Source of the DNA: Anaerococcus provencensis
Lineage (GTDB): Bacteria > Bacillota > Clostridia > Tissierellales > Peptoniphilaceae
Length of the DNA: 64,000 nucleotides
Direction: 5' to 3'
Assembly: GCF_000312365.2 (NCBI RefSeq)
Contig: NZ_HG003691.1
Span: 62,001-126,000 of the forward strand
The translations under genes were made by a program, and so were the position numbers. Shown here piece after piece: positions 1 through 64,000 of this stretch. How positions within the stretch are numbered: position 1 is the first letter of the stretch; each line of letters opens with the position of its first letter. The notes below the pieces were generated by a model that was given only the letters and a program-made list of their open reading frames with translations, was not told where the DNA came from and searched no databases.

Positions 1-776
1 TTTTCAATCTTGTAGTCTGCACTATCATCCATACCAAAAGTAAGAACTCTTACGTCTAGCTTATAATTTGGAACTTCTTTTCTTAAAGTTTCATCATCTA
101 TATTATATATGAAAACCCCATCTTTTTTTAGGGCTTCTGTTATTTCCATCTTTGCCTTTGCTATGCCTTCTTTAGATTTTAAGTTAAGTAAGTGGCTATC
201 GCCTATATTTAGGATGCCTGCAATATCTGGCGAAACTAGATTTGTTGTAAGAGATATGTCTCCAAAATTGTCAGTGCCAAGCTCTATTACACCAATTTCT
301 GTATCTTCATTTAGCTCAAGCAAAGTTTTTGGAACTCCTATGTCATTGTTTAGGTTTCCTATAGTCTTTTGAACTTTGTACTTTTCAGCAAGTACTTGGG
401 CTAGGATGTCTTTGGTACTTGTCTTGCCATTAGAACCTGTTATAGCAACGATTTTTATATCAAGCTGGTCCCTATAAGCCTTGGCTAAGTCTCTTAAGGC
501 TTTTTTGGTATCTTCTACTATTATGTAAGGAATAGTAATATTTTTATTTAATTTAAAATCCTCATCTATCAAAAAAGCACTTGCGCCCTTTTCTTCACAT
601 TCCTTGATGAAGATTCTGCCATCAAAAACTTCTCCAACCAGAGGGATGTACAAGTTATTTTCGTCAATAGTTCTAGAATCTGTGGAAACTCCTTCTATAA
701 TAAGGTCTTTTTTGTCAGGATCAGAAAGAACTCCACCGACCATGGCAGCAATTTCATCTAGTCTTCTTTTTATCAT
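1..776 (-). CDS. murF: UDP-N-acetylmuramoyl-tripeptide--D-alanyl-D-alanine ligase, partial
   Basis: MurF adds D-Ala-D-Ala to the UDP-MurNAc-tripeptide in the cytoplasm, the last soluble step of peptidoglycan precursor synthesis. About 258 N-terminal residues are present; the gene runs off the left edge of the window. I translated it from the complementary strand: it carries the Mur ligase ATP-binding loop (ITGSNGKTSTKD), then VQKTIGNLNNDIGVP and a GVIELGT motif typical of MurF. Two ATGs lie at 779 and 776. AAGGAG ends at 782, leaving 2 or 5 bases of spacing, so 776 is the better start. It overlaps the 3' end of ddl by about 23 bases and is cotranscribed with it. Ddl makes exactly the dipeptide MurF consumes. 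Confidence 0.93.
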   Translation of the reverse strand, partial: MIKRRLDEIAAMVGGVLSDPDKKDLIIEGVSTDSRTIDENNLYIPLVGEVFDGRIFIKECEEKGASAFLIDEDFKLNKNITIPYIIVEDTKKALRDLAKAYRDQLDIKIVAITGSNGKTSTKDILAQVLAEKYKVQKTIGNLNNDIGVPKTLLELNEDTEIGVIELGTDNFGDISLTTNLVSPDIAGILNIGDSHLLNLKSKEGIAKAKMEITEALKKDGVFIYNIDDETLRKEVPNYKLDVRVLTFGMDDSADYKIE

Positions 777-1809
777 CATATCTCCTTAATCCATCTTCAA
801 TTAGCCTATCAAGGATAAGAGAAAAGCTTTCATCATACATAAGCATACAAAGTCTTGCAAAAAATGAAGTAGGTGTAAAGCCAGGGAAGGTGTTGATTTC
901 ATTTATATATAGGTTTTTATCCTTACTATAAAAGATATCTACCCTAGCAAAACCTTGGCAACCGGCTGCTGTATAACATTTTTTGGCAAATTCAATGGCT
1001 CGTGTTTGATCATCACTATCCATTTTATATGGAAGTTGTTCGACAGTTTCCTTGTCAAAATATTTGGCATCATAATCTAGGAAAGTGTGATTTGTAAGGT
1101 AGGCTGCAGGCTTTGATGCGTCAATGCTATCCCCATTGGCAATGACAGCAATTTCTATCTCTTGGCCTTCTATAAGCTCTTCAACTAAGGCCTTTTCGTC
1201 ATATTCTAAGGCGAGCTTTATTGCTTTTTCTAGCTCATCCTTATTTGTAACCTTGCTTACGCCGACAGAAGATCCGTTGGCAGATGGCTTTACAATCAAA
1301 GGAAAACCGATTTCTTTGATACATTTTTCCAAGAAATCATCATTGAGGCCTTCTTTATAAGTGTATAGATATTTGGCTTGGTTAAAGCCGTTTTTGTAAA
1401 AAATATCATTACTTGTAACCTTATCCATGCATATAGCAGAAGATAAGAGGCCGTTTCCTATATATGGGTAGCCTATGCAATCCAAAAAACCTTGGATTGT
1501 ACCGTCTTCGCCATATGTCCCGTGGATAGCAGGAATTATTACGGTGTTGGCAGGATCATTTTCCTTTAAATCTAGGAGGAAAGCTCCTATGCTAGCTGCT
1601 TTGTTATCATTTGTTTCTTTTACCAAGGAAAACTCATCATTTGAATCTACATAAGAAAAACATTCAGAAAAATTACCTTTCTTATCAATATAGACAAGTT
1701 TAACTTTGTATTTGTTTTTATCTAAGTTTTTACTAATATTTAGGGCACTTCGTAAAGAAATATCGTGCTCGCTTGATGGACCTCCAAAAAGCAAATAGAC
1801 ATTAATCAT
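754..1809 (-). CDS. ddl: D-alanine--D-alanine ligase
   Basis: ATP-grasp enzyme that joins two D-alanines for peptidoglycan precursors. Family motifs in order: FGGPSSEHDISL at the N-terminus, a GTYGEDG segment, the ATP-grasp strand PLIVKPSANGSSVGVSKV, and the metal/substrate motif ARVDIF...INEINTFPGFTPTSFF near the C-terminus. An upstream in-frame start at 1869 would add 20 residues, but that extension is not family-like. The ATG at 1809 begins directly at MINVYLLFGG and has a weak GTGAG ribosome site. The product is 351 residues, normal for Ddl. It is followed by overlapping murF, so the two form one operon. Which D-Ala-X specificity it has (vancomycin relevance) was not resolved, but the neighbour murF argues for the ordinary housekeeping enzyme. 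Confidence 0.95.
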   Translation of the reverse strand: MINVYLLFGGPSSEHDISLRSALNISKNLDKNKYKVKLVYIDKKGNFSECFSYVDSNDEFSLVKETNDNKAASIGAFLLDLKENDPANTVIIPAIHGTYGEDGTIQGFLDCIGYPYIGNGLLSSAICMDKVTSNDIFYKNGFNQAKYLYTYKEGLNDDFLEKCIKEIGFPLIVKPSANGSSVGVSKVTNKDELEKAIKLALEYDEKALVEELIEGQEIEIAVIANGDSIDASKPAAYLTNHTFLDYDAKYFDKETVEQLPYKMDSDDQTRAIEFAKKCYTAAGCQGFARVDIFYSKDKNLYINEINTFPGFTPTSFFARLCMLMYDESFSLILDRLIEDGLRRYDDKKKTR

Positions 1810-2208
1810 ATAAATCTCACTTTCTTCTTTAATATATAAAATTTTACTACATTGAAGAAAACTGGGCAAATAATTAGCTGGAAATAGACAAATTGTAACA
1901 ATTAACTTGTTGACTAGTTACAAAAAATATTAAACTGATAATGCCCCGAAATGTGGAAGAATATGTATTATAGCTGATAAATGACATAAAATTCAAAAAA
2001 ATCACCTTGAGAAAACGTTGAAATAACAATAAAATAAATATTTTTCACAAAATATCTACATTTTTTAAAAACCACATAATTTCTACACAATTAGCCTGTA
2101 TAATAGCTCTTGTAAAAAACATTCTGTTAATATTTTGTAACCTTTGTTACAAAGTAAGAAATTAAGAAGAGTAAGTCAAATATGACTATGAAAGGAATAT
2201 AAATATAA
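1810..2208. other. Divergent regulatory intergenic region (ddl / SH3 protein)
   Basis: About 400 bases without a gene, carrying control sequences for two divergent genes. A TATAAT lies at 2099-2104 reading right. TTGTAAC (1893-1899) and GTTACAA (1917-1923) form a spaced inverted repeat. A second, tight inverted repeat and a WalR-like box lie at 2125-2153 (separate entries). AGTCA/TGACT arms flank AATA at 2174-2187. The rest is AT-rich with no coding potential that I can support. Confidence 0.6.
2125..2153 (+). promoter_or_regulatory. WalR-type box overlapping a perfect inverted repeat
   Basis: TGTTAA-TATTT-TGTAAC (2125-2141) fits the WalR (YycF) consensus of two TGTWAH hexamers five bases apart. 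It overlaps a perfect inverted repeat, TTTGTAAC-CTTT-GTTACAAA (2134-2153). WalR is known to control cell-wall hydrolase genes, and the next gene encodes a secreted SH3/transglycosylase-like wall protein. The TATAAT at 2099 lies upstream of the box, so either the box acts in the leader or an unrecognised promoter lies nearer the gene. In DNA this AT-rich a chance match somewhere in 64 kb is expected, so the placement is the main support. Confidence 0.45.
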
Positions 2209-3063
2209 ATGTTTAATTTTAAAAAATACGCCCTAGCAGCAGCATTAATAGTTCCAAGTGTAATTGGATTTTCTGCAAAAGATGCAGATGCAGCTAAGGT
2301 TATTATCGACAAAGAACTAGCAAGTGCAGTAAATGTAAGAAGCCAAGCAAAAATGGGAGATAATGTATTAGGCCTTATCTCAAATGAAGAAAAAGCATAT
2401 GAAATCAAATCTAATGAAGGAGATTGGCTACATATAGATTTTGAGGGTAAGGATGCATATGTAGCAAAAAGATTCTTCCACATATTAGATGAAGATAAAA
2501 TCATTACAGATACAAACTTTAGAAACAAACCAACAATAGACTCTGAAGTTATAAGCGTACTTCCTGCTGGAACTCTAGTAGAAGTTACAGAAGTTGCTGA
2601 AAATGGTTATGTAAAAGTAAAAGTAAATGACAAAGAAGGTTATGTTTACAACAACCTACTAGAAACATTTAGAAAAGCTAACGAAAACAAATACGCTACA
2701 CAAGCTACAACAAATAAAGCAAATAATAATGTAGCAGCTATCCAACCAAAACAAACATATGAATATGTAGAAACAACACAAACTTACCAACAACCAGCAC
2801 AACAAACACAACAATCTCAACAATCATACCAAGGATCATCAAGCTGGGCAAAAGAATGGATAGCTCAAAGAGAATCTAACGGTTCATACACAGCTTACAA
2901 TCCAAACGGTGGTTACTACGGTAGATACCAATTAAACCCATCACTAGTTCACTATGGCGCATCACCAGCTGAACAAGAAGCAGCAGCTGATAACTATGTT
3001 GCACAAAGATACGGATCATGGGAAGCAGCTCAACAATTCTGGGCAGCTAATGGTTGGTATTAA
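2209..3063 (+). CDS. Secreted SH3-domain protein with transglycosylase-like C-terminus
   Basis: Exported cell-wall protein of 284 residues. Residues 1-28 form a signal peptide (basic start, hydrophobic core, cleavage near ADA-AK). Two bacterial SH3 repeats follow at about 30-90 and 95-155; the second reads NFRNKPTIDSEVISVLPAGT. Next comes a Q/T/N-rich linker (about 160-215), and then a 70-residue C-terminal domain with WIAQRESNGSY, NPNGGYYGRYQL and a final FWAANGWY. That domain matches the lysozyme-like fold of staphylococcal IsaA/SceD, lactobacillar Apf and resuscitation factors; E222 in QRES is the expected catalytic glutamate. It probably trims or remodels peptidoglycan. GGAAT lies 11 bases before the ATG. 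A WalR-like box lies upstream and a clear terminator downstream, so it is monocistronic. Confidence 0.85.
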   Translation: MFNFKKYALAAALIVPSVIGFSAKDADAAKVIIDKELASAVNVRSQAKMGDNVLGLISNEEKAYEIKSNEGDWLHIDFEGKDAYVAKRFFHILDEDKIITDTNFRNKPTIDSEVISVLPAGTLVEVTEVAENGYVKVKVNDKEGYVYNNLLETFRKANENKYATQATTNKANNNVAAIQPKQTYEYVETTQTYQQPAQQTQQSQQSYQGSSSWAKEWIAQRESNGSYTAYNPNGGYYGRYQLNPSLVHYGASPAEQEAAADNYVAQRYGSWEAAQQFWAANGWY

Positions 3064-3083
3064 TAATTAAATAAGTAATTTAG

Positions 3084-3117
3084 AATCTCTAAGCCTATAG
3101 GTTTGGAGATTTTTTTG
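3084..3117 (+). terminator. Rho-independent terminator after the SH3 protein gene
   Basis: AATCTC...GAGATT stem with an inner AAGCCTATAGGTTT hairpin, followed by seven T residues. Confidence 0.85.
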
Positions 3118-3166
3118 TTTCTTCATTTATTAAAAGTAAAGTTATAGTAAATAGAAATGAGGAATT

Positions 3167-4564
3167 ATGAGAAAAAAATTACTCGGGATAATATTAATAA
3201 TAATCCTATACATAATAATAGGGTCATCTATCCCGTTTGTATGGCGAAAGGATGTATCAGAAGGATATAAAAAAGACTTTGATATAGGTAAATTTTATCA
3301 AAATGATAGTTCCATTGCCTATGCTTACCCCATAAGAGACAATGACCAGGCTAGAATTGAGCGCATAAGGGCTATTGATAATGCCAAGGATAAGTTAATA
3401 ATAGGCTCATATAGGTTAAGGTCAGATGAGTCTGGCAAGCTCTATATGGCAAGCCTAATAGAAGCTGCTAAAAGAGGAGTAGATATAGACATCATTCTAG
3501 ATGGTAACAGTCTTTGGGTCAATGCTGGCAAAAACAATTACTACAAGGCACTAGCTAGCTTTGATAATGTGAATATAAAGATTTATAATCCCATAAGAAT
3601 CTTAAAACCACGGTCTTTGAATGGCAGAATGCATGATAAGTACATGATAGTGGATGATGAAATTCTATTTTTGGGAGGGAGAAATCTAGAAGATAGATTT
3701 TTAATTTCTGACAAAAAACAAAGCTATGATTGGGATGTTTTATTATACATGGAAAAAGCTGGAGATAAGGATGTATTAAGTGAACTTACAGATTATTTTT
3801 ACAGTGTTTATAATAAAGGACAAGATTTAGATCAGGTGGCAATATTTGCAAGTAATAGGCACAATGATGCTTTGATAAAGGAACTAATTCATATATATGA
3901 GGCTAATAAAAATCAAAATCCAGGAAATTTCGAAAAAATAAACTACAAAGACAAGGCGGTAAAGATTAATAAGGCAAGTCTTATAACAAACCCTATAGAT
4001 TTTTATAGCAAGGAGCCAGAGGCTTTTTATGAAATAAGCAAACTTATGCTAAATGCAAAGGATAATGTTACTATCCACAGCCCATATTTTATAGCTGATA
4101 GAAAAATGTATGAAACAATCGAACAAATAGCCGATAACGCTGATACAAGTTTATTTACCAATTCTGCTGCTAACAATGCTAATTTGATAGGAACTGGAGA
4201 CTTGTTAATCAATAAAAGGAAATTTAAAACGCTCGGTGTAAATATACTTTTGAATTCTAAGGAAAACTCATACCACGGCAAGGCTTTTACAATTGATGAT
4301 GATCTTGCAGCTGTGGGTAGTTTTAATTGGGATATGAGGTCGGTTTACATTGATACGGAACTAATGTTAGTAATAAATGGAAAAGACTTTAACAAGCTTA
4401 TAAAAAAAGATTTTGCTTATTACCAAGATGATGCTAGCATTGTAAAAAAGGATGGACAAATCATAAATTCAACAGGCAAAGCCTATGAAAAAGCTAGCCC
4501 AGCTAAGAAAGTGATATCTCTACTATTGGTCATTCTATTATTTCCTTTTAGATTCTTATTCTAA
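3167..4564 (+). CDS. Phospholipase D / cardiolipin synthase-like membrane protein
   Basis: 465-residue member of the phospholipase D superfamily, probably making cardiolipin or related phospholipids at the membrane. One N-terminal membrane helix (about residues 4-23) is followed by two catalytic HKD motifs. The first is HDKYMIVDDEILFLGGRN, the second HGKAFTIDDDLAAVGSFNWD. Both His-Lys-Asp sets are complete, so it should be active. A short hydrophobic stretch ends the protein. Classical Cls has two N-terminal helices; the single helix and the HDK...GGRN form look more like the ClsC/YmdC branch. It starts at ATG with GAGGAATT upstream and stands alone behind a terminator. Exact substrate not determined. 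Confidence 0.85.
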   Translation: MRKKLLGIILIIILYIIIGSSIPFVWRKDVSEGYKKDFDIGKFYQNDSSIAYAYPIRDNDQARIERIRAIDNAKDKLIIGSYRLRSDESGKLYMASLIEAAKRGVDIDIILDGNSLWVNAGKNNYYKALASFDNVNIKIYNPIRILKPRSLNGRMHDKYMIVDDEILFLGGRNLEDRFLISDKKQSYDWDVLLYMEKAGDKDVLSELTDYFYSVYNKGQDLDQVAIFASNRHNDALIKELIHIYEANKNQNPGNFEKINYKDKAVKINKASLITNPIDFYSKEPEAFYEISKLMLNAKDNVTIHSPYFIADRKMYETIEQIADNADTSLFTNSAANNANLIGTGDLLINKRKFKTLGVNILLNSKENSYHGKAFTIDDDLAAVGSFNWDMRSVYIDTELMLVINGKDFNKLIKKDFAYYQDDASIVKKDGQIINSTGKAYEKASPAKKVISLLLVILLFPFRFLF

Positions 4565-4578
4565 TAATAAAAAAAGAT

Positions 4579-4610
4579 TTTACAATGATTTTACAAATAT
4601 ATAGTATAAT
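4579..4610 (+). promoter_or_regulatory. Promoter -10 with a WalR-like direct repeat
   Basis: TATAAT at 4605-4610 is a likely -10 for the 4646 gene. Just upstream, TTTACA-ATGAT-TTTACA (4579-4595) reads on the other strand as TGTAAA-N5-TGTAAA, the WalR spacing. It covers the -35 position, where no good TTGACA is present. A chance match is quite possible in such AT-rich DNA. Confidence 0.35.
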
Positions 4611-4645
4611 AGTTACAAAGTGATGAAAAATTAGGGGGATTTTGA

Positions 4646-5398
4646 ATGTCTCAAGATATTAATTACTATTTAAGAGATTTAGTCGATAATGCAAAAATTA
4701 ATAAATTACTAGCTGATGACGAAACAGATATTAGCCTTATTCTAGATTTGTATACAGCTGAATACAAGGGTTCTAGGATAAAATTTCACTATAAAAATCG
4801 CGAAGTATATGTAGATACAGAAGGTAGGAAAATTGTAGCCTATAATGGCAAGAAGACTGTAGAAAATCTAGATGCCATAACAGCTTTAAGCTTAGACTAC
4901 GAAATACTAAGATTATTTAATGTTTATAAACTAGATGAAGATCATTTTGAAGAACTTAGTGAAAATTTCCAAGCTGAAATAAAAAATGAATACAATCATG
5001 AAAGCAAAAAGTTGGAAGATTATCTAATTGAATACCTAAAAGATATCAAAGAAAATGATTATGACGAAAAGCTCATAGGATCTCTTATTAACAAATCAAT
5101 CTTTAATAAAAAAGATGATCATTTCGTTCTCAGCAGGGGCATAAATGGTTCAACTATAAAGTACAACTCTTCTAAGAATAAATTTACTATTAAAAACAAT
5201 TATTCATTCAAAGAAAAATTCAAGACAGATGAAATTATCAAAGATTTTGATGTAGCGAAGTTTAACCAAGTAGCAGAGAGCATAAGTCAAAGAAAAATAT
5301 ATGAGAAAAAACGTATAGAACTTGAGGATGGAATTTCTGAATACATAGGTTTTAACCCAGGCTCTATCATATTTTCTGATCTAGACTTTGATAATTAA
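4646..5398 (+). CDS. Uncharacterised cytoplasmic protein
   Basis: 250-residue, highly charged, soluble protein that I do not recognise. It has no signal peptide, membrane helix or nucleotide-binding motif. Two halves are visible: residues 1-90 (a strand-rich part with YKGSRIKFHYKNREVYVDTEGRKIVAY) and 100-250, rich in Lys, Asp and Glu and probably helical, containing SKNKFTIKNNYSF. Strong GGGGG ribosome site 8 bases before the ATG. It ends 20 bases before the cyclophilin gene and is probably cotranscribed with it, so a role in folding or housekeeping is possible but unproven. Confidence 0.7.
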   Translation: MSQDINYYLRDLVDNAKINKLLADDETDISLILDLYTAEYKGSRIKFHYKNREVYVDTEGRKIVAYNGKKTVENLDAITALSLDYEILRLFNVYKLDEDHFEELSENFQAEIKNEYNHESKKLEDYLIEYLKDIKENDYDEKLIGSLINKSIFNKKDDHFVLSRGINGSTIKYNSSKNKFTIKNNYSFKEKFKTDEIIKDFDVAKFNQVAESISQRKIYEKKRIELEDGISEYIGFNPGSIIFSDLDFDN

Positions 5399-5418
5399 TA
5401 CTTTAAAGGAGAGATAAT

Positions 5419-5940
5419 ATGCAAAATAACCCAATACTTACAATAGAAATGGAAAATGGCGATATAATAAAAGCTGAACTTTATCCAGAAATAGCCCCCA
5501 ATACAGTAAATAACTTTATATCCTTAGTTAATCAGGGATTTTATGATGGGATAATCTTCCATAGGGTTATAAAAGGATTTATGATCCAAGGGGGAGACCC
5601 AGACGGAACAGGCATGGGTGGCCCAGGATATTCTATCAAAGGTGAATTTAGGTCAAATGGTTTTGAAAATAATTTGAAACATAGCGCTGGAGTTGTATCA
5701 ATGGCAAGATCTATGATGCCAAATTCTGCTGGTAGCCAATTTTTCATCATGCATAAGGATAGTCCACATCTAGATGGTGACTATGCTGCATTCGGTAAAG
5801 TTATTGAGGGAATGGAAGTAGTCGACAAGATTGCAGAAACTGTAACAGACAGATCCGATAGACCAAAAGAAGAACAAAAAATGAAAAAAGTTACAGTTGA
5901 TACTTTCGGAGAAAACTACCCAGAGCCAGAAAAAATGTAA
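5419..5940 (+). CDS. Peptidyl-prolyl cis-trans isomerase (cyclophilin type)
   Basis: Cytoplasmic cyclophilin of 173 residues that catalyses proline isomerisation during folding. The whole cyclophilin core is present: IAPNTVNNFISLV, FHRVIKGFMIQGGDPDGTGMGG with the active-site Arg, GVVSMAR, GSQFFIMH and LDGDYAAFGKVIEGMEVVDKI. There is no signal sequence or lipobox, so it is the cytosolic PpiB-like form. It has an AAAGGAGAG site and follows the 4646 gene closely. A strong hairpin ends the unit. Symbol left empty because PpiB-like numbering varies between genomes. Confidence 0.95.
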   Translation: MQNNPILTIEMENGDIIKAELYPEIAPNTVNNFISLVNQGFYDGIIFHRVIKGFMIQGGDPDGTGMGGPGYSIKGEFRSNGFENNLKHSAGVVSMARSMMPNSAGSQFFIMHKDSPHLDGDYAAFGKVIEGMEVVDKIAETVTDRSDRPKEEQKMKKVTVDTFGENYPEPEKM

Positions 5941-5943
5941 TTT

Positions 5944-5984
5944 AAAAGACGTTGGTAGATGATTTTCTACCAACGTCTTTTTTA
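5944..5984. terminator. Bidirectional terminator
   Basis: AAAAGACGTTGGTAGA and TCTACCAACGTCTTTT form a 16-bp perfect stem with T-runs on the plus strand and A-runs that serve the convergent minus-strand gene ending at 5982. Confidence 0.9.
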
Positions 5985-6227
5985 ATTAATTTCTTTGCCA
6001 CAATTTCTGCAAGTTTTTCTAAAGTAATCATTTCTTTTTATCTGGTGCTTGCAGTGGGGGCATTTAAAGAAAATTTTCTCAATTATAATTGTGATTATAA
6101 ATATAATTAGAAAAATTATTATTGAATACCATGATAGCCTTCCCTTGTTTAGCAAGTCAAAGATTAAAATAGCAAGGCCAATAAAGCCTAAGATTAGATT
6201 TAATTGGCTAGCTTTTTTTAAATTCAC
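5982..6227 (-). CDS. Small membrane protein with C-terminal zinc ribbon
   Basis: 81 residues: two hydrophobic helices (about 10-26 and 34-52) followed by a cytoplasmic CPHC...CRNC zinc-ribbon. The start is GTG, supported by AAAGGAG seven bases upstream. It is similar in plan to the adjacent 84-residue protein (6254-6508), so the pair looks like an old tandem duplication. Both lie behind fbp in the same direction and likely share its transcript. Function unknown. Confidence 0.7.
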   Translation of the reverse strand: MNLKKASQLNLILGFIGLAILIFDLLNKGRLSWYSIIIFLIIFIITIIIEKIFFKCPHCKHQIKRNDYFRKTCRNCGKEIN

Positions 6228-6253
6228 TTATAGCTCCTTTATCAAAAATTAAT

Positions 6254-6508
6254 CTAAAATTTAGAAATATCTTTGCCACAGTGTGGGCAATATTTAGCTG
6301 GTTTTAGTAAATAATCATTAATTAGACTATTGCAATATGGACACTTATTGGCAGCAAAATACAATATAATACCAACAACAGCAAGTAATATAGCTAGAAC
6401 TATATTCCAAGTGATACTTGTAGCAAAGGGATTATTAAAGGCGAAAATTAAAATCAAAGCCACAATCCACAAGGCTATAGATATTAGGTTATAGTGTTTT
6501 CTTTTCAT
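6254..6508 (-). CDS. Small membrane protein with C-terminal zinc ribbon (paralogue)
   Basis: 84 residues: two membrane helices (about 8-25 and 32-52) and a CPYC...CPHC zinc-ribbon at the C-terminus. Its TAGGAG ribosome site overlaps the fbp stop codon, so translation is probably coupled to fbp. It resembles the following 81-residue protein in length, topology and cysteine pattern. Function unknown; such proteins may bind a partner through the zinc ribbon. Confidence 0.7.
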   Translation of the reverse strand: MKRKHYNLISIALWIVALILIFAFNNPFATSITWNIVLAILLAVVGIILYFAANKCPYCNSLINDYLLKPAKYCPHCGKDISKF

Positions 6509-6517
6509 TATTAACTC

Positions 6518-8416
6518 CTATAGATTGTCGTAATTTTCCAATAGTTTTTCAAGAACATTGATTCTTTCTTGGATAGTTTTGCCTTCGTCAGTATCTTTGA
6601 TTAGCATCCTTGGATGAAGGACTTCGACTTCTCTAATATTTGGCTTGTAAGAACTTACCTCATCTGTGATGGATTCGTAATTGCTGTGCTCTGCCAGGGA
6701 AACTGAGTGGGAGTTAAAGACTAAAGTGTATCCTGCTATGCCGGTTTTGGCTTGGTAAGGTTTGGATATGCCACCGTCTATTACATATAGTTTTCCTTTT
6801 GCCTTTACTGGACTGTCTCCTTTTTTGGTTTTTACAGGGACGTGTCCGTTTATGATTCTTCTTCTGTCACTTTTGACTTCAAATTCGTCCAAAATCATAT
6901 CTACAATTTCTTCCTTGTTGCAAAGTGAGAAATATGGGTTGTAGACTTCTTCTCTTAGTTTCTTGTCATCTACAAATAAATTTTCAAAGTATGAAAATTG
7001 AGATTTGCCAAAAATAGGGGAATATTTGCCATTAAAGAGATACCAGATAAAGTCTATGGAGTATTCGTCGTTTTTGTAGTAAGCATCACGAGTGATTTTT
7101 TCAAGCTTATCCATAAGGCTCTTGCCACAATATTTTTTGCCCTTTATTTCAATTTCTGTGAAAGATCCATCTTCATTTAGTGGAATACAACCATGGAATA
7201 ACAAAGAACCATTTTCTACTTTGTATAAGCTTCCGTTTTCGTATAAGAACTTTATGTGCTTGTTTAATTTCACACTGCGTTTAAAATCTTTTTGTAGGGT
7301 AGATATTACACATTTTTCCTCTTCTGTTAGTCTTAGAGGATCCTCTGGATCTACTGTAGGAAGATTTATATCTTTTAGGGCCACACCCTTGTAGGTCATG
7401 TTTTTGTAGTCTATATGTCTTAGGAAGTTCCTATCATCCATATTAAACTCTGGATTTCTTTCTAGGAGTTTGCCGTCAAGTTTGTATCTTATTATAGAAA
7501 TTGCCTTAAACATCTTTGCAGCAACTTCATCGTTTATATTGTCATATAAGTTTTTGTCAAAAACCCTTGGCATGAATATCTCTGCTGGATCATCGCCGTA
7601 TGTTGTCATAGCGAATTCATACAAAGGTCTAAGATTTATCCCATAACCATCTTCTAGCATATCAAAGTTGCTGTATTGGATGGCATTTGCAAGGCAGGCA
7701 GCTGTTAGAGCCTTATTGCCACAAACTGCCCCCATCCATTCTATGTCATGGTTGCCCCATTGAATATCAATATTTGGGAACCCTATAAGTTCATCTATAA
7801 TGACCTGAGGAGCAGGTCCTCTATCAAATATATCACCAACAACATGTAGTTTGTCGACGCTAATTCTTTGGATAAAAGTTGAAATTAGTATAATAAAATC
7901 TTTACCGGCCCCATACTTTACAACATTTTCTACGAGTTTATCATAGTAGGTTTTCTTGTTGTATTCGGAATCGTTGGTATAGAGCAACTCATCTACTATC
8001 GGTGAGAATAAGTCACCGAATTTTTCCTTTACATAGTCTTTGGCGTACTTGGTCGATACAAATCTAAATAAGCTTATGAGCCTGTGGATATTGATAGTTA
8101 GGAAATCTTCTGTAAGCTCGTTTTTTAATTCCAATTCGTGCAAGACTTCTTTTGGATTATAAACAAGTTCGGTCAGCCTATCTTGTTCTTCTTTAAGCAA
8201 GGTATCGCCAAAGTTTATGGATGTTTTTTCCCTGATATTGCCTGATGCAGACTTTAATAGTTGCAAAAATGCACTTGCCTCACCGTGGATGTCAGAGAAA
8301 AAATACTCAGTTCCTTTTGGTAGGTATAGTTTTGAACTAAGGGAAATTAGTTCGTTTCTTACTTCTCTTTTTGAATTGTAGTTCTCTTTTAATAATTTGT
8401 AATAACTTTCATCCAT
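6518..8416 (-). CDS. fbp: Fructose-1,6-bisphosphatase, class III
   Basis: Gluconeogenic enzyme that hydrolyses fructose-1,6-bisphosphate to fructose-6-phosphate. It has 632 residues, the usual length of the Firmicute class III family, which uses a calcineurin-like metallophosphatase fold. The metal-binding motifs are complete and in order: YFFSDIHGE, VVGDIFDRGP, IQWGNHDIEWMGA, and NGHVPVKTKKG near the C-terminus. It begins at ATG with AAAGGAT six bases upstream. That ribosome site lies inside one copy of a 44-bp tandem duplication (8416-8506). It is transcribed with the upstream 4-TM gene and the two downstream zinc-ribbon genes. Confidence 0.95.
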   Translation of the reverse strand: MDESYYKLLKENYNSKREVRNELISLSSKLYLPKGTEYFFSDIHGEASAFLQLLKSASGNIREKTSINFGDTLLKEEQDRLTELVYNPKEVLHELELKNELTEDFLTINIHRLISLFRFVSTKYAKDYVKEKFGDLFSPIVDELLYTNDSEYNKKTYYDKLVENVVKYGAGKDFIILISTFIQRISVDKLHVVGDIFDRGPAPQVIIDELIGFPNIDIQWGNHDIEWMGAVCGNKALTAACLANAIQYSNFDMLEDGYGINLRPLYEFAMTTYGDDPAEIFMPRVFDKNLYDNINDEVAAKMFKAISIIRYKLDGKLLERNPEFNMDDRNFLRHIDYKNMTYKGVALKDINLPTVDPEDPLRLTEEEKCVISTLQKDFKRSVKLNKHIKFLYENGSLYKVENGSLLFHGCIPLNEDGSFTEIEIKGKKYCGKSLMDKLEKITRDAYYKNDEYSIDFIWYLFNGKYSPIFGKSQFSYFENLFVDDKKLREEVYNPYFSLCNKEEIVDMILDEFEVKSDRRRIINGHVPVKTKKGDSPVKAKGKLYVIDGGISKPYQAKTGIAGYTLVFNSHSVSLAEHSNYESITDEVSSYKPNIREVEVLHPRMLIKDTDEGKTIQERINVLEKLLENYDNL

Positions 8417-8506
8417 TTTTATATCCTTTTTTTATTTTATTGTTCTTCTCCTACATTATTTTTTATATCCTTTTTTTATTTTATTGTTCTTCTCCTACAT
8501 TATTTT
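8416..8506. repeat. 44-bp tandem duplication at a gene junction
   Basis: Two perfect head-to-tail copies with a period of 44 (ATATCC of copy 1 at 8421, of copy 2 at 8465). On the coding (minus) strand each copy carries the last codons and stop of the 8481 gene and an AAAGGAT ribosome site. The junction therefore holds a spare gene tail and a spare ribosome site, followed by an ATG directly abutting TAG. Confidence 0.95.
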
Positions 8507-9167
8507 CTTTCTTCTTTGCTATTCGTACTGTTTGCCCCTGGTCTTTATTTGTTTTTGGACTGCTTTCATAAACCATCTTTTTATCTTTTTCCAAAAGTTG
8601 GTAGTTAGAGTCACTTGTCTTCATTTTGCTTGTATCGTCAATTTTTATTTTATCGTTATTTGCTTTTACTACGTCATTTTTATTTTCAAACTCAATATAT
8701 TCTTTAGGTTTGACATCTTCTTCTAGGATATGCTCATCTTCATAAGCACCTCTTGATTTTGCAATAAGTCCCAAGATTGAATTTATAACAATTAGTGCGT
8801 TTAGGGCCATAATAATGTAAATAAGGATTGTCTTTGTATCTCTTAACATTACAAATATGAAGGCGTCGATTATTATAAAAATAAGGGCGAAGCATAGGTT
8901 TGATATGTGGTATTTGCCGGTGGTCCCTGCCTTAAAGATGTGTCTTGTGATTATGACATTAATTATAAAACTAAGCGCAAAAATCCCGATTAATATTGCT
9001 TTTATAAGTCCTTTTGCTATATTAGGAAATCCTGCTATATCAACTGCAGCCATCAGAAGGTTGACATCAACTAGGGCTACAAAAGCTATGGCTAGCAAAA
9101 AAACAATTGTAACTACCGATCTAAAAATACCGGTAATAGTAGAAAATAATTTAACTAATTCTTTCAT
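8481..9167 (-). CDS. Four-helix membrane protein with acidic/basic tail
   Basis: 228 residues, not recognised. Four hydrophobic segments (about 14-36, 53-73, 88-108 and 112-134) are followed by a 90-residue polar cytoplasmic tail rich in Lys, Asp and Glu. It starts at ATG with a strong CGGAGGA site, and TATAAT lies just upstream (complement of about 9186-9191). Its last codons are repeated downstream by a 44-bp tandem duplication. It is first in the operon with fbp; no function can be assigned. Confidence 0.7.
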   Translation of the reverse strand: MKELVKLFSTITGIFRSVVTIVFLLAIAFVALVDVNLLMAAVDIAGFPNIAKGLIKAILIGIFALSFIINVIITRHIFKAGTTGKYHISNLCFALIFIIIDAFIFVMLRDTKTILIYIIMALNALIVINSILGLIAKSRGAYEDEHILEEDVKPKEYIEFENKNDVVKANNDKIKIDDTSKMKTSDSNYQLLEKDKKMVYESSPKTNKDQGQTVRIAKKKENNVGEEQ

Positions 9168-9230
9168 AAGTCCTCCGTTACTTTTATTATAACATAAATA
9201 GGAATTATTTAGAGTAAAAATATTAATTTG

Positions 9231-9239
9231 TGGTATAAT
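9231..9239 (+). promoter_or_regulatory. Extended -10 promoter for the nitroreductase gene
   Basis: TGG-TATAAT is an extended -10 element, 60 bases before the 9300 start. No clear -35 is visible, as is common with TGn promoters. Confidence 0.6.
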
Positions 9240-9299
9240 TAAAATTTATACTCGAAAAGCTAGATCTTGTTTGTATAGTAATAGTAAAGTGAGGTATTT

Positions 9300-9806
9300 A
9301 TGGATTTTTATGATGTATTAAGTAAACGTGTTTCTACAAGAAAGTTCACAGATGAAAAAATAAGTGAGGAGGATATAAAAATACTCCTTGATGCTGCAAA
9401 CAAAGCCCCTATTGCCATGGGCCAATACGATAGCTCAAGGCTTACAGTTATAGAGGATAGGGATCTTATCAAAGAGATTAGCCAGGAGTACAAAGACTTT
9501 ACAGGCAAGGATAGTGATGCTCTTTATAATGCTCCTGTCTTTATAATTTTCTCATCCAACAAAGACAACACATCCAAGTACGAGGATGCAGGCAGCGTTT
9601 TGGAAAATATTAGTCTTGCAGCAACTAGCCTAGACCTAGGATCTTGCTATATCAGAGGCCTAGTCAACAAGCTAGGAAATGAGGCCAAATACATAGATAA
9701 GCTTATGCTAGATAGGGGATACTATCCAGTTAGTGGTATTATAATTGGCCATAGCCAAGATCTGCTACAGGGCAAAGAGCATAAGATATTGACAAATCAT
9801 ATTTGA
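9300..9806 (+). CDS. Nitroreductase family protein
   Basis: 168-residue FMN-binding protein of the nitroreductase superfamily, using NAD(P)H to reduce nitro compounds, quinones or flavins. The family opening is clear: DVLSKRVSTRKFTDEKISEEDI, then LLDAANKAPIAMG. The middle holds the NAPVFIIFSS strand and a short DLGSCYIRG motif, and GIIIGHS closes the fold. It has a GTGAGG ribosome site and its own extended -10 promoter. Its stop codon lies inside the -35 box of the rpoB promoter. Physiological substrate unknown. Confidence 0.85.
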   Translation: MDFYDVLSKRVSTRKFTDEKISEEDIKILLDAANKAPIAMGQYDSSRLTVIEDRDLIKEISQEYKDFTGKDSDALYNAPVFIIFSSNKDNTSKYEDAGSVLENISLAATSLDLGSCYIRGLVNKLGNEAKYIDKLMLDRGYYPVSGIIIGHSQDLLQGKEHKILTNHI

Positions 9807-9832
9807 CAAAACCCTGGATTAGATGGTATAAT
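9803..9832 (+). promoter_or_regulatory. Strong sigma-A promoter of rpoBC
   Basis: TTGACA (9803-9808), 18-base spacer, TATAAT (9827-9832) preceded by TGG: consensus -35 with an extended -10. It overlaps the nitroreductase stop codon. It shows that rpoB has its own promoter here rather than depending on rplJL. Confidence 0.85.
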
Positions 9833-9845
9833 TAAGTATTGCTAG

Positions 9846-9908
9846 AAATCTAATCATATAGATTTTATTCATTCATAAAGGCTAATTTTCTTAGCCTTTT
9901 GTGTTTTT
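9846..9908 (+). promoter_or_regulatory. rpoB leader with two hairpins, the second terminator-like
   Basis: The 5' leader holds AAATCTA/TAGATTT (9846-9865) and then AAAGGCTAA-TTTTC-TTAGCCTTT (9877-9899) followed by a T-rich TGTGTTTTT. The second hairpin looks like an intrinsic terminator between promoter and gene, hence a possible attenuator limiting rpoBC transcription. Confidence 0.55.
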
Positions 9909-9940
9909 ATTGTGTTTTTATAGTGAAGGAGTTTTAATTA

Positions 9941-12900
9941 ATGGCCCAATATCACAAAGAGTATTTTGGAAAAACTGAGCGTGTGAGTTTTTCTAAATTC
10001 CCTCAAGTCTTAGATTTACCTAATTTGCTAAAAGTTCAGAAAGATTCCTATGATTGGTTCCTTAAAGAAGGTCTTGGAGAAATCCTAGAGGATATTTCAC
10101 CTATTGAGGACTACAATGGCAATCTTATTCTTGAATTTGTTGGATATGAATTTGATGATGAAACAAAATATTCTATCCAAGAAGCAAAGTATAAGGATAC
10201 AACTTATTCAAGAGATTTGAAGGTTAAAGCTAGACTTATTAATAAGGAAACAGAAGAAGTTAAGGAACAAGAAGTTTTCATGGGAGATTTCCCAATGATG
10301 ACAGATTCAGCAACTTTTGTAATAAACGGTGCTGAAAGGGTAATAGTTAGCCAACTTGTTAGAAGCCCTGGCGTTTATTATGCAGAAGAAACTGACAAAT
10401 CAGGTGATAAGCTTTATTCTTCAACTGTTATACCAAATAGGGGTGCTTGGATAGAATTTGATACAGATGCAAGCCATACTGTAAATGTTCGCCTTGATAG
10501 AACAAGAAAGCTTCCAGCAACTACTTTAGTTCGTGCCCTATTATTTGAAAGTGATGATGAGATTATAAGAGCCCTTGGCGATACTCCTCATCTTAGAACA
10601 ACCCTAGAAAAAGAAAATTCTGAGACTAGCGAAGAAGCGCTAATCGAAATATATAGAAAATTAAAACCAGGAGATCCTGCAAGTTTAGAGTCTTCTCAAA
10701 ATCTCATCAACAACCTATTGTTTGATGATAGAAGATATGATTTGGCAAAAGTTGGTAGGTACAAATACAACCTAAAACTAGCTTTGTGGCCAAGAATTGA
10801 AGGAAGAATTGCAGCAAGTGATGTAATCGATGGTGAAACTGGAGAAGTTTTCGTTAAAGAAGGCGAAACTATCGACAGAGCTACTGCTATAGCAATCGAA
10901 AATGCTGGTATAAATTCAGTTGATATCAAAAAATTAAATAACGATGGCGAAGACCAAATTTTAAGAATAGTGGGCAACCACTTTGTTGATATAAATTCTT
11001 TTGAAGAACTTCATGATGTAGACTATGACGTAGATGAATTCTCAGAAAAAGTATACTATCCAGTTATGAGAGAAATAATTGATAGTGCAAGTGATAATGA
11101 AGAAATTCTTGACATGATGATTAAGAGAAAGAAAGAATTATCACCAAAGAATATCACTCGTAGCGATCTTCTTGCCATAGTAAACTACCAATTCAACCTA
11201 TTTGAAGGCATTGGTGAAGTTGATGACATCGACCACTTAGGAAATCGTAGGGTTCGTGGTGTTGGTGAACTACTTCAAAACCAATTTAGAGTAGGTCTTG
11301 CTCGTATGGAAAGAGTTGTTCGTGAGAGAATGACAACTCAAGATCCAGATCTTGCTACACCTCAAGGACTTATCAACATAAAACCTGTTACAGCAGTTAT
11401 CAAAGAATTCTTTGGTTCATCCCAACTTTCACAATTCATGGACCAAACAAACCCAATGAGCGAGCTAACTCACAAGAGAAGACTATCAGCTCTTGGACCA
11501 GGTGGTTTGTCTAGAGACCGTGCGGGCGTTGAAGTCCGTGACGTTCACGATTCCCACTATGGTAGGATTTGTCCAATAGAGACTCCAGAAGGACCAAACA
11601 TCGGTCTTATCACATCTCTTACAACCTATGCTAGAATCAACAAATATGGTTTTATAGAAACACCATATAGGATTGTAAAAGAAGGTGGTTATGTAACAGA
11701 TGAGATAGATTACTTAACAGCAGATATCGAAGACTCATATATCATAGCCCAAGCCAACGAGCCTCTTGATGATGAAGATAGATTTATAAACGAAAGAGTT
11801 TCAGGTCGTGGTTTAAATGGTGAAAATGATATTTACCCTAGAGAAAAAATCCAATACATGGACGTTTCTCCTCAACAGATTGTATCTGTAGGAGCATCAC
11901 TAATCCCATTCTTGGAAAATGACGACTCTACTCGTGCCCTCATGGGTGCCAACATGCAACGTCAGGCAGTGCCATTACTAAAATCAGAAGCTCCAATTAT
12001 AGCAACTGGTATAGAACATAGAGCTGCAAAAGACTCTGGTGTTTGTGTGGTTTCAAGAAATGCAGGAAAAGTTGTTTATGTAGGTGATCAAACTATCAAA
12101 GTCAAAAGAGACAGCGATGGAGAGATAGAAACATACAATTTATTAAAATTTGAAAGAGCAAACCAAGGTACAACCATCAACCAAAGACCAATAGTAAAAC
12201 TTGATGACCACGTTGAAGCAAATGAAATCCTTGCAGATGGTCCATCAACAGAAAATGGAGAACTTGCCCTTGGTAAAAATATACTAATAGCCTTTACAAC
12301 ATGGGAAGGTTACAACTTCGAAGATGCTATGCTTCTTAACGAAGAGCTTGTAATCGATGATGTCCTAACCTCAGTTCACATAGAAGAACACGAATGTGAA
12401 GCTCGTGAGACAAAACTTGGTGCAGAAGAAATTACCAAAGATATACCAAATGTCGGCGACGATATGAAGAAAAACCTTGACGAAAACGGGGTTATAAGAA
12501 TCGGTGCTGAAGTAACATCTGGTGACATCCTAGTTGGTAAGGTATCACCAAAAGGTGAAACAGAACTTTCACCAGAAGAAAGACTACTACGTGCAATCTT
12601 TGGAGAAAAGGCTCGTGAAGTACGCGATACCAGTCTTAAAGTACCACATGGTGAACAAGGTATTGTCGTAGATGTAAAAGAATATGACAAAAAAGATGGA
12701 GACGAACTATCTCCAGGCGTTAACAAAGTAATAAGAGTTTATGTAGCAACCAAACGTAAGATCATGGTAGGGGATAAGATGTGCGGCCGCCATGGTAACA
12801 AGGGTGTCGTTTCTCGTATATTACCAAGAGAAGATATGCCTTTCTTACCAGATGGTACACCAGTACAAATCTGCCTAAACCCACTAGGTATCCCAAGCCG

Positions 12901-13723
12901 TATGAACCTTGGACAAGTACTAGAAGTTCACATGGGTCTTGCTGCAAGAACTATGGGCTGGAAAGTTGCAACACCAGTATTTGATGGGGCAATGGATACA
13001 GAAATAGAAGATGCTCTTGAAGAAGCAGCACTTAAGGCTCCATACATCAACAAAACAGGCAAAATCGAACTTCGTGATGGTCGTACAGGAGAAGCCTTTG
13101 AAAACCCTGTAACTGTAGGTGTCATGTACATGCTAAAACTTCACCACATGGTTGAAGAGAAAATCCACGCTAGATCAATTGGACCATACTCACTAGTAAC
13201 CCAACAACCTCTTGGTGGTAAGGCACAATTTGGTGGCCAAAGATTTGGTGAAATGGAAGTGTGGGCTCTAGAAGCCTATGGTGCAAGCCATACCCTACAA
13301 GAAATCCTAACTGTTAAATCAGACGACGTTACTGGCCGTGTGAAAACTTACGAAGCCATAGTAAAAGGTGAAAACATCCCAGAACCAGGCACACCAGAAT
13401 CATTCAAAGTACTAGTAAAAGAGCTACAATCACTAGCCTTGGATGTTGAATTGCTTGATGATGATGGATCAGTTATAGAAATAAAAGAAAATGTTGACGA
13501 ACAAGATAGGTTTAGTCAAGTTGATAAAATAGATGCATCAAAGATTAAATCCCAAAGTAAATTATTAAGTCAAAACGCTGAAAAAGTTACAAATGAAAAT
13601 ACTGTAAAAGCTAGCGATGAAGAAAACATTGAATCTTCAGATGACTTATTAATAGAAAAAGAATTTGAAAATTTATATGAAGATTCTGAAAACGAAGGAT
13701 TTAGCATTGAGGAAATAGAATAG
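9941..13723 (+). CDS. rpoB: DNA-directed RNA polymerase subunit beta
   Basis: Beta subunit of RNA polymerase, 1260 residues. Conserved blocks include the rifampicin-binding region [20 protein letters not shown] with [10 protein letters not shown] after it; the resistance hot-spots (Gln, Asp, His, Ser) are wild type, so no rifampicin resistance is predicted. Further on are [19 protein letters not shown], the [10 protein letters not shown] active-site region and the C-terminal [21 protein letters not shown] clamp motif. After the conserved DVELL end, about 85 extra residues form an acidic, low-complexity tail; Firmicute beta subunits often have such tails. It has GAAGGAG upstream, its own promoter and a leader hairpin. 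rpoC starts 8 bases after the stop. Confidence 0.99.
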
Positions 13724-13731
13724 GGAGATTT

Positions 13732-16700
13732 ATGAGCGAATTACAAACTTTTGATGGGATGAGGATGAAAATCGCATCCCCTGAAAAAATCAGATCCTGG
13801 TCTCATGGTGAAGTTAAAAAACCAGAGACAATCAATTATAGAACCCTTAAACCAGAAAAAGATGGTCTATTTTGTGAAAAAATCTTTGGACCAACAAAAG
13901 ATTATGAATGTTCTTGTGGTAAATACAAGAGAATCCGCTACAAGGGAGTAGTTTGTGAAAAATGTGGGGTTGAAGTAACCAAGGCAAAAGTTCGCCGTGA
14001 AAGAATGGGTCATATCGAACTTGCTGCTCCAGTTTCCCATATTTGGTACTTCAAAGGTATTCCATCAAAGATGGGTCTACTCTTGGATATGAGCCCAAGG
14101 ATACTAGAAAAAATCCTATATTTTGCATCATATGTAGTAATCAACCCTGGTTCTACAGACCTAATGGTAAAACAAGATATCACAGAAAGTGAATACCAAG
14201 ATACCTTAGAAAAATTCCCAGATGATACAGAATTTAGGGCTGCAATGGGAGCTGAAGCTGTAAAAGAACTTTTAGCAAACATTGACCTAGAAAAAGAATA
14301 CGAAACCCTAATGAAAGAACTGGAAGATGCTACAGGTCAAAAGAAAGTTAGAATTTCTAGACGTCTAGAAGTTGTTGATGCCTTTATGACTAGTGGCAAC
14401 CGTCCTGAATGGATGATATTAGATGTACTTCCAGTTATGCCACCAGAACTTAGACCAATGGTTCAACTTGAAGGTGGTAGATTTGCAACAAGTGACCTTA
14501 ACGATCTTTATAGACGTGTAATCAACAGAAACAACAGACTAAAAAGACTTCTTGATATAGGAGCACCAGAAATTATCGTTCGTAACGAAAAAAGAATGCT
14601 CCAAGAAGCTGTCGATGCCCTAATTGACAATGGTCGTCGTGGACGAGCTGTAACAGGCGCATCAAACAGAAATATGAAGTCTCTATCAGACCTACTAAAA
14701 GGTAAATCTGGACGTTTCCGTCAAAACTTACTTGGTAAACGTGTAGACTATTCTGGTCGTTCGGTAATCGTAGTAGGCCCAGACCTTAAGTTTAACCAAT
14801 GTGGTCTACCTCAAGAAATGGCTCTAGAACTATTTAAACCATTTATCATGAACAAGGTAGTAGATCGTGGCATGGCTCACAATCTTAAAGCTGCCAAAAA
14901 AATGGTAGAAAAGAAGGACCCTAGAGTATACGAAGTACTTGAAGAAGTAATCAAAGACCACCCAGTTTTACTAAACCGTGCCCCTACACTTCACAGACTT
15001 GGTATCCAAGCATTTGAACCAGTTCTAGTAGAAGGTAAGGCTATCAAATTACACCCACTAGCTTGTAACGCATTTAACGCCGACTTTGACGGGGACCAAA
15101 TGGCTATCCACTTGCCACTATCAAACGAAGCACAAATCGAAGCAAGACTACTAATGATGTCAACAAACAACATCTTGGGTCTAAAAGATGGTAAACCAAT
15201 CACAACTCCATCTCAAGATATGGTTCTTGGTGCATATTACCTAACAACTATCAAAGAAGGTGCCAAGGGCGAAGGTATGGTTTTTGAATCTACAAATGAG
15301 ATGAAAAAAGCCCTTCTTGCAGGAGTTGTAGAATACCAAAGTAAAATTGGCGTTAGAATCAAAAAAGACGATGAAGATCCAGGCAAAATTGTAGAATCTT
15401 CTGTAGGTAGGTTTATCTACAACGAGGGAATTCCACAAGATTTAGGTTATGTAAACCGTAAGGAAGACCCATACTCACTTGAAATAAACCAAGTTGCAGA
15501 CTCTGGAGTCCTAAAAGACATAGTTGATAGGTGCTTTAGAAAACACGGCAACATTAAGACAGCTGAAGTTCTAGACTACATCAAACAAACAGGATATAAA
15601 TATTCAACCCTATCAGGACTTACAGTATCTATGGCTGACGTTAATATTCCAAAAGAAAAATGGGATATAATAGCAGAAGCAGATGCAGAAGTTGATAGAT
15701 ATGAAAAACTTTATAGACGTGGTCTTATCACAGATGATGAAAGATACGAAAAAGTTATCGATATCTGGAGAGTTACAACTGATAAAGTAACAGATGCTCT
15801 ACTAACAGATCTTAGAGATGACAATAACATCAAGATATTTGCCGACTCTGGTGCCCGTGGTTCAACCAACCAAATCAGACAGCTAGGCGGTATGCGTGGT
15901 CTTATGAGTCAGGCCGATGGTAAGACAATAGAAATCCCAGTAAAGGCAAACTTCCGTGAAGGTCTTTCTGTACAAGAGTACTTTATATCTTCACACGGTT
16001 CACGTAAGGGACTTACAGATACAGCCCTACGTACAGCAGACTCTGGTTACCTAACCCGTCGTATGGTAGACATATCTCAAGACGTTATAGTAACAGAAGA
16101 TGATTGCCATACAAATGGCTATGTCGAAGCCTATGAATTTAAAGATGGCAACGAATTAGTAGAAAATCTATACACTCGTATAGTTGGACGTACATCATTT
16201 GAAGATGTCAAAGATGAAAATGGAGAAATCCTAGCCCACAAAGACCAACTAATCGATGAGGATACAGCAGATAGAATAGTAGCAGCTGGCGTTAAAAAAG
16301 TAAAACTACGCTCAGTACTAGAATGTAAGGCAGAACACGGTGTTTGTGCAAAATGCTATGGTAGAAACCTTGCAACTGGTAAACCAGTAAATATTGGAGA
16401 AGCGGTGGGAATCATTGCTGCCCAATCAATCGGTGAACCAGGTACCCAGCTAACCATGCGTACCTTCCACTCAGGTGGTATAGCAGGTGTTGGAATCACA
16501 TCAGGTCTTCCAAGGGTAGAAGAGTTATTTGAAGCTAGAAAACCTAAGGGACTTGCTTATATTGCAGAAAATAGTGGTACAGTAACACTTATCCAAAACG
16601 AGAAGAAAACTGACGTTGAAATCCTATCCGAAGATGGATATGCACAAAAATACAACATCCCATTCGGATCAAGAATCCTTGTTCACGATGGAGATGTAGT

Positions 16701-17295
16701 AGAAAAAGGTGACCAACTAACAGAAGGTTCCCTAGATCCACACGATGTACTAAATGTACTAGGAAAGATTGGTGTACAAAACTACATCACTAAAGAAGTA
16801 CAAAAAGTATACCGAATCCAAGGTGTAGAAATCGACGACAGACACATAGAAGTAATTGCCCGTCAAATGCTTAAGAAAGTAAAAATAGACGAATCAGGAG
16901 ATACAGAATTCCTACCAGGCTCACTACAAGAACGCAGAGAAGTTGATAGGATAAATGATCAAATGATAGAAGAAGGCAAGAAACCAGCAGAATATACCCA
17001 AGAACTTCTTGGTATAACAAAGGCATCTCTAGCAACAGATTCATGGTTATCAGCAGCATCCTTCCAAGAAACAACAAGAGTTCTTACAGATGCATCCATC
17101 AAAGGGAAAGTTGACGACCTAATGGGTCTAAAAGAAAATATAATCATAGGAAAACTAATACCAGCAGGAACTGGTATGAAACGCTACAACGACGTAGAAA
17201 TCGACTATGAAACAAAAGAAGCAGAAGATGCACTCATAGCTCTTAACCTAAAAGAATTGGAAGAAAGAGAAGCAGAAGAAGAATATCAAAAATAG
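13732..17295 (+). CDS. rpoC: DNA-directed RNA polymerase subunit beta'
   Basis: Beta-prime subunit, 1187 residues. The first zinc site ([20 protein letters not shown]) is at the N-terminus. The catalytic Mg-binding loop [14 protein letters not shown] lies in the middle, followed by the trigger-loop region and the second zinc site with [19 protein letters not shown]. The [18 protein letters not shown] motif is intact and there is no insertion or truncation. It has a GGGAG site and directly follows rpoB. A terminator closes the operon; in many Firmicutes the str operon follows here, but in this genome an IS30-type element comes next. Confidence 0.99.
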
Positions 17296-17308
17296 ATATG
17301 ATTTCATG

Positions 17309-17343
17309 AAAAGATCCAAAATTTTTCGATTTTGGGTCTTTTT
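17309..17343 (+). terminator. rpoBC terminator
   Basis: AAGATCCAAAAT and ATTTTGGGTCTT pair (one G-U) around a short loop, followed by T residues. Confidence 0.9.
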
Positions 17344-17352
17344 GATAATGAA

Positions 17353-18399
17353 TTGCAAATAATATTACGGCACCTAAACCAAACCAAATTCGTGCATAAA
17401 TAAATCAAATGGGGTTTGATATTTTATACATTTTCTAGGTCTGGTATTAAGCTCCATTAAGTTTTTAACCAGTTCATTAATAGATATTTTAGATAAGTCG
17501 GTTTTCTTAGGATAATATTCTCTTAATAAACCATTAGAATTTTCGTTACTGCCTCTTTGCCATGCTGAATATGCATCAGCAAAATAAAAACTTATACCTC
17601 GTTTTTCAACATCTTCATAACAAGCAAATTCTTTGCCTCTGTCAGATGTGAATGTCTTTAAAGTTTCTATTGGTAAAGATTTTATTAACTTATCAATTGC
17701 CCCTAACATCGAATTTTTACTTCGATCTACCATGGGTAAGGCAATATAAAATCTAGTTTTTCTTTCTACAAATGTTGCTAGGCAACCTTTACTTTTACCT
17801 CTAGAGGATACAACTGTATCTAATTCCCAATGACCGAAAGTATTCCTTTTTTTGACTTCTTTAGGTCTTTTGTTTATTGATTTACCAATATTAAACTTAC
17901 CTCTTGTTTCTTTTGGCTTTCTTGATTTTACTTTTCTTCTTAGCTCAGAAATATCAAAGTCTATAATCCCTGAATAAATCCAATTATATATTGTTTTAAA
18001 GCACACAATATCTTTGCATACAGTGTTTGCTATTTGCTCAGGAGACCACTTCTTATGAAGTTTTTCAGATGGATTTTGTGACATTATCATCAGCTTTTGA
18101 TTTTCTTCCTTTAGATGATGATTTTTTTATCTTATCTCTTTGGGCATAGACAGCTTCATACTCATTATCACATCTTTTTAATTCTCTAGAAATTGTGGAG
18201 TGATGGAAACCTAAAATTATCGCTATTCTTCTAGAAGAATAGCCCTCTTTGTTTAGTAGCTCTATCTTATTTCTCTCATTTAGGGTAAGATGTTTATAAC
18301 TCATATTGACCTCCGTGTGTGTTTTTGTCGTTATTAACATTTTACACGAAGTTAGTATGAGCTTTTTATATTGTTCTAGTGTCGCATTTGATTTTACAA
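17353..18399 (-). mobile_element. IS30-family insertion sequence, frameshifted
   Basis: About 1047 bases inserted just behind the rpoBC terminator. The ends are imperfect inverted repeats of 21 bases: left TTGCAAAT...CGGCAC (17353-17373) against the complement of the right end TTGTAAAA...CGACAC (18379-18399), 13 of 21 identical. Length and transposase type fit the IS30 family. I could not settle a target duplication. End positions are approximate by a few bases. Confidence 0.75.
17374..18304 (-). pseudogene. IS30-family transposase, +1 frameshift
   Basis: DDE transposase split into two frames. The first (start 18304, GGAGG site) gives the helix-turn-helix: MSYKHLTLNERNKIELL...HHSTISREL, ending at TGA (18065-18067). 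The second continues from about 18090 with KLHKKWSPEQIA and the catalytic core: ELDTVV, SDRGKEF and the Glu in NENSNGLLREY. Removing one T at ATC-TGA restores a continuous KSIEKLHKKWSPEQIA, as expected for the family. So this is either an inactivating one-base insertion or, less likely, a programmed +1 shift at the slow stop codon. IS30 transposases are normally one reading frame of about 310-350 residues. Confidence 0.85.
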
Positions 18400-18569
18400 C
18401 CTATCGTATAATAAATTTGATCTGATTTGTATAAATTTATATCCGCTTTTTATGTATCCTATGTAGTGTGAAAAAATATTTTAAAATATAGCAATTTTAG
18501 CATTTAGCAGTATACTATATTAAAGTATTATTTATTATATATTTTGTATAAACTTGAAAAGGAGTTATT

Positions 18570-20450
18570 ATGAAAAATGAACCCCAAAAAAATGAATTGA
18601 GGGAATTTACGCCATTGGCTGTTATCTTAGGTATGCTTATTGCTATAGTATTTGGAGCTGCTAATGCCTATCTAGGTTTACGTGTAGGACTAACTATTTC
18701 TGCATCTATACCAGCTGCAGTTATATCTATGGGTATAGTTCGAAAGATATTAAAACGTGATTCCATACTTGAAAATAACATAGTACAAACTATAGGTTCA
18801 GCAGGAGAGTCACTAGCAGCAGGTGCTATATTTACTTTGCCAGCTGCGTTTTTATGGGAAACTGAATGGGGGGATAGCCATTATATTTCTTACTTAAATA
18901 TTTTGCTATTAACTTTGATAGGCGGGGTTTTGGGAGTAATATTTATGATTCCTCTAAGACGTGCACTCATAGTCAAAGAAGATGGTGTTCTACCATATCC
19001 TGAGGGAAAAGCTTGTGCAGAAGTTTTAAAGGCTGGAGAAGAGAGTGGTCAAGATTCAAGTGTTGTATTTAAAGGACTAGGACTTGCATCACTCTACAAA
19101 TTTTTAGCAAATGGACTAAAAATATTTCCTGAAGAAATTAGTTATGAAATATCGGCTAAAAATTTTGCTGGAACTGCTGTAGGTTTTGATGCCTTACCTG
19201 CATTGATGGGAGTAGGGTACATAGTAGGACCAAATATTTCTGCTATAATGCTAGCAGGTGGTGTGCTTGCTTGGTTTGTACTTATGCCACTTCTTCATGC
19301 CTTTGGTAGTCCAGAACTTACAAATCTTGCTCCATCTGATTTATGGTCAAACTACATAAGATATATAGGAGCTGGTGCAGTAGCTACTGGTGGAATTATT
19401 TCTTTAGTGAAATCCTTACCTATGATTGTAAAATCTTTTAAGGATTCAATCAATGATTTAAAAAATAGGGATGATAATAGTAGTAGTGATAGGTTAGATA
19501 CTGATATTTCCTTTAAGGTATCAATGATATTGATAATTGTATCTGTAATTTTAATATTTTTAATGCCATCTACTCCTGTAAATATTATCGGAGCTATAAT
19601 TATAGTTGTATTTGGATTTTTCTTTGCTACAGTATCATCAAGAATGGTTGGTATTATAGGATCCTCAAATAACCCAGTTTCAGGAATGTCAATAGCCACC
19701 TTATTAATAGCAACACTTATTCTTAAGGCTACAGGTCTTGTTGGCCATGATGGAATGATAGCAGCTATTTCTATAGGAACTATTATATGCGTAATAGCAG
19801 CAATAGCAGGAGACTGCTCTCAAGACTTAAAGACAGGTTATATTGTAGGAGCAAGTCCTAAGTACCAACAGATTGGAGAGATTATAGGCGTTCTAGCATC
19901 ATCTTTAGTTATAGGTGGTATACTTTGGTTATTAAATACCTCAATAGGTTTTGGTACTAAAGATTTACCAGCTCCTCAAGCTGTACTTATGAAGATGATA
20001 GTAGAGGGGGTAATGAGTGGAAATCTTCCTTGGGACTTAGTGTTTATAGGAGCTGCGATTGCAATAATGGTAGAATTATTAGGAATAAGTGTTCTACCTT
20101 TTGCTATAGGTCTTTATCTACCACTTAATACTTCTCTAGGGATAATGTTTGGTGGAGCTGTTAGACTAATAGTTGATAAATTTAAAGCAGATGAAGAAAG
20201 CAAAAAGAATGCACAAACAAAAGGAACGCTATATTCAGCAGGTCTTATAGCAGGTGAGGGAATAATGGGCATCATACTTGCAATATTTGCTATTATACCA
20301 TCACATGGTAAAACTTTGGCAGATGCTATAAATATATCTGATAAATTTAGCCTACCTCAAGAAGTTTCTATAGTATTATTTTTTGGATTAGCAATACTAA
20401 TTTATGCTAAGGCAAAGTCAGCTATAAAGAAAGAGAAAGTTAATGTATGA
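18570..20450 (+). CDS. OPT family oligopeptide transporter
   Basis: 626-residue polytopic membrane protein of the oligopeptide transporter (OPT) family, which imports peptides or metal chelates by proton symport. About 14-16 hydrophobic segments can be seen. The family motif NNPVSGMSIATLL is in the middle, and the N-terminal part has FGAANAYLGLRVGLTISASIPAAV, typical of the bacterial branch. AAAGGAG precedes the ATG. The downstream PqqD-like gene overlaps its last 8 bases, so the two are translationally coupled. It lies between an IS30 element and a group II intron, in a patch that looks acquired. Substrate unknown. Confidence 0.93.
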   Translation: MKNEPQKNELREFTPLAVILGMLIAIVFGAANAYLGLRVGLTISASIPAAVISMGIVRKILKRDSILENNIVQTIGSAGESLAAGAIFTLPAAFLWETEWGDSHYISYLNILLLTLIGGVLGVIFMIPLRRALIVKEDGVLPYPEGKACAEVLKAGEESGQDSSVVFKGLGLASLYKFLANGLKIFPEEISYEISAKNFAGTAVGFDALPALMGVGYIVGPNISAIMLAGGVLAWFVLMPLLHAFGSPELTNLAPSDLWSNYIRYIGAGAVATGGIISLVKSLPMIVKSFKDSINDLKNRDDNSSSDRLDTDISFKVSMILIIVSVILIFLMPSTPVNIIGAIIIVVFGFFFATVSSRMVGIIGSSNNPVSGMSIATLLIATLILKATGLVGHDGMIAAISIGTIICVIAAIAGDCSQDLKTGYIVGASPKYQQIGEIIGVLASSLVIGGILWLLNTSIGFGTKDLPAPQAVLMKMIVEGVMSGNLPWDLVFIGAAIAIMVELLGISVLPFAIGLYLPLNTSLGIMFGGAVRLIVDKFKADEESKKNAQTKGTLYSAGLIAGEGIMGIILAIFAIIPSHGKTLADAINISDKFSLPQEVSIVLFFGLAILIYAKAKSAIKKEKVNV

Positions 20451-20760
20451 TTTAGATAGAATTCCTAATAAAAATGTAGACTATGAATATGATAAAGATA
20501 ATAAAAATTATATAATACTGATGCCCCATAAAGGTCTTAACCATAAGATAGCTCAAAAATTTTTTAATAGACCAGAAATTACTCGAGTTAAGGTTAAAGG
20601 CATGGGAAATATAGTATGGGAGTCTATAGATGGAGAGAATACTATAAAAGATATTGGACAAATATTAAAAAGTAGATATAAAGATGAAGCAGAACCTTTA
20701 TATGAACGACTTATCTTATATCTTAATGGTTTAGAAAAGAATAATTTTATAAAATATTAG
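20443..20760 (+). CDS. PqqD-like protein coupled to OPT transporter
   Basis: 105-residue cytoplasmic protein. The second half (about 45-105) matches the PqqD fold, the peptide-binding RiPP recognition element: IVWESIDGENTIKDIGQIL and a final LNGLEKNNFI. The first half is polar and has no assignment. PqqD domains hand leader peptides to modifying enzymes, but no precursor peptide or radical-SAM gene lies nearby. Its 8-base overlap with the OPT transporter suggests a shared job, perhaps peptide recognition during uptake. That is inference. Confidence 0.75.
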   Translation: MYDLDRIPNKNVDYEYDKDNKNYIILMPHKGLNHKIAQKFFNRPEITRVKVKGMGNIVWESIDGENTIKDIGQILKSRYKDEAEPLYERLILYLNGLEKNNFIKY

Positions 20761-20793
20761 ATAAATAATATGATTTAAATTCAAAAATATTTT

Positions 20794-20830
20794 AACCACC
20801 GCCTAATAATAAATTTGGCAGTGGTTTTTT
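20794..20830. terminator. Terminator after OPT/PqqD; intron insertion site
   Basis: AACCACCGCC and GGCAGTGGTT form the stem (one mismatch), followed by TTTTT. The group II intron begins 2 bases later. Before insertion the same hairpin would have lain right behind the convergent 21415 gene and could have ended it too. Confidence 0.85.
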
Positions 20831-20831
20831 G

Positions 20832-21413
20832 GTATGACGGGAATGTTCTAATGCTGGGGTGAAAATCCCTACAGAGCGTAGTTACCAACGAATCTAATAG
20901 CAACCCCCGAAGTTTTAGATGGCAACATCTAGGAGAGAAGAACGGGTAGCGAAATCGTGGCTTGACGAATAGGAACAGAATATAAGGCGTAACAGTTGGG
21001 CAAGCTAGCCAAAGATAGCAAAAAACCAAAAGGTAACCGTAAACCTAAGGCGTAAATTCTGCAAGTAAACGATGAAAGTATTAGAACTAACCCCGTGAGT
21101 TCTCATAGACGACACAGTAGTAACAACGAACTATGAGAAGTCAGCAGAATCCATAGTAGCAAGGAAGTTTCTGTAATGGAAATGGAGCGAAGGGAGGAAC
21201 AATATTCATTGTAATATTTGAAAAGGATGCACTATGACTTGATGGAAAACAAGGAATGACGTATTCATTCCTCAAGGTTCGAATACAAAAAGAATAAAGT
21301 TAAATAGTTTCATCAGAAATAAATAATATGATACAAGAAAATATTGAACCACCGTATGCCGAACGGCACGTACGGGTGGTGTGAGAGGGGATATAAATTA
21401 GCCACTACTCGAT
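20832..21413 (+). mobile_element. ORF-less class C group II intron
   Basis: 582 bases of structured RNA-like sequence without a reverse transcriptase gene. It starts GTATGACGGGAATG (group II 5' ends are GUGYG-like) and ends in a domain VI with CTACTCGAT. Inside, GTCAGCAGAATCCATAGTAGC is the segment that precedes domain IV in class C introns such as the Oceanobacillus intron. Only about 180 bases separate it from domain V, so the maturase gene has been lost. Insertion directly behind a terminator stem is the known target preference of class C introns. The minus-strand gene 21415-22416 begins its stop codon within 2 bases of the 3' end. Boundaries are from pattern matching. Confidence 0.85.
21346..21413 (+). 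ncRNA. Group II intron domains V and VI
   Basis: Domain V: ACCACCGTATGCC, loop GAAC, GGCACGTACGGGTGGT; the helix forms with the usual two-base bulge but carries one extra G in CGGGTGGT compared with perfect pairing. Domain VI follows as GTGAGAGGGG...CTACTCGAT. The extra G sits in the catalytic stem and may weaken splicing. Confidence 0.8.
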
Positions 21414-21414
21414 T

Positions 21415-22416
21415 TTATTCAAATATTTCTTTTAATGCCTTGTATGTTGCGATTCTGTTGTCTATGCCCCAGATTGGTGCGAAGCATAGGATTTCATCTA
21501 GGTAGAATGTTTCGATTTCATCTTCTAGGATATCAGCTATTTCTTGTTTGCTGCCCTTAAGTAAGAATCTTTGTTCGTAGGCTTTTTTTAGTACTGCTTG
21601 TTCGTTTAAGCTAAAGCGGTAGTCTTTTAGCTCTTCTGGATCGAGGATTCCACTCCAATCACCCTTGGTTTGTTGGATGTGGAAGTATTCAAAAGATTTT
21701 CCTAAGTATTCAAGTTCATCTTTATCATCACTGATTAACATCTTGTAGGACATTGATGTATATGGTTTATCAGCAAATTCTGAAGCCTTGAAATTTGACC
21801 TGTAAGTATCGAAAACTTCAGCTGGAGTTTCAAATAAGAAGAATTTTGCGTGAGAATATGGTAGTCCAAATTCTGCGGCTTTTTCCACAGCCTTACCAGT
21901 AGAGCCTAGCATAGTAGGATTAACTTTTTGTTCATTTTTGTTTGGTATAGCTTTTACGTGTCTATAGATAGGGTCTGTTGGTTTTTTATCAACTAGGTAA
22001 TTCAAAATAATTTCAATCTCATCAAATAATTCTGGAGATTTATCTTCGAATTTGTGATTTAATGCACGTGATTCTGATACACCAGTTCCAGGAGCTCTTC
22101 CTATACCGATATCAACTCTACCTGGTGCTAGTTCAGCCATAGTTTTAAAAACTTCTGCTACCTTAAGTGGTGAGTAATGCATTATCATGCAACCACCGGC
22201 GCCTACATGGATATTTTTAGTTTCTGATAGAAAGTAGCTCGCCAATATTTCTGGAGCTACAGCAAGTAAACTTTCATAACCGTGGTGTTCTGCAAACCAA
22301 TATCTTTCATATCCCATCTCATCTAAAGTGTGGACTAACTTTCTCGTATCATCAAAAAATCCCTGATTGGTCATTCCACGCGATTTGAGCATCAAATCAT
22401 GGACCCCTAGTTTCAT
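21415..22416 (-). CDS. LLM-class flavin-dependent oxidoreductase
   Basis: 333-residue member of the bacterial luciferase-like monooxygenase family, using reduced FMN or F420-type flavin; substrate unknown. It has the group's YERYWFAEHHG motif at about residue 40, GAGGCMIMHYSPLKVAE, and GIGRAPG in the flavin-binding part. The ATG has a strong GGGAGGA site. TATAAT lies upstream on the minus strand (complement of about 22449-22454). It is monocistronic; a group II intron now separates it from the hairpin that probably ended its transcript. Many anaerobes carry such proteins without a known role. Confidence 0.88.
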   Translation of the reverse strand: MKLGVHDLMLKSRGMTNQGFFDDTRKLVHTLDEMGYERYWFAEHHGYESLLAVAPEILASYFLSETKNIHVGAGGCMIMHYSPLKVAEVFKTMAELAPGRVDIGIGRAPGTGVSESRALNHKFEDKSPELFDEIEIILNYLVDKKPTDPIYRHVKAIPNKNEQKVNPTMLGSTGKAVEKAAEFGLPYSHAKFFLFETPAEVFDTYRSNFKASEFADKPYTSMSYKMLISDDKDELEYLGKSFEYFHIQQTKGDWSGILDPEELKDYRFSLNEQAVLKKAYEQRFLLKGSKQEIADILEDEIETFYLDEILCFAPIWGIDNRIATYKALKEIFE

Positions 22417-22538
22417 ATTTTCCTCCCTAGTAATATATTGTATTAATTATACTCTTTGAAAATTATTATTCACTAAAAAATCAATATACATTTTCCTAGT
22501 AATAATTTATCTTAAGAAAGTACCCTCCTATCCTAAAT

Positions 22539-22566
22539 TTGTCAAATGTTGTATAATAGTTATAAT
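22539..22566 (+). promoter_or_regulatory. Promoter of the kinase-fusion gene
   Basis: TTGTCA (22539-22544), 16-base spacer, TATAAT (22561-22566), about 90 bases before the 22655 start. A second TATAAT at 22552-22557 has no good -35. Confidence 0.6.
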
Positions 22567-22654
22567 ACTATATTTATTCTTACTTATGTTTATATTATAA
22601 CATACTTCATAATTAAAGGGTAAATTGCCGACCTAGATATGAGAGGGATTCTAA

Positions 22655-25600
22655 ATGGACACTTTGATTTCACAAGAAAATATTAATACAAGTGAACAAA
22701 CTAGTAAAAGAACTTCGCTTGTTGGCGAAAAATTTAATATTATATCCATGATGGGTGAGGTCAAATATGAGGTTGAGGTAAAAAAGCTCATCGGTCAAGG
22801 AGGATCATCTTTAGTATATGAGGTAGAGGTAGACGATACTTACCCACCAAAAAAGAAGATGATTATGAAAGAGTTTTATCCAAATTATGATGAGGAAAAA
22901 ATAACTGCAGAAAGAAATCCACTCAATAGATTGGAATTATATTTTGATTCTGTAGATTTTGAAAGCGAAGAGAGGATAAAAAAAGATCGAAATTCTTTTA
23001 TTGACGCTTACAGTAAGCATATAAGGATTCTTGATATGGATCCTTATTTGGAAAGCAGAATTGTAAGGCCATATAGGGTTGAGATTGATAAGTCCTACCT
23101 ATATTCCCTATATGAAGTTGACACAGCTACAAGTGTTGATAAATATTATAATCTAGATTTGATTAGGATTGTAGATATATTAAAACAGACTGCCGATATT
23201 TTAGTTCACCTCCACAACAAAGACATCATATATATGGATTTGAAACCAGCCAATATTCTCTATGACTATAACAATGGCAAGGTGAAACTTTTTGATTTCG
23301 ATGCTGCTGTTGACCTTAATGAGCTAGAATATATCAATGAATTTTCTATGCCAAATGAGAGGGCGTTTATTCCTCCAGAACTTAGATTCATAACAGATAT
23401 AGCCAATAGAAAAGATTTTTTCATAACTGAAGAAATTGACGTCTATATGCTGGGTGTAACATTTTTCCTACTGATTATGGGCAGGTATCCTACTGAGCTT
23501 GAAAATGAAGATATGGATTATCTGAGGAGAAATCTGGAAGATACCCTAAGCAACAAATCAAACAAAATCCTACTAACATCAAAAGCTACAGATGGCATTA
23601 TAAAATTACTGCAAGACTCACTGACAGTTCATAGATATATTAGTGCATCTGATTTCAAAAATAGTCTTGATGATATAGAAAGCAATCTTAGATTTAGGAA
23701 TAATGAAGATTTTGCTAATATAATTTCAGCTGCATATTTCTTAGACTATAAGAGACTATATAATTATATAGTCGACAAAGACGGCAAGAAAAGTATGGAT
23801 GTGGCTATAGTTGGCAACAATGAGATTTCGAGAGTTCTCTTTTCTTTTATATTTTCAATTGCAAATGTAAAAGGAGTAGATTTAAATATATCATTTTATG
23901 ACAAGAATCCAAAGAAATTCTATGATGATATGCTAAGAGAAAACCCACTCTTGGCCAAAACTACAGAAATATCTCTTAATAGCAAGCTAAGCATGAGAAA
24001 TATTAATGAAAAAATTACCGACCAACCATATGCATATATAAATTTCTTATCATCAAAAGAAAAAATAGACCAATCTTACATACTTATTTTGGATAAGACT
24101 GGTTACGATTATTACAATTTAGCTGACGCCATATACAATGAATTTAAAGATGACAGTCAAAAAAGAATTATCCTAAACTATTCTAGAAATAACCACGAAG
24201 TGGATATAAGACATGGAAAAAACATAGAGTTTTACAACCTAGACCTTGCATCAACATTGACCTTCAGTAACAAAAATCACCATGATGAGATTTTAGACAA
24301 GGCATTTAGTATATATAGGTTGCATGCCTTGGAGAATTTTGGTGAGAGGATTGACTATAACAGCATATGGGAAAGCTTCTCAAAGGATGATTTCTACAAT
24401 TTAAAATCATCCATCAGGGTTGCCCTATCAATTGAGTACCTGATTTATATGGCAGGCATAGATAATACAGATGATAGAGAATCTTTATTTTATAACAAGG
24501 TAGTAAAGGCTTGTCAAGATGAAGATGAATTAAATATTAGAGATATTTTTGCTGAATGTGAACACCACTCTTGGAATAGATTTATGATAGCTCAAGGATT
24601 TAAGCTTCCAAGTGAAGCTGAGCTAAATTCTTATGCCTATGTTGACCAGAAATCCTATGCAGATTTCCAAAACAAATTCCATCCACTTATCGTCAATACC
24701 CATATAGATAGGGTCAAAAAGGGAGAAAACGACGAATTAGCTGATATTTCCGTTCATATCAACAATTTGATACAAGAAAAAACCATCTACAAGGAAGAGC
24801 AAATAAAATCAAGGCTATTAAATATATTAAACAATACTTTCTGGAATGACAACCAGTATCTAAAAGAGCTCAGACCCTTGTGGGTAAAGCTTGTAAAATT
24901 GTCCTATAGCATCATGGAAAACGAGTATTATTCAAACAATACTTTAAATATTTTGACTTATGAAATAGAAGAAATACTCCAAAAAGCTAACCCAGATTTG
25001 AGCATACTTACAAATGATTATTATCAGATTAAAGATGACTTAAACTTGCTGATTAAGAGAAATCAAACATTTGATACTAGAACAATAGATTACATGATAG
25101 TAGATTCTATACCTTTTATATCTACAAACAAGATAAAGACTATATTTAAGCCTTTTTTGGATGATGATGAAAATCTGTGGGCTAATATCATTGCGGCAAT
25201 CAAATTTGACCCAGAAAAACTCATATTTTTATCAGATGAAAAAGTTGATAGCAACAAGATTAATAGGATAGAAAACTTTTTGAGAAATAAGAGATTGCAA
25301 AAATCTATGAAAATTGAAGTGATTCCTTATGGTAAAATGAAACTTTACAACAAGAATCATTCTTTAGTGGATTTGACCCTAAATAGCCACCTAGATGGTA
25401 AAAGGTCTGAATTTGCCGGCCTCCCATTTGTAGAATACATTGGATCAAACAAATGGAATGGAAGCTATAAGGCTCTGGACTTTTATAATGGCAGATCTTC
25501 TCTTACTGTGGAAGAAACTTTCTTCCTAAACAATGCCCAAGTCTATGATAATATAAGTCTAACTAATATAACAAGATTGATTAATCACTATTATGCGATT

Positions 25601-26659
25601 TGGCAAACATATCTAAAATTAGATCCCAATGATTGGGATAAATTTGCTAGGGCAATAAAATATAACGAAGATGATTATATATTAAACTTAGATAGATTTG
25701 AAAAAGAAGAAGAACATTCCTTGATAGAAGTTGGAGATTTTAAATTTAGAAGAAACGACGCTTCCAAATATCTTTCCCTAAAACATCTATTGGATGAATT
25801 GGTCAAAGAAGAGATAATTTATAATTATGAATTCCCAATAAATCCAGGCAAGATCAAAATTGATTCTTATAATGATCAGATGTCCATGGCCTTGGGAGAA
25901 TTTATATCTAATAATATATGCGAATACAATCTAAGCTTTGATCTGGTAAAAATAGAAATAGCTAAGAAAAACTATCAATACTCCTATTTTGTAGTATCTG
26001 ATAAACTAGCTTTTGAATATGAGTACCAGGTGGAAAATCCAAAAGAATTTGTCAAGATAAGCAATGAAATAATGGATGAGTATGATTTATCAAATGAGTT
26101 AAGTAATGTTAGAATATTTAATAGAATAAATGATCAAGCCTATGTACAAGCCAAAGATAAGTCTGTTGTATTTTCCTACGAATTTGGCGATGTAGCTTTC
26201 AGAGAATTCTTTAGGAATTATAACAATAAGGGCAATATACTTAGAGTATTTACCTACTTCGAGCTTATAAAATATGCAGATTACTTTGACGAGATAAAAT
26301 TAAGAGTAAACCTAAGATGGAAAGCCTACGATGATTATAGGGAAGACAGTCTACCTATTGAAAACTTCTTAGATATAGTTTGTACAAAGGGATTTACAAC
26401 TATAATTATTTCGACCATTGAAAGACATATAAGAAATGAAGACCTATACGAAATCAACAACCACGCTAAGCAGTTTGGTATGGACGCCAAGCCTGTGTTA
26501 GTTGCAACAAACTCTCACGATGACACAAGTCAGATAAAGATGATTGCAGCAGCTGCAGGAGTATTCTTCATAGATAGAGATATGATCAAAGATAATGGCA
26601 TAGTTGATTATATCAAGAACATAGCCATGGGTAAGAAAGAATGGCAGGATATAGAATAA
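22655..26659 (+). CDS. Large protein-kinase fusion: kinase, Rossmann-like, CARF-like domains
   Basis: 1334 residues, soluble, no membrane helix. Residues 40-330 are a Ser/Thr kinase: glycine loop IGQGGSSLVYEV (46-57), Lys72, catalytic loop YMDLKPANIL with Asp195 and Asn200, metal Asp214 in DFD rather than DFG, and IPPELR as the APE motif. From 381 an MDVAIVGNNEISRVL strand-loop-helix looks Rossmann-like, followed by a helical part with EHHSWNRFMIAQGF (636-649) and HPLIV, a combination I associate with RyR/TrkA-N-type proteins. At about 820-960, FDPEKLIFLSDEK (851-863) and LPFVEYIG...LTVEETFFL resemble the CARF half of DUF1887/Card1 proteins. The C-terminus has LDIVCTKGFTTIIIST; if it is the nuclease part, Asp1240 remains but the E-x-K pair is Ser1253/Ile1255. 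Good promoter and terminator; single gene. Domain calls beyond the kinase are inference. Confidence 0.75.
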   Translation: MDTLISQENINTSEQTSKRTSLVGEKFNIISMMGEVKYEVEVKKLIGQGGSSLVYEVEVDDTYPPKKKMIMKEFYPNYDEEKITAERNPLNRLELYFDSVDFESEERIKKDRNSFIDAYSKHIRILDMDPYLESRIVRPYRVEIDKSYLYSLYEVDTATSVDKYYNLDLIRIVDILKQTADILVHLHNKDIIYMDLKPANILYDYNNGKVKLFDFDAAVDLNELEYINEFSMPNERAFIPPELRFITDIANRKDFFITEEIDVYMLGVTFFLLIMGRYPTELENEDMDYLRRNLEDTLSNKSNKILLTSKATDGIIKLLQDSLTVHRYISASDFKNSLDDIESNLRFRNNEDFANIISAAYFLDYKRLYNYIVDKDGKKSMDVAIVGNNEISRVLFSFIFSIANVKGVDLNISFYDKNPKKFYDDMLRENPLLAKTTEISLNSKLSMRNINEKITDQPYAYINFLSSKEKIDQSYILILDKTGYDYYNLADAIYNEFKDDSQKRIILNYSRNNHEVDIRHGKNIEFYNLDLASTLTFSNKNHHDEILDKAFSIYRLHALENFGERIDYNSIWESFSKDDFYNLKSSIRVALSIEYLIYMAGIDNTDDRESLFYNKVVKACQDEDELNIRDIFAECEHHSWNRFMIAQGFKLPSEAELNSYAYVDQKSYADFQNKFHPLIVNTHIDRVKKGENDELADISVHINNLIQEKTIYKEEQIKSRLLNILNNTFWNDNQYLKELRPLWVKLVKLSYSIMENEYYSNNTLNILTYEIEEILQKANPDLSILTNDYYQIKDDLNLLIKRNQTFDTRTIDYMIVDSIPFISTNKIKTIFKPFLDDDENLWANIIAAIKFDPEKLIFLSDEKVDSNKINRIENFLRNKRLQKSMKIEVIPYGKMKLYNKNHSLVDLTLNSHLDGKRSEFAGLPFVEYIGSNKWNGSYKALDFYNGRSSLTVEETFFLNNAQVYDNISLTNITRLINHYYAIWQTYLKLDPNDWDKFARAIKYNEDDYILNLDRFEKEEEHSLIEVGDFKFRRNDASKYLSLKHLLDELVKEEIIYNYEFPINPGKIKIDSYNDQMSMALGEFISNNICEYNLSFDLVKIEIAKKNYQYSYFVVSDKLAFEYEYQVENPKEFVKISNEIMDEYDLSNELSNVRIFNRINDQAYVQAKDKSVVFSYEFGDVAFREFFRNYNNKGNILRVFTYFELIKYADYFDEIKLRVNLRWKAYDDYREDSLPIENFLDIVCTKGFTTIIISTIERHIRNEDLYEINNHAKQFGMDAKPVLVATNSHDDTSQIKMIAAAAGVFFIDRDMIKDNGIVDYIKNIAMGKKEWQDIE

Positions 26660-26802
26660 AATAATCTTGCAATTTAAGTGCAAATATTTTTTATTTAAAT
26701 CAATAGTAGATTAGTTAATTTTGAACTAGGGTATACCTTACAAGAAAATTTTGAAGAAAGAATTAGTATAAAAAATTTAATGATTATTCGAAATTAGAAA
26801 AA

Positions 26803-26864
26803 ATATCTAAGTACTTTCCATAGATAAGTTACTCTACTCATTGAAAGTACTTGGGTATATTTTT
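26803..26864 (+). terminator. Terminator after the kinase-fusion gene
   Basis: AAGTACTTTC (26809-26818) and GAAAGTACTT (26843-26852) form a perfect 10-bp stem that can extend outward, with a 24-base loop and a following T-run. The long distance from the stop (150 bases) is unusual; the DNA between holds nothing I can support. Confidence 0.65.
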
Positions 26865-26910
26865 TTACCTTAACAATTTGTAATAAAACCAATACTTTAG
26901 GAGAGTTTTT

Positions 26911-27798
26911 TTATGGCGTTTTAAAATTTTTTTGATAGTATGATTTTCTTTTGTATTTATTCAATATTAATGAATGAAGATTTTTATCAGTCTTTTTGGC
27001 TTCTTCTAGGGCAAGCTGCGCTACTTCTTTGTAGTCTATAGATAGGTCATAAAGAATAATGGATTTCATATATAACATAATTGGAGATGATTTTTCTTTA
27101 GAGTTTAATTCAATGGCCTTATTTATATACTCCAGAGCTGTTTTACTCTTATCTAGATTATAATAAGCAACTGCGATATTATGAAATAAAATAGAATTAA
27201 AATTATTGTCATTAATCTTTGAATTTTCTAGAAACATTAATACTTTAAGTTTGTCATCGAACGAATCCATCACCTGTGTATAGTTCATAAGAAGCCTGTA
27301 ATCTAAACTATCGTAGGTATTTGAATCAAGATTAGAAAAATCAAAAGTTTTACCAGTATTTAGGGCTTCAATGATGATAGCTTTTCTTTTTGCTTTATCA
27401 TCTTGAATTTGCATATTTTCGAAAAATAACCTTAATTTCCTAGCTCTATTTTTGATGATTTTCCTAAAAGTACTGTTTTCTATGTCCGTAAGTATTTCTA
27501 TTTCATTAGCATAAGAAAGACCTGCTACATTATCCCTTGCATTAAGATCATCTATAATTTTATCTATTATCTTTGAATCTTCTAAGAATATGTTTAAATA
27601 TTCCTCAACTAAATCCACATTTAATATATTAGAAAAAACTTCTAATTTATCTATATCAATAGTGTATTTGCCGTTTTCAATATCTGAAATAGTTTTTACA
27701 TTTATATAAGATAACTCTGATAGTTTTTCCTGCGTGAGTCTATTATTTAATCTAAAATATCTAAATATCTTACCAAAAATAATATTAGAGTTATTCAT
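26911..27798 (-). CDS. XRE-family regulator with TPR-like C-terminal domain
   Basis: 295-residue transcription regulator. Residues 5-65 form the helix-turn-helix (RLTQEKLSELSYINVKTISDIENG). The remainder is helical with a TPR-like repeat (FHNIAVAYYNLDKSKTALEYINKAIEL). This is the plan of the RNPP/Rgg-type regulators, which often sense short peptides. A TTG at 27810 is in frame, but ATG 27798 has GGAG seven bases upstream and is preferred. It is divergent from the pseudogene-permease-ATPase group at 27913-31726 and probably controls it; TCTATAGA (27843-27850) between them is a candidate operator. Confidence 0.8.
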   Translation of the reverse strand: MNNSNIIFGKIFRYFRLNNRLTQEKLSELSYINVKTISDIENGKYTIDIDKLEVFSNILNVDLVEEYLNIFLEDSKIIDKIIDDLNARDNVAGLSYANEIEILTDIENSTFRKIIKNRARKLRLFFENMQIQDDKAKRKAIIIEALNTGKTFDFSNLDSNTYDSLDYRLLMNYTQVMDSFDDKLKVLMFLENSKINDNNFNSILFHNIAVAYYNLDKSKTALEYINKAIELNSKEKSSPIMLYMKSIILYDLSIDYKEVAQLALEEAKKTDKNLHSLILNKYKRKSYYQKNFKTP

Positions 27799-27912
27799 GT
27801 AAATCTCCAAAATAATAATTATAACAAAAAATAAATATAATGTCTATAGAGGAATTATACATTAATTTAATTATTTTTCTATGTTAACATTTATTTAAAT
27901 GGAGATGATAGT

Positions 27913-28252
27913 ATGTTAAGAATAATGACTACTATTTAAAGATTTATTACTGTGCTTATTTTTTAAAGAAACAGAATTTTTTGATCTAATAGATTACTTA
28001 ATAAAGCCATATATAAAGTAATACATTGATTTTATTAGTAAATATGGTAAAGTCTTAACAATAAATGATATTAAATTAACACTAACTGGATCTAGTATAG
28101 GATTGTCTGGTAATGATATATTTGAATTGTATCTAATATTTTGCAATTATTTTTCACTAATAATAAAGTTGGAAGATTATTATGATTTTTATTCAATAGA
28201 AAGAATAGCTACAACGATAATAAGACAAAAGGATAGGGGATATGAGTTTTAA
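27913..28252 (+). pseudogene. Decayed acyl-carrier-like gene of a peptide maturation module
   Basis: No intact reading frame, but a continuous relic. After GGAGATGATAGT-ATG at 27913 the frame breaks after five codons. One base further it reads LLFKDLLLCLFFKETEFF, then TAA at 28019-28021, then 76 open codons (28022-28249) with TGSSIGLSGNDIFELYLIF and ending RGYEF. The IGLSGNDIFELY stretch resembles acyl-carrier-related proteins of clostridial peptide maturation systems. Its stop overlaps the next start by 11 bases, so it was once coupled to the permease. At least one frameshift and one in-frame stop are needed to explain it. The family call is from memory of the pattern. Confidence 0.55.
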
Positions 28253-29927
28253 AGATGAAATTAAATTAATTTTTAGGAAGCCTTGGAAATTTGTTATAAT
28301 GCTAGTGATTTCTACAATAATTCTATTTTCCTTTTTACTTATGGTCTTTAATTTCCTTACTTCGAGAAATAATTTGGATAGAATGAAAGATAATTATGCT
28401 CAAATTTCTACGATAGTTATGGCAAATCCTAGTAGAGATGGGAAGCCTTTAGAGTATACAGAGATTGATAAGGACTTAATTGATGAAATTAATAAGTCTG
28501 ACCTTGTTGATAGGGTGGAAATTAGAGATACTATGGCTGCTAGGATTCCTGGCACAAATAATGCAAATATTACCTTTGGTGCTGCAGCAACAAATGCTAT
28601 AGCGGTATTTAAGGGAAAGGTTGAAGAAGTAACAGACAGGCAAGATTTCGGTTCAACAGAAGGCATAAATGCTATCGTTACAATAGAAAAGATAATTGCA
28701 TCTAAAGATAGTTGGCTTAGAGAAGGGGAAAGCGTAAGCCTATCTATAAATATGAGCAAGGATGCACGTGTTAAGCTTGATAACGACAAGTCTTACGTGT
28801 TTATGGGTGTTTGCGAGCCAACAAGTCTTGGATATATGCGTCAGTATCTATTGGTTAGTAGAATTAGTGAAAAATTAATGATGGAAGAAGGTAAATCAAA
28901 AGAGCTTACATCTTTATACACAAAGGGTGTTTTAGAAGACGAAGAGGATTTAGACAAAGACTTTATTTATTTTTTGAAGAATGAAATCAAAAATCAAGAT
29001 GACCTTTATACTCTAAGGCTTGTTTCCGATATGAATATGGTCTTGCCAGTAGCTAATGAAAATATGTTTTTACTTGAGGGTAGATGGATTTCTGAGGATG
29101 ATTATGGTAAAGACCTTTGTTTAATCTCTAGAGATTTAGCGAAAAAACACAATTTTAAACTGGGCGATAAAATAGATATAGAATTATCTTCTGATATATA
29201 TAAGAGCCATAATGGTTATGTATCAGCATTTCCACTTATGCTTGATGAGGGTAATTACGATTTTGACGAAACTAGAGCTTTCGAGGTAGTAGGTATCTAT
29301 GACTTTACAGACTTAAATATAGAAAATAGTCCTATGCTTTTTTCCTTAAATGATATATTTATTCCAAAATTTAAGGAAGAGCTAAACACAAGTTTTGTGA
29401 CACCTCATAACTTGTCTTTAAAAATTGGGGTGGACAATATAGCTAGTTTTGAAGAAGAACTCCTACCAGAAATCGAAAAGGCTGGCTACAGATTAGTGTC
29501 AGCTGACAACAATTGGTCTAAGGTGGAGTCATCCTTTGGTCTTATAAAAAAATCCATGGTAAAGAATCTTATTTATGGACTTGCTATTGGCATAGTAGGG
29601 ATACTTATTTTAGTATTTGTAAATACTACATTAAATAAAAACGAATATGTTCTAAGAAGAATTTTTGCAGGAGATAAAAACCATATAAATCGAAGTTTAA
29701 AACTATCTTTGATATTAGCGCTTTGCATAGGTTTTGTAATAGCTCTTGGATCAATCTTTGGCTTTGCAGATAAGCTTTTATCTAATAAAGATATGATTCT
29801 TATTTTTAACAAGTTTGACTATTTAATTTTACTTCTTGCAGGGCTTGTATTCCTAGCTATTGCTCTAATTATTAACCAAAAGAGAATTAAAAAGTTAGAG
29901 AAAAAAGACATAGTGGAGTTGATGTAA
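28242..29927 (+). CDS. ABC transporter permease, FtsX/MacB-like
   Basis: 561-residue membrane protein: one N-terminal helix (about 16-38), an extracellular domain of some 390 residues, then three C-terminal helices (about 445-462, 485-507 and 525-545). This is the FtsX/MacB permease layout, in which the complex moves or senses substrates at the membrane surface rather than forming a classical pore. It is the first permease of a three-gene operon with 29933 and the 31070 ATPase. Start ATG with AGGGGAT; it overlaps the preceding pseudogene. Substrate unknown; peptide export or immunity is likely from context. Confidence 0.8.
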   Translation: MSFKDEIKLIFRKPWKFVIMLVISTIILFSFLLMVFNFLTSRNNLDRMKDNYAQISTIVMANPSRDGKPLEYTEIDKDLIDEINKSDLVDRVEIRDTMAARIPGTNNANITFGAAATNAIAVFKGKVEEVTDRQDFGSTEGINAIVTIEKIIASKDSWLREGESVSLSINMSKDARVKLDNDKSYVFMGVCEPTSLGYMRQYLLVSRISEKLMMEEGKSKELTSLYTKGVLEDEEDLDKDFIYFLKNEIKNQDDLYTLRLVSDMNMVLPVANENMFLLEGRWISEDDYGKDLCLISRDLAKKHNFKLGDKIDIELSSDIYKSHNGYVSAFPLMLDEGNYDFDETRAFEVVGIYDFTDLNIENSPMLFSLNDIFIPKFKEELNTSFVTPHNLSLKIGVDNIASFEEELLPEIEKAGYRLVSADNNWSKVESSFGLIKKSMVKNLIYGLAIGIVGILILVFVNTTLNKNEYVLRRIFAGDKNHINRSLKLSLILALCIGFVIALGSIFGFADKLLSNKDMILIFNKFDYLILLLAGLVFLAIALIINQKRIKKLEKKDIVELM

Positions 29928-29932
29928 TAATC

Positions 29933-31069
29933 ATGATTAAAACATTTTTAAGAAAACCTATTTATCTTATTCTTTATACAATATTAATATTTCTTGGTTT
30001 TTACGGCATGGCTGAGATTAATAAAAATATTAAATCAGATAAAAACGAGTATAAGTACATTTATGAAAATACTGAAATCAAGGGCCAAGTCAAGGAAACA
30101 ACAAGTATAGGCGGAGAAGTAAGCTTAGATTATTATGATCTTTATCCCTTATTTTTGCAAGAAGAAATTGGAGAAATTTATACTAGAGCCTTTGCCAAGG
30201 GTTTTATAGATAAAGAGCAAATCGAGGATACTAATAATACTAAAGATGATGGCGGAGTAGATGTGTTCGCATCAAATGATGTTGGAAAGCTAATTGAGAG
30301 AAATTTTGTATTCTTTGACGGGGATACAAAGTTAGAGAAGGGTGAGGCCTTAGTATCTGAAGATTTTGCAAAAAAATACGCTTTAAATAAATATGATAAG
30401 TTTAGACTAAAGTTGGATATAGAAAGCAAAGAAGACTTATATATGGATTTACTGGTTAAGGATTTTGTAGATCTCAATGAGTCGGTGCTAGCATTAGATT
30501 CTGTAATTGTAAATAATAAAACTATGTTTGATGATAATCTCATGGGAAATAGCTTTTATAAAGAGGCTTATGGATCTTATTTAGGCTTTAACTTTAAAAT
30601 CAATCCTAAATATAATAATGATTATGAAAGAATTAAGGAAAAAATCGATAATATTTTAGGAACTAAGTATCTTGCTCCAACAAATGCCAAAGACTTCTAT
30701 AACGTGGTAAAACCCCTAGAAGAGAAAATAAAAGATGAGGAGAAGCTTCTTTCCATCATAAAAATAGCACTAGCGATTTTTTCTTCTTTGATATTGGTTC
30801 TAAAGGTCAAGGAGGAGAATATCTCTATACTGATTAGGAAGATTTTTGGAGAAAGTGAAGTAAAAGTATTTGCTTCATACTTTTTAAGCCTAGGATTGTT
30901 AGTCCTTCTTATAAATGGATTAAGCTTTATGATTGTAAATAGAGTATCATATATTTCCCTTAAGGATCTTGCTATAAATCTATTGATAAATCTTATAGTA
31001 TTAATTACTGGCTTATTTTTAATAATTTACAAAGATATTTTTATCCTATATCAGAAAACGGAGGATTAA
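29933..31069 (+). CDS. ABC transporter permease, second subunit
   Basis: 378 residues with the same layout as its neighbour but a smaller external domain: N-terminal helix (about 10-27), an extracellular part of about 230 residues, and three C-terminal helices (about 275-291, 310-330 and 340-365). It probably pairs with the 561-residue permease as a heterodimer. It begins 5 bases after the previous stop, with TGATGTAATAATC upstream (weak site, probably translational coupling). The ATPase ATG directly follows its TAA. Confidence 0.75.
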   Translation: MIKTFLRKPIYLILYTILIFLGFYGMAEINKNIKSDKNEYKYIYENTEIKGQVKETTSIGGEVSLDYYDLYPLFLQEEIGEIYTRAFAKGFIDKEQIEDTNNTKDDGGVDVFASNDVGKLIERNFVFFDGDTKLEKGEALVSEDFAKKYALNKYDKFRLKLDIESKEDLYMDLLVKDFVDLNESVLALDSVIVNNKTMFDDNLMGNSFYKEAYGSYLGFNFKINPKYNNDYERIKEKIDNILGTKYLAPTNAKDFYNVVKPLEEKIKDEEKLLSIIKIALAIFSSLILVLKVKEENISILIRKIFGESEVKVFASYFLSLGLLVLLINGLSFMIVNRVSYISLKDLAINLLINLIVLITGLFLIIYKDIFILYQKTED

Positions 31070-31726
31070 ATGAATAAATTAGAAATATCAAATGTTGGCT
31101 ATGTATATAATAAATCTGACAAAATTATCTTAAGAGATGTATCAGCAAGTTTTCTAGAGGGGACTGTGTCATCTATTGTGGGAGAATCTGGTGCTGGAAA
31201 ATCTACACTTTTATATATAATATCTGGCTTTAGCAAACCAAAGGCTGGCAAAATTTCCTATAATGGAAAAGAAGTCGAGGATTTGAGGGACTATAGGAGG
31301 AATATAGTATCAACAATTAGCCAGTCCTATATGCTTTTTCCTACAAGAACAGTTTTAGAAAATGTGATGTATCCAATGTTACTGGATAAAATAAACAAAA
31401 ACGAAGCAAGAGATAAAGCCAAAGACCAATTAAAATCGGTAGCAATTGATGATATCCACTTTGATAAATTACCTGAAAAATTATCAGGAGGGGAGAAGCA
31501 AAGAGTCGCCATAGCTAGAGCTCTTGCGGCAAATTCAAAGATAATAGTGGCAGATGAGCCAACTGGAAATCTAGACGATAAAAACTCCGAAGAAATCTAT
31601 GCCATATTTGATAGGCTTGCTAAAGAAGATGGAAAAATCATAATAATCGTAAGTCATGATAGACACCTTTCAAAAAAGGCTGACTATCAGTATGAGATGA
31701 AGGATGGGAAATTAAATCAAATATAG
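31070..31726 (+). CDS. ABC transporter ATP-binding protein
   Basis: 218-residue ATPase driving the two preceding permeases. Walker A GESGAGKST, Q-loop ISQSY, signature [15 protein letters not shown], Walker B IIVADEPTGNLDD and the H-loop VSHD are all intact, so it should be active. Its sequence group is the MacB/LolD-like export class. The start codon is immediately behind the stop of the 378-residue permease with GGAGG before it. The whole unit faces away from the XRE/TPR regulator at 26911. Confidence 0.93.
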   Translation: MNKLEISNVGYVYNKSDKIILRDVSASFLEGTVSSIVGESGAGKSTLLYIISGFSKPKAGKISYNGKEVEDLRDYRRNIVSTISQSYMLFPTRTVLENVMYPMLLDKINKNEARDKAKDQLKSVAIDDIHFDKLPEKLSGGEKQRVAIARALAANSKIIVADEPTGNLDDKNSEEIYAIFDRLAKEDGKIIIIVSHDRHLSKKADYQYEMKDGKLNQI

Positions 31727-31762
31727 ATTAGCTTATGGAATTACTTTTTTGTTGATTTTCAT

Positions 31763-31797
31763 AAAAAAAAGAGCTTATGGTTTAACACCTAAGCTCT
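31763..31797 (-). terminator. Terminator of the thiol peroxidase gene
   Basis: AGAGCTTA and TAAGCTCT pair across a 12-base loop, followed on the minus strand by eight T residues. Confidence 0.85.
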
Positions 31798-31808
31798 ATT
31801 ATAATTTA

Positions 31809-32306
31809 TTAGATTAGTTTTTTAACTTCTTCTAATGCTTTGCCAAAGTCAACTTCGTTTGTTACTTCTGGTACGTATTCTACATAAGCAACTTTGCCTT
31901 CTTTGTCAACTACTACAACTCCACGAGCAAGTAATTTATTTTCTTCCATCAAAAATCCGTATTTTTCACCAAATTCACGATTTTGGTAATCAGAAATCAT
32001 AATTGTATTTTCTATATCTTCGTTAGAGCAAAATCTAGCTTGAGCAAATGGTAGGTCTTCAGTGATTGTTACAACGCTTACACCATCTAGAGCTGCTGCT
32101 TCTTTGTTAAATCTTTTTGCTTGCAAAGCACAAACGCTAGTATCAAGTGATGGAGCAACTGAGTATACTACAACTTTTCCTTCATTGTCTTCACTAGACC
32201 ATTCAGAAAGGTCGTTTTTTGTTGCCTTAAATGCTGGAGCTGTATCTCCAACTTTGATTTCGTTTCCAATTAAATTTACTTTGTTTCCTGCGAATGTTAT
32301 ATCCAT
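31809..32306 (-). CDS. tpx: Thiol peroxidase (atypical 2-Cys peroxiredoxin)
   Basis: 165-residue cytoplasmic peroxiredoxin that reduces hydrogen peroxide and small organic peroxides using thioredoxin. The peroxidatic cysteine sits in PSLDTSVCALQ, the resolving cysteine in DLPFAQARFC, both in the positions expected for Tpx. Full-length family member. AAGGAG lies upstream of the ATG and TATAAG is a likely -10 on the minus strand. It is divergent from the alpha-glucoside PTS gene and is a single-gene unit. Useful for an anaerobe exposed to oxygen. Confidence 0.95.
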   Translation of the reverse strand: MDITFAGNKVNLIGNEIKVGDTAPAFKATKNDLSEWSSEDNEGKVVVYSVAPSLDTSVCALQAKRFNKEAAALDGVSVVTITEDLPFAQARFCSNEDIENTIMISDYQNREFGEKYGFLMEENKLLARGVVVVDKEGKVAYVEYVPEVTNEVDFGKALEEVKKLI

Positions 32307-32397
32307 TTTTAATCTTCTCCTTTAATCTAAAAGTTTCCATTGATACTTATACCCAAATATATACAGATTTTTAAAATATTTAGGAAAATACTTTTAA

Positions 32398-32411
32398 TGT
32401 GAAAATTCACA
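32398..32411. promoter_or_regulatory. Palindromic operator candidate
   Basis: TGTGAA-AA-TTCACA, perfect 6-bp arms, between tpx and the alpha-glucoside PTS gene. It lies 54 bases before the PTS -35 and could bind one of the RpiR regulators encoded at the end of that operon. No direct evidence. Confidence 0.4.
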
Positions 32412-32464
32412 AAATTAAAATATTTTCGAGTATGAGGACATAAATACCTAAATATCAACGTTTA

Positions 32465-32493
32465 TTGACAATTATATAAGCTAATAATATTAT
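32465..32493 (+). promoter_or_regulatory. Promoter of the alpha-glucoside operon
   Basis: TTGACA (32465-32470), 17-base spacer, TATTAT (32488-32493; one mismatch from consensus). Confidence 0.7.
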
Positions 32494-32503
32494 ATAAGTA
32501 AAT

Positions 32504-32518
32504 AAAATTCGTTTTCAA
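32504..32518 (-). promoter_or_regulatory. cre-like catabolite repression site
   Basis: Complement reads TTGAAAACGAATTTT, matching 14 of 15 positions of the cre consensus WTGNAANCGNWNNCW. It lies just downstream of the promoter and upstream of the ribosome site, where CcpA would block transcription when better sugars are present. Fits a PTS operon. Confidence 0.45.
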
Positions 32519-32532
32519 AGGAGGAAAAACAT

Positions 32533-35489
<2,957 letters not shown>

Positions 35490-35503
35490 TAATAATGGAA
35501 GCA

Positions 35504-35546
35504 CAAATCCTATTTGCGTATAGTATATGCAAATAGGATTTTTTTA
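35504..35546 (+). terminator. Terminator after malH
   Basis: AAATCCTATTTGC and GCAAATAGGATTT form a 13-bp perfect stem, followed by TTTTTT. The next gene begins only 30 bases later, so read-through or this hairpin sets its level. Confidence 0.9.
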
Positions 35547-35575
35547 TTTGGGGTGATAGTATCGATATTTCAAAT

Positions 35576-36238
35576 TTGATAAAGGAAAATGAAGACAAGT
35601 TAAGTGCAACCGATCTTACAATTGCCAAAGAAATTTTAGATAATGGCATAGACTATAGCCTGTCCATCAATGAATTGGCCAAAAAGTGCTATACATCTCG
35701 TACTAGCGTTTTGAGATTTTCAAAAAAATTAGGTTTTTCTGGCTATAGTGAGCTTAAGTTCTTTGTAAATGATAATAATAACGAATCCGGTCCTGGTGAG
35801 AGTCTAGATGAAGACTTAGCCAATATTCTTAAAAAATTATATGTTTGTGACAAAATTTTGATATATGGAAATGGTGGCTACGAAAATATAATTAAACAAA
35901 CAATCAAAATTTTACTAGAAGAACTTGGAATACTTGCTGAAGTATACAGTGGTGGGGAAGAGACTCTTGCCTTTACTGGGGAAATGCTTGAAGATTCTGG
36001 AGTTTTTATAGTGGATTTTTCTGATGATTCATTGGCCAAGCAACTAATGCTACAAATCGCCAATACAGATTGCCTAAAAATCAATGTTGGTCTACCACAG
36101 ACCAAAGCTTACAAGGCAGACTACAGCATCTATTATAGGGACACAAAATCTGAAATAAATTTCTTAAGCTTATATACTAAGCATTTGGAGGATTTTTTTA
36201 AAAAATACCAAGAGGCCGTAAAGAATGATTTTAACTGA
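35576..36238 (+). CDS. RpiR-family transcription regulator (first of a pair)
   Basis: At least 220 residues. N-terminal RpiR helix-turn-helix (SINELAKKCYTSRTSVLRFSKKLGF), then a sugar-isomerase (SIS) fold from about residue 85 (KILIYGNGGYENII). The first possible common start is TTG at 35576, but the family N-terminus seems to begin earlier: the open frame upstream reads SIDISNLIKENEDKLS, with GGGGTGA at 35550-35556 and only ATC/ATT codons near it. A rare start codon is therefore possible. The SIS part is shorter than usual. It overlaps the next regulator by 14 bases. Likely controls the alpha-glucoside genes. Confidence 0.8.
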   Translation: MIKENEDKLSATDLTIAKEILDNGIDYSLSINELAKKCYTSRTSVLRFSKKLGFSGYSELKFFVNDNNNESGPGESLDEDLANILKKLYVCDKILIYGNGGYENIIKQTIKILLEELGILAEVYSGGEETLAFTGEMLEDSGVFIVDFSDDSLAKQLMLQIANTDCLKINVGLPQTKAYKADYSIYYRDTKSEINFLSLYTKHLEDFFKKYQEAVKNDFN

Positions 36239-36977
36239 ACTAGTTACTGAAAACTATGAAAAACTAAATAAAAACGATCTTAAAATTTATTCATATATTA
36301 TGATTAACAAGGCTAGGTTTATTGAAAAAAATATAAATGAACTAGGAGAACTACTTGACTTAAGTCCATCTTCTATAGTTGGATTTTCTAAGAAACTCGG
36401 TCTTGATGGATTTAGTGAGCTTAGATATGTGGTAAAATGGTCAACTTCTAATGTGGGCAATTTTGACGAAAATGAGATAGAATACACAAAAAACGACATA
36501 AATCTCACTATGTCAATGATGATGGCCTTAAATCTGAATGAATTTTATGAGAAATTATATAAGGCTAATAGAATATTTGCCATAGCCAGTGGCTACACCC
36601 AAAGAAATGCGGCTGATGAGCTAAAGAGGAATTTTCTTACTGTAGATAAGGCTGTATTTTTGCTTGATAAGTCAGCACCGAAGTCTATCACAGATCTCAT
36701 AACAAAGGATGATATACTCTTTGCCTACTCCTTATCAGGAGAGAATGAGGAGATACTAAATTTCATAGATAATCTTAAAGAAAAGCCAATTATAGCATCT
36801 GTAACCAAGCTTTCCAACAATAGACTATCACAAATATCTGACTACAGCATTCCCTTTGTGACTCACGAGGTCTTTGAATATGAGAGCAGGACAAAAATTT
36901 CCCCAGTCGCTCAGTTTTATGTTGTAAATGATTTTTTGATTTTAAAGTATATTTCATTTTTAGAAAACCACAGCTAA
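36225..36977 (+). CDS. RpiR-family transcription regulator (second of a pair)
   Basis: 250 residues with the same plan as its neighbour: helix-turn-helix (NINELGELLDLSPSSIVGFSKKLGL) and a SIS sugar-phosphate-sensing domain with NRIFAIASGYTQRNAADEL and DDILFAYSLSGENEEIL, where the SGENEE loop is the usual phosphosugar-binding site. It begins inside the 3' end of the first regulator. The first copy lacks an obvious SGE loop, so the second is the better sensor. Probably responds to a phosphosugar from the alpha-glucoside pathway. Confidence 0.85.
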   Translation: MILTELVTENYEKLNKNDLKIYSYIMINKARFIEKNINELGELLDLSPSSIVGFSKKLGLDGFSELRYVVKWSTSNVGNFDENEIEYTKNDINLTMSMMMALNLNEFYEKLYKANRIFAIASGYTQRNAADELKRNFLTVDKAVFLLDKSAPKSITDLITKDDILFAYSLSGENEEILNFIDNLKEKPIIASVTKLSNNRLSQISDYSIPFVTHEVFEYESRTKISPVAQFYVVNDFLILKYISFLENHS

Positions 36978-36987
36978 AAGCTGTGGT
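36967..36987. terminator. Hairpin between convergent genes
   Basis: ACCACAGCT-AAA-AGCTGTGGT, a perfect 9-bp stem covering the RpiR stop codon. On the minus strand it is followed by TTTTCT, so it mainly terminates the 36990 gene. Confidence 0.7.
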
Positions 36988-36989
36988 AT

Positions 36990-38444
36990 TTATATCTTAT
37001 CCATAAAATCGCAAGCTGCTAATTGGCCAGATTTTATTATCGATCTTAAGTCGTTGTTTAGAACGTCTGTGCCACCTGCCCACATGCCGTTAAGGTAGAA
37101 GTTTTCCATAAGTCCAAATTTTTTATTAACTAGCTTATATGATGTGTAGGCCACTCTTATAAATTTGCCGTTAATATCATCTTCTATATATTTTCTTTTG
37201 TAAAGATTTGCCAATAATATATCGCTGTTGACGGCAGATAATAAGTTTTTCTCAAAACCTTGGGCATTTATAATGACATCTGTCTTTATCTCCTCTTCAT
37301 TATCACTTGTTACAACAAACTTGCCATCTGAATCTACTTTTATATCATTAGTTCCTTTGATTACTTTAATCTTCGCTTCTTGATAATCTTCAACTATATT
37401 TTGCATAGTGATGGTTGGAGTTTTTGTGACTATAAAATCAATCATTTCTAGATAATTATTGTCAACTTCTAGCTTATCTAGGCCATTTAAGCTATTATAG
37501 ATTAGGGCCGCATGGCCTGTTAATTGCATGGTGTATGTTTGGGCAAAGCTTAGTCCTAGGTCATTGTCTTTTAGGGCCATATTGTAGGCGTTGATATCTG
37601 TATCTTTGTATTTATTGTAAGTTTCTATGAGGTCGTGGCCGTATTTAGCAAAGTCGTCTTTGATTTGCTTTTTGATTTTTTCTAATTCTAGAATCCCATC
37701 ATTATCTTTATTTTCTTCTATCCATTTTTCATCGATAGAGCAAATGTCATCATCTACATAATAAGGAATATCTATAGGAGAAAATCCATTTGATTTGGTG
37801 AAGAAATATAGGGGGTAAGTTACATCTTTAAAATTTCTTAGATACCTATAGATATCAATTGCTGTAGGTCCTGCTCCTATTATTCCAATACTTTGTCCAT
37901 CTTTAATTCCCTCTATTTTTTCATTTAATGGGAAAGGATTGTGGATATAATTTTTATAGTCTTTTAAATTGTAGGAATCTTTGTAGTAAGATTGGCCTAT
38001 GGAAAGAAAGACTGAGTCAAATTTTTCATTAAAATTTCCTTTATCACTTACAATTCTAAAAGTGGATCCTTCTTTATATATGTCTTTTACCTTAGCATGG
38101 TGAAAAATTACATTTTCATTTTCCATATATTTACCAAAAGTATCTTTTATATAGGAAGCAAAGACAATTCTAGGGACCATTCCTTCGATTTTTTTATCAT
38201 CTTTATTTTTGTCCTTAAGCCAGTCTTTAAAATGATTAGGATTATCCATTTTTAAGGACATATATCTTTCATGGACATTTAAGAGCTTGTAGTCAGTATC
38301 CTTTGCGTAGGCGAGGCCTACTCCTAGCTCTTCATTTTTTTCAAAGATATGGATTTTTATCTTGTCATTATAGTTTTTATGGTCGATTATTGTTTTTAGA
38401 ATATTTGCTCCGCCTACTCCGAAACCTACTACTGCTATGTTCAT
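36990..38444 (-). CDS. FAD/NAD(P)-binding oxidoreductase-like protein
   Basis: 484 residues with an N-terminal FAD-binding Rossmann motif (MNIAVVGFGVGGANILKTI) and a second dinucleotide loop in the middle (SIGIIGAGPTAIDIYRYL). VINAQGFEKNLL is a second FAD motif. It belongs to the FAD/NAD(P)-binding domain group related to lysine/ornithine N-hydroxylases; substrate unknown. An upstream in-frame start at 38525 exists, but ATG 38444 has AAAGGAG and begins at the Rossmann strand. It stands alone, convergent with the RpiR genes and divergent from the str operon. Confidence 0.8.
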   Translation of the reverse strand: MNIAVVGFGVGGANILKTIIDHKNYNDKIKIHIFEKNEELGVGLAYAKDTDYKLLNVHERYMSLKMDNPNHFKDWLKDKNKDDKKIEGMVPRIVFASYIKDTFGKYMENENVIFHHAKVKDIYKEGSTFRIVSDKGNFNEKFDSVFLSIGQSYYKDSYNLKDYKNYIHNPFPLNEKIEGIKDGQSIGIIGAGPTAIDIYRYLRNFKDVTYPLYFFTKSNGFSPIDIPYYVDDDICSIDEKWIEENKDNDGILELEKIKKQIKDDFAKYGHDLIETYNKYKDTDINAYNMALKDNDLGLSFAQTYTMQLTGHAALIYNSLNGLDKLEVDNNYLEMIDFIVTKTPTITMQNIVEDYQEAKIKVIKGTNDIKVDSDGKFVVTSDNEEEIKTDVIINAQGFEKNLLSAVNSDILLANLYKRKYIEDDINGKFIRVAYTSYKLVNKKFGLMENFYLNGMWAGGTDVLNNDLRSIIKSGQLAACDFMDKI

Positions 38445-38518
38445 TTTTACTCCTTTATGATTTTTGAAGTTAATTATTCTAATTATTACCCTAAATTTGT
38501 ATAAATTAAGTAAATTAT

Positions 38519-38575
38519 TTGACACTGGCCTTTACACATAGTAAAGTTATTAAGTATTGGCGTGAGAATCGCCAA
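38519..38575 (+). promoter_or_regulatory. str operon promoter and leader hairpin
   Basis: TTGACA (38519-38524), 17-base spacer, TAAAGT (38542-38547; 4 of 6). A TTGGCG/CGCCAA hairpin follows at 38557-38575 in the leader. It could be a ribosomal-protein feedback site; no experimental parallel is claimed. Confidence 0.6.
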
Positions 38576-38606
38576 GATTAATTATTAAAAGAAAAGGAGG
38601 TGCATT

Positions 38607-39020
38607 ATGCCTACAATTAACCAACTTGTTAGAAAAAGCAGAAAAAGTGAAAAATCTAAATCAAACACTCCAGCTTTGGGTTACAACTACAATACTCTAA
38701 AAAGTAGAACAACTCCTAACCAATCACCACAAAAACGTGGAGTTTGTACATCAGTTAGAACAGTAACACCTAGAAAGCCAAACTCTGCTTTACGTAAAGT
38801 AGCCAGAGTTAGACTAACCAATGGTGCTGAAGTTCTTTCTTACATCCCAGGTATTGGACACAACTTACAAGAACACAGTGTTGTGCTTATCAGAGGTGGT
38901 AGAGTTAAAGACCTTCCAGGTGTGCGTTACCACATCATAAGAGGTACTCTTGATACTGCAGGAGTAAACGGACGTAAACAAGGTAGATCTAAATACGGTG
39001 CTAAAAAAGACCAAAACTAG
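38607..39020 (+). CDS. rpsL: 30S ribosomal protein S12
   Basis: 137-residue decoding-centre protein. It has the Firmicute form with the N-terminal insertion after PALGYN, then [22 protein letters not shown] and [13 protein letters not shown]. Residue 56 (codon at 38772) is Arg in TPRKPNSA where nearly all bacteria have Lys; this is E. coli Lys43 / B. subtilis Lys56, and Lys-to-Arg there is a known streptomycin-resistance change. The other hot-spot, Lys in GRVKDLPG, is normal. AAAGGAGG ribosome site. First gene of the str operon. Confidence 0.98.
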
Positions 39021-39159
39021 GATCTAAAACTTAGTGCATAATGTACCTATAATATAGAAATAAAGATTATAAATTTCGGTATATGCATGCACACTAACAA
39101 CACATGATTAGTTGAGTACTAATGATATTACTTAATAATTGGTAAAGGAGGGAAGCAAA

Positions 39160-39630
39160 GTGTCAAGAAAGGGACATATACCAAAAAGAGAAGTAATGCC
39201 TGACGCTAAGTATAACGATAGAGTTGTAACAAAACTTATCAACAACGTTATGCTAGATGGCAAAAAAGGCCTTGCAACAAAAATTGTTTACGATGCTTTT
39301 GACATCGTTGAAGAAACAACAGGCAATGACGCGCTAGAAGTATTCTACCAAGCTATGGAAAATATTATGCCAACACTTGAAGTTAAAGCACGTAGAATCG
39401 GTGGTGCTAACTACCAAGTTCCTATGGAAGTTAGACCAGAAAGAAGACAAACTTTAGCTTTAAGATGGTTAGTAAACTTTTCAAGAGCTCGTGGTGAAAA
39501 AACTATGGTTGAAAGATTATCTAAAGAAATCTTAGATGCATCTAACAACGCTGGTGCAGCTGTTAAGAGAAAAGAAGAAATGCATAGAGCTGCAGAAGCA
39601 AATAAAGCATTTGCACACTACAGATATTAA
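39160..39630 (+). CDS. rpsG: 30S ribosomal protein S7
   Basis: 156-residue head protein of the 30S subunit that nucleates assembly of the 3' domain of 16S rRNA. The start is GTG at 39160 ([14 protein letters not shown]), with AAAGGAGGG seven bases before it; an upstream ATG-like frame at 39139 would add seven non-family residues. Family motifs: [23 protein letters not shown] and [16 protein letters not shown] 139-base gap separates it from rpsL, more than usual in this operon, and could hold a feedback site, though I see only weak hairpins. Confidence 0.97.
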
Positions 39631-39644
39631 TTTTAGGGGGATAA

Positions 39645-41717
39645 ATGCCTAGACAAGTAGCACTAAAAGATACTAGAAACATAGGAATCATGGCCCACAT
39701 CGATGCGGGTAAAACAACAACAACAGAAAGAATCCTATATTATACTGGTAAAATTTATAAAATTGGTGATACTCATGATGGTACAGCAGTAATGGACTCC
39801 ATGGACCAAGAAAAGGAACGTGGTATTACAATCGGTTCTGCTGCAACCACAGCTTTTTGGAAAGACCATAGAATAAATATTATCGATACTCCAGGACACG
39901 TGGATTTTACTGTAGAAGTAGAAAGATCACTTAGAGTTCTTGACAGTGCGGTAGCTTTATTTGACGCAAAAAGCGGGGTAGAACCACAATCTGAAACTGT
40001 ATGGAGACAAGCTGACAAATACCACATCCCAAGAATTTGTTTCATCAACAAAATGGATGCTACTGGTGCAGATTTCTTCATGGCAGTAGAAACAATTAAA
40101 GATAAGCTAAAAGCAAACGCAGTTCCACTAGAAATTCCAATAGGAGCTGAACAACAATTCCAAGGTGCTGTTGACCTTATCACAATGGAAGCTGTAACAT
40201 ATAACTCTGAAGACCTTGGTGCACACCCAGTTTATTCAGAAATTCCAGAAGAATTAAAAGAAACAGCCGAAGAATATAGAAACAATCTTCTTGAAGAATT
40301 ATCAGAAGTTGATGATACAATCATGATGAAATATCTTGAAGGAGAAGAAGTAAGCGAAGATGAAATAAAAGCTGCTATCAGAAAAGGAACAATCGAACAA
40401 AAGATTTTCCCATGCTTACTAGGTTCAGCATACAAAAACAAGGGTGTTCAACCACTACTAGATGCAATCATTGAATATATGCCATCTCCACTAGATGTAC
40501 CATATATCACAGGAACAGATCCTAAAAATGATGAAGTAGTAATGGAAAGAAAACCTGGAGATAATGAGCCAACAGCAGCATTAGCATTTAAAGTTGTAAC
40601 TGACCCATATGTAGGTAAGTTAATCTATACAAGAATTTACTCAGGTACAATAGAATCAGGTTCATACATCTACAATGCAACAAAAGGTAAGAGAGAACGT
40701 GTTGGACGTATCATGCAAATGCACTCTAACAAACAAGAGGAAATTCCAGTAGGTTACGCAGGAGATATCGTAGCATTACTAGGACTTAAAGATACAACAA
40801 CTGGTGATTCCCTATGTGATCAAGAAAATCAAATTATCCTTGAAAAGATGGAATTCCCAGATCCAGTAATCTCAGTTGCAATAGAACCAAAGACAAGAGC
40901 ATCTCAAGATAAGATGATTATTGGTCTACAAAAACTAGCTGAAGAAGATCCAACCTTCGTAACAAGATCTGATGAAGAAACAGGCCAAACAATAATCTCA
41001 GGAATGGGTGAGCTTCACCTTGAAATCATCGTAGATAGACTACTAAGAGAATTCAAAGTTGAAGCAAACATTGGTAACCCACAAGTAGCTTACAGAGAAG
41101 GTATCACAGCTGAAGCAGAAGCACAAGGTAAGTTTGTAAGACAATCTGGTGGTTCTGGTCAATACGGTGATGTTCACCTAAGAGTTACTCCAGGAGAAGA
41201 AGGCTCTGGAATCACATTCGAATCTAAAATTGTCGGTGGTTCTGTACCAAAAGAATACATTAGACCAGTTGAAGAAGGTGTGCGCGAAGCAGCAGCTAGC
41301 GGTATCCTTGGTGGTTACCCAATGGTTGACATGCACGTTGTTCTATACGATGGTTCTTACCACGAAGTAGACTCTTCAGAAGTAGCCTTCCACGTAGCAG
41401 GATCAATGGGTCTTAAAAATGCAGTAGAAAAAGCAAAACCAGTTCTATTAGAACCAATTGAAAAAGTTGAAATTACAACTCCAGATGAGTATCTTGGAGA
41501 TGTAATGGGTGACGTTTCATCAAGACGTGGTAAAATTGATGGTATGAATCCAAAAGATGGTATCCATGTACTAGATGCCTTCATTCCACTATCAGAAATG
41601 TTTGGATACGCAACAGACTTACGTTCCAAAACACAAGGTAGGGCAACATATTCAATGCAATTTGACCACTATGCTCAAGTACCAGAATCAGTAAAAGAAG
41701 AAGTACTAAATAAATAA
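39645..41717 (+). CDS. fusA: Elongation factor G
   Basis: 690-residue translocation GTPase. G-motifs: [20 protein letters not shown] and NKMD; the switch region shows [12 protein letters not shown]. Domains II-V follow, including [10 protein letters not shown] and [15 protein letters not shown]. Full length with no insertion. It starts 14 bases after rpsG and precedes tuf by 19 bases; all four genes form one unit. Fusidic-acid hot-spots were not examined in detail. Confidence 0.98.
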
Positions 41718-41736
41718 TTAATACGAGGAGAAAAAA

Positions 41737-42933
41737 ATGTCTAAACAACAATTTGAAAGAAGCAAACCACATATTAATATCGGAACAATCGGTCACGTAG
41801 ACCACGGTAAAACAACAACAACAGCAGCAATCACTCAAGCCCTAAACAAAAAATACGGCACAGGTGAATACGTAGACTACGAACACATTGATAAAGCACC
41901 AGAAGAAAGAGAACGTGGGATTACAATCAACACATCAGTAGTAGAATACGAAACACCAAACAGACACTACGCACATATAGACGCTCCAGGCCACGCTGAC
42001 TACGTTAAAAACATGATTACAGGAGCAGCACAAATGGACGGCGCAATCATCGTAGTATCTGCAGCAGACGGTCCAATGCCACAAACAAGAGAACACATCC
42101 TACTAGCAAGACAAGTAGGCGTACCAAAAATCGCAGTATTCCTAAACAAAGAAGACCAAGTAGACGATGAAGAACTACTAGAACTAGTAGAAATGGAAGT
42201 AAGAGACCTACTAAACGAATACGAATTCGACGGCGACAACTGCCCAGTAGTAGTAGGCTCAGCATTAAAATCTCTACAAGAAGGCGGAGAAGGTCCTTGG
42301 ACAGACAAGATTCTAGACCTAATGGAACAAGTAGACAACTACTTTGACATTCCAGAAAGAGACAACGACCAACCATTCCTAATGCCAGTAGAAGACGTAA
42401 TGACAATCTCAGGCCGTGGAACAGTAGCAACAGGAAGAGTAGAAAGAGGAACATTAAAAGTAGGCGACACAGTAGAAATCGTAGGCCTAACAGAAAAAAC
42501 CTCAAGCGCAGTAGTAACAGGCGTAGAAATGTTCCACAAATCACTAGAACAAGCAGAATCAGGCGACAACGTAGGAATCCTACTAAGAGGCGTACAAAGA
42601 GACGAAATCTCAAGAGGCCAAGTACTAGCAAAACCAGGCAGTGTACACCCACACACAGAATTCGAAGGACAAGTATACGTACTAACCAAAGATGAAGGTG
42701 GACGTCACACACCATTCTTCAGCGGATACAGACCACAATTCTTCTTCAGAACAACAGACGTAACAGGCGACATCCAACTAGAAGAAGGCGTAGAAATGGT
42801 AATGCCAGGAGACAACGCAACATTCAAAATCAGCCTACAAAAACCAATAGCCCTAGAAGAAGGACTAAGATTCGCAGTACGTGAAGGTGGAAGAACAGTA
42901 GCATCAGGCGTTGTAACAAAGGTTATAAAGTAA
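41737..42933 (+). CDS. tuf: Elongation factor Tu
   Basis: 398-residue GTPase carrying aminoacyl-tRNA to the ribosome. Motifs: [39 protein letters not shown] and NKED (Cys of the common NKCD replaced by Glu). C-terminal domains are normal. Codon use is markedly different from the neighbouring accessory genes: strongly biased to C-ending codons such as GTA/GGC/AAC, as expected for a very highly expressed gene. GAGGAG site. Ends the str operon. Confidence 0.99.
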
Positions 42934-42947
42934 TTTAATAAATAGCA

Positions 42948-42978
42948 AAGAGCGGACACTAAGTCTGCTCTTTTTTTT
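42948..42978 (+). terminator. str operon terminator
   Basis: AAGAGCGGAC and GTCTGCTCTT pair (one G-U), followed by eight T residues. Confidence 0.9.
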
Positions 42979-43084
42979 TATCATAAATCCATCTTCATTC
43001 TAAGACCTCAAGCAAATTCGCTGAGATTTATCAATCATTATCATCAATTTGTATTTATTCATTTTTTTACATATTAATAACTAA

Positions 43085-43138
43085 TTGACAAACTTTGCAT
43101 AAATGTTAAACTATAATAGTAACGTTTAACGTTTTCAT
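43085..43138 (+). promoter_or_regulatory. Control region of the YfcC/pepT operon with cre-like site
   Basis: TTGACA at 43085-43090 and TATAAT at 43112-43117 are 21 bases apart, a long spacer. Downstream, the complement of 43124-43138 (ATGAAAACGTTAAAC) matches 13 of 15 cre positions, suggesting catabolite repression of peptide use. Confidence 0.35.
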
Positions 43139-43159
43139 AAAATTTTAGGAGGTTCAATT

Positions 43160-44686
43160 ATGAGCGAAGTTGCTAAAAAAAAGAAAAAGGAAAGGAAATT
43201 TCCTACTGCTTTTACGGTATTATTTATTGTATTAATTCTTGCAGCAGTTCTTACTTATGTAATACCAGCTGGATCCTATGATAGATTGCAATATGATAGT
43301 GAAAACAGTCAGTTTGTAAGAATAGGAAGCGATGGCGAAGAAACAAGCTTAGAAGCTAGTCAAGAAGTGCTAGATGAACTAAATGTAACAGTACCACTTG
43401 AAAACTTTGTAAGAGGAGATATCAAAAAACCTGTTGCTATACCAGGTTCATACCACAAGCTTGAACAAAGCCCACAAGGCTTCTTTGAAGTTGCTAGAGC
43501 ACCTATAGATGGTATAGCAGATTCTATTGGTATTATCGTCTTTGTACTATTACTGGGGGGGTGTATAGGGGTTCTTAATACAACTGGAACCTTTGATGCT
43601 GGTATAGCTGCCCTATCTAGAAAGACTAAGGGTAAAGAGTTCTTGATGGTAGCTATTATATCTTCACTGATAGCCCTCGGCGGTACAACCTTCGGCATGG
43701 CAGAAGAAACTATTGCCTTTTATCCAATACTTATGCCAATTTTCCTAGCGTCAGGTTACGATGCAATGGTAACTATAGCTGCCATATATATGGGTTCATC
43801 AATAGGTACAATGTTTTCAACAACAAATGCCTTCTCAGTTGTTGTAGCTAGTAATGCTGCTGGTATCAGCTTTAAGGAAGGTATGAATATAAGAATAATA
43901 ACCCTACTTATTGGCCAAGCTATCAGTTTATATTATATCTATAGATACGCTAAAAAAGTTCAAAATGATCCATCTAAGTCAATTATAGCTGAAGAAATGC
44001 CTAGGATCAGAAAACAATATCTAGAAAACTATGACCCTGAACATACAGCTCCATTTAATTTCAAAAGAATTGGTATGTTGGTTGTATTTATGCTAGCTTT
44101 CCCAGTTATGATCTATGGTGTTATGAACCTTGATTGGTGGTTTGAAGAAATGAGTACCCTATTCTTAGTTGTAGGTATACTACTTATGATATTATCAGGA
44201 CTAGGTGAACAAAAGGCTGTAAACTCATTTTTAGATGGTGCAGCAGACCTAGTTTCAGTAGCTCTAATCATCGGTGTGGCAAGAGCGATAAATATAATAC
44301 TAGATGATGGTATGATTTCTGATACATTACTATACAATGCATCAAATATCATCAGCGGAATGAATGGAGTACTATTCTCAACAGTACAAATGGTTTTATT
44401 CTCATTCTTAGGAATATTTATCCCATCATCATCAGGACTTGCAACACTTTCAATGCCAATCATTGCACCACTAGCAGATACAGTCTCTATAGGTCGTGAT
44501 GTAGTTGTTTCAGCATATAACTTTGGTCAAGGTTGGATGGCAATTATTGCTCCAACAGGACTAATCCTTGCAACACTAGAAATGGTTGACGTATCATATA
44601 ATAAATGGATTAAATTTATACTGCCATTAATGGGTATAATATTAATCCTAAGCGTAGTGATGCTTGGCGTTCAAACAATGATTTAA
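43160..44686 (+). CDS. YfcC-family membrane carrier
   Basis: 508-residue polytopic carrier of the DcuC/YfcC superfamily (about 11-12 helices). After a Lys-rich N-terminus, a helix ends in LTYVIPAGSYDR, a hallmark of the group. FGMAEETIAFYPILMP and FIPSSSGLATLSMPIIAPL mark the two transport cores. Related carriers move amino acids, peptides or dicarboxylates. The next two genes encode peptidases PepT and PepD, so uptake of small peptides or export of amino acids is likely. AGGAGG site. First gene of a three-gene operon. Confidence 0.88.
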   Translation: MSEVAKKKKKERKFPTAFTVLFIVLILAAVLTYVIPAGSYDRLQYDSENSQFVRIGSDGEETSLEASQEVLDELNVTVPLENFVRGDIKKPVAIPGSYHKLEQSPQGFFEVARAPIDGIADSIGIIVFVLLLGGCIGVLNTTGTFDAGIAALSRKTKGKEFLMVAIISSLIALGGTTFGMAEETIAFYPILMPIFLASGYDAMVTIAAIYMGSSIGTMFSTTNAFSVVVASNAAGISFKEGMNIRIITLLIGQAISLYYIYRYAKKVQNDPSKSIIAEEMPRIRKQYLENYDPEHTAPFNFKRIGMLVVFMLAFPVMIYGVMNLDWWFEEMSTLFLVVGILLMILSGLGEQKAVNSFLDGAADLVSVALIIGVARAINIILDDGMISDTLLYNASNIISGMNGVLFSTVQMVLFSFLGIFIPSSSGLATLSMPIIAPLADTVSIGRDVVVSAYNFGQGWMAIIAPTGLILATLEMVDVSYNKWIKFILPLMGIILILSVVMLGVQTMI

Positions 44687-44701
44687 TGAAATGGAGGATA
44701 T

Positions 44702-45913
44702 ATGTTAGAAAAATTTTTGAAATATGTAAGTTACGATACTCAAAGTGACGATAAGAATGAGTCTTGTCCATCAACTCCTGGCCAACTAGACCTTGCTAAG
44801 GTTCTAGTTGATGACCTTAAGGAAATGGGCATAGACAATGCTCACATGGATGAGCATGGCTATGTTTATGCTAGTATAGAGGGAACCAATAAAGATGCTC
44901 CAACTATAGGACTTATTTCTCACATGGACACAGCCCTAGAGATAACAGGCAAAGATGTCAATCCACAAGTAGTTGAAAAATATGAAGGTGGTGACATCGT
45001 ACTTAACGATAAGTACAAATTAACTGAAGAAGAATTCCCATTCTTAAAAGACCTAGTAGGTCACAAATTAGTTACAACAGATGGTACAACCCTACTTGGA
45101 GCAGATGATAAGGCAGGTATTGCCATCATCATGACAGTTGCCAAATATTTTATGGAAAATAGAGACCAAAAATTTGGCGATATCAAAATAGGCATTACCC
45201 CAGATGAAGAAATAGGTAGGGGAGCTGATCTATTTGATGTTGAAAGATTTGGTGCTGATTTCGCCTATACCATAGACGGTGGACCAGTTGGAGAATTAGA
45301 ATACGAAAACTTCAACGCTGCAAGTGTTGATATCCATATCGAAGGAAAATCTGTACACCCAGGTTCAGCTAAAAATGTTTTGGTAAACGCCCTATTAGTA
45401 GCATTAGAATTAAACCAAATGCTACCAGTAAATGAGAGACCTGAATATACTGAAGGCTACGAAGGCTTCTATATGCTAGATGAAATCCAGGGTACATCTG
45501 CAGAAGTAGATATGGCTTATATAATAAGAGACTTCTTCACTGATACATTTAATCAAAAGAAAGAGATGCTAGAAAAATCAGTAGATTTCTTAAATGAAAA
45601 ATATGGTAATATCATCGATATCAAGATAGAAGATTCCTACTACAATATGAGGGAAAAAGTAGAACCACATATGGAAATTATAGATCTTGCGAAAGATGCT
45701 ATAGAAAAAGAAGGCATCACTCCAATAGTAAAACCAATCAGAGGTGGCACAGATGGAGCAAGGCTATCATATATGGGACTTCCAACACCAAATCTATTTA
45801 CAGGTGGATACAACTACCACGGTAGATACGAAATAGTATCTGTAGATATAATGGAAAAATCTGTCAATGTTATCAAGAACATAATCTTAGCAAATGCCAA
45901 AGGAGAAAAATAA
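44702..45913 (+). CDS. pepT: Peptidase T (tripeptide aminopeptidase)
   Basis: 403-residue M20 zinc peptidase that removes N-terminal residues from tripeptides in the cytoplasm. Metal and catalytic motifs in order: SHMDT, GADDKAG, TPDEEIGRGAD, YTIDGG, RGGTDGARLS and GGYNYHGRYE. Full length for PepT. GGAGG site 15 bases after the YfcC-like gene. Its TAA overlaps the next ATG by one base, so translation is coupled to pepD. Confidence 0.95.
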   Translation: MLEKFLKYVSYDTQSDDKNESCPSTPGQLDLAKVLVDDLKEMGIDNAHMDEHGYVYASIEGTNKDAPTIGLISHMDTALEITGKDVNPQVVEKYEGGDIVLNDKYKLTEEEFPFLKDLVGHKLVTTDGTTLLGADDKAGIAIIMTVAKYFMENRDQKFGDIKIGITPDEEIGRGADLFDVERFGADFAYTIDGGPVGELEYENFNAASVDIHIEGKSVHPGSAKNVLVNALLVALELNQMLPVNERPEYTEGYEGFYMLDEIQGTSAEVDMAYIIRDFFTDTFNQKKEMLEKSVDFLNEKYGNIIDIKIEDSYYNMREKVEPHMEIIDLAKDAIEKEGITPIVKPIRGGTDGARLSYMGLPTPNLFTGGYNYHGRYEIVSVDIMEKSVNVIKNIILANAKGEK

Positions 45914-47313
45914 TGGAAAATTTACAACCACAAAGAGTTTTTTACTACTTCAAAAAATTAATGGATATTCCAAGACCAAGTAAGCATGAACAAGAAGTGT
46001 CAGATTTTTTAATAGCTACTGGCAAAGATCTAGGATTAGAAACCTACCAAGATGACTCACTAAATGTAGTATTAAAAAGAAAGGCATCAGCAGGCTATGA
46101 AGATGCCCCAAAAGTAATACTTCAAGGTCATATGGATATGGTTGGCTCAAAGACAGAAAACTCTGACCACGACTTTACAAAAGACCCTATCATACCTGTA
46201 ATTGAGGGAGAATATCTATCAGCAAAAGATACAACACTTGGTGCTGACAATGGTATAGCAGTAGCGATGGGACTTGCCCTACTAGAAGATGAAAACTACG
46301 AAGGACCACAAATAGAATTGCTTGTAACAACAGATGAAGAAACAAGTATGTCAGGTGCCATAGCCTTAGCTGACGATGTTCTAGAAGGTGACTACCTAAT
46401 CAACATAGACTCAGAAGAAGAAGGAATCCTTACAGTAGGATCTGCTGGTGGAATCACATTTTTCGTAGAAGAAGAACTAAAAGATTTGGAAGAAAAAGAA
46501 GGATTTGAAATCAAACTAAGAGGACTTCTAGGTGGACACTCAGGTATGCAAATCCACGAAAAAAGAGGAAATGCAGTAAAAATCATCGGAGAATTACTAG
46601 CAAATATAAAAGAAGATATAACAATTGGTGAATTTAACTCTGGTAACCTAGACAATGTTATACCATCAGAAGGAAGCGTAAAAGTTTATGGAGCAAGCAA
46701 AGAAGCTCTAGAAGATGCTAAAAAAGACATTTTAGAAAAACACGCTGACCTACTAGGTGACATGGAAGTTGAAATTGCTGAGGCAAAAGGCAAATCTTAT
46801 TCCAAAGATCTATCACAAAGACTAATCAAGATGATAAATGACATGCCTACAGGAGTTAACTCCCTTATGGAAGACAATGAAACTGTAGAGTCATCTGACA
46901 ACCTTGCCTTAGTAAGAGAAAAAGAAGGAAAATTAGTAAGTGAAATCTCCCTAAGATCTTCTAACAATGAAAAATTGGAAGAATTGAGAGAGAAAGTAGC
47001 CAAAGTTTTGGAAGAAACAAACTTTGCCTATAATATTGACTCAGAATATCCAAGCTGGGAGTACAAAGAAGATTCAAAACTTAGACCACTAGCTCAAGAA
47101 ATTTACAAAAAGCTAGAAGGTAAGGAATTCGAAACTATCGTAATCCACGCTGGTCTAGAATGTGGTTGCTTCTATGAAAAATATCCAAACCTAGATATAA
47201 TTTCAATAGGACCAAACATAACAGGTGCTCACTCACCAGAAGAAAAGGTTGAAATCGCATCTGTTCAAAGAGTCAACGAGTATCTAAGAGAATTGCTCAA
47301 AGAAATTAAATAA
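45913..47313 (+). CDS. pepD: Aminoacyl-histidine dipeptidase (PepD)
   Basis: 466-residue M20-family dipeptidase with broad specificity, including carnosine-like dipeptides. Motifs: LQGHMDMVGSK, LGADNGIAVAMGLALLED, TTDEETSMSGA, INIDSEEEG, GGHSGMQI and HAGLECGCF. Length is that of the PepD family. It starts within the last base of pepT; a terminator follows at once. With the YfcC carrier and pepT it forms a peptide-use operon. Confidence 0.95.
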   Translation: MENLQPQRVFYYFKKLMDIPRPSKHEQEVSDFLIATGKDLGLETYQDDSLNVVLKRKASAGYEDAPKVILQGHMDMVGSKTENSDHDFTKDPIIPVIEGEYLSAKDTTLGADNGIAVAMGLALLEDENYEGPQIELLVTTDEETSMSGAIALADDVLEGDYLINIDSEEEGILTVGSAGGITFFVEEELKDLEEKEGFEIKLRGLLGGHSGMQIHEKRGNAVKIIGELLANIKEDITIGEFNSGNLDNVIPSEGSVKVYGASKEALEDAKKDILEKHADLLGDMEVEIAEAKGKSYSKDLSQRLIKMINDMPTGVNSLMEDNETVESSDNLALVREKEGKLVSEISLRSSNNEKLEELREKVAKVLEETNFAYNIDSEYPSWEYKEDSKLRPLAQEIYKKLEGKEFETIVIHAGLECGCFYEKYPNLDIISIGPNITGAHSPEEKVEIASVQRVNEYLRELLKEIK

Positions 47314-47323
47314 GACTTGACTT

Positions 47324-47357
47324 AAAAGAGGCTTTTGCACTAGCAAGGCCTCTTTTG
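47324..47357 (+). terminator. Terminator after pepD
   Basis: AAAAGAGGC and GCCTCTTTT pair around a 15-base loop that can form further pairs (TTGC/GCAA), followed by TTTTG. Confidence 0.85.
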
Positions 47358-47448
47358 TATGTGAAGATTATATGTAGATTATAATATATTTATTAACAAT
47401 CTTTGGTGTATGGACATAATTAAAGTATATTGTATACTCGGAGGACTT

Positions 47449-48699
47449 ATGAGTAAAAAATCAATAGTTATTATGTTTGCTTATGTAGGGGTTGTTACTG
47501 GTGCAGGTCTTGCTTCGGGACAGGAACTCCTACAATATTTTATTTCTCTAGGAATACCAGGATTGGTTGGCATTTCTATAGTTGGTCTACTTCACATATT
47601 GTTCGGAGGAGTACTTCTCCAACTAGGAAGTCACTATATGGCTACAGACCATTCTGATGTCTTTGGAGAAATTACCAATAAATTTATTGGAAAATTTATG
47701 GATTTGGCACTTATCTTTACTTGCTTTGTCATAGGATTTGTAATGATAGCAGGAGCTGGATCAAATTTAAACCAAGCCTTTGATATTCCAAAATGGATTG
47801 GCCAGGTTATTTGTGCCAGTATGATTATAGTTGTAGGATTGTTGGATTTTGAAAAAGTTTCAAAAATTATCGGTTCTTTTACCCCAATGATTTTAATCTT
47901 TACCTTGATCGGCTCTATCTATACTTTTGTAAATTATAGTCCAGATTGGACATATTTGGATTCTGTTGCTCGAAATTTACCATCAAATTTTAATAATGTA
48001 GTTTTTGCAATTTTTAATTATTACGGCATGTGTTTGATGAGTGGGGTTTCCATGGGCTTTGTCCTTGGTGGAGAAGAACTTGACCCTAGAGAAGCTGGGA
48101 TTGGAGGCCTACTTGGTGGAGCCATAGCAGGTATACTAGGAGTCTTGATATCATTTACACTCTTTATACGTGTAGATGAAGTTGGAAATCTTGATATTCC
48201 AATGCTTTATGTAATAAAAGATATCCATCCAGTCCTTGGATTTTTGATGGCCCTTGTAATCTTTGGAATGATTTTTAATACTGGAATCTCACTTTTTTAT
48301 GCCCTAGCCAGAAGATTTTCAAATGATAGCGAAAAAAGCTTTAGAATTATGTTAATTTCATTAACCCTACTTGGTTTTGTTTTAAGCTTTGGAGGATTTA
48401 AAAAGCTAGTTTCTATATTTTATCCAATCATTGGCTATGTAGGAATGTTTATGATGGCCTTATTACTTATAAGCTGGTATAGGGAGAAATCTTCTATAAA
48501 GTACGAGAAATACAAACGTCTCGGCATCAGAAATTATATGAGAAAAAAGATGGATGATAATGAAGATTTTTCTAAGGAAGATAAGGAAAGATTAGACAAA
48601 TTAATCGACAGATCAAATATAGACAATGAACAAATGACCCAAGCAGCGGAAGATTATGTAAGAAAAGAGCTTGAGGAAGAACAGGAAAATCAAGAATAA
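47449..48699 (+). CDS. YkvI-like LeuT-fold transporter
   Basis: 416-residue membrane protein with about ten helices. The opening IVIMFAYVGVVTGAGLASGQELLQYF is the first helix of the YkvI group within the amino-acid/sodium symporter superfamily. LGGEELDPREAGIGGLLGGA is a conserved loop. A long charged tail (about 345-416) is cytoplasmic. The frame is open from 47410, but ATG 47449 has CGGAGGA immediately upstream. Single gene between two terminators. Substrate unknown, probably an amino acid or related compound. Confidence 0.82.
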   Translation: MSKKSIVIMFAYVGVVTGAGLASGQELLQYFISLGIPGLVGISIVGLLHILFGGVLLQLGSHYMATDHSDVFGEITNKFIGKFMDLALIFTCFVIGFVMIAGAGSNLNQAFDIPKWIGQVICASMIIVVGLLDFEKVSKIIGSFTPMILIFTLIGSIYTFVNYSPDWTYLDSVARNLPSNFNNVVFAIFNYYGMCLMSGVSMGFVLGGEELDPREAGIGGLLGGAIAGILGVLISFTLFIRVDEVGNLDIPMLYVIKDIHPVLGFLMALVIFGMIFNTGISLFYALARRFSNDSEKSFRIMLISLTLLGFVLSFGGFKKLVSIFYPIIGYVGMFMMALLLISWYREKSSIKYEKYKRLGIRNYMRKKMDDNEDFSKEDKERLDKLIDRSNIDNEQMTQAAEDYVRKELEEEQENQE

Positions 48700-48715
48700 T
48701 AGCAAACATATTTAG

Positions 48716-48746
48716 GAGAATAGATTATCTATTCTCTTATTTATTT
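48716..48746 (+). terminator. Terminator after the YkvI-like gene
   Basis: GAGAATAGA-TTA-TCTATTCTC, a perfect 9-bp stem followed by a T-rich tail. Confidence 0.85.
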
Positions 48747-48794
48747 GCCCCAATAATCATTATCAAACAATTTACATGGATTTAACACGAAAAC

Positions 48795-48836
48795 ATATTG
48801 ATAAATATTGTCAATATCTTAAAAATGTAATATAAT
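48795..48836 (+). promoter_or_regulatory. Trehalose operon promoter with overlapping operator
   Basis: TTGTCA (48808-48813), 17-base spacer, TATAAT (48831-48836). An inverted repeat, ATATTGA (48795-48801) and TCAATAT (48811-48817), covers the -35, where a repressor would block polymerase. No repressor gene lies beside this operon, so it must be encoded elsewhere. Confidence 0.65.
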
Positions 48837-48864
48837 TATATTATTAAAATATATAGGAGGAATT

Positions 48865-50310
48865 ATGGGAAAATATATTGATGATGCTCGTAAACTTCAT
48901 GAATATGTTGGCGGAGATTCCAATATCTCATCTGTAACTCATTGTGTTACTAGGATGCGTTTTGTACTAAACGATCCTAAAAAAGCTGATATTGAAAAAA
49001 TTGAAGCTTTGCCATCTGTTAAGGGAAGTTTTACTCAAGCAGGACAGTTTCAAGTAATTATAGGTAATGATGTTGACCAATTTTATAATGACTTTATTTC
49101 TATTGCAAACGTTCACGAGGCAAGCAAGGCTGAAGTAAAAGAAGATGCTATGAAAAACCAAAACTGGTTACAAAAAGTTGCATCAGTTTTGGCAGAAATC
49201 TTTGCCCCACTTATACCAGCCATTATTGTCGGTGGTCTTCTACTAGGTTTAAGAAACATCCTAGGAGAGATTCAATTTGATAGTTTAGGTGGTAAAACAA
49301 TAGTAGAAAGCTCAAAGTTTTGGGCGGGCACAAATGACTTCTTATGGCTAATATGTGAAGCGATATTCCATTACTTGCCAGTTCATATCACCTGGTCGAT
49401 TACTCGTAAGATGGGCACAACACAAGTTCTTGGTATTGTACTAGGTATATGTTTAGTATCACCAAGTCTACTTGCAAATGCTTACTCAATTGCAGGTGGT
49501 GGCGAAGTTCCAGTATGGGATTTTGGAGCTTTCCAAATTGAGAGAATTGGTTACCAAGCCCAAGTTATACCAGCTATGCTTGCAGGATTCTCGCTAGTTT
49601 ATCTTGAAAGATTTTGGAAAAAGCACATTCATCAATCAGTTTCAATGATTTTTGTACCACTTTTATCACTACTTCCAGCAGTAATCCTTGCTCACGTAGT
49701 TCTAGGGCCTATTGGTTGGAAGATTGGTTCTGCAATTTCAAGTGGTGTTTATGCAGGACTAACAAGTGGTCTTAACTGGCTATTTGGTGCTGTATTTGGA
49801 TTCTTCTATGCGCCACTAGTAATTACGGGTCTTCACCATATGACCAATGCTATAGACCTACAACTTGCAAATGACTTTGGTGGAACAATCCTATGGCCAA
49901 TGATTGCCCTATCAAACATAGCCCAAGGTTCTGCAGTTCTTGCTATAGTATACCTACACAAGGGTAACGAAGCTGAGGAGCAAATCTCAATCCCAGCAAT
50001 GATTTCAGCTTATCTTGGTGTAACAGAACCAGCATTATTTGGTATCAATATCAAATACGGCTTCCCATTTATCGCTGGAATGATTGGCTCTGGGCTTGCA
50101 GGAATGTTATCTGTACTTACAAAAACAATGGCTCATAATATAGGAGTTGGAGGTATACCAGGATTCTTATCAATCAAGGCAGAATCAATGCTTACATTCT
50201 TGATTGCCATGGCTATAGCAATAGTTGTACCATTTATACTAACAGTAGTATTTAACAAGAAAAAGATGTTCCAAAATAAAATTGAATTCAAAACACCAAG
50301 TTTTAAATAG
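48865..50310 (+). CDS. treP: Trehalose-specific PTS enzyme IIBC
   Basis: 481-residue PTS permease that imports trehalose as trehalose-6-phosphate. The N-terminal IIB domain carries its phosphorylated Cys in THCVTRMRF and a VVKGSF-like loop (LPSVKGSFTQAGQFQVIIG). The IIC part spans about 105-470 with ten or so helices and GVTEPALFGINIKYGFPF, as in sucrose/trehalose permeases. There is no IIA domain. The AGGAGG site is strong, and the trehalose-6-phosphate hydrolase follows after 8 bases, which fixes the substrate. Sequence order IIB-IIC matches Bacillus TreP. Confidence 0.93.
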   Translation: MGKYIDDARKLHEYVGGDSNISSVTHCVTRMRFVLNDPKKADIEKIEALPSVKGSFTQAGQFQVIIGNDVDQFYNDFISIANVHEASKAEVKEDAMKNQNWLQKVASVLAEIFAPLIPAIIVGGLLLGLRNILGEIQFDSLGGKTIVESSKFWAGTNDFLWLICEAIFHYLPVHITWSITRKMGTTQVLGIVLGICLVSPSLLANAYSIAGGGEVPVWDFGAFQIERIGYQAQVIPAMLAGFSLVYLERFWKKHIHQSVSMIFVPLLSLLPAVILAHVVLGPIGWKIGSAISSGVYAGLTSGLNWLFGAVFGFFYAPLVITGLHHMTNAIDLQLANDFGGTILWPMIALSNIAQGSAVLAIVYLHKGNEAEEQISIPAMISAYLGVTEPALFGINIKYGFPFIAGMIGSGLAGMLSVLTKTMAHNIGVGGIPGFLSIKAESMLTFLIAMAIAIVVPFILTVVFNKKKMFQNKIEFKTPSFK

Positions 50311-50318
50311 GAAGAAAA

Positions 50319-51980
50319 ATGAATTTAGGAAAAAAAGTAATCTATCAAATATATCCTAGATCTTACAAGGATACTAATAATGATGGTATAGGAGACCTTA
50401 GGGGCATAGCTTCTAAGGCTTCTTATATTAGAGAGCTTGGGGTGGATATGGTATGGCTCAACCCATTTTTTATCTCCCCACAAAATGACAACGGCTACGA
50501 TATAGCAGACTATTATCACATAGATGAGAAATTTGGGTCTGAAGAAGATTTGGATAATCTTATCAAAGTTTTCGATGAAAATGGTTTGGGCCTCATGTTT
50601 GATATGGTTTTTAACCACACATCCACAGACCACGAATGGTTCCAAAAGGCCCTTGCAGGTGATAAGTATTACCAAGATTTTTACTACATCAGAGATTTGA
50701 AAGAAGATGGGTCACTTCCAACAAATTGGGAGTCCAAATTTGGAGGCGAAGCCTGGGCACCATTTGGAGATACTGGCAAATATTATCTATGCCTATATGA
50801 TAAGACCCAAGCTGACCTAAACTGGCACAATCCAAATGTGAGAGAAGAGCTATTTAAGATTGTAAACTATTGGATTGATAGGGGGATCAAGGGTTTTAGA
50901 TTTGATGTACTAAATGTCATAGGAAAAGATCAAATCCTAAAGGATTCCAATGGCAACATTGTAGAAGAAAAGGCCCTATATACTGACACACCAAGGGTTC
51001 ACAAGTGGATTAGAGAGCTAAATAATAATACTTTTGGTAAATACAGTGATATAATCACAGTAGGAGAAATGAGCTCAACAAATATCAGAAATTCTGTAAT
51101 GTATTCGTCAAATGATGACACAGAACTTTCTATGGTATTTTCCTTCCACCACTTAAAGGTTGACTACGAAAATGGAGATAAGTGGACAGATACTAGCTTT
51201 GACTTTATGAAATTAAAAGAAATCTTTAATGATTGGCAAGTTGGCATGGAAGAAGGTGGAGGATGGAATGCTCTATTTTGGAACAACCACGACCAACCAA
51301 GAGCCAACAACCGTTTTGGAGATGTCAAAAACTACCCATATCAAAGTGCAACTATGCTAGCCCAATCTATCCATATGATGCGTGGAACACCTTATATCTA
51401 CATGGGTGAAGAAATAGGCATGACAGACCCTAGCTATGAATCAATAGATGATTATAGGGATATAGAATCAAAAAATGCATATAAAATGCTAAAGGAAAAA
51501 GGCTTATCTGATGCTGATGCATTTAATATAATATCCAAAAAATCAAGAGATAATTCCAGAACTCCTATGCAATGGGATGATAGTGCCAATGCAGGATTTT
51601 CTAATGAAACTCCTTGGATTGCTGTCAATGACAACTACAAAAAAGTAAATGTAGCAAAGGCAAGGGAAGACCAAAAGTCAGTATACTATTACTACAAAAA
51701 ACTGATAAGCCTTAGAAAAAACGAGGAACTCATATCTGATGGATCATATAAGCCAATACTTGAAGATCATCCAAGTATCTTTGCCTATATTAGAGAATAT
51801 GGTAATCAGAAACTAATCAACTTCAACAATTTCTACGGGAAAGAAGTAGAACTTTCATTAACTGAAATTCTGACAGATATAAAAGACTATGAATACCTAC
51901 TAGGAAATTATGGAGAAGTAGAAGTAGAAGAAAAAATAAAGCTAAGACCTTATGAATCACTAGCTCTCATAAAAAGATAA
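50319..51980 (+). CDS. treA: Trehalose-6-phosphate hydrolase
   Basis: 553-residue GH13 enzyme that splits trehalose-6-phosphate into glucose and glucose-6-phosphate in the cytoplasm. The GH13 regions are complete: VVWLNP-like MVWLNPFFISPQNDNGYD, MVFNHTS, GFRFDVLN with nucleophile Asp196, VGEM with acid/base Glu250, and NNHDQPR with Asp325. YLCLYDKTQADLNWHNP is the phosphotrehalase signature. It follows treP directly and ends at a terminator. A shortened, diverged copy of this family lies at 61560. Confidence 0.96.
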   Translation: MNLGKKVIYQIYPRSYKDTNNDGIGDLRGIASKASYIRELGVDMVWLNPFFISPQNDNGYDIADYYHIDEKFGSEEDLDNLIKVFDENGLGLMFDMVFNHTSTDHEWFQKALAGDKYYQDFYYIRDLKEDGSLPTNWESKFGGEAWAPFGDTGKYYLCLYDKTQADLNWHNPNVREELFKIVNYWIDRGIKGFRFDVLNVIGKDQILKDSNGNIVEEKALYTDTPRVHKWIRELNNNTFGKYSDIITVGEMSSTNIRNSVMYSSNDDTELSMVFSFHHLKVDYENGDKWTDTSFDFMKLKEIFNDWQVGMEEGGGWNALFWNNHDQPRANNRFGDVKNYPYQSATMLAQSIHMMRGTPYIYMGEEIGMTDPSYESIDDYRDIESKNAYKMLKEKGLSDADAFNIISKKSRDNSRTPMQWDDSANAGFSNETPWIAVNDNYKKVNVAKAREDQKSVYYYYKKLISLRKNEELISDGSYKPILEDHPSIFAYIREYGNQKLINFNNFYGKEVELSLTEILTDIKDYEYLLGNYGEVEVEEKIKLRPYESLALIKR

Positions 51981-51984
51981 AATA

Positions 51985-52015
51985 GCCTCCCTAACTAGGG
52001 AGACTTTTATTTTTC
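51985..52015. terminator. Terminator after treA
   Basis: CTCCCT-AACT-AGGGAG followed by CTTTTATTTTT. The tail runs into the last codons of the convergent 52007 gene. Confidence 0.85.
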
Positions 52016-52909
52016 AAAATATGCCCAATTTATCGCATTGACTTTTATTTCGAAGTCTAGGCTATTGGTAGAAAATATTTCACCGTCAATATTTGACAAG
52101 AAATCCTTAGCTGATTTGATTTGACCAGATTTAATCAGGTATTCATCTAGGTATTTTGAAGACTGGTGTTTGCCTTGCTTATATTTTAAGATTAGGGGAA
52201 GTAATTGCCATTTTGGAAACTTCCTGGCTGTGACAAAATTTATAATTCCATCGTCAATTTTCGCATCTGGAGCTGGATTAAAACCAGACCCATAGTAGCC
52301 ACCATTACATATAGCAGAAATAAGAAACTCATCGGATAAGTCAATTGTCGTGTCATTTGCTAAGGTCAGATTTATATAAAGATCTTGATAGGTCAAGTTT
52401 TTGACCCTATCACCAACCGCCTTTATATAGGCTCTCTTGCCCAAGGACTTATCCTTATCAAGATAATCATAAGCAGTCTTTAAAACCTCTGTATCAAAGC
52501 CAAGACTAGTCACATTTACACAATATTTTCCATTGACCTTAATCAGATCTATGGGTCTAATGCTTATGTCAAAAGTATCCGCAATCTTAAAATTCTCATA
52601 ATCAAAATTCTTAGCAAAATCATTGCCAGTACCAGTTGGTATAAGCCCAACAGCGACATCATGACCTAGGCATATATTGACAACTTCGTTGATAGTTCCA
52701 TCTCCACCCAAGCAAATTATAAGCTTATCTTTGTAGGAAGAAGCTAAAAACGACCTAACAATTTCTTCAAGATGCCCCCTGTACCTGGTCTCCTTGACAA
52801 TTATCTCATCTTCTCTGCCATACTTTTTATAAATGTCTTCTATTTGTTTTTTACTAAAATAATATTCAGTAGCCCCCGCAGTGGAGCTTATTAAAAATAG
52901 CTTTGTCAT
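52007..52909 (-). CDS. Diacylglycerol kinase-like lipid kinase
   Basis: 300-residue lipid kinase of the DagK/YegS family, phosphorylating diacylglycerol or a related lipid with ATP to recycle membrane lipids. The active-site loop IICLGGDGTINEVV and PTGTGNDFAKN are intact; NGGYYGSGFNPAPDAKIDDG follows. The N-terminal strand reads MTKLFLISSTAGAT where most members have NPxAG. It is convergent with treA. A decayed second copy of its first codons is found at 56749-56791. Confidence 0.9.
   Translation of the reverse strand: MTKLFLISSTAGATEYYFSKKQIEDIYKKYGREDEIIVKETRYRGHLEEIVRSFLASSYKDKLIICLGGDGTINEVVNICLGHDVAVGLIPTGTGNDFAKNFDYENFKIADTFDISIRPIDLIKVNGKYCVNVTSLGFDTEVLKTAYDYLDKDKSLGKRAYIKAVGDRVKNLTYQDLYINLTLANDTTIDLSDEFLISAICNGGYYGSGFNPAPDAKIDDGIINFVTARKFPKWQLLPLILKYKQGKHQSSKYLDEYLIKSGQIKSAKDFLSNIDGEIFSTNSLDFEIKVNAINWAYFEK
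52855..52898. repeat. Left copy of a 44-base direct repeat (intact dagK-like 5' end)
   Basis: Codons 5-18 of the lipid kinase, TAAAATAATATTCA...GCAGTGG...CTTATTAAAAAT on the plus strand, recur in the same order and orientation at 56749-56791. Between the two copies lies the XRE-permease-ATPase module. Confidence 0.8.
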
Positions 52910-52938
52910 AATTATATTATTACCCTAAATTAATAATA

Positions 52939-53865
52939 TTAACTAAATGTACATTGATTATTAATTATCTTGTTCCTAATAAGCATAGTATTATGTTTAA
53001 AAAAGTCGTCATTACCTGAAATGAAAAAATACATTAGAGAATCGTCCAAATCAATATAAAAATCTTGTGCACCTTTTAAATAATTTACTAAACCCCTGTA
53101 AAAAATAGATTGATAGTATATTATTAGATGATTTCGAATAGAAGAGATTTTTATTAATTGAACAAGGTATTTTACTGACATATTATAATCTTCTAGATTT
53201 TCTATAGCTATCATTAATATGCTATATAAGTATTTCATCTTTAAATCTGGATAAGAATCTAAATTTTCTAACATATTTGAGAGTCTATCAATTGATAGAA
53301 GTGACGCTTTAATTATATCGTCTTCATTTTTAAATAAATCAGGATAAATAGTTTGAATAACTAAAAAAATTCTATAATCTAAGATTTGATTCTCTTCTGA
53401 TTTTACTTTATTTATCTTATAAGCTTCATTTAGCAAGGTATGTCCGCTTCTAATGTCATTTTTTATTATATAGTCCCAGGATTTAATAAATAGGTACTTC
53501 TTATAATATATTGTATTCTTTCTGATATTACTACTTAAGAGATTTGCAGTTTTACAAATTTTTACATAGGACTCATAATCTCTATTATCCATATAATATA
53601 AGAACTGGCTAAATAATACATTTATATGTAATTCTGGGTTATTTGAACTGGATTTAATAATAGAATCAATGGAAAAACCTAGGAATTCACTAATGAGACT
53701 TGCGGTAATTAATGATGGATAATTGTATCCATTTTCGATTTTTGAAAGAGCTCTGACTGAGATTCCTATTAAGTAAGCGAATTCTTCTTGGCTATACCCG
53801 CGCTTTTTTCGAGCAGCAGATATTACATTGCCTAATTCAACAGCCATAGGATCTTGTGTTTTCAT
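52939..53865 (-). CDS. XRE-family regulator with helical sensor domain
   Basis: 308-residue regulator. The helix-turn-helix is clear at about 11-65 (KRGYSQEEFAYLIGISVRALSKIENG). The rest is all-helical and probably TPR-like, as in RNPP/Rgg-type proteins that sense peptides. Start ATG 53865 with AAGGAAT. It is divergent from the bacteriocin-immunity permease, with the palindrome GAACTATAGTTC between them. It has the same role and orientation as the 26911 regulator beside the first permease module. Confidence 0.82.
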   Translation of the reverse strand: MKTQDPMAVELGNVISAARKKRGYSQEEFAYLIGISVRALSKIENGYNYPSLITASLISEFLGFSIDSIIKSSSNNPELHINVLFSQFLYYMDNRDYESYVKICKTANLLSSNIRKNTIYYKKYLFIKSWDYIIKNDIRSGHTLLNEAYKINKVKSEENQILDYRIFLVIQTIYPDLFKNEDDIIKASLLSIDRLSNMLENLDSYPDLKMKYLYSILMIAIENLEDYNMSVKYLVQLIKISSIRNHLIIYYQSIFYRGLVNYLKGAQDFYIDLDDSLMYFFISGNDDFFKHNTMLIRNKIINNQCTFS

Positions 53866-53910
53866 ACTTATTCCTTTAATTTTTGTCTAATGTTATTTTT
53901 TATAAAAATG

Positions 53911-53922
53911 GAACTATAGTTC
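53911..53922. promoter_or_regulatory. Candidate XRE operator
   Basis: GAACTATAGTTC, perfect 12-base palindrome in the divergent region. A minus-strand TATAAT (complement of 53929-53934) puts the regulator's transcription start about here. AACTATAG recurs at 56837-56844 and a CTATAG core at 27844-27849. Confidence 0.45.
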
Positions 53923-54020
53923 ATTTATATTATAAGTCATCTATGATAAAATGTATATACGATATTAAAATATAAAGTATCTGAAAATCACATTTTAATA
54001 TACTTTTATAAGGAGATATT

Positions 54021-56006
54021 ATGAAAAAACTTGTTATTTTCATATCATCGCTACTAATGAGTAGTCTTTTGTACTTTTTTATAAGTGATACACAAAGCCA
54101 GATAATATTTTCATCGTTTCCAACAGTAGATTTATACTATGTAAATCCAGAGATAGATAAATCTGACTTTGAAGATGATTTAGAAGATTTGGCTAATCAA
54201 AATGATGTTATTATTGCTAAAAGAATAGTTATTCCACAAAAAAGTGGAGAAGTTAAGTTTTATTATAAGACCTTTGGCGATAAGGAAGCTCCTCCTTATA
54301 TTAACATTGCTCCTGATGAAGTATTAAAGACTAACGATGATTTAGCTGCAACTTATATTATAATAGGCAAAGCTTTAAGCCAGGACGAATTATATGATTT
54401 TTTATCAACAAATGGTAACCAAACTAGAAAATTTGGAGATGGATCTTCCCTTGATGAAGTAATTGTGCTATTTGGTTATCCAGCTATGTTTTTTATACTT
54501 GTAGTAAGTTTCTTTGTTATTTTAGCTATATCTATAATTAATAGACTAAATGAAACTGCAAAATATGGTATAAAACTAATATCTGGACAGAGAAAGTCAA
54601 TGCTCTTATTTAAAGATTTTATAGATGATTTAATTACTGTTATTTTGGCTTTGCTAATGAATGTGATTATTTTTGGCATTTTATTTAAAGCACATAATAT
54701 TTTTAATGAACCTATAATGAGATATTTTTTGACAGCTCTTATCATTTACTTATTAGGTATTGTATTAGTATCATTAATAGTTTCATTTTTATTTTTTACT
54801 ATAATTAAATATAAGAATCTCATGCAAATTGTCAAGGGGAGGCTACCAATAAAGTCAATCATGACTGTATTGATTGTTTCTCAAATCTTATCATTTTTAA
54901 TAGTGGCATATCAGTTTAGAGTTGCAAGTTTTTCCTATCCACAGATTAAAACTCTTGAGACTTCAGCTAGTAAGTGGGATGAATATCCTGATTTGGTAAG
55001 TATTGCTTTTAATTTAAATGCTCACGCAGAATCCCTAGAAGAGGATTTAAAAAGAAGTAGCCAATGGTATGACTTCTTAGATAATGCTTATGAGGATGGT
55101 AAGTGGGTCCTAGATTACAGTAATATTGCTAATTATTTTGGATCGGATATTGAGGCTACTAGGGCTAAACTGGACCAGTATGATCCAGATGGAAATACCA
55201 TGATTGTTTCCAATACTTATCTAGAAAAAGAACAGGTGGATCATAAAACTGACTTTTCTGATTTAGAATATGGACAGTTCGGCCTAATATTGCCTGAGAA
55301 GTTAAAGGCTAATGAAGAATCACTTGTAAAAATATATGAGGATTATGTTAATGAAACTTTTGGTGGTGATGGTGATTTTAAGGCAAAGGTCGAATATGTT
55401 AGTGATAATCAAAAAAGATTTATCTTCAATACAACAATTATCACAGACAAACAGTATTTAATTGATCCTGCTATTATAGTTATTAGCCCAAAATCTACTG
55501 GAGCTAGTGATCGTAGTTTGATGTTTTGGCAAAATATAATAAATAATTTTATTTTCTTTGATAACTATGAATATTGCCACAAAACCCTTGATGATCACGA
55601 TCTTTTAAAGTGGGTTTCTTATATAAAAAATAGCAGAAGTGATTATTATGAGAGATTGTCAAATGAAATAAGAGATATTAGGTTTAGTATAATTGGAAGT
55701 ATTTTTACTATACTTACATCCTTACTCTTGTTTAACAGTATTGTTATAACTTACTTCAAAGAATTTAGAAGAGAAAATTTCATAAAGAGAATATCAGGCT
55801 TGAGTTTCTTTGGTATCCATAAGCGTTTTATTATAATCCAGTGTATTGTATTTTTCCTTAGCTTAATTGCTTCCTATAAGCTAACCGAGGACTGGCAATC
55901 TAGCCTAATAACATTTTTAGTCTTTGTTATAAATTCACTTATAATTTTATATGTTCAAAATAAAAAAGAGAATAAGCAAAGTATGACAATTTTAAAGGGG
56001 GAATAG
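54021..56006 (+). CDS. Bacteriocin-associated integral membrane protein (DUF1430-like)
   Basis: 661 residues with the layout of the putative lactococcin-972-type immunity/export permease: one N-terminal helix (about 4-22), a first extracellular part, four helices (about 150-275), a second extracellular part (about 290-555), and three C-terminal helices (about 558-580, 597-612 and 620-645). NIIFGILFKAH-like helices and the FTxxxY-rich loops match the group only loosely; the pairing with the next gene is the main support. AAGGAG site. No bacteriocin peptide gene is visible beside it, so the module may provide immunity to a foreign peptide. Confidence 0.7.
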   Translation: MKKLVIFISSLLMSSLLYFFISDTQSQIIFSSFPTVDLYYVNPEIDKSDFEDDLEDLANQNDVIIAKRIVIPQKSGEVKFYYKTFGDKEAPPYINIAPDEVLKTNDDLAATYIIIGKALSQDELYDFLSTNGNQTRKFGDGSSLDEVIVLFGYPAMFFILVVSFFVILAISIINRLNETAKYGIKLISGQRKSMLLFKDFIDDLITVILALLMNVIIFGILFKAHNIFNEPIMRYFLTALIIYLLGIVLVSLIVSFLFFTIIKYKNLMQIVKGRLPIKSIMTVLIVSQILSFLIVAYQFRVASFSYPQIKTLETSASKWDEYPDLVSIAFNLNAHAESLEEDLKRSSQWYDFLDNAYEDGKWVLDYSNIANYFGSDIEATRAKLDQYDPDGNTMIVSNTYLEKEQVDHKTDFSDLEYGQFGLILPEKLKANEESLVKIYEDYVNETFGGDGDFKAKVEYVSDNQKRFIFNTTIITDKQYLIDPAIIVISPKSTGASDRSLMFWQNIINNFIFFDNYEYCHKTLDDHDLLKWVSYIKNSRSDYYERLSNEIRDIRFSIIGSIFTILTSLLLFNSIVITYFKEFRRENFIKRISGLSFFGIHKRFIIIQCIVFFLSLIASYKLTEDWQSSLITFLVFVINSLIILYVQNKKENKQSMTILKGE

Positions 56007-56007
56007 G

Positions 56008-56655
56008 ATGATTGAGATTAGGAATTTATCAAAGAGCTTTGGAGAAAAAAATATATTTGACAATATAAATATTAATTTTCATGACAATAGGACCTATGCC
56101 ATAGTTGGAGAAAGCGGGTCTGGCAAGACAACTTTACTAAATATTATAGCCAAACTTGAAGAAAAAGATAGGGGCACCATAGTATACAATTCTACTGATT
56201 TAGATAAGATTAATGAACACATATTTTTTAGGGATTATCTTGGATATTTGTTCCAAAATTTAGGACTAATCGAAAGTGAAAGTGTAGATTATAATCTAGA
56301 GCTAGCATTTGTTGGAAAGAAGCTTAATAAAAGTGAAAAACTTAGGTTGAAAAAAGAAGCCCTAGATAAGGTTAATTTATCGCATATAAAGCTTGATACA
56401 AAAGTTTATACATTATCTGGTGGAGAAAGTCAGAGAGTTGCCTTATCTAAACTTATCTTAAAACAACCTCCTATAATTTTAGCTGATGAGCCAACTGCAT
56501 CAGTAGATCCAATGAATGCCGAGGAAATATTAAATATTTTATTAGCAATGAAAAGCGAAGGTAGGATTATAATAATCGCCACCCATAGCAAGGACATATG
56601 GCAGGCAACTGATGAAGTGATTTCTATAGATGAATTAAAAATGTGTAAAAGTTAG
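56008..56655 (+). CDS. ABC transporter ATP-binding protein, bacteriocin-export type
   Basis: 215-residue ATPase that begins one base after the previous stop. Walker A GESGSGKTT, Q-loop YLFQNLGLIES, signature LSGGESQRVALSKLIL, Walker B IILADEPTASVD and H-loop THS are intact. The short length and the Q-loop LFQN(L/F) resemble the lactococcin-972-group exporters. It powers the DUF1430-like permease. A hairpin closes the unit. Confidence 0.9.
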   Translation: MIEIRNLSKSFGEKNIFDNININFHDNRTYAIVGESGSGKTTLLNIIAKLEEKDRGTIVYNSTDLDKINEHIFFRDYLGYLFQNLGLIESESVDYNLELAFVGKKLNKSEKLRLKKEALDKVNLSHIKLDTKVYTLSGGESQRVALSKLILKQPPIILADEPTASVDPMNAEEILNILLAMKSEGRIIIIATHSKDIWQATDEVISIDELKMCKS

Positions 56656-56681
56656 AAAAATTAAAAAGTTAACTAGATAAA

Positions 56682-56736
56682 AAGACGAGGAGATGGACAA
56701 GCTAACATAAGCTAGCCCATATACTCGTCTTATTTA
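56682..56736 (+). terminator. Branched terminator after the bacteriocin-type module
   Basis: AAGACGAG (56682-56689) pairs with CTCGTCTT (56724-56731); inside, ATGG/CCAT and AGCT/AGCT can pair further. The following tract is only moderately T-rich. Confidence 0.65.
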
Positions 56737-56748
56737 ATCTAATTTTTG

Positions 56749-56791
56749 TAAAATAATATTCACTAGGTCTGCAGTGGCACTTATTAAAAAT
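56749..56791 (-). pseudogene. Decayed 5' fragment of the dagK-like gene; right direct repeat
   Basis: Reads on the minus strand as FLISATADLVNIILQK, against FLISSTAGATEYYFSK in the intact kinase at 52007-52909. TAAAATAATATTCA, GCAGTGG and CTTATTAAAAAT are identical and collinear with 52855-52898, with one single-base indel. No start, stop or rest of the gene remains. Confidence 0.75.
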
Positions 56792-56952
56792 TTCTAATAG
56801 TAATCTTAGATATTAGTTTTTTGATGAAACTATATTAACTATAGATAGTTTATTGATAAAAAGAAATTAAGTAATTTTATAGGGCAAATTTAATTGTTAC
56901 AATTATAAATAATCGGGTATAGATTTATCAAGATAAAATTAAAGGAGGGAAA

Positions 56953-58665
56953 ATGAAATATTCTAAGATTTTATTGGCGTCTCTAAGTATTTCTTTACTT
57001 ACGGCCTGTGCAAATTCTGAAAAAGTTAATGAAAAAACAGAAAATATAGAAAAATTTGCAAGTATTAGTGAAGAAGAAACTAAGGAAAACAAAGATATAG
57101 AAGATACAAAAGAAGCCCGCGAAAAAACAGACCAAGAAGATGATAATTCTGTTGAAGAAAGGGATGAAGATAAAAAAGAAGAGACTGACAAGAAAGATGT
57201 TAAAGAAAACAAGGAAGAATCTGATTTAATTACTGCAAGTGACTTTGATGTACTCAAAGGAGATCTTATGGATATTTCAGATGAAGATCCTTCTAGCCTT
57301 GGACTTGAAAAAAGTGACAAGGATTCAAAAGACCTGATCGATGGATTCTTTGATGAAAAGCTAGAAAATCTCTTATTTACTAACTATCTTGTTGTAGGAA
57401 ATGATAGTGAACAGTCTGCCCAGAAGTTTTATGGTGGTGTAGAGTATGAGGACGAGGAATTATTTTCTGGTCACTTTGCAAGTTTAGAATATGACCACAA
57501 TGGTCTAAAGAGCATTGATGAATTGCTGATTACAAATAATCCCGATTCTGAATATCAATTTTATAACTTTGACCAAGATGGTAGTCCAAAAGGCAGTGAT
57601 ACTGACCAAGACTATGCAGAGATAAGTCTGAATCCAGAAATTTATAGTCTGATGGGCCATGTTAAAGAACTTGCAAATAAGCTAGAAGCCTATGAAGATA
57701 GTAATGGTCATACTCACCTATACTACAAAACAGATGAACTTGGTGAGCTTTTAGAACTATTTAGAGAAGACTATAATATCAAAGCAGATGAATCTGGTCA
57801 AGGTGACTTTGAGGAAAAAATTGTCATATCATATTTAGATGATGATAATCTTCCTGATAGATTAGTAATGACTATTGGTAATGGACAATTAAAGATGATA
57901 GTAAATACCTTATTTACTGACTATAACGAAGTTGATGATTCTATGTTTGAGCCAGTTTCAATAATTGATGACTCAGAGAGAACAGAGATTTCTGAAGTTG
58001 CTTCCAATGGACCTATGGATAAGGAAGCTGTAAAAAGTATAGCTTCTAAGATTTCATCTAAAAATGAAAATAAAAAAACTCCAGAGAATTTCTTGAATTT
58101 AATAGAAAAAGCTAAGTTCCAAAATATTTTCCTAGCAGAATCTAATGGTGATAGCCTAGAAGATGCGGAAAAATATCTAAAGGGATTTTATGATAAAGAA
58201 ATTATAGATGTAAAGGAAGATGATGTCATAGCAGTTTATAGATATGACAAATTTGAAGACGAAGATGTTGGTAAAACTTATGACCTTGATATTACATTAA
58301 ATTTCTTTGAAGAAAAGCTAAGCCTTGCAAGTTTGTCTGCTGCATTTTATAATGTAATGCCAAATGAAGTAATAAATGATGAAGATGTTGAAACGCTAAA
58401 AACTATTACAGATCTAGATAGGTCACCAGCAAAACCATTATCAATAGCATATATGCCTATTGATGATAAGGCAGGGATTGAAATTATGATTCCTAGCCAA
58501 GATAAAGATGGCAATGCAAAGGCAAACTATCTATTCTATATAGAAAACGACCTAGTATACCATACTGACATACCATTTGATCAAGCTAGCCAGGACTTCG
58601 CAACAGCAGCCCATAGCATGTTTAGAAGTTTTGTAGAAATGAAAATGGGTGAAAAAACTAATTAA
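56953..58665 (+). CDS. Large acidic lipoprotein
   Basis: 570-residue surface lipoprotein. The signal peptide ends in the lipobox LLTAC, so Cys19 becomes the lipid-modified N-terminus. Residues 25-95 are a highly charged Glu/Lys/Asp linker that holds the globular part away from the membrane. Two domains of about 200 residues follow (roughly 110-330 and 345-570) with no family I recognise; the second contains KYLKGFYDKEIIDVKEDD. AAAGGAGGG site. It faces away from the convergent MacB-type transporter; both end at the same hairpin. It could be a substrate-binding or adhesion protein. Confidence 0.75.
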   Translation: MKYSKILLASLSISLLTACANSEKVNEKTENIEKFASISEEETKENKDIEDTKEAREKTDQEDDNSVEERDEDKKEETDKKDVKENKEESDLITASDFDVLKGDLMDISDEDPSSLGLEKSDKDSKDLIDGFFDEKLENLLFTNYLVVGNDSEQSAQKFYGGVEYEDEELFSGHFASLEYDHNGLKSIDELLITNNPDSEYQFYNFDQDGSPKGSDTDQDYAEISLNPEIYSLMGHVKELANKLEAYEDSNGHTHLYYKTDELGELLELFREDYNIKADESGQGDFEEKIVISYLDDDNLPDRLVMTIGNGQLKMIVNTLFTDYNEVDDSMFEPVSIIDDSERTEISEVASNGPMDKEAVKSIASKISSKNENKKTPENFLNLIEKAKFQNIFLAESNGDSLEDAEKYLKGFYDKEIIDVKEDDVIAVYRYDKFEDEDVGKTYDLDITLNFFEEKLSLASLSAAFYNVMPNEVINDEDVETLKTITDLDRSPAKPLSIAYMPIDDKAGIEIMIPSQDKDGNAKANYLFYIENDLVYHTDIPFDQASQDFATAAHSMFRSFVEMKMGEKTN

Positions 58666-58694
58666 ATAGATTTTGACGCATAAGCCTTCCATTA

Positions 58695-58730
58695 GAAAAA
58701 GACGAGATTTTAAAAATCCTCGTCTTTTTC
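58695..58730. terminator. Bidirectional terminator
   Basis: AAAAAGACGAG and CTCGTCTTTTT form the stem with an A/T-rich inner part. The same AAGACGAG/CTCGTCTT stem closes the operon at 56682-56731. Confidence 0.9.
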
Positions 58731-58740
58731 GTCTGTAAAT

Positions 58741-61476
58741 TTATTCTTCTCTTAAGGCCTCAACTGGGTCTTTTTTGGCTGCCATTGATGATGGAATTAT
58801 GCCCGCAATCAAGGTAAGTACGACAGAAATTAATAGTAGAATTCCTGCAGCACCGTAGGGTAATTTAGATGCTATATCACTTACACCAGTTAGATTTCTA
58901 ATCAGATTTGTAATTGGAATATTTACTAGCATAGTCACTCCAACACCTATGATTCCTGACAAGAGACCGATAATGAAAGTTTCAGACATAAATACTTTTC
59001 TAATATCAGACTTGCTTGCGCCGATGGACCTTAGGATACCAATTTCTTTTGTTCTCTCTAGAACTGAGATGTAGGTGATGATTCCAATCATTATTGAAGA
59101 AACTATCAAGCTAACTCCTACAAAGGCAATCAGTATATAGGATATGGCGTTTATGATGTCTGTGACAGATTTTGTTATGAGGCCTATGAAGTCTGTATAG
59201 CTGATCTCTTCCTTGGAATCTTTATCCTTGTTGTAGTCATCAATTATATTTTTGATATTTTCCCTATTTTCAAAGTTCTCTACATAGATGTCAATTTCAC
59301 TTGGGGCATCCTTGCTTACCACTCCAAGATCTTCCAAATTTTTCCTATAAGAATTTCCAGATAAGAATTCTTCATAGATATCTTTTAAAGTTTCTGGCTT
59401 ATTTTCATTTAGAACATATTGAGCAAGTTGATTTTGTTTTGGCATATCTTCTTGGCTCAAATCATTATCTTTCATTTGGCCATTGGCCATAGGAGGCATT
59501 TGAGCACCTTGCATTTGCTCAGCTTTCTTTTGAGCTTCTTCGGCTATTTGAGGTTTTTTTCTTACAATCCAAGTAGAGAAAGATAAACTATCTTTTTCAT
59601 TTAGATTTTCCAAGAAATACCTTGCAGCATCTTCTTTTTCCTTATCATTTTTTGCCCTAAATGGCAGATTATTTAGGACATTTTTATTCTTGTTTTCAAG
59701 TTGGGCTTTGACAATTTCTGTCTCATTTGCATGGCCAATCATCTCATCTGTAAGCCCGTCGGTAAATCCTATAGGTGCACTTACTACTTGATTATCGTCA
59801 TTGGTTTTTCTCTTTGCTATACCTACGATTTTGGCTGTGAAAGCATTTTTTACTATTTCATCAACTTTGACTTGGTCATCTTTTACATTTATAAAAGAAT
59901 CGCCTGATTTCTCGTAATAATCAGCTGGAGATACTATTTTATACTCGTGATCAATGATACGATCAGGATCTATTCCTACTTGGTCAAGGTCTACTTTCTC
60001 GTTATTATCAAGCTTTGATAGGATTTCCTTATATTCTTTGCTTGGCAAAAATCCTAGTTCATAGATAGCAGAAGTTAGGATTTCATTATTATAATCGGTA
60101 AATAGGACTAGTTCATCAGCTTTTTCTGGCCATTTGCCTTCTATTATTTCGTATTCATCACTAATAATTGGGCTGATATTACCGTCAGGACTTGTAATTA
60201 GCTGGCTAAAGTTCTTATTATCCTGGCTTGGGGCAAGAAATTTGGCTATTTCTGGTTGCCTATTTTCCTCAAAATCTTCGCCATTGGTGTTGATTAACTC
60301 ATCAGCTGGGTCCTTAGTGAATATATCAAAATTCATATCATAGATATAAGATATGAAATGAGGTCCTATATTTTCTTCCAATTCTCCCTTGTTTTCTTCT
60401 ATGAAGTTCTTGAAAGGAGTGAGGTTGTTTTCTCTGACATTTGAAGCAAAGTCAGACCTACGGTCAATGACAAAATTGTTGGTATAGACCTTATCATCTT
60501 TATGGTTTTTCTCTTCAGTCTTTGGAGGAGTGATCATTTCGCTTATGTTAATCGATTCCTTTTTAATCTGTATTGGATAAGATTTAAGTGCCTTTCTCTG
60601 GCTATCTTCTATAAAGTCATTGGCTCCCGTAGAGATGGAAAGAATGAGGGCTATGCCTATTATTCCAATAGATCCAGCAAAGGCAGTAAGCAAGGTCCTT
60701 GCCTTTTTGGTAAGAAGGTTATTAAGAGAAAGATTGATTGCTGTAGGAAGAGCCAATTTTATTCTCTTTGGAGAAAATTTATTGCTTTTTTCTTCTATAT
60801 TATAAGGGTTGGAATCGCCAATAATTTGCCCATCTTTGATATTTATGATTCTATTTGAGTAGGATTTGGCTAAGTCTGGATTGTGGGTTACCATTATCAC
60901 AAGCCTATCCTTGGCTATTTCTTTGAGCAAATCCATTATTTGCTTGCTAGTCTCGCTATCCAAAGCTCCTGTTGGCTCATCAGCAAGGACAATTTCTGGG
61001 TTGTTTACAAGAGCACGGGCTATAGCTACTCTTTGCATTTGCCCACCAGAAAGCTCTGCTGGTTTTTTCTTTATATGGTCTTTTAAGCCAACTTTCTCCA
61101 AGGCTTCTATTGCTCTTTTTCTTCTATCATCTTTGCTAACCCCAGATAGGGTAAGGGCAAGTTCGACATTTGAAAGTATACTTTGGTGGCTTATTAGATT
61201 GTAGGATTGGAATACAAAGCCTATTGATACATTCCTATAGTAGTCCCAATCATTATCTGTAAAATCTTTTGTAGACTTACCATCTATCAATAAATCTCCG
61301 CTAGTGTAGTGGTCTAGACCACCAATTATATTTAAAAGGGTGGTTTTGCCACCACCAGATTGGCCCAATATAGAGACAAATTCATTCTCCCTAAAGGCTA
61401 TAGATACATCATATAAGGCAACTTGTTCGAAGTCACCTGTCTTATATATTTTAGAAATATTTTTTAGTTCTAACAT
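58741..61476 (-). CDS. MacB-type ABC transporter (ATPase-permease fusion)
   Basis: 911 residues. N-terminal ATPase (1-230): Walker [10 protein letters not shown], signature [15 protein letters not shown], Walker [14 protein letters not shown]-loop THN. From 245 a helix leads into a large extracellular domain (about 290-770), which contains a Met/Gln/Pro-rich insert near 655-690 ([20 protein letters not shown]). Three helices (about 780-800, 830-850 and 880-900) complete the FtsX permease. Such proteins export peptides or lipoproteins or sense cell-wall antibiotics. It has a weak RBS (AAAGAGGTATG) and a single-gene transcript. Convergent with the lipoprotein gene. Confidence 0.92.
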
Positions 61477-61559
61477 TCATACCTCTTTTCGTAATTATAA
61501 TACTATACCCAGATTCTTTATATATGACAGGAAAAATGTAACATATAATAGAGGGATAT

Positions 61560-62633
61560 ATGGAAAATTTGATTATTTATAAAGAAAATAAAATAAAAGA
61601 TATAAAAACCATCAAATACTATAAAGATATTAGTGTTAATGGAATTTTGCTTGATCATTTTGAGAGTCTCGAAGATTTAGATAAAATTTTCTCCTTGGCT
61701 TCTTATTTGAAGACAAATAGCATAAGCTTGTTTTTAAATATAGACATAGCAAATATCCTTGGAAAGCTTATAGGAGAAGATTTTGCTTGGTCAAATCCCA
61801 AGATTAGAAATTCCTTTTATCAATTTATAAACTTTTTGGTAAAACGTGGCATAAGTGGATTTTATTTTACAAGTCTTGATAAATTGATAGATGATAATTC
61901 TTACCTTTCTTTGATAAAAGAGTTTAGTAAAAATACTATTAACAAAGATGGGATTGTCAGCATAGTAGAAACTAGTAAGAATCCATATTTCTTAAACTAC
62001 CTATCAAATCCTATCTATAATAATTTTTCATATGTTGATATAGATAACGAGGCCTTAGATTTCATAGAATACAAGAAGTATATTGCGACAATCCAAGATA
62101 TGGAAAATAACAAAAATATTAATCAAATAATAAAACTAGACCAGAGTTTCCAATCCTTTACAAATACAAAAAATTACCCCTACCAGTCCATGAGCCTTAT
62201 TTGTGGCATAAGCTATTTTCACAGGGGAGCGGTGATGATTGAAAACTTGGAAGAACTTGGTTTTGCAAGCGGTATTGATAATACAAATGCTTATAAATTT
62301 TCCAGCTATAGCAAAAGAATCAGGGACTTCTATAAGGATATATTATCATATAAAGGATCTTCGCCAGTCCTAAGCTCGGGAAATTATAGACAAATTTTTG
62401 TAAATGATTCGGATATATATGCTTATATAAGAAGCCATGATGGAGAGAAAGTTCTTGTTTTCGGTAATTTCAGTCAGAAGGAAGTACTAGTAGACATTAG
62501 GTTTCATTTTCTAGACCTATACGAGTTTTCTTATTTAATTGGTAACTATGGCAAAATAAGAATAGTAAAAAACCTACTATTAAGACCCTATGAATTTGTA
62601 GCATTTATTAAAAATAATAAGTTAACAAATTAA
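61560..62633 (+). CDS. Truncated treA-like GH13 pseudoenzyme
   Basis: 357 residues, clearly related to trehalose-6-phosphate hydrolase (treA, 50319) but shorter and changed at the active site. Shared segments: SNPKIRNSFYQFINFLVKRG (treA HNPNVREELFKIVNYWIDRG), NYPYQSMSL, and the C-terminal YLIGNYGKIRIV...LRPYEFVAFIK. Where treA has nucleophile Asp196 in FRFDV this protein has FYFTS (Thr104), and the preceding Arg is Tyr. The acid/base Glu (VSIVETS) and a later Asp (KLDQS) remain. The N-terminal barrel strands with NPFF and FNHTS are missing. The frame is intact over its length, so it is kept, perhaps as a binding protein. Weak GAGGGAT site; TATAAT at 61544 lies very close to the start. Confidence 0.75.
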   Translation: MENLIIYKENKIKDIKTIKYYKDISVNGILLDHFESLEDLDKIFSLASYLKTNSISLFLNIDIANILGKLIGEDFAWSNPKIRNSFYQFINFLVKRGISGFYFTSLDKLIDDNSYLSLIKEFSKNTINKDGIVSIVETSKNPYFLNYLSNPIYNNFSYVDIDNEALDFIEYKKYIATIQDMENNKNINQIIKLDQSFQSFTNTKNYPYQSMSLICGISYFHRGAVMIENLEELGFASGIDNTNAYKFSSYSKRIRDFYKDILSYKGSSPVLSSGNYRQIFVNDSDIYAYIRSHDGEKVLVFGNFSQKEVLVDIRFHFLDLYEFSYLIGNYGKIRIVKNLLLRPYEFVAFIKNNKLTN

Positions 62634-62685
62634 TTTGTAAAGTATTTATAAACTTGTAAAATATATCTATTAATAAGGAGAGTTT

Positions 62686-63843
62686 ATGAAAATTTTAGTA
62701 TTTGGATTGGGTTATGTGGGTTTGGCCAACGCTATCTTGCTTAGCCAATCAAACCAAGTTATTGGTATAGAAGTTAATGAAGAAAAAATTAATTTAATTA
62801 ATAATAAAAAATCACCTCTGAGGGATGAATATATAGAAAGCTACCTAGCAGAAAAAGAATTAGATTTCACAGCAAAAAAAGATTATGAAGAAGATTCACA
62901 AGATGCAGACTTGGTTATACTTGCCTTGCCAACAAATTATGATGAGGAGACTAAATTCTTTGATACATCTTTTGTAGATGAGGCAATAGGAAATATTAAA
63001 AAAATTAATAATGATTTGCCAATTTTGATCAAATCAACCATACCGGTTGGATACACAAGAGGCCAAAGAAAGAAATATGCAAGTGACAATATAATATTTT
63101 CACCAGAATTCCTTAGGGAAGGTAAGGCTCTTTACGATAGCCTAAATCCATCGAGGATAATTGTGGGTGACAAAACAAAATTAGGTCAAAAGATTGCTAA
63201 GCTATACGAAGACCAGGCTCTTAATAATCCTGAAGTTTTATATATGGATTCAACAGAAGCTGAAGCGGTAAAATTATTTGCAAATACTTATCTTGCCATG
63301 CGTGTATCATATTTTAATGAGCTTGACACCTTTGCAGAAATCAAAGGTCTTTCTACAAAAGATATAATAGAAGGTGTTTCTACTGATCCAAGGATAGGCA
63401 ACTATTACAACAATCCATCCTTTGGTTATGGTGGCTATTGTCTGCCAAAAGATAGCAAGCAACTATATGCGAATTTTGAAAATGTGCCAAATTCAATGTT
63501 TGGTGCTGTAATTGAATCTAATCAAATCAGAAAAGATTATATAAGCGATAGAATCCTTAGAGATAAGCCAAAGACAGTTGGCATCTACCGCCTTGTAATG
63601 AAAAAGGATTCTGATAATTTTAGAAAATCTGCCATTTTTGATGTCATAGAAAATATCAAAGATAAAACAGAGGTCATAATCTATGAGCCAAATCTTGCTG
63701 AGGATTATTTCGAAGGACTGAGGGTAGAAAATGACCTAGAAGAGTTCAAAAAGCTAGATATTATTGTTGCTAATAGATTAGCTGATGAGCTTTTGGATGT
63801 TAAAGACAAAGTCTATACAAGGGATATTTTTAACAAGGACTGA
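62686..63843 (+). CDS. UDP-glucose 6-dehydrogenase family protein
   Basis: 385-residue NAD-dependent dehydrogenase that oxidises a UDP-sugar (most likely UDP-glucose) to its uronic acid for capsule or surface polysaccharides. The N-terminal Rossmann motif is VFGLGYVGLANA. Further motifs: STIPVGYTRG, FSPEFLREGKALYDSL, and the catalytic cysteine in FGYGGYCLPKDSKQL. The C-terminal nucleotide half is normal. AAGGAG site. It follows the treA-like gene by 52 bases and ends at a terminator. UDP-ManNAc or GDP-mannose specificity cannot be excluded. Confidence 0.9.
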   Translation: MKILVFGLGYVGLANAILLSQSNQVIGIEVNEEKINLINNKKSPLRDEYIESYLAEKELDFTAKKDYEEDSQDADLVILALPTNYDEETKFFDTSFVDEAIGNIKKINNDLPILIKSTIPVGYTRGQRKKYASDNIIFSPEFLREGKALYDSLNPSRIIVGDKTKLGQKIAKLYEDQALNNPEVLYMDSTEAEAVKLFANTYLAMRVSYFNELDTFAEIKGLSTKDIIEGVSTDPRIGNYYNNPSFGYGGYCLPKDSKQLYANFENVPNSMFGAVIESNQIRKDYISDRILRDKPKTVGIYRLVMKKDSDNFRKSAIFDVIENIKDKTEVIIYEPNLAEDYFEGLRVENDLEEFKKLDIIVANRLADELLDVKDKVYTRDIFNKD

Positions 63844-63850
63844 TTATTGT

Positions 63851-63893
63851 AAATGAAGCTACAATCTAATTATGGATTTAGCTTCATTTTTTT
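63851..63893 (+). terminator. Terminator after the UDP-sugar dehydrogenase
   Basis: AAATGAAGCTA and TAGCTTCATTT form an 11-bp stem around a 17-base loop, followed by seven T residues. Confidence 0.9.
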
Positions 63894-63966
63894 AGCCGAC
63901 ATTTTAGATTAAGACACATATCCTAGGGTAAGTAATTAGTATTAGAAAAGATATGAAAGGAAGCCT

Positions 63967-64000
63967 ATGACAGAGAAAAAAGAAAAATACATACCACAAG
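63967..64000 (+). CDS. Start of a further gene, partial
   Basis: ATG at 63967 with GAAAGGA eight bases upstream opens a frame, MTEKKEKYIPQ, that leaves the window. Too short to identify. Confidence 0.5.
   Translation, partial: MTEKKEKYIPQ

Follow-up and report, generated by a model that had tools for sequence, protein, structure and literature searches.

A putative ligand-controlled protein kinase with a Can2-like CARF–pseudonuclease module in Anaerococcus provencensis

A 64 000-nt stretch of DNA from Anaerococcus provencensis (assembly GCF_000312365.2, contig NZ_HG003691.1, positions 62,001–126,000 of the forward strand; hereafter the window) contains a gene for a 1334-residue protein (22655–26659, + strand) in which a kinase is followed by Rossmann, RyR, CARF and pseudonuclease domains. 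The product is best explained, with a probability of about 0.55, as a protein kinase under ligand control, the sensor of which would consist of the Rossmann part (TrkA/RCK-like at best), the RyR domain and a Can2-like CARF–pseudonuclease module. The gene is read as that of a CRISPR-independent, putative ligand-controlled kinase, left as an orphan of a module that is linked to STAND and serves signalling or conflict.

The reading frame starts with ATG and is free of internal stops, in agreement with the initial annotation. The protein is encoded at 11 loci in eight of 31 Anaerococcus genomes (ten loci can be aligned over the full length) and dN/dS for the whole gene was 0.069 and 0.073 against the two closest relatives; the gene is therefore real and more than a chance reading frame. 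A Pfam search of the window protein returned kinase models only (best PF00069, 5.9e-21, residues 133–323), with no match in the ∼1000 residues behind the kinase. The Hanks-type Ser/Thr kinase domain spans residues ∼20–345 (22712–23689, + strand). Lys72 of the VAIK motif, the catalytic-loop residues Asp195 and Asn200 and the metal-binding Asp214 were invariant in all ten aligned rows and were also kept in three distant fused proteins. The DFG motif reads DFD, as had been noted before together with the completeness of the kinase, and the HRD arginine is replaced by methionine.

The Rossmann domain (residues ∼341–560; 23675–24334, + strand), perhaps of the TrkA/RCK type, was assigned from fold matches and from a profile link to Rossmann–RyR proteins. 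Model residues 1–204 matched the TrkA gating ring (4j9v, Z = 8.3) and GsuK (4gx2, Z = 7.7), scores in a range that is common, and the modelled likeness to TrkA is suggestive only. The RyR domain (residues ∼615–690, EHHSWNRFMI ... HPLI; 24497–24724, + strand) gave no match to the Pfam RyR model (PF02026), either in the window protein or in any of the 11 family members. It was recognized using profile A4, which matched the proteins L129 and L130 (E = 1.9e-9 and 1.7e-10 with 98 frames searched) in a stretch overlapping their own RyR matches; these pass the PF02026 cut-off of 27.4 bits with 32.1 and 29.7 bits, respectively. Of the RyR/TrkA-N character proposed earlier, the RyR half is thus linked to proteins above the Pfam cut-off. 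L129 and L130, like L066 and L067, have the identical Rossmann–RyR order but contain neither kinase nor CARF and show apparent membrane helices by eye. Genes of TIR type adjoin L066 and L067 (by eye), and a separate RyR protein (2.2e-37) is encoded immediately 3′ of the fused gene at L064.

The C-terminal module consists of a CARF domain (residues ∼825–940; 25127–25474, + strand), assigned from the whole-module fold match and from Csa3 and Csm6 CARF structures (Z ∼8), and a PD-(D/E)xK nuclease fold that lacks an active site (residues ∼1179–1327; 26189–26635, + strand), assigned from fold and alignment. A model of the module (pLDDT 82.5, 34-row alignment) was used for the nuclease part in place of the 994-residue model, which had a low pLDDT there. 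Residues 825–1327 (model residues 36–538) matched VC1899 (1xmx) with Z = 25.0 over 343 aligned residues, Can2 (8bao) with Z = 21.9 over 326 and Cdn1 with Z = 21.4. All 21 Foldseek matches at E ≤ 0.001 were to VC1899, Can2, Card1, Cdn1 or Can1, and the first four of these were the top matches in Foldseek and VIA-align. The comparison with Card1 and Can2 suggested in the initial annotation thus bears out its assignment of CARF and PD-(D/E)xK folds. Sequence links led in the same direction through relatives: profile A4 matched 26 distinct stand-alone proteins, and in 21 of these it matched both the CARF and the nuclease stretch in order; one such protein matched Can2 (7bdv) at 1.6e-4, and four relatives matched Card1_endonuc (PF09002) at 7.8e-6 to 5.3e-4, with 20.0–25.9 bits against a cut-off of 26.4. 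The Pfam search gave no PF09002 match in the window protein itself, and profile A3 found a chance match only among PDB sequences (3sxp, 0.08). VC1899, Can2 and Card1 (DUF1887, PF09002) share the fold of the whole module, a CARF domain followed by a PD-(D/E)xK nuclease; the window module differs from them in being fused behind kinase, Rossmann and RyR domains and in lacking the catalytic Glu and Lys, and no Cas10 was found in its genome. Can1 (6sce), in the portion of its description drawn on, also has a CARF domain joined to a nuclease-like domain in which the active-site residues are absent, but it is an effector of CRISPR systems, its second half is active and it has no kinase.

The loss of the nuclease site was read from the alignment of the NFLD...STI motif (26363–26419, + strand) with NE[ILFV]D...[SE]CK of the relatives. 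Asn1237 and Asp1240 are kept, whereas Phe1238 occupies the place of the NExD Glu (Glu276 in Can2) and Ile1255 that of the nuclease Lys. Both catalytic residues are absent in ten of ten members of the window's group and are both retained in all four outlying fused proteins and all 20 aligned stand-alone relatives; an intact motif stands beside a kinase at L024, L063, L064 and L065, reading NEFD...ECK at L064 and L065 and ending in SCK at L024 and L063. The pair previously described as lost was Ser1253/Ile1255. These residues are as described and the inference of a dead nuclease holds, the alignment indicating that the window domain has lost its active site; however, Ser is the rule at the place of Ser1253 among clostridial relatives of the stand-alone kind (SCK, 20 of 20 rows), so that the case is carried by Ile1255 and Phe1238.

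Comparison of the neighbourhoods of the homologues, as had been proposed, showed that paralogues at L022, L025 and L026 lie in a four-gene operon together with two unnamed families (proteins of 180 and 560 residues), neither of which had a PADLOC match, and a DUF4062/STAND-TPR protein. DUF4062/STAND-TPR proteins are mostly found in conflict systems. No operon partner accompanies the window copy, which in this respect is the single gene that it was taken for but is the orphan of this operon. A PP2C phosphatase gene lies directly upstream in two of the three distant fused loci. Homology of the 560-residue genus partner to the 565- and 757-residue proteins encoded upstream in L065 and L064 was rejected (hhalign probability 0.4; none seen).

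The same neighbourhoods bear on whether the protein is instead a kinase of ordinary physiology that follows the redox or NAD state, with NAD(H) or ATP read by the Rossmann part, metabolism tuned by the kinase and no role in conflict. A Redoxin/AhpC-TSA family gene (tpx by eye) lies near the window group and AhpC-TSA and AhpF-like genes adjoin the operon group, so that peroxidase-type genes stand beside both paralogous loci, at positions common to different species of the genus; the Rossmann matches moreover include a TrkA ring with bound ATP-γ-S and NAD-bound GsuK. This explanation is nevertheless considered unlikely: a tpx-type match is present in 31 of 31 genus genomes and the kinase in only eight, the operon partner is DUF4062/STAND-TPR, and BLAST found no match to the tpx/AhpC genes of the genus within 8 kb of the genes at L063–L065.

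The STAND partner of the paralogues could alternatively be the trigger of a toxic kinase that phosphorylates essential host proteins and stops growth. The antiphage kinases PD-T4-6, MADS6 and BREX PglW are likewise of Hanks type, in a defence setting, and the window protein matches PD-T4-6 and MADS6 weakly. Its resemblance to all three is limited to the kinase domain, and kinase domains match each other broadly; MADS6 scored 44.3 bits against a curated cut-off of 460 and PglW 20.2 against 990 (whole-protein score), and for PD-T4-6, for which PADLOC gives no cut-offs, the best stretches among the matches listed fell within residues ∼149–379, with nothing beyond the kinase. A toxic kinase is accordingly rated as distinctly improbable.

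The gene is accessory in Anaerococcus, occurring in eight of 31 genomes, and is not a housekeeping gene conserved in all relatives. The window protein used as a single query found no relative among the genome contigs, and profile A2 found seven Anaerococcus loci. At order level nine of 249 genomes matched; eight are the genus carriers, and the ninth (G083), a weak match with internal stops, was set aside, as was a weak match with stops in G053. The phylum-level search returned five of 398, including the window's own genome and G358. Among viral contigs 80 stretches fitted a pattern and none was a relative, phages gave no match, and 13 plasmid records matched in the kinase stretch only (≤16% of the query). 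Only joins within the genus were used from the tree because its outer branches (G550, G358, G009 and G475) are long.

Another explanation is that the gene is a functionless, decaying relic left by an operon that has been lost. The partners are gone at this locus, a second copy that the genome carries (C7) is broken and lacks the sensor half, the nuclease is dead and G023 has lost the gene; what is left beside tpx in G023 is a paralogue neighbouring the usual LLM flank (95% to L020 8132, 68% to the window's), and this is not a clean empty site because the LLM copy next to the kinase is missing as well as the kinase. Against a relic, the window gene and five near orthologues are full length, with the whole-gene dN/dS of ∼0.07 against the two closest relatives. 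The dead nuclease domain is under strong purifying selection (0.032 and 0.036 against the same two). Constraint is weaker in the RyR domain (0.205 against G026) and in the stretch between CARF and nuclease (0.13–0.16). Decay is thus a poor explanation with a very small share of the probability.

In the CARF domain the TGGTK motif has become TLNSH (25370–25390, + strand), with His912 at the place of Can2 Lys99. The Can2 cA4 contacts Ser19, Thr42, Lys99 and Tyr118 correspond to Asp, Asp, His and Glu, a mapping that agrees with the phmmer alignment. The pocket resembles that of VC1899, which, according to the part of PMC7969007 drawn on, also lacks the cA4-contact residues and is not activated by cA4. 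Because all four contact residues are changed, the window pocket may be empty and could bind nothing. The Cas10 palm model PF22335, a single model, matched in 0 of 31 Anaerococcus genomes and in 0 of 14 distant genomes above its cut-off, four of the latter having sub-threshold matches; the search is one-sided because it used this one model, which also matches an E. coli control. That the protein is an ancillary effector of type III CRISPR switched on by cyclic oligoadenylate is hence scarcely credible, even though cA4 binds to or activates Can2 and Card1, which are the closest relatives of solved structure for which an activator is known. The TIR_2 and SMODS models found nothing in the genome of the window, and no signal maker is in sight.

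For the ligand-controlled kinase the following course is envisaged. A small molecule, probably a nucleotide other than cA4, would bind to at least one sensor domain, the CARF–pseudonuclease module would undergo a shape change like that of ligand-bound Can2, and this change would switch the kinase. With the nuclease site lost, a signal that leads to cutting in the relatives may lead to phosphorylation in this protein. The target in the ancestral operon would have been encoded next to the kinase, the STAND-TPR protein or either of the two unnamed partners being the most likely, and in the distant relatives the PP2C phosphatase could reset the phosphorylation. The window copy lacks these neighbours yet is still selected, and must therefore have different targets, or partners encoded elsewhere, to act on. 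The putative setting is likely to be stress or phage conflict. Counted against this reading were the lack of an operon partner, the missing PADLOC matches of the two unnamed families, the negative TIR_2 and SMODS searches, the DFD motif and the HRD Arg-to-Met change, the altered CARF pocket, the less constrained RyR domain and CARF–nuclease linker, the weak, kinase-only matches to defence kinases and the common range of the Rossmann Z scores. A more specific version, which is put forward tentatively, holds that a nuclease module of CRISPR type now serves purely as an allosteric sensor driving the kinase in a STAND-linked, Cas10-free immune or cell-suicide module, with PP2C reset in distant relatives and the stacked Rossmann, RyR and CARF domains reading the messenger.

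The CARF effectors described in the literature excerpts drawn on cut nucleic acids, consume NAD, deaminate or dephosphorylate ATP, depolarize membranes or control transcription; a CARF module with a kinase as its sole remaining output would, if true, add reversible phosphorylation to these. A kinase–CARF fusion of another build was already predicted in 2014: the relevant part of Makarova 2014 (PMC4012209) describes a predicted Zn ribbon–kinase–AAA+–CARF–wHTH family and proposes CARF in a kinase signalling pathway. That family likewise has the kinase fused upstream of CARF, but has AAA+ between the two and wHTH behind, where the window protein has Rossmann–RyR and a terminal PD-(D/E)xK fold. 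The intact-motif kinases (L024, L063, L064 and L065) and the dead-motif group of the window form a natural series for following how the output was swapped, and the operon, with STAND and two families unnamed in the libraries searched, is a small testable unit.

The flanks of the gene were less clear-cut than its coding part. The promoter previously assigned to it corresponds to a sigma-70-like match of 11/12 positions (22539–22566, + strand; consensus scan only), which is weak because similar sites abound in shuffled sequence (38 in the region against 27.2, s.d. 5.2, in shuffles; about as common). For the terminator also claimed, a weak hairpin (26667–26683) and a 10 bp inverted repeat (26809–26852) followed by a T run (26809–26866, no strand assigned), a possible terminator, were seen by eye; the consensus scan reported none between 26660 and 26950, and folding of the first 106 nt 3′ of the gene is no more stable than that of shuffled sequence (z = 0.37). 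The accessory patch described beside the gene is present; an ABC transporter set lies in it, together with a transposase that is IS30-like by eye.

The reading frame at 22655–26659 is intact and encodes 1334 residues, to which Pfam gives a single name, that of the kinase. The kinase stretch matches assorted defence and signalling kinases in NCBIfam and PADLOC, every NCBIfam match lying far below its curated cut-off. Lys72, Asp195, Lys197, Asn200 and Asp214 are invariant among the ten copies that can be aligned end to end, i.e. those in which the kinase shares one frame with the post-kinase part. Three distant fused relatives (L063, L064 and L065) likewise retain the kinase Lys, Asp, Asn and Asp, and have DFG, DIN and DIN, respectively, at the DFG position.

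The initial annotation had likened the C-terminal part to a CARF domain followed by a PD-(D/E)xK nuclease, and this was borne out by structure prediction. Residues 790–1334 were modelled from 34 alignment rows with a mean pLDDT of 82.5 and a pTM of 0.79. The 21 Foldseek rows at E ≤ 0.001 were all VC1899, Can2, Card1, Cdn1 or Can1; VIA-align gave Z 25.0 for VC1899 (r.m.s.d. 3.5, 343 aligned), 21.9 for Can2 (8bao), 21.4 for Cdn1 and 19.5 for Card1, against 10.2 for the best row outside this set. Cdn1 and Can2 were again at the top for a poorer earlier model of residues 341–1334. A sequence profile of the post-kinase part that includes the distant fused relatives (A4) matches 26 distinct stand-alone proteins, from 827 residues down to 202 in one truncated by a contig end, and in 21 of the 26 the CARF and nuclease stretches are both matched, in order; the weakest CARF stretches have E-values of 0.03 to 0.004, which refer to the search of the loci's frames. 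One stand-alone protein (L072) matches Can2 (7bdv) over residues 3–348 with an E-value of 1.6e-4 among 177,635 PDB sequences. The gene at 6576–9059 of L068, also found in L062, encodes a Card1-like CARF-nuclease as the first 420 residues of an 827-residue protein.

The motif N-E-x-D ... [SE]-C-K is present in all 20 stand-alone rows and in the four outlying fused rows (L024, L063, L064 and L065); Can2 has NELD and ECK. In the window protein's group with its operon paralogues the Glu after the Asn and the Lys are absent from ten copies of ten, while Asn1237 and Asp1240 are retained. SCK replaces the ECK of Can2 in all 20 clostridial stand-alone relatives aligned, so that Ser at the first position is usual in this family neighbourhood. 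The proposed loss of the nuclease site thus holds for the Glu and the Lys, and Ser1253, which had been read as a further sign of it, is withdrawn. Excerpts of PMC7969007 report that Can2 E276A/D278A is inactive, as is E302A/K304A of another Can2; by the numbering of the printed chain, Glu276 and Asp278 correspond to the two acidic residues of NELD. The dead nuclease domain is not decaying, since its dN/dS is 0.032 versus genome G024 and 0.036 versus G026; the values are 0.069 and 0.073 over the entire gene and higher elsewhere (up to 0.205 in RyR; 0.134 and 0.162 in the CARF-to-nuclease stretch), all from comparisons with these two genomes; for more distant copies dS is saturated.

According to the same excerpts, Ser19, Thr42, Lys99 and Tyr118 of Can2 are contacts to cA4, a cyclic oligoadenylate, that are common to Can1, and VC1899 is not activated by cA4 (PMC7969007). 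In the alignment the window counterparts are an Asp in the 836–838 run, Asp861, His912 and Glu927, and those of VC1899 are Asp, Asp, Arg and Val. The Cas10 model PF22335 matched none of the 31 genomes of the genus and, above its cut-off, none of 14 distant genomes (three with fused proteins and the rest with related ones), with sub-cut-off matches in four of the 14; the absence is that of this one model, which also matches five of 14 control genomes, E. coli included, and is not fully specific. Together, the replaced contact residues and the lack of a Cas10 match make cA4 from a type III system appear an unlikely ligand.

Model residues 1–204 (window protein 341–544), the predicted Rossmann part, align with the TrkA gating ring in its ATP-gamma-S-bound form (Z 8.3) and with GsuK in its NAD-bound form (Z 7.7), a likeness that is suggestive only. 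Among 98 frames searched, profile A4 matches Rossmann–RyR proteins in L066 (5.2e-30), L067 (7.3e-30), L130 (1.7e-10) and L129 (1.9e-9), the last two of which exceed the Pfam RyR cut-off in a stretch overlapping the profile match. RyR is rare: in the sample of the class, four genomes out of 99 have it. Two bases 3' of the fused gene of L064 begins a separate protein of 93 residues that has a complete RyR domain (2.2e-37). By eye, the Rossmann–RyR proteins at L066 6125–9614 and L067 389–4863 have apparent membrane helices; TIR-type genes come next after both (by PADLOC in L067, by eye in L066), possibly forming a separate RyR–TIR system.

The post-kinase part is present in eight of the 31 genomes of the genus, at 11 loci, with two copies in three genomes; A. 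nagyae, A. octavius and Anaerococcus sp. are among the sources of relatives. A family-wide search matched nine of 130 genomes, the single one outside the genus being weak and having stops inside. In the class, the profile of the post-kinase part matched 34 of 391 genomes (own genome counted), including three full-length fused proteins of unchanged domain order in L063 (1412 residues), L064 (1359) and L065 (1507). Pfam Card1_endonuc matches these at 7.8e-6, 5.3e-4 and 1.5e-4, all below the 26.4-bit cut-off, and the 30% relative within the genus (L024) at 1.4e-4, likewise below it; Pkinase matches all three, L065 at just 0.011, below the cut-off.

In three loci (L022, L025 and L026) the paralogues lie in four same-strand genes encoding a protein of 176–190 residues, one of 561–562, the kinase–CARF protein and one of 1243–1287. 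For the last, Pfam identifies DUF4062, an NPHP3/STAND-type NTPase and TPR in the member from L025 and in that from the related L023, the remaining ones being homologues. L023 has the 557-residue, kinase–CARF and STAND genes and lacks the small gene; the small protein adjoins the fused gene also in L024 and L063. For the two unnamed partners, one member each (from L025) gave nothing in PADLOC or NCBIfam and nothing above cut-off in Pfam, as did the small protein of L063 in Pfam. In L025 (8668–12687, the second copy of A. nagyae) kinase and sensor occupy two adjacent frames, as though a single protein had been split. At L024 13409–14522 the STAND gene is reduced to fragments beside the relative with the intact nuclease motif. 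The window's own genome has a broken second operon copy on contig C7 (L027, 7307–11082), with the small and 560-residue genes whole, the kinase split over two frames, the sensor part absent and the STAND gene reduced to a 147-residue remnant.

The window gene and its five orthologues (L017–L021) are flanked by an LLM-type monooxygenase gene and a tpx-type gene, some with extra genes before tpx; the window gene is accessory and, judged by its neighbours, chromosomal. A tpx-type match was found in all 31 genomes of the genus. In G023 the LLM gene next to tpx is the neighbouring paralogue, at 95% to one of the two LLM genes of L020; this genome lacks both the kinase gene and its adjacent LLM copy. 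G023 is sister to the carrier G008 (support 95/94; 492 rpoC residues, nine genomes), which makes loss of the kinase gene in G023 likely. In the protein tree the six solo copies group together (support 100/99) with one operon copy, G013_op1, as their sister (100/100 for all seven), and derivation of the solo gene from the operon, with loss of its partners, would be the simplest history.

The domains, the loss of the nuclease site, the conservation of the kinase residues, the selection, the kinship to the operon and the lack of a Cas10 match are observed. In the proposed mechanism the sensor part would bind a ligand that controls the kinase allosterically, and the kinase may phosphorylate an operon partner. 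A stress or conflict setting is suggested by the STAND partner, by the TIR and PP2C genes near distant relatives and by what CARF proteins usually do. In L064 (8.1e-23) and L065 (2e-19) the gene immediately upstream of the fused one encodes a PP2C protein, and TIR proteins are close by in L063 and L064. Near the fused gene of L063, a 522-residue protein (5680–7248) joins a TIR domain to a Hanks-type kinase, and genes for ClpP and a TraG/TraD-type coupling protein are also nearby. Among the 31 genomes TIR_2 occurs in seven (six above cut-off) and SMODS in three; three of the eight carriers (G009, G024 and G026) are among those with TIR_2 and one (G013) is among those with SMODS, and neither model matched the window's own genome. 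Redox signalling could be the setting instead, because peroxidase-type genes lie near both paralogous loci.

Excerpts of Makarova 2014 (PMC4012209) note that VC1899-family genes also occur outside CRISPR loci and describe a small family that combines Zn ribbon, kinase, AAA+, CARF and wHTH, for which kinase signalling was proposed; a kinase-linked CARF thus has a precedent as an idea. That family, as excerpted, is built with Zn ribbon, AAA+ and wHTH, whereas the window protein has a Can2-type pseudonuclease and RyR, with a STAND-bearing operon among its paralogues, a combination for which no description was found in the openly licensed literature searched. In the titles and abstract beginnings of that literature no description of the kinase–Rossmann–RyR–CARF–pseudonuclease architecture was found.

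The stretch from rpoC to a ribosomal-protein/fusA-type region (by eye; 13732 to about 39600) is variable across six further genomes (L131–L136), in which its LLM, OPT, ABC, PTS and kinase–CARF genes differ between species. In the window, rpoC and an OPT transporter gene flank an IS30-like transposase in two frames (by eye; 17374–18340), and 26911–31726 holds a gene for a 299-residue HTH and TPR regulator, transcribed convergently with the kinase gene, and then a set of ABC transporter genes that matches FtsX/MacB weakly.
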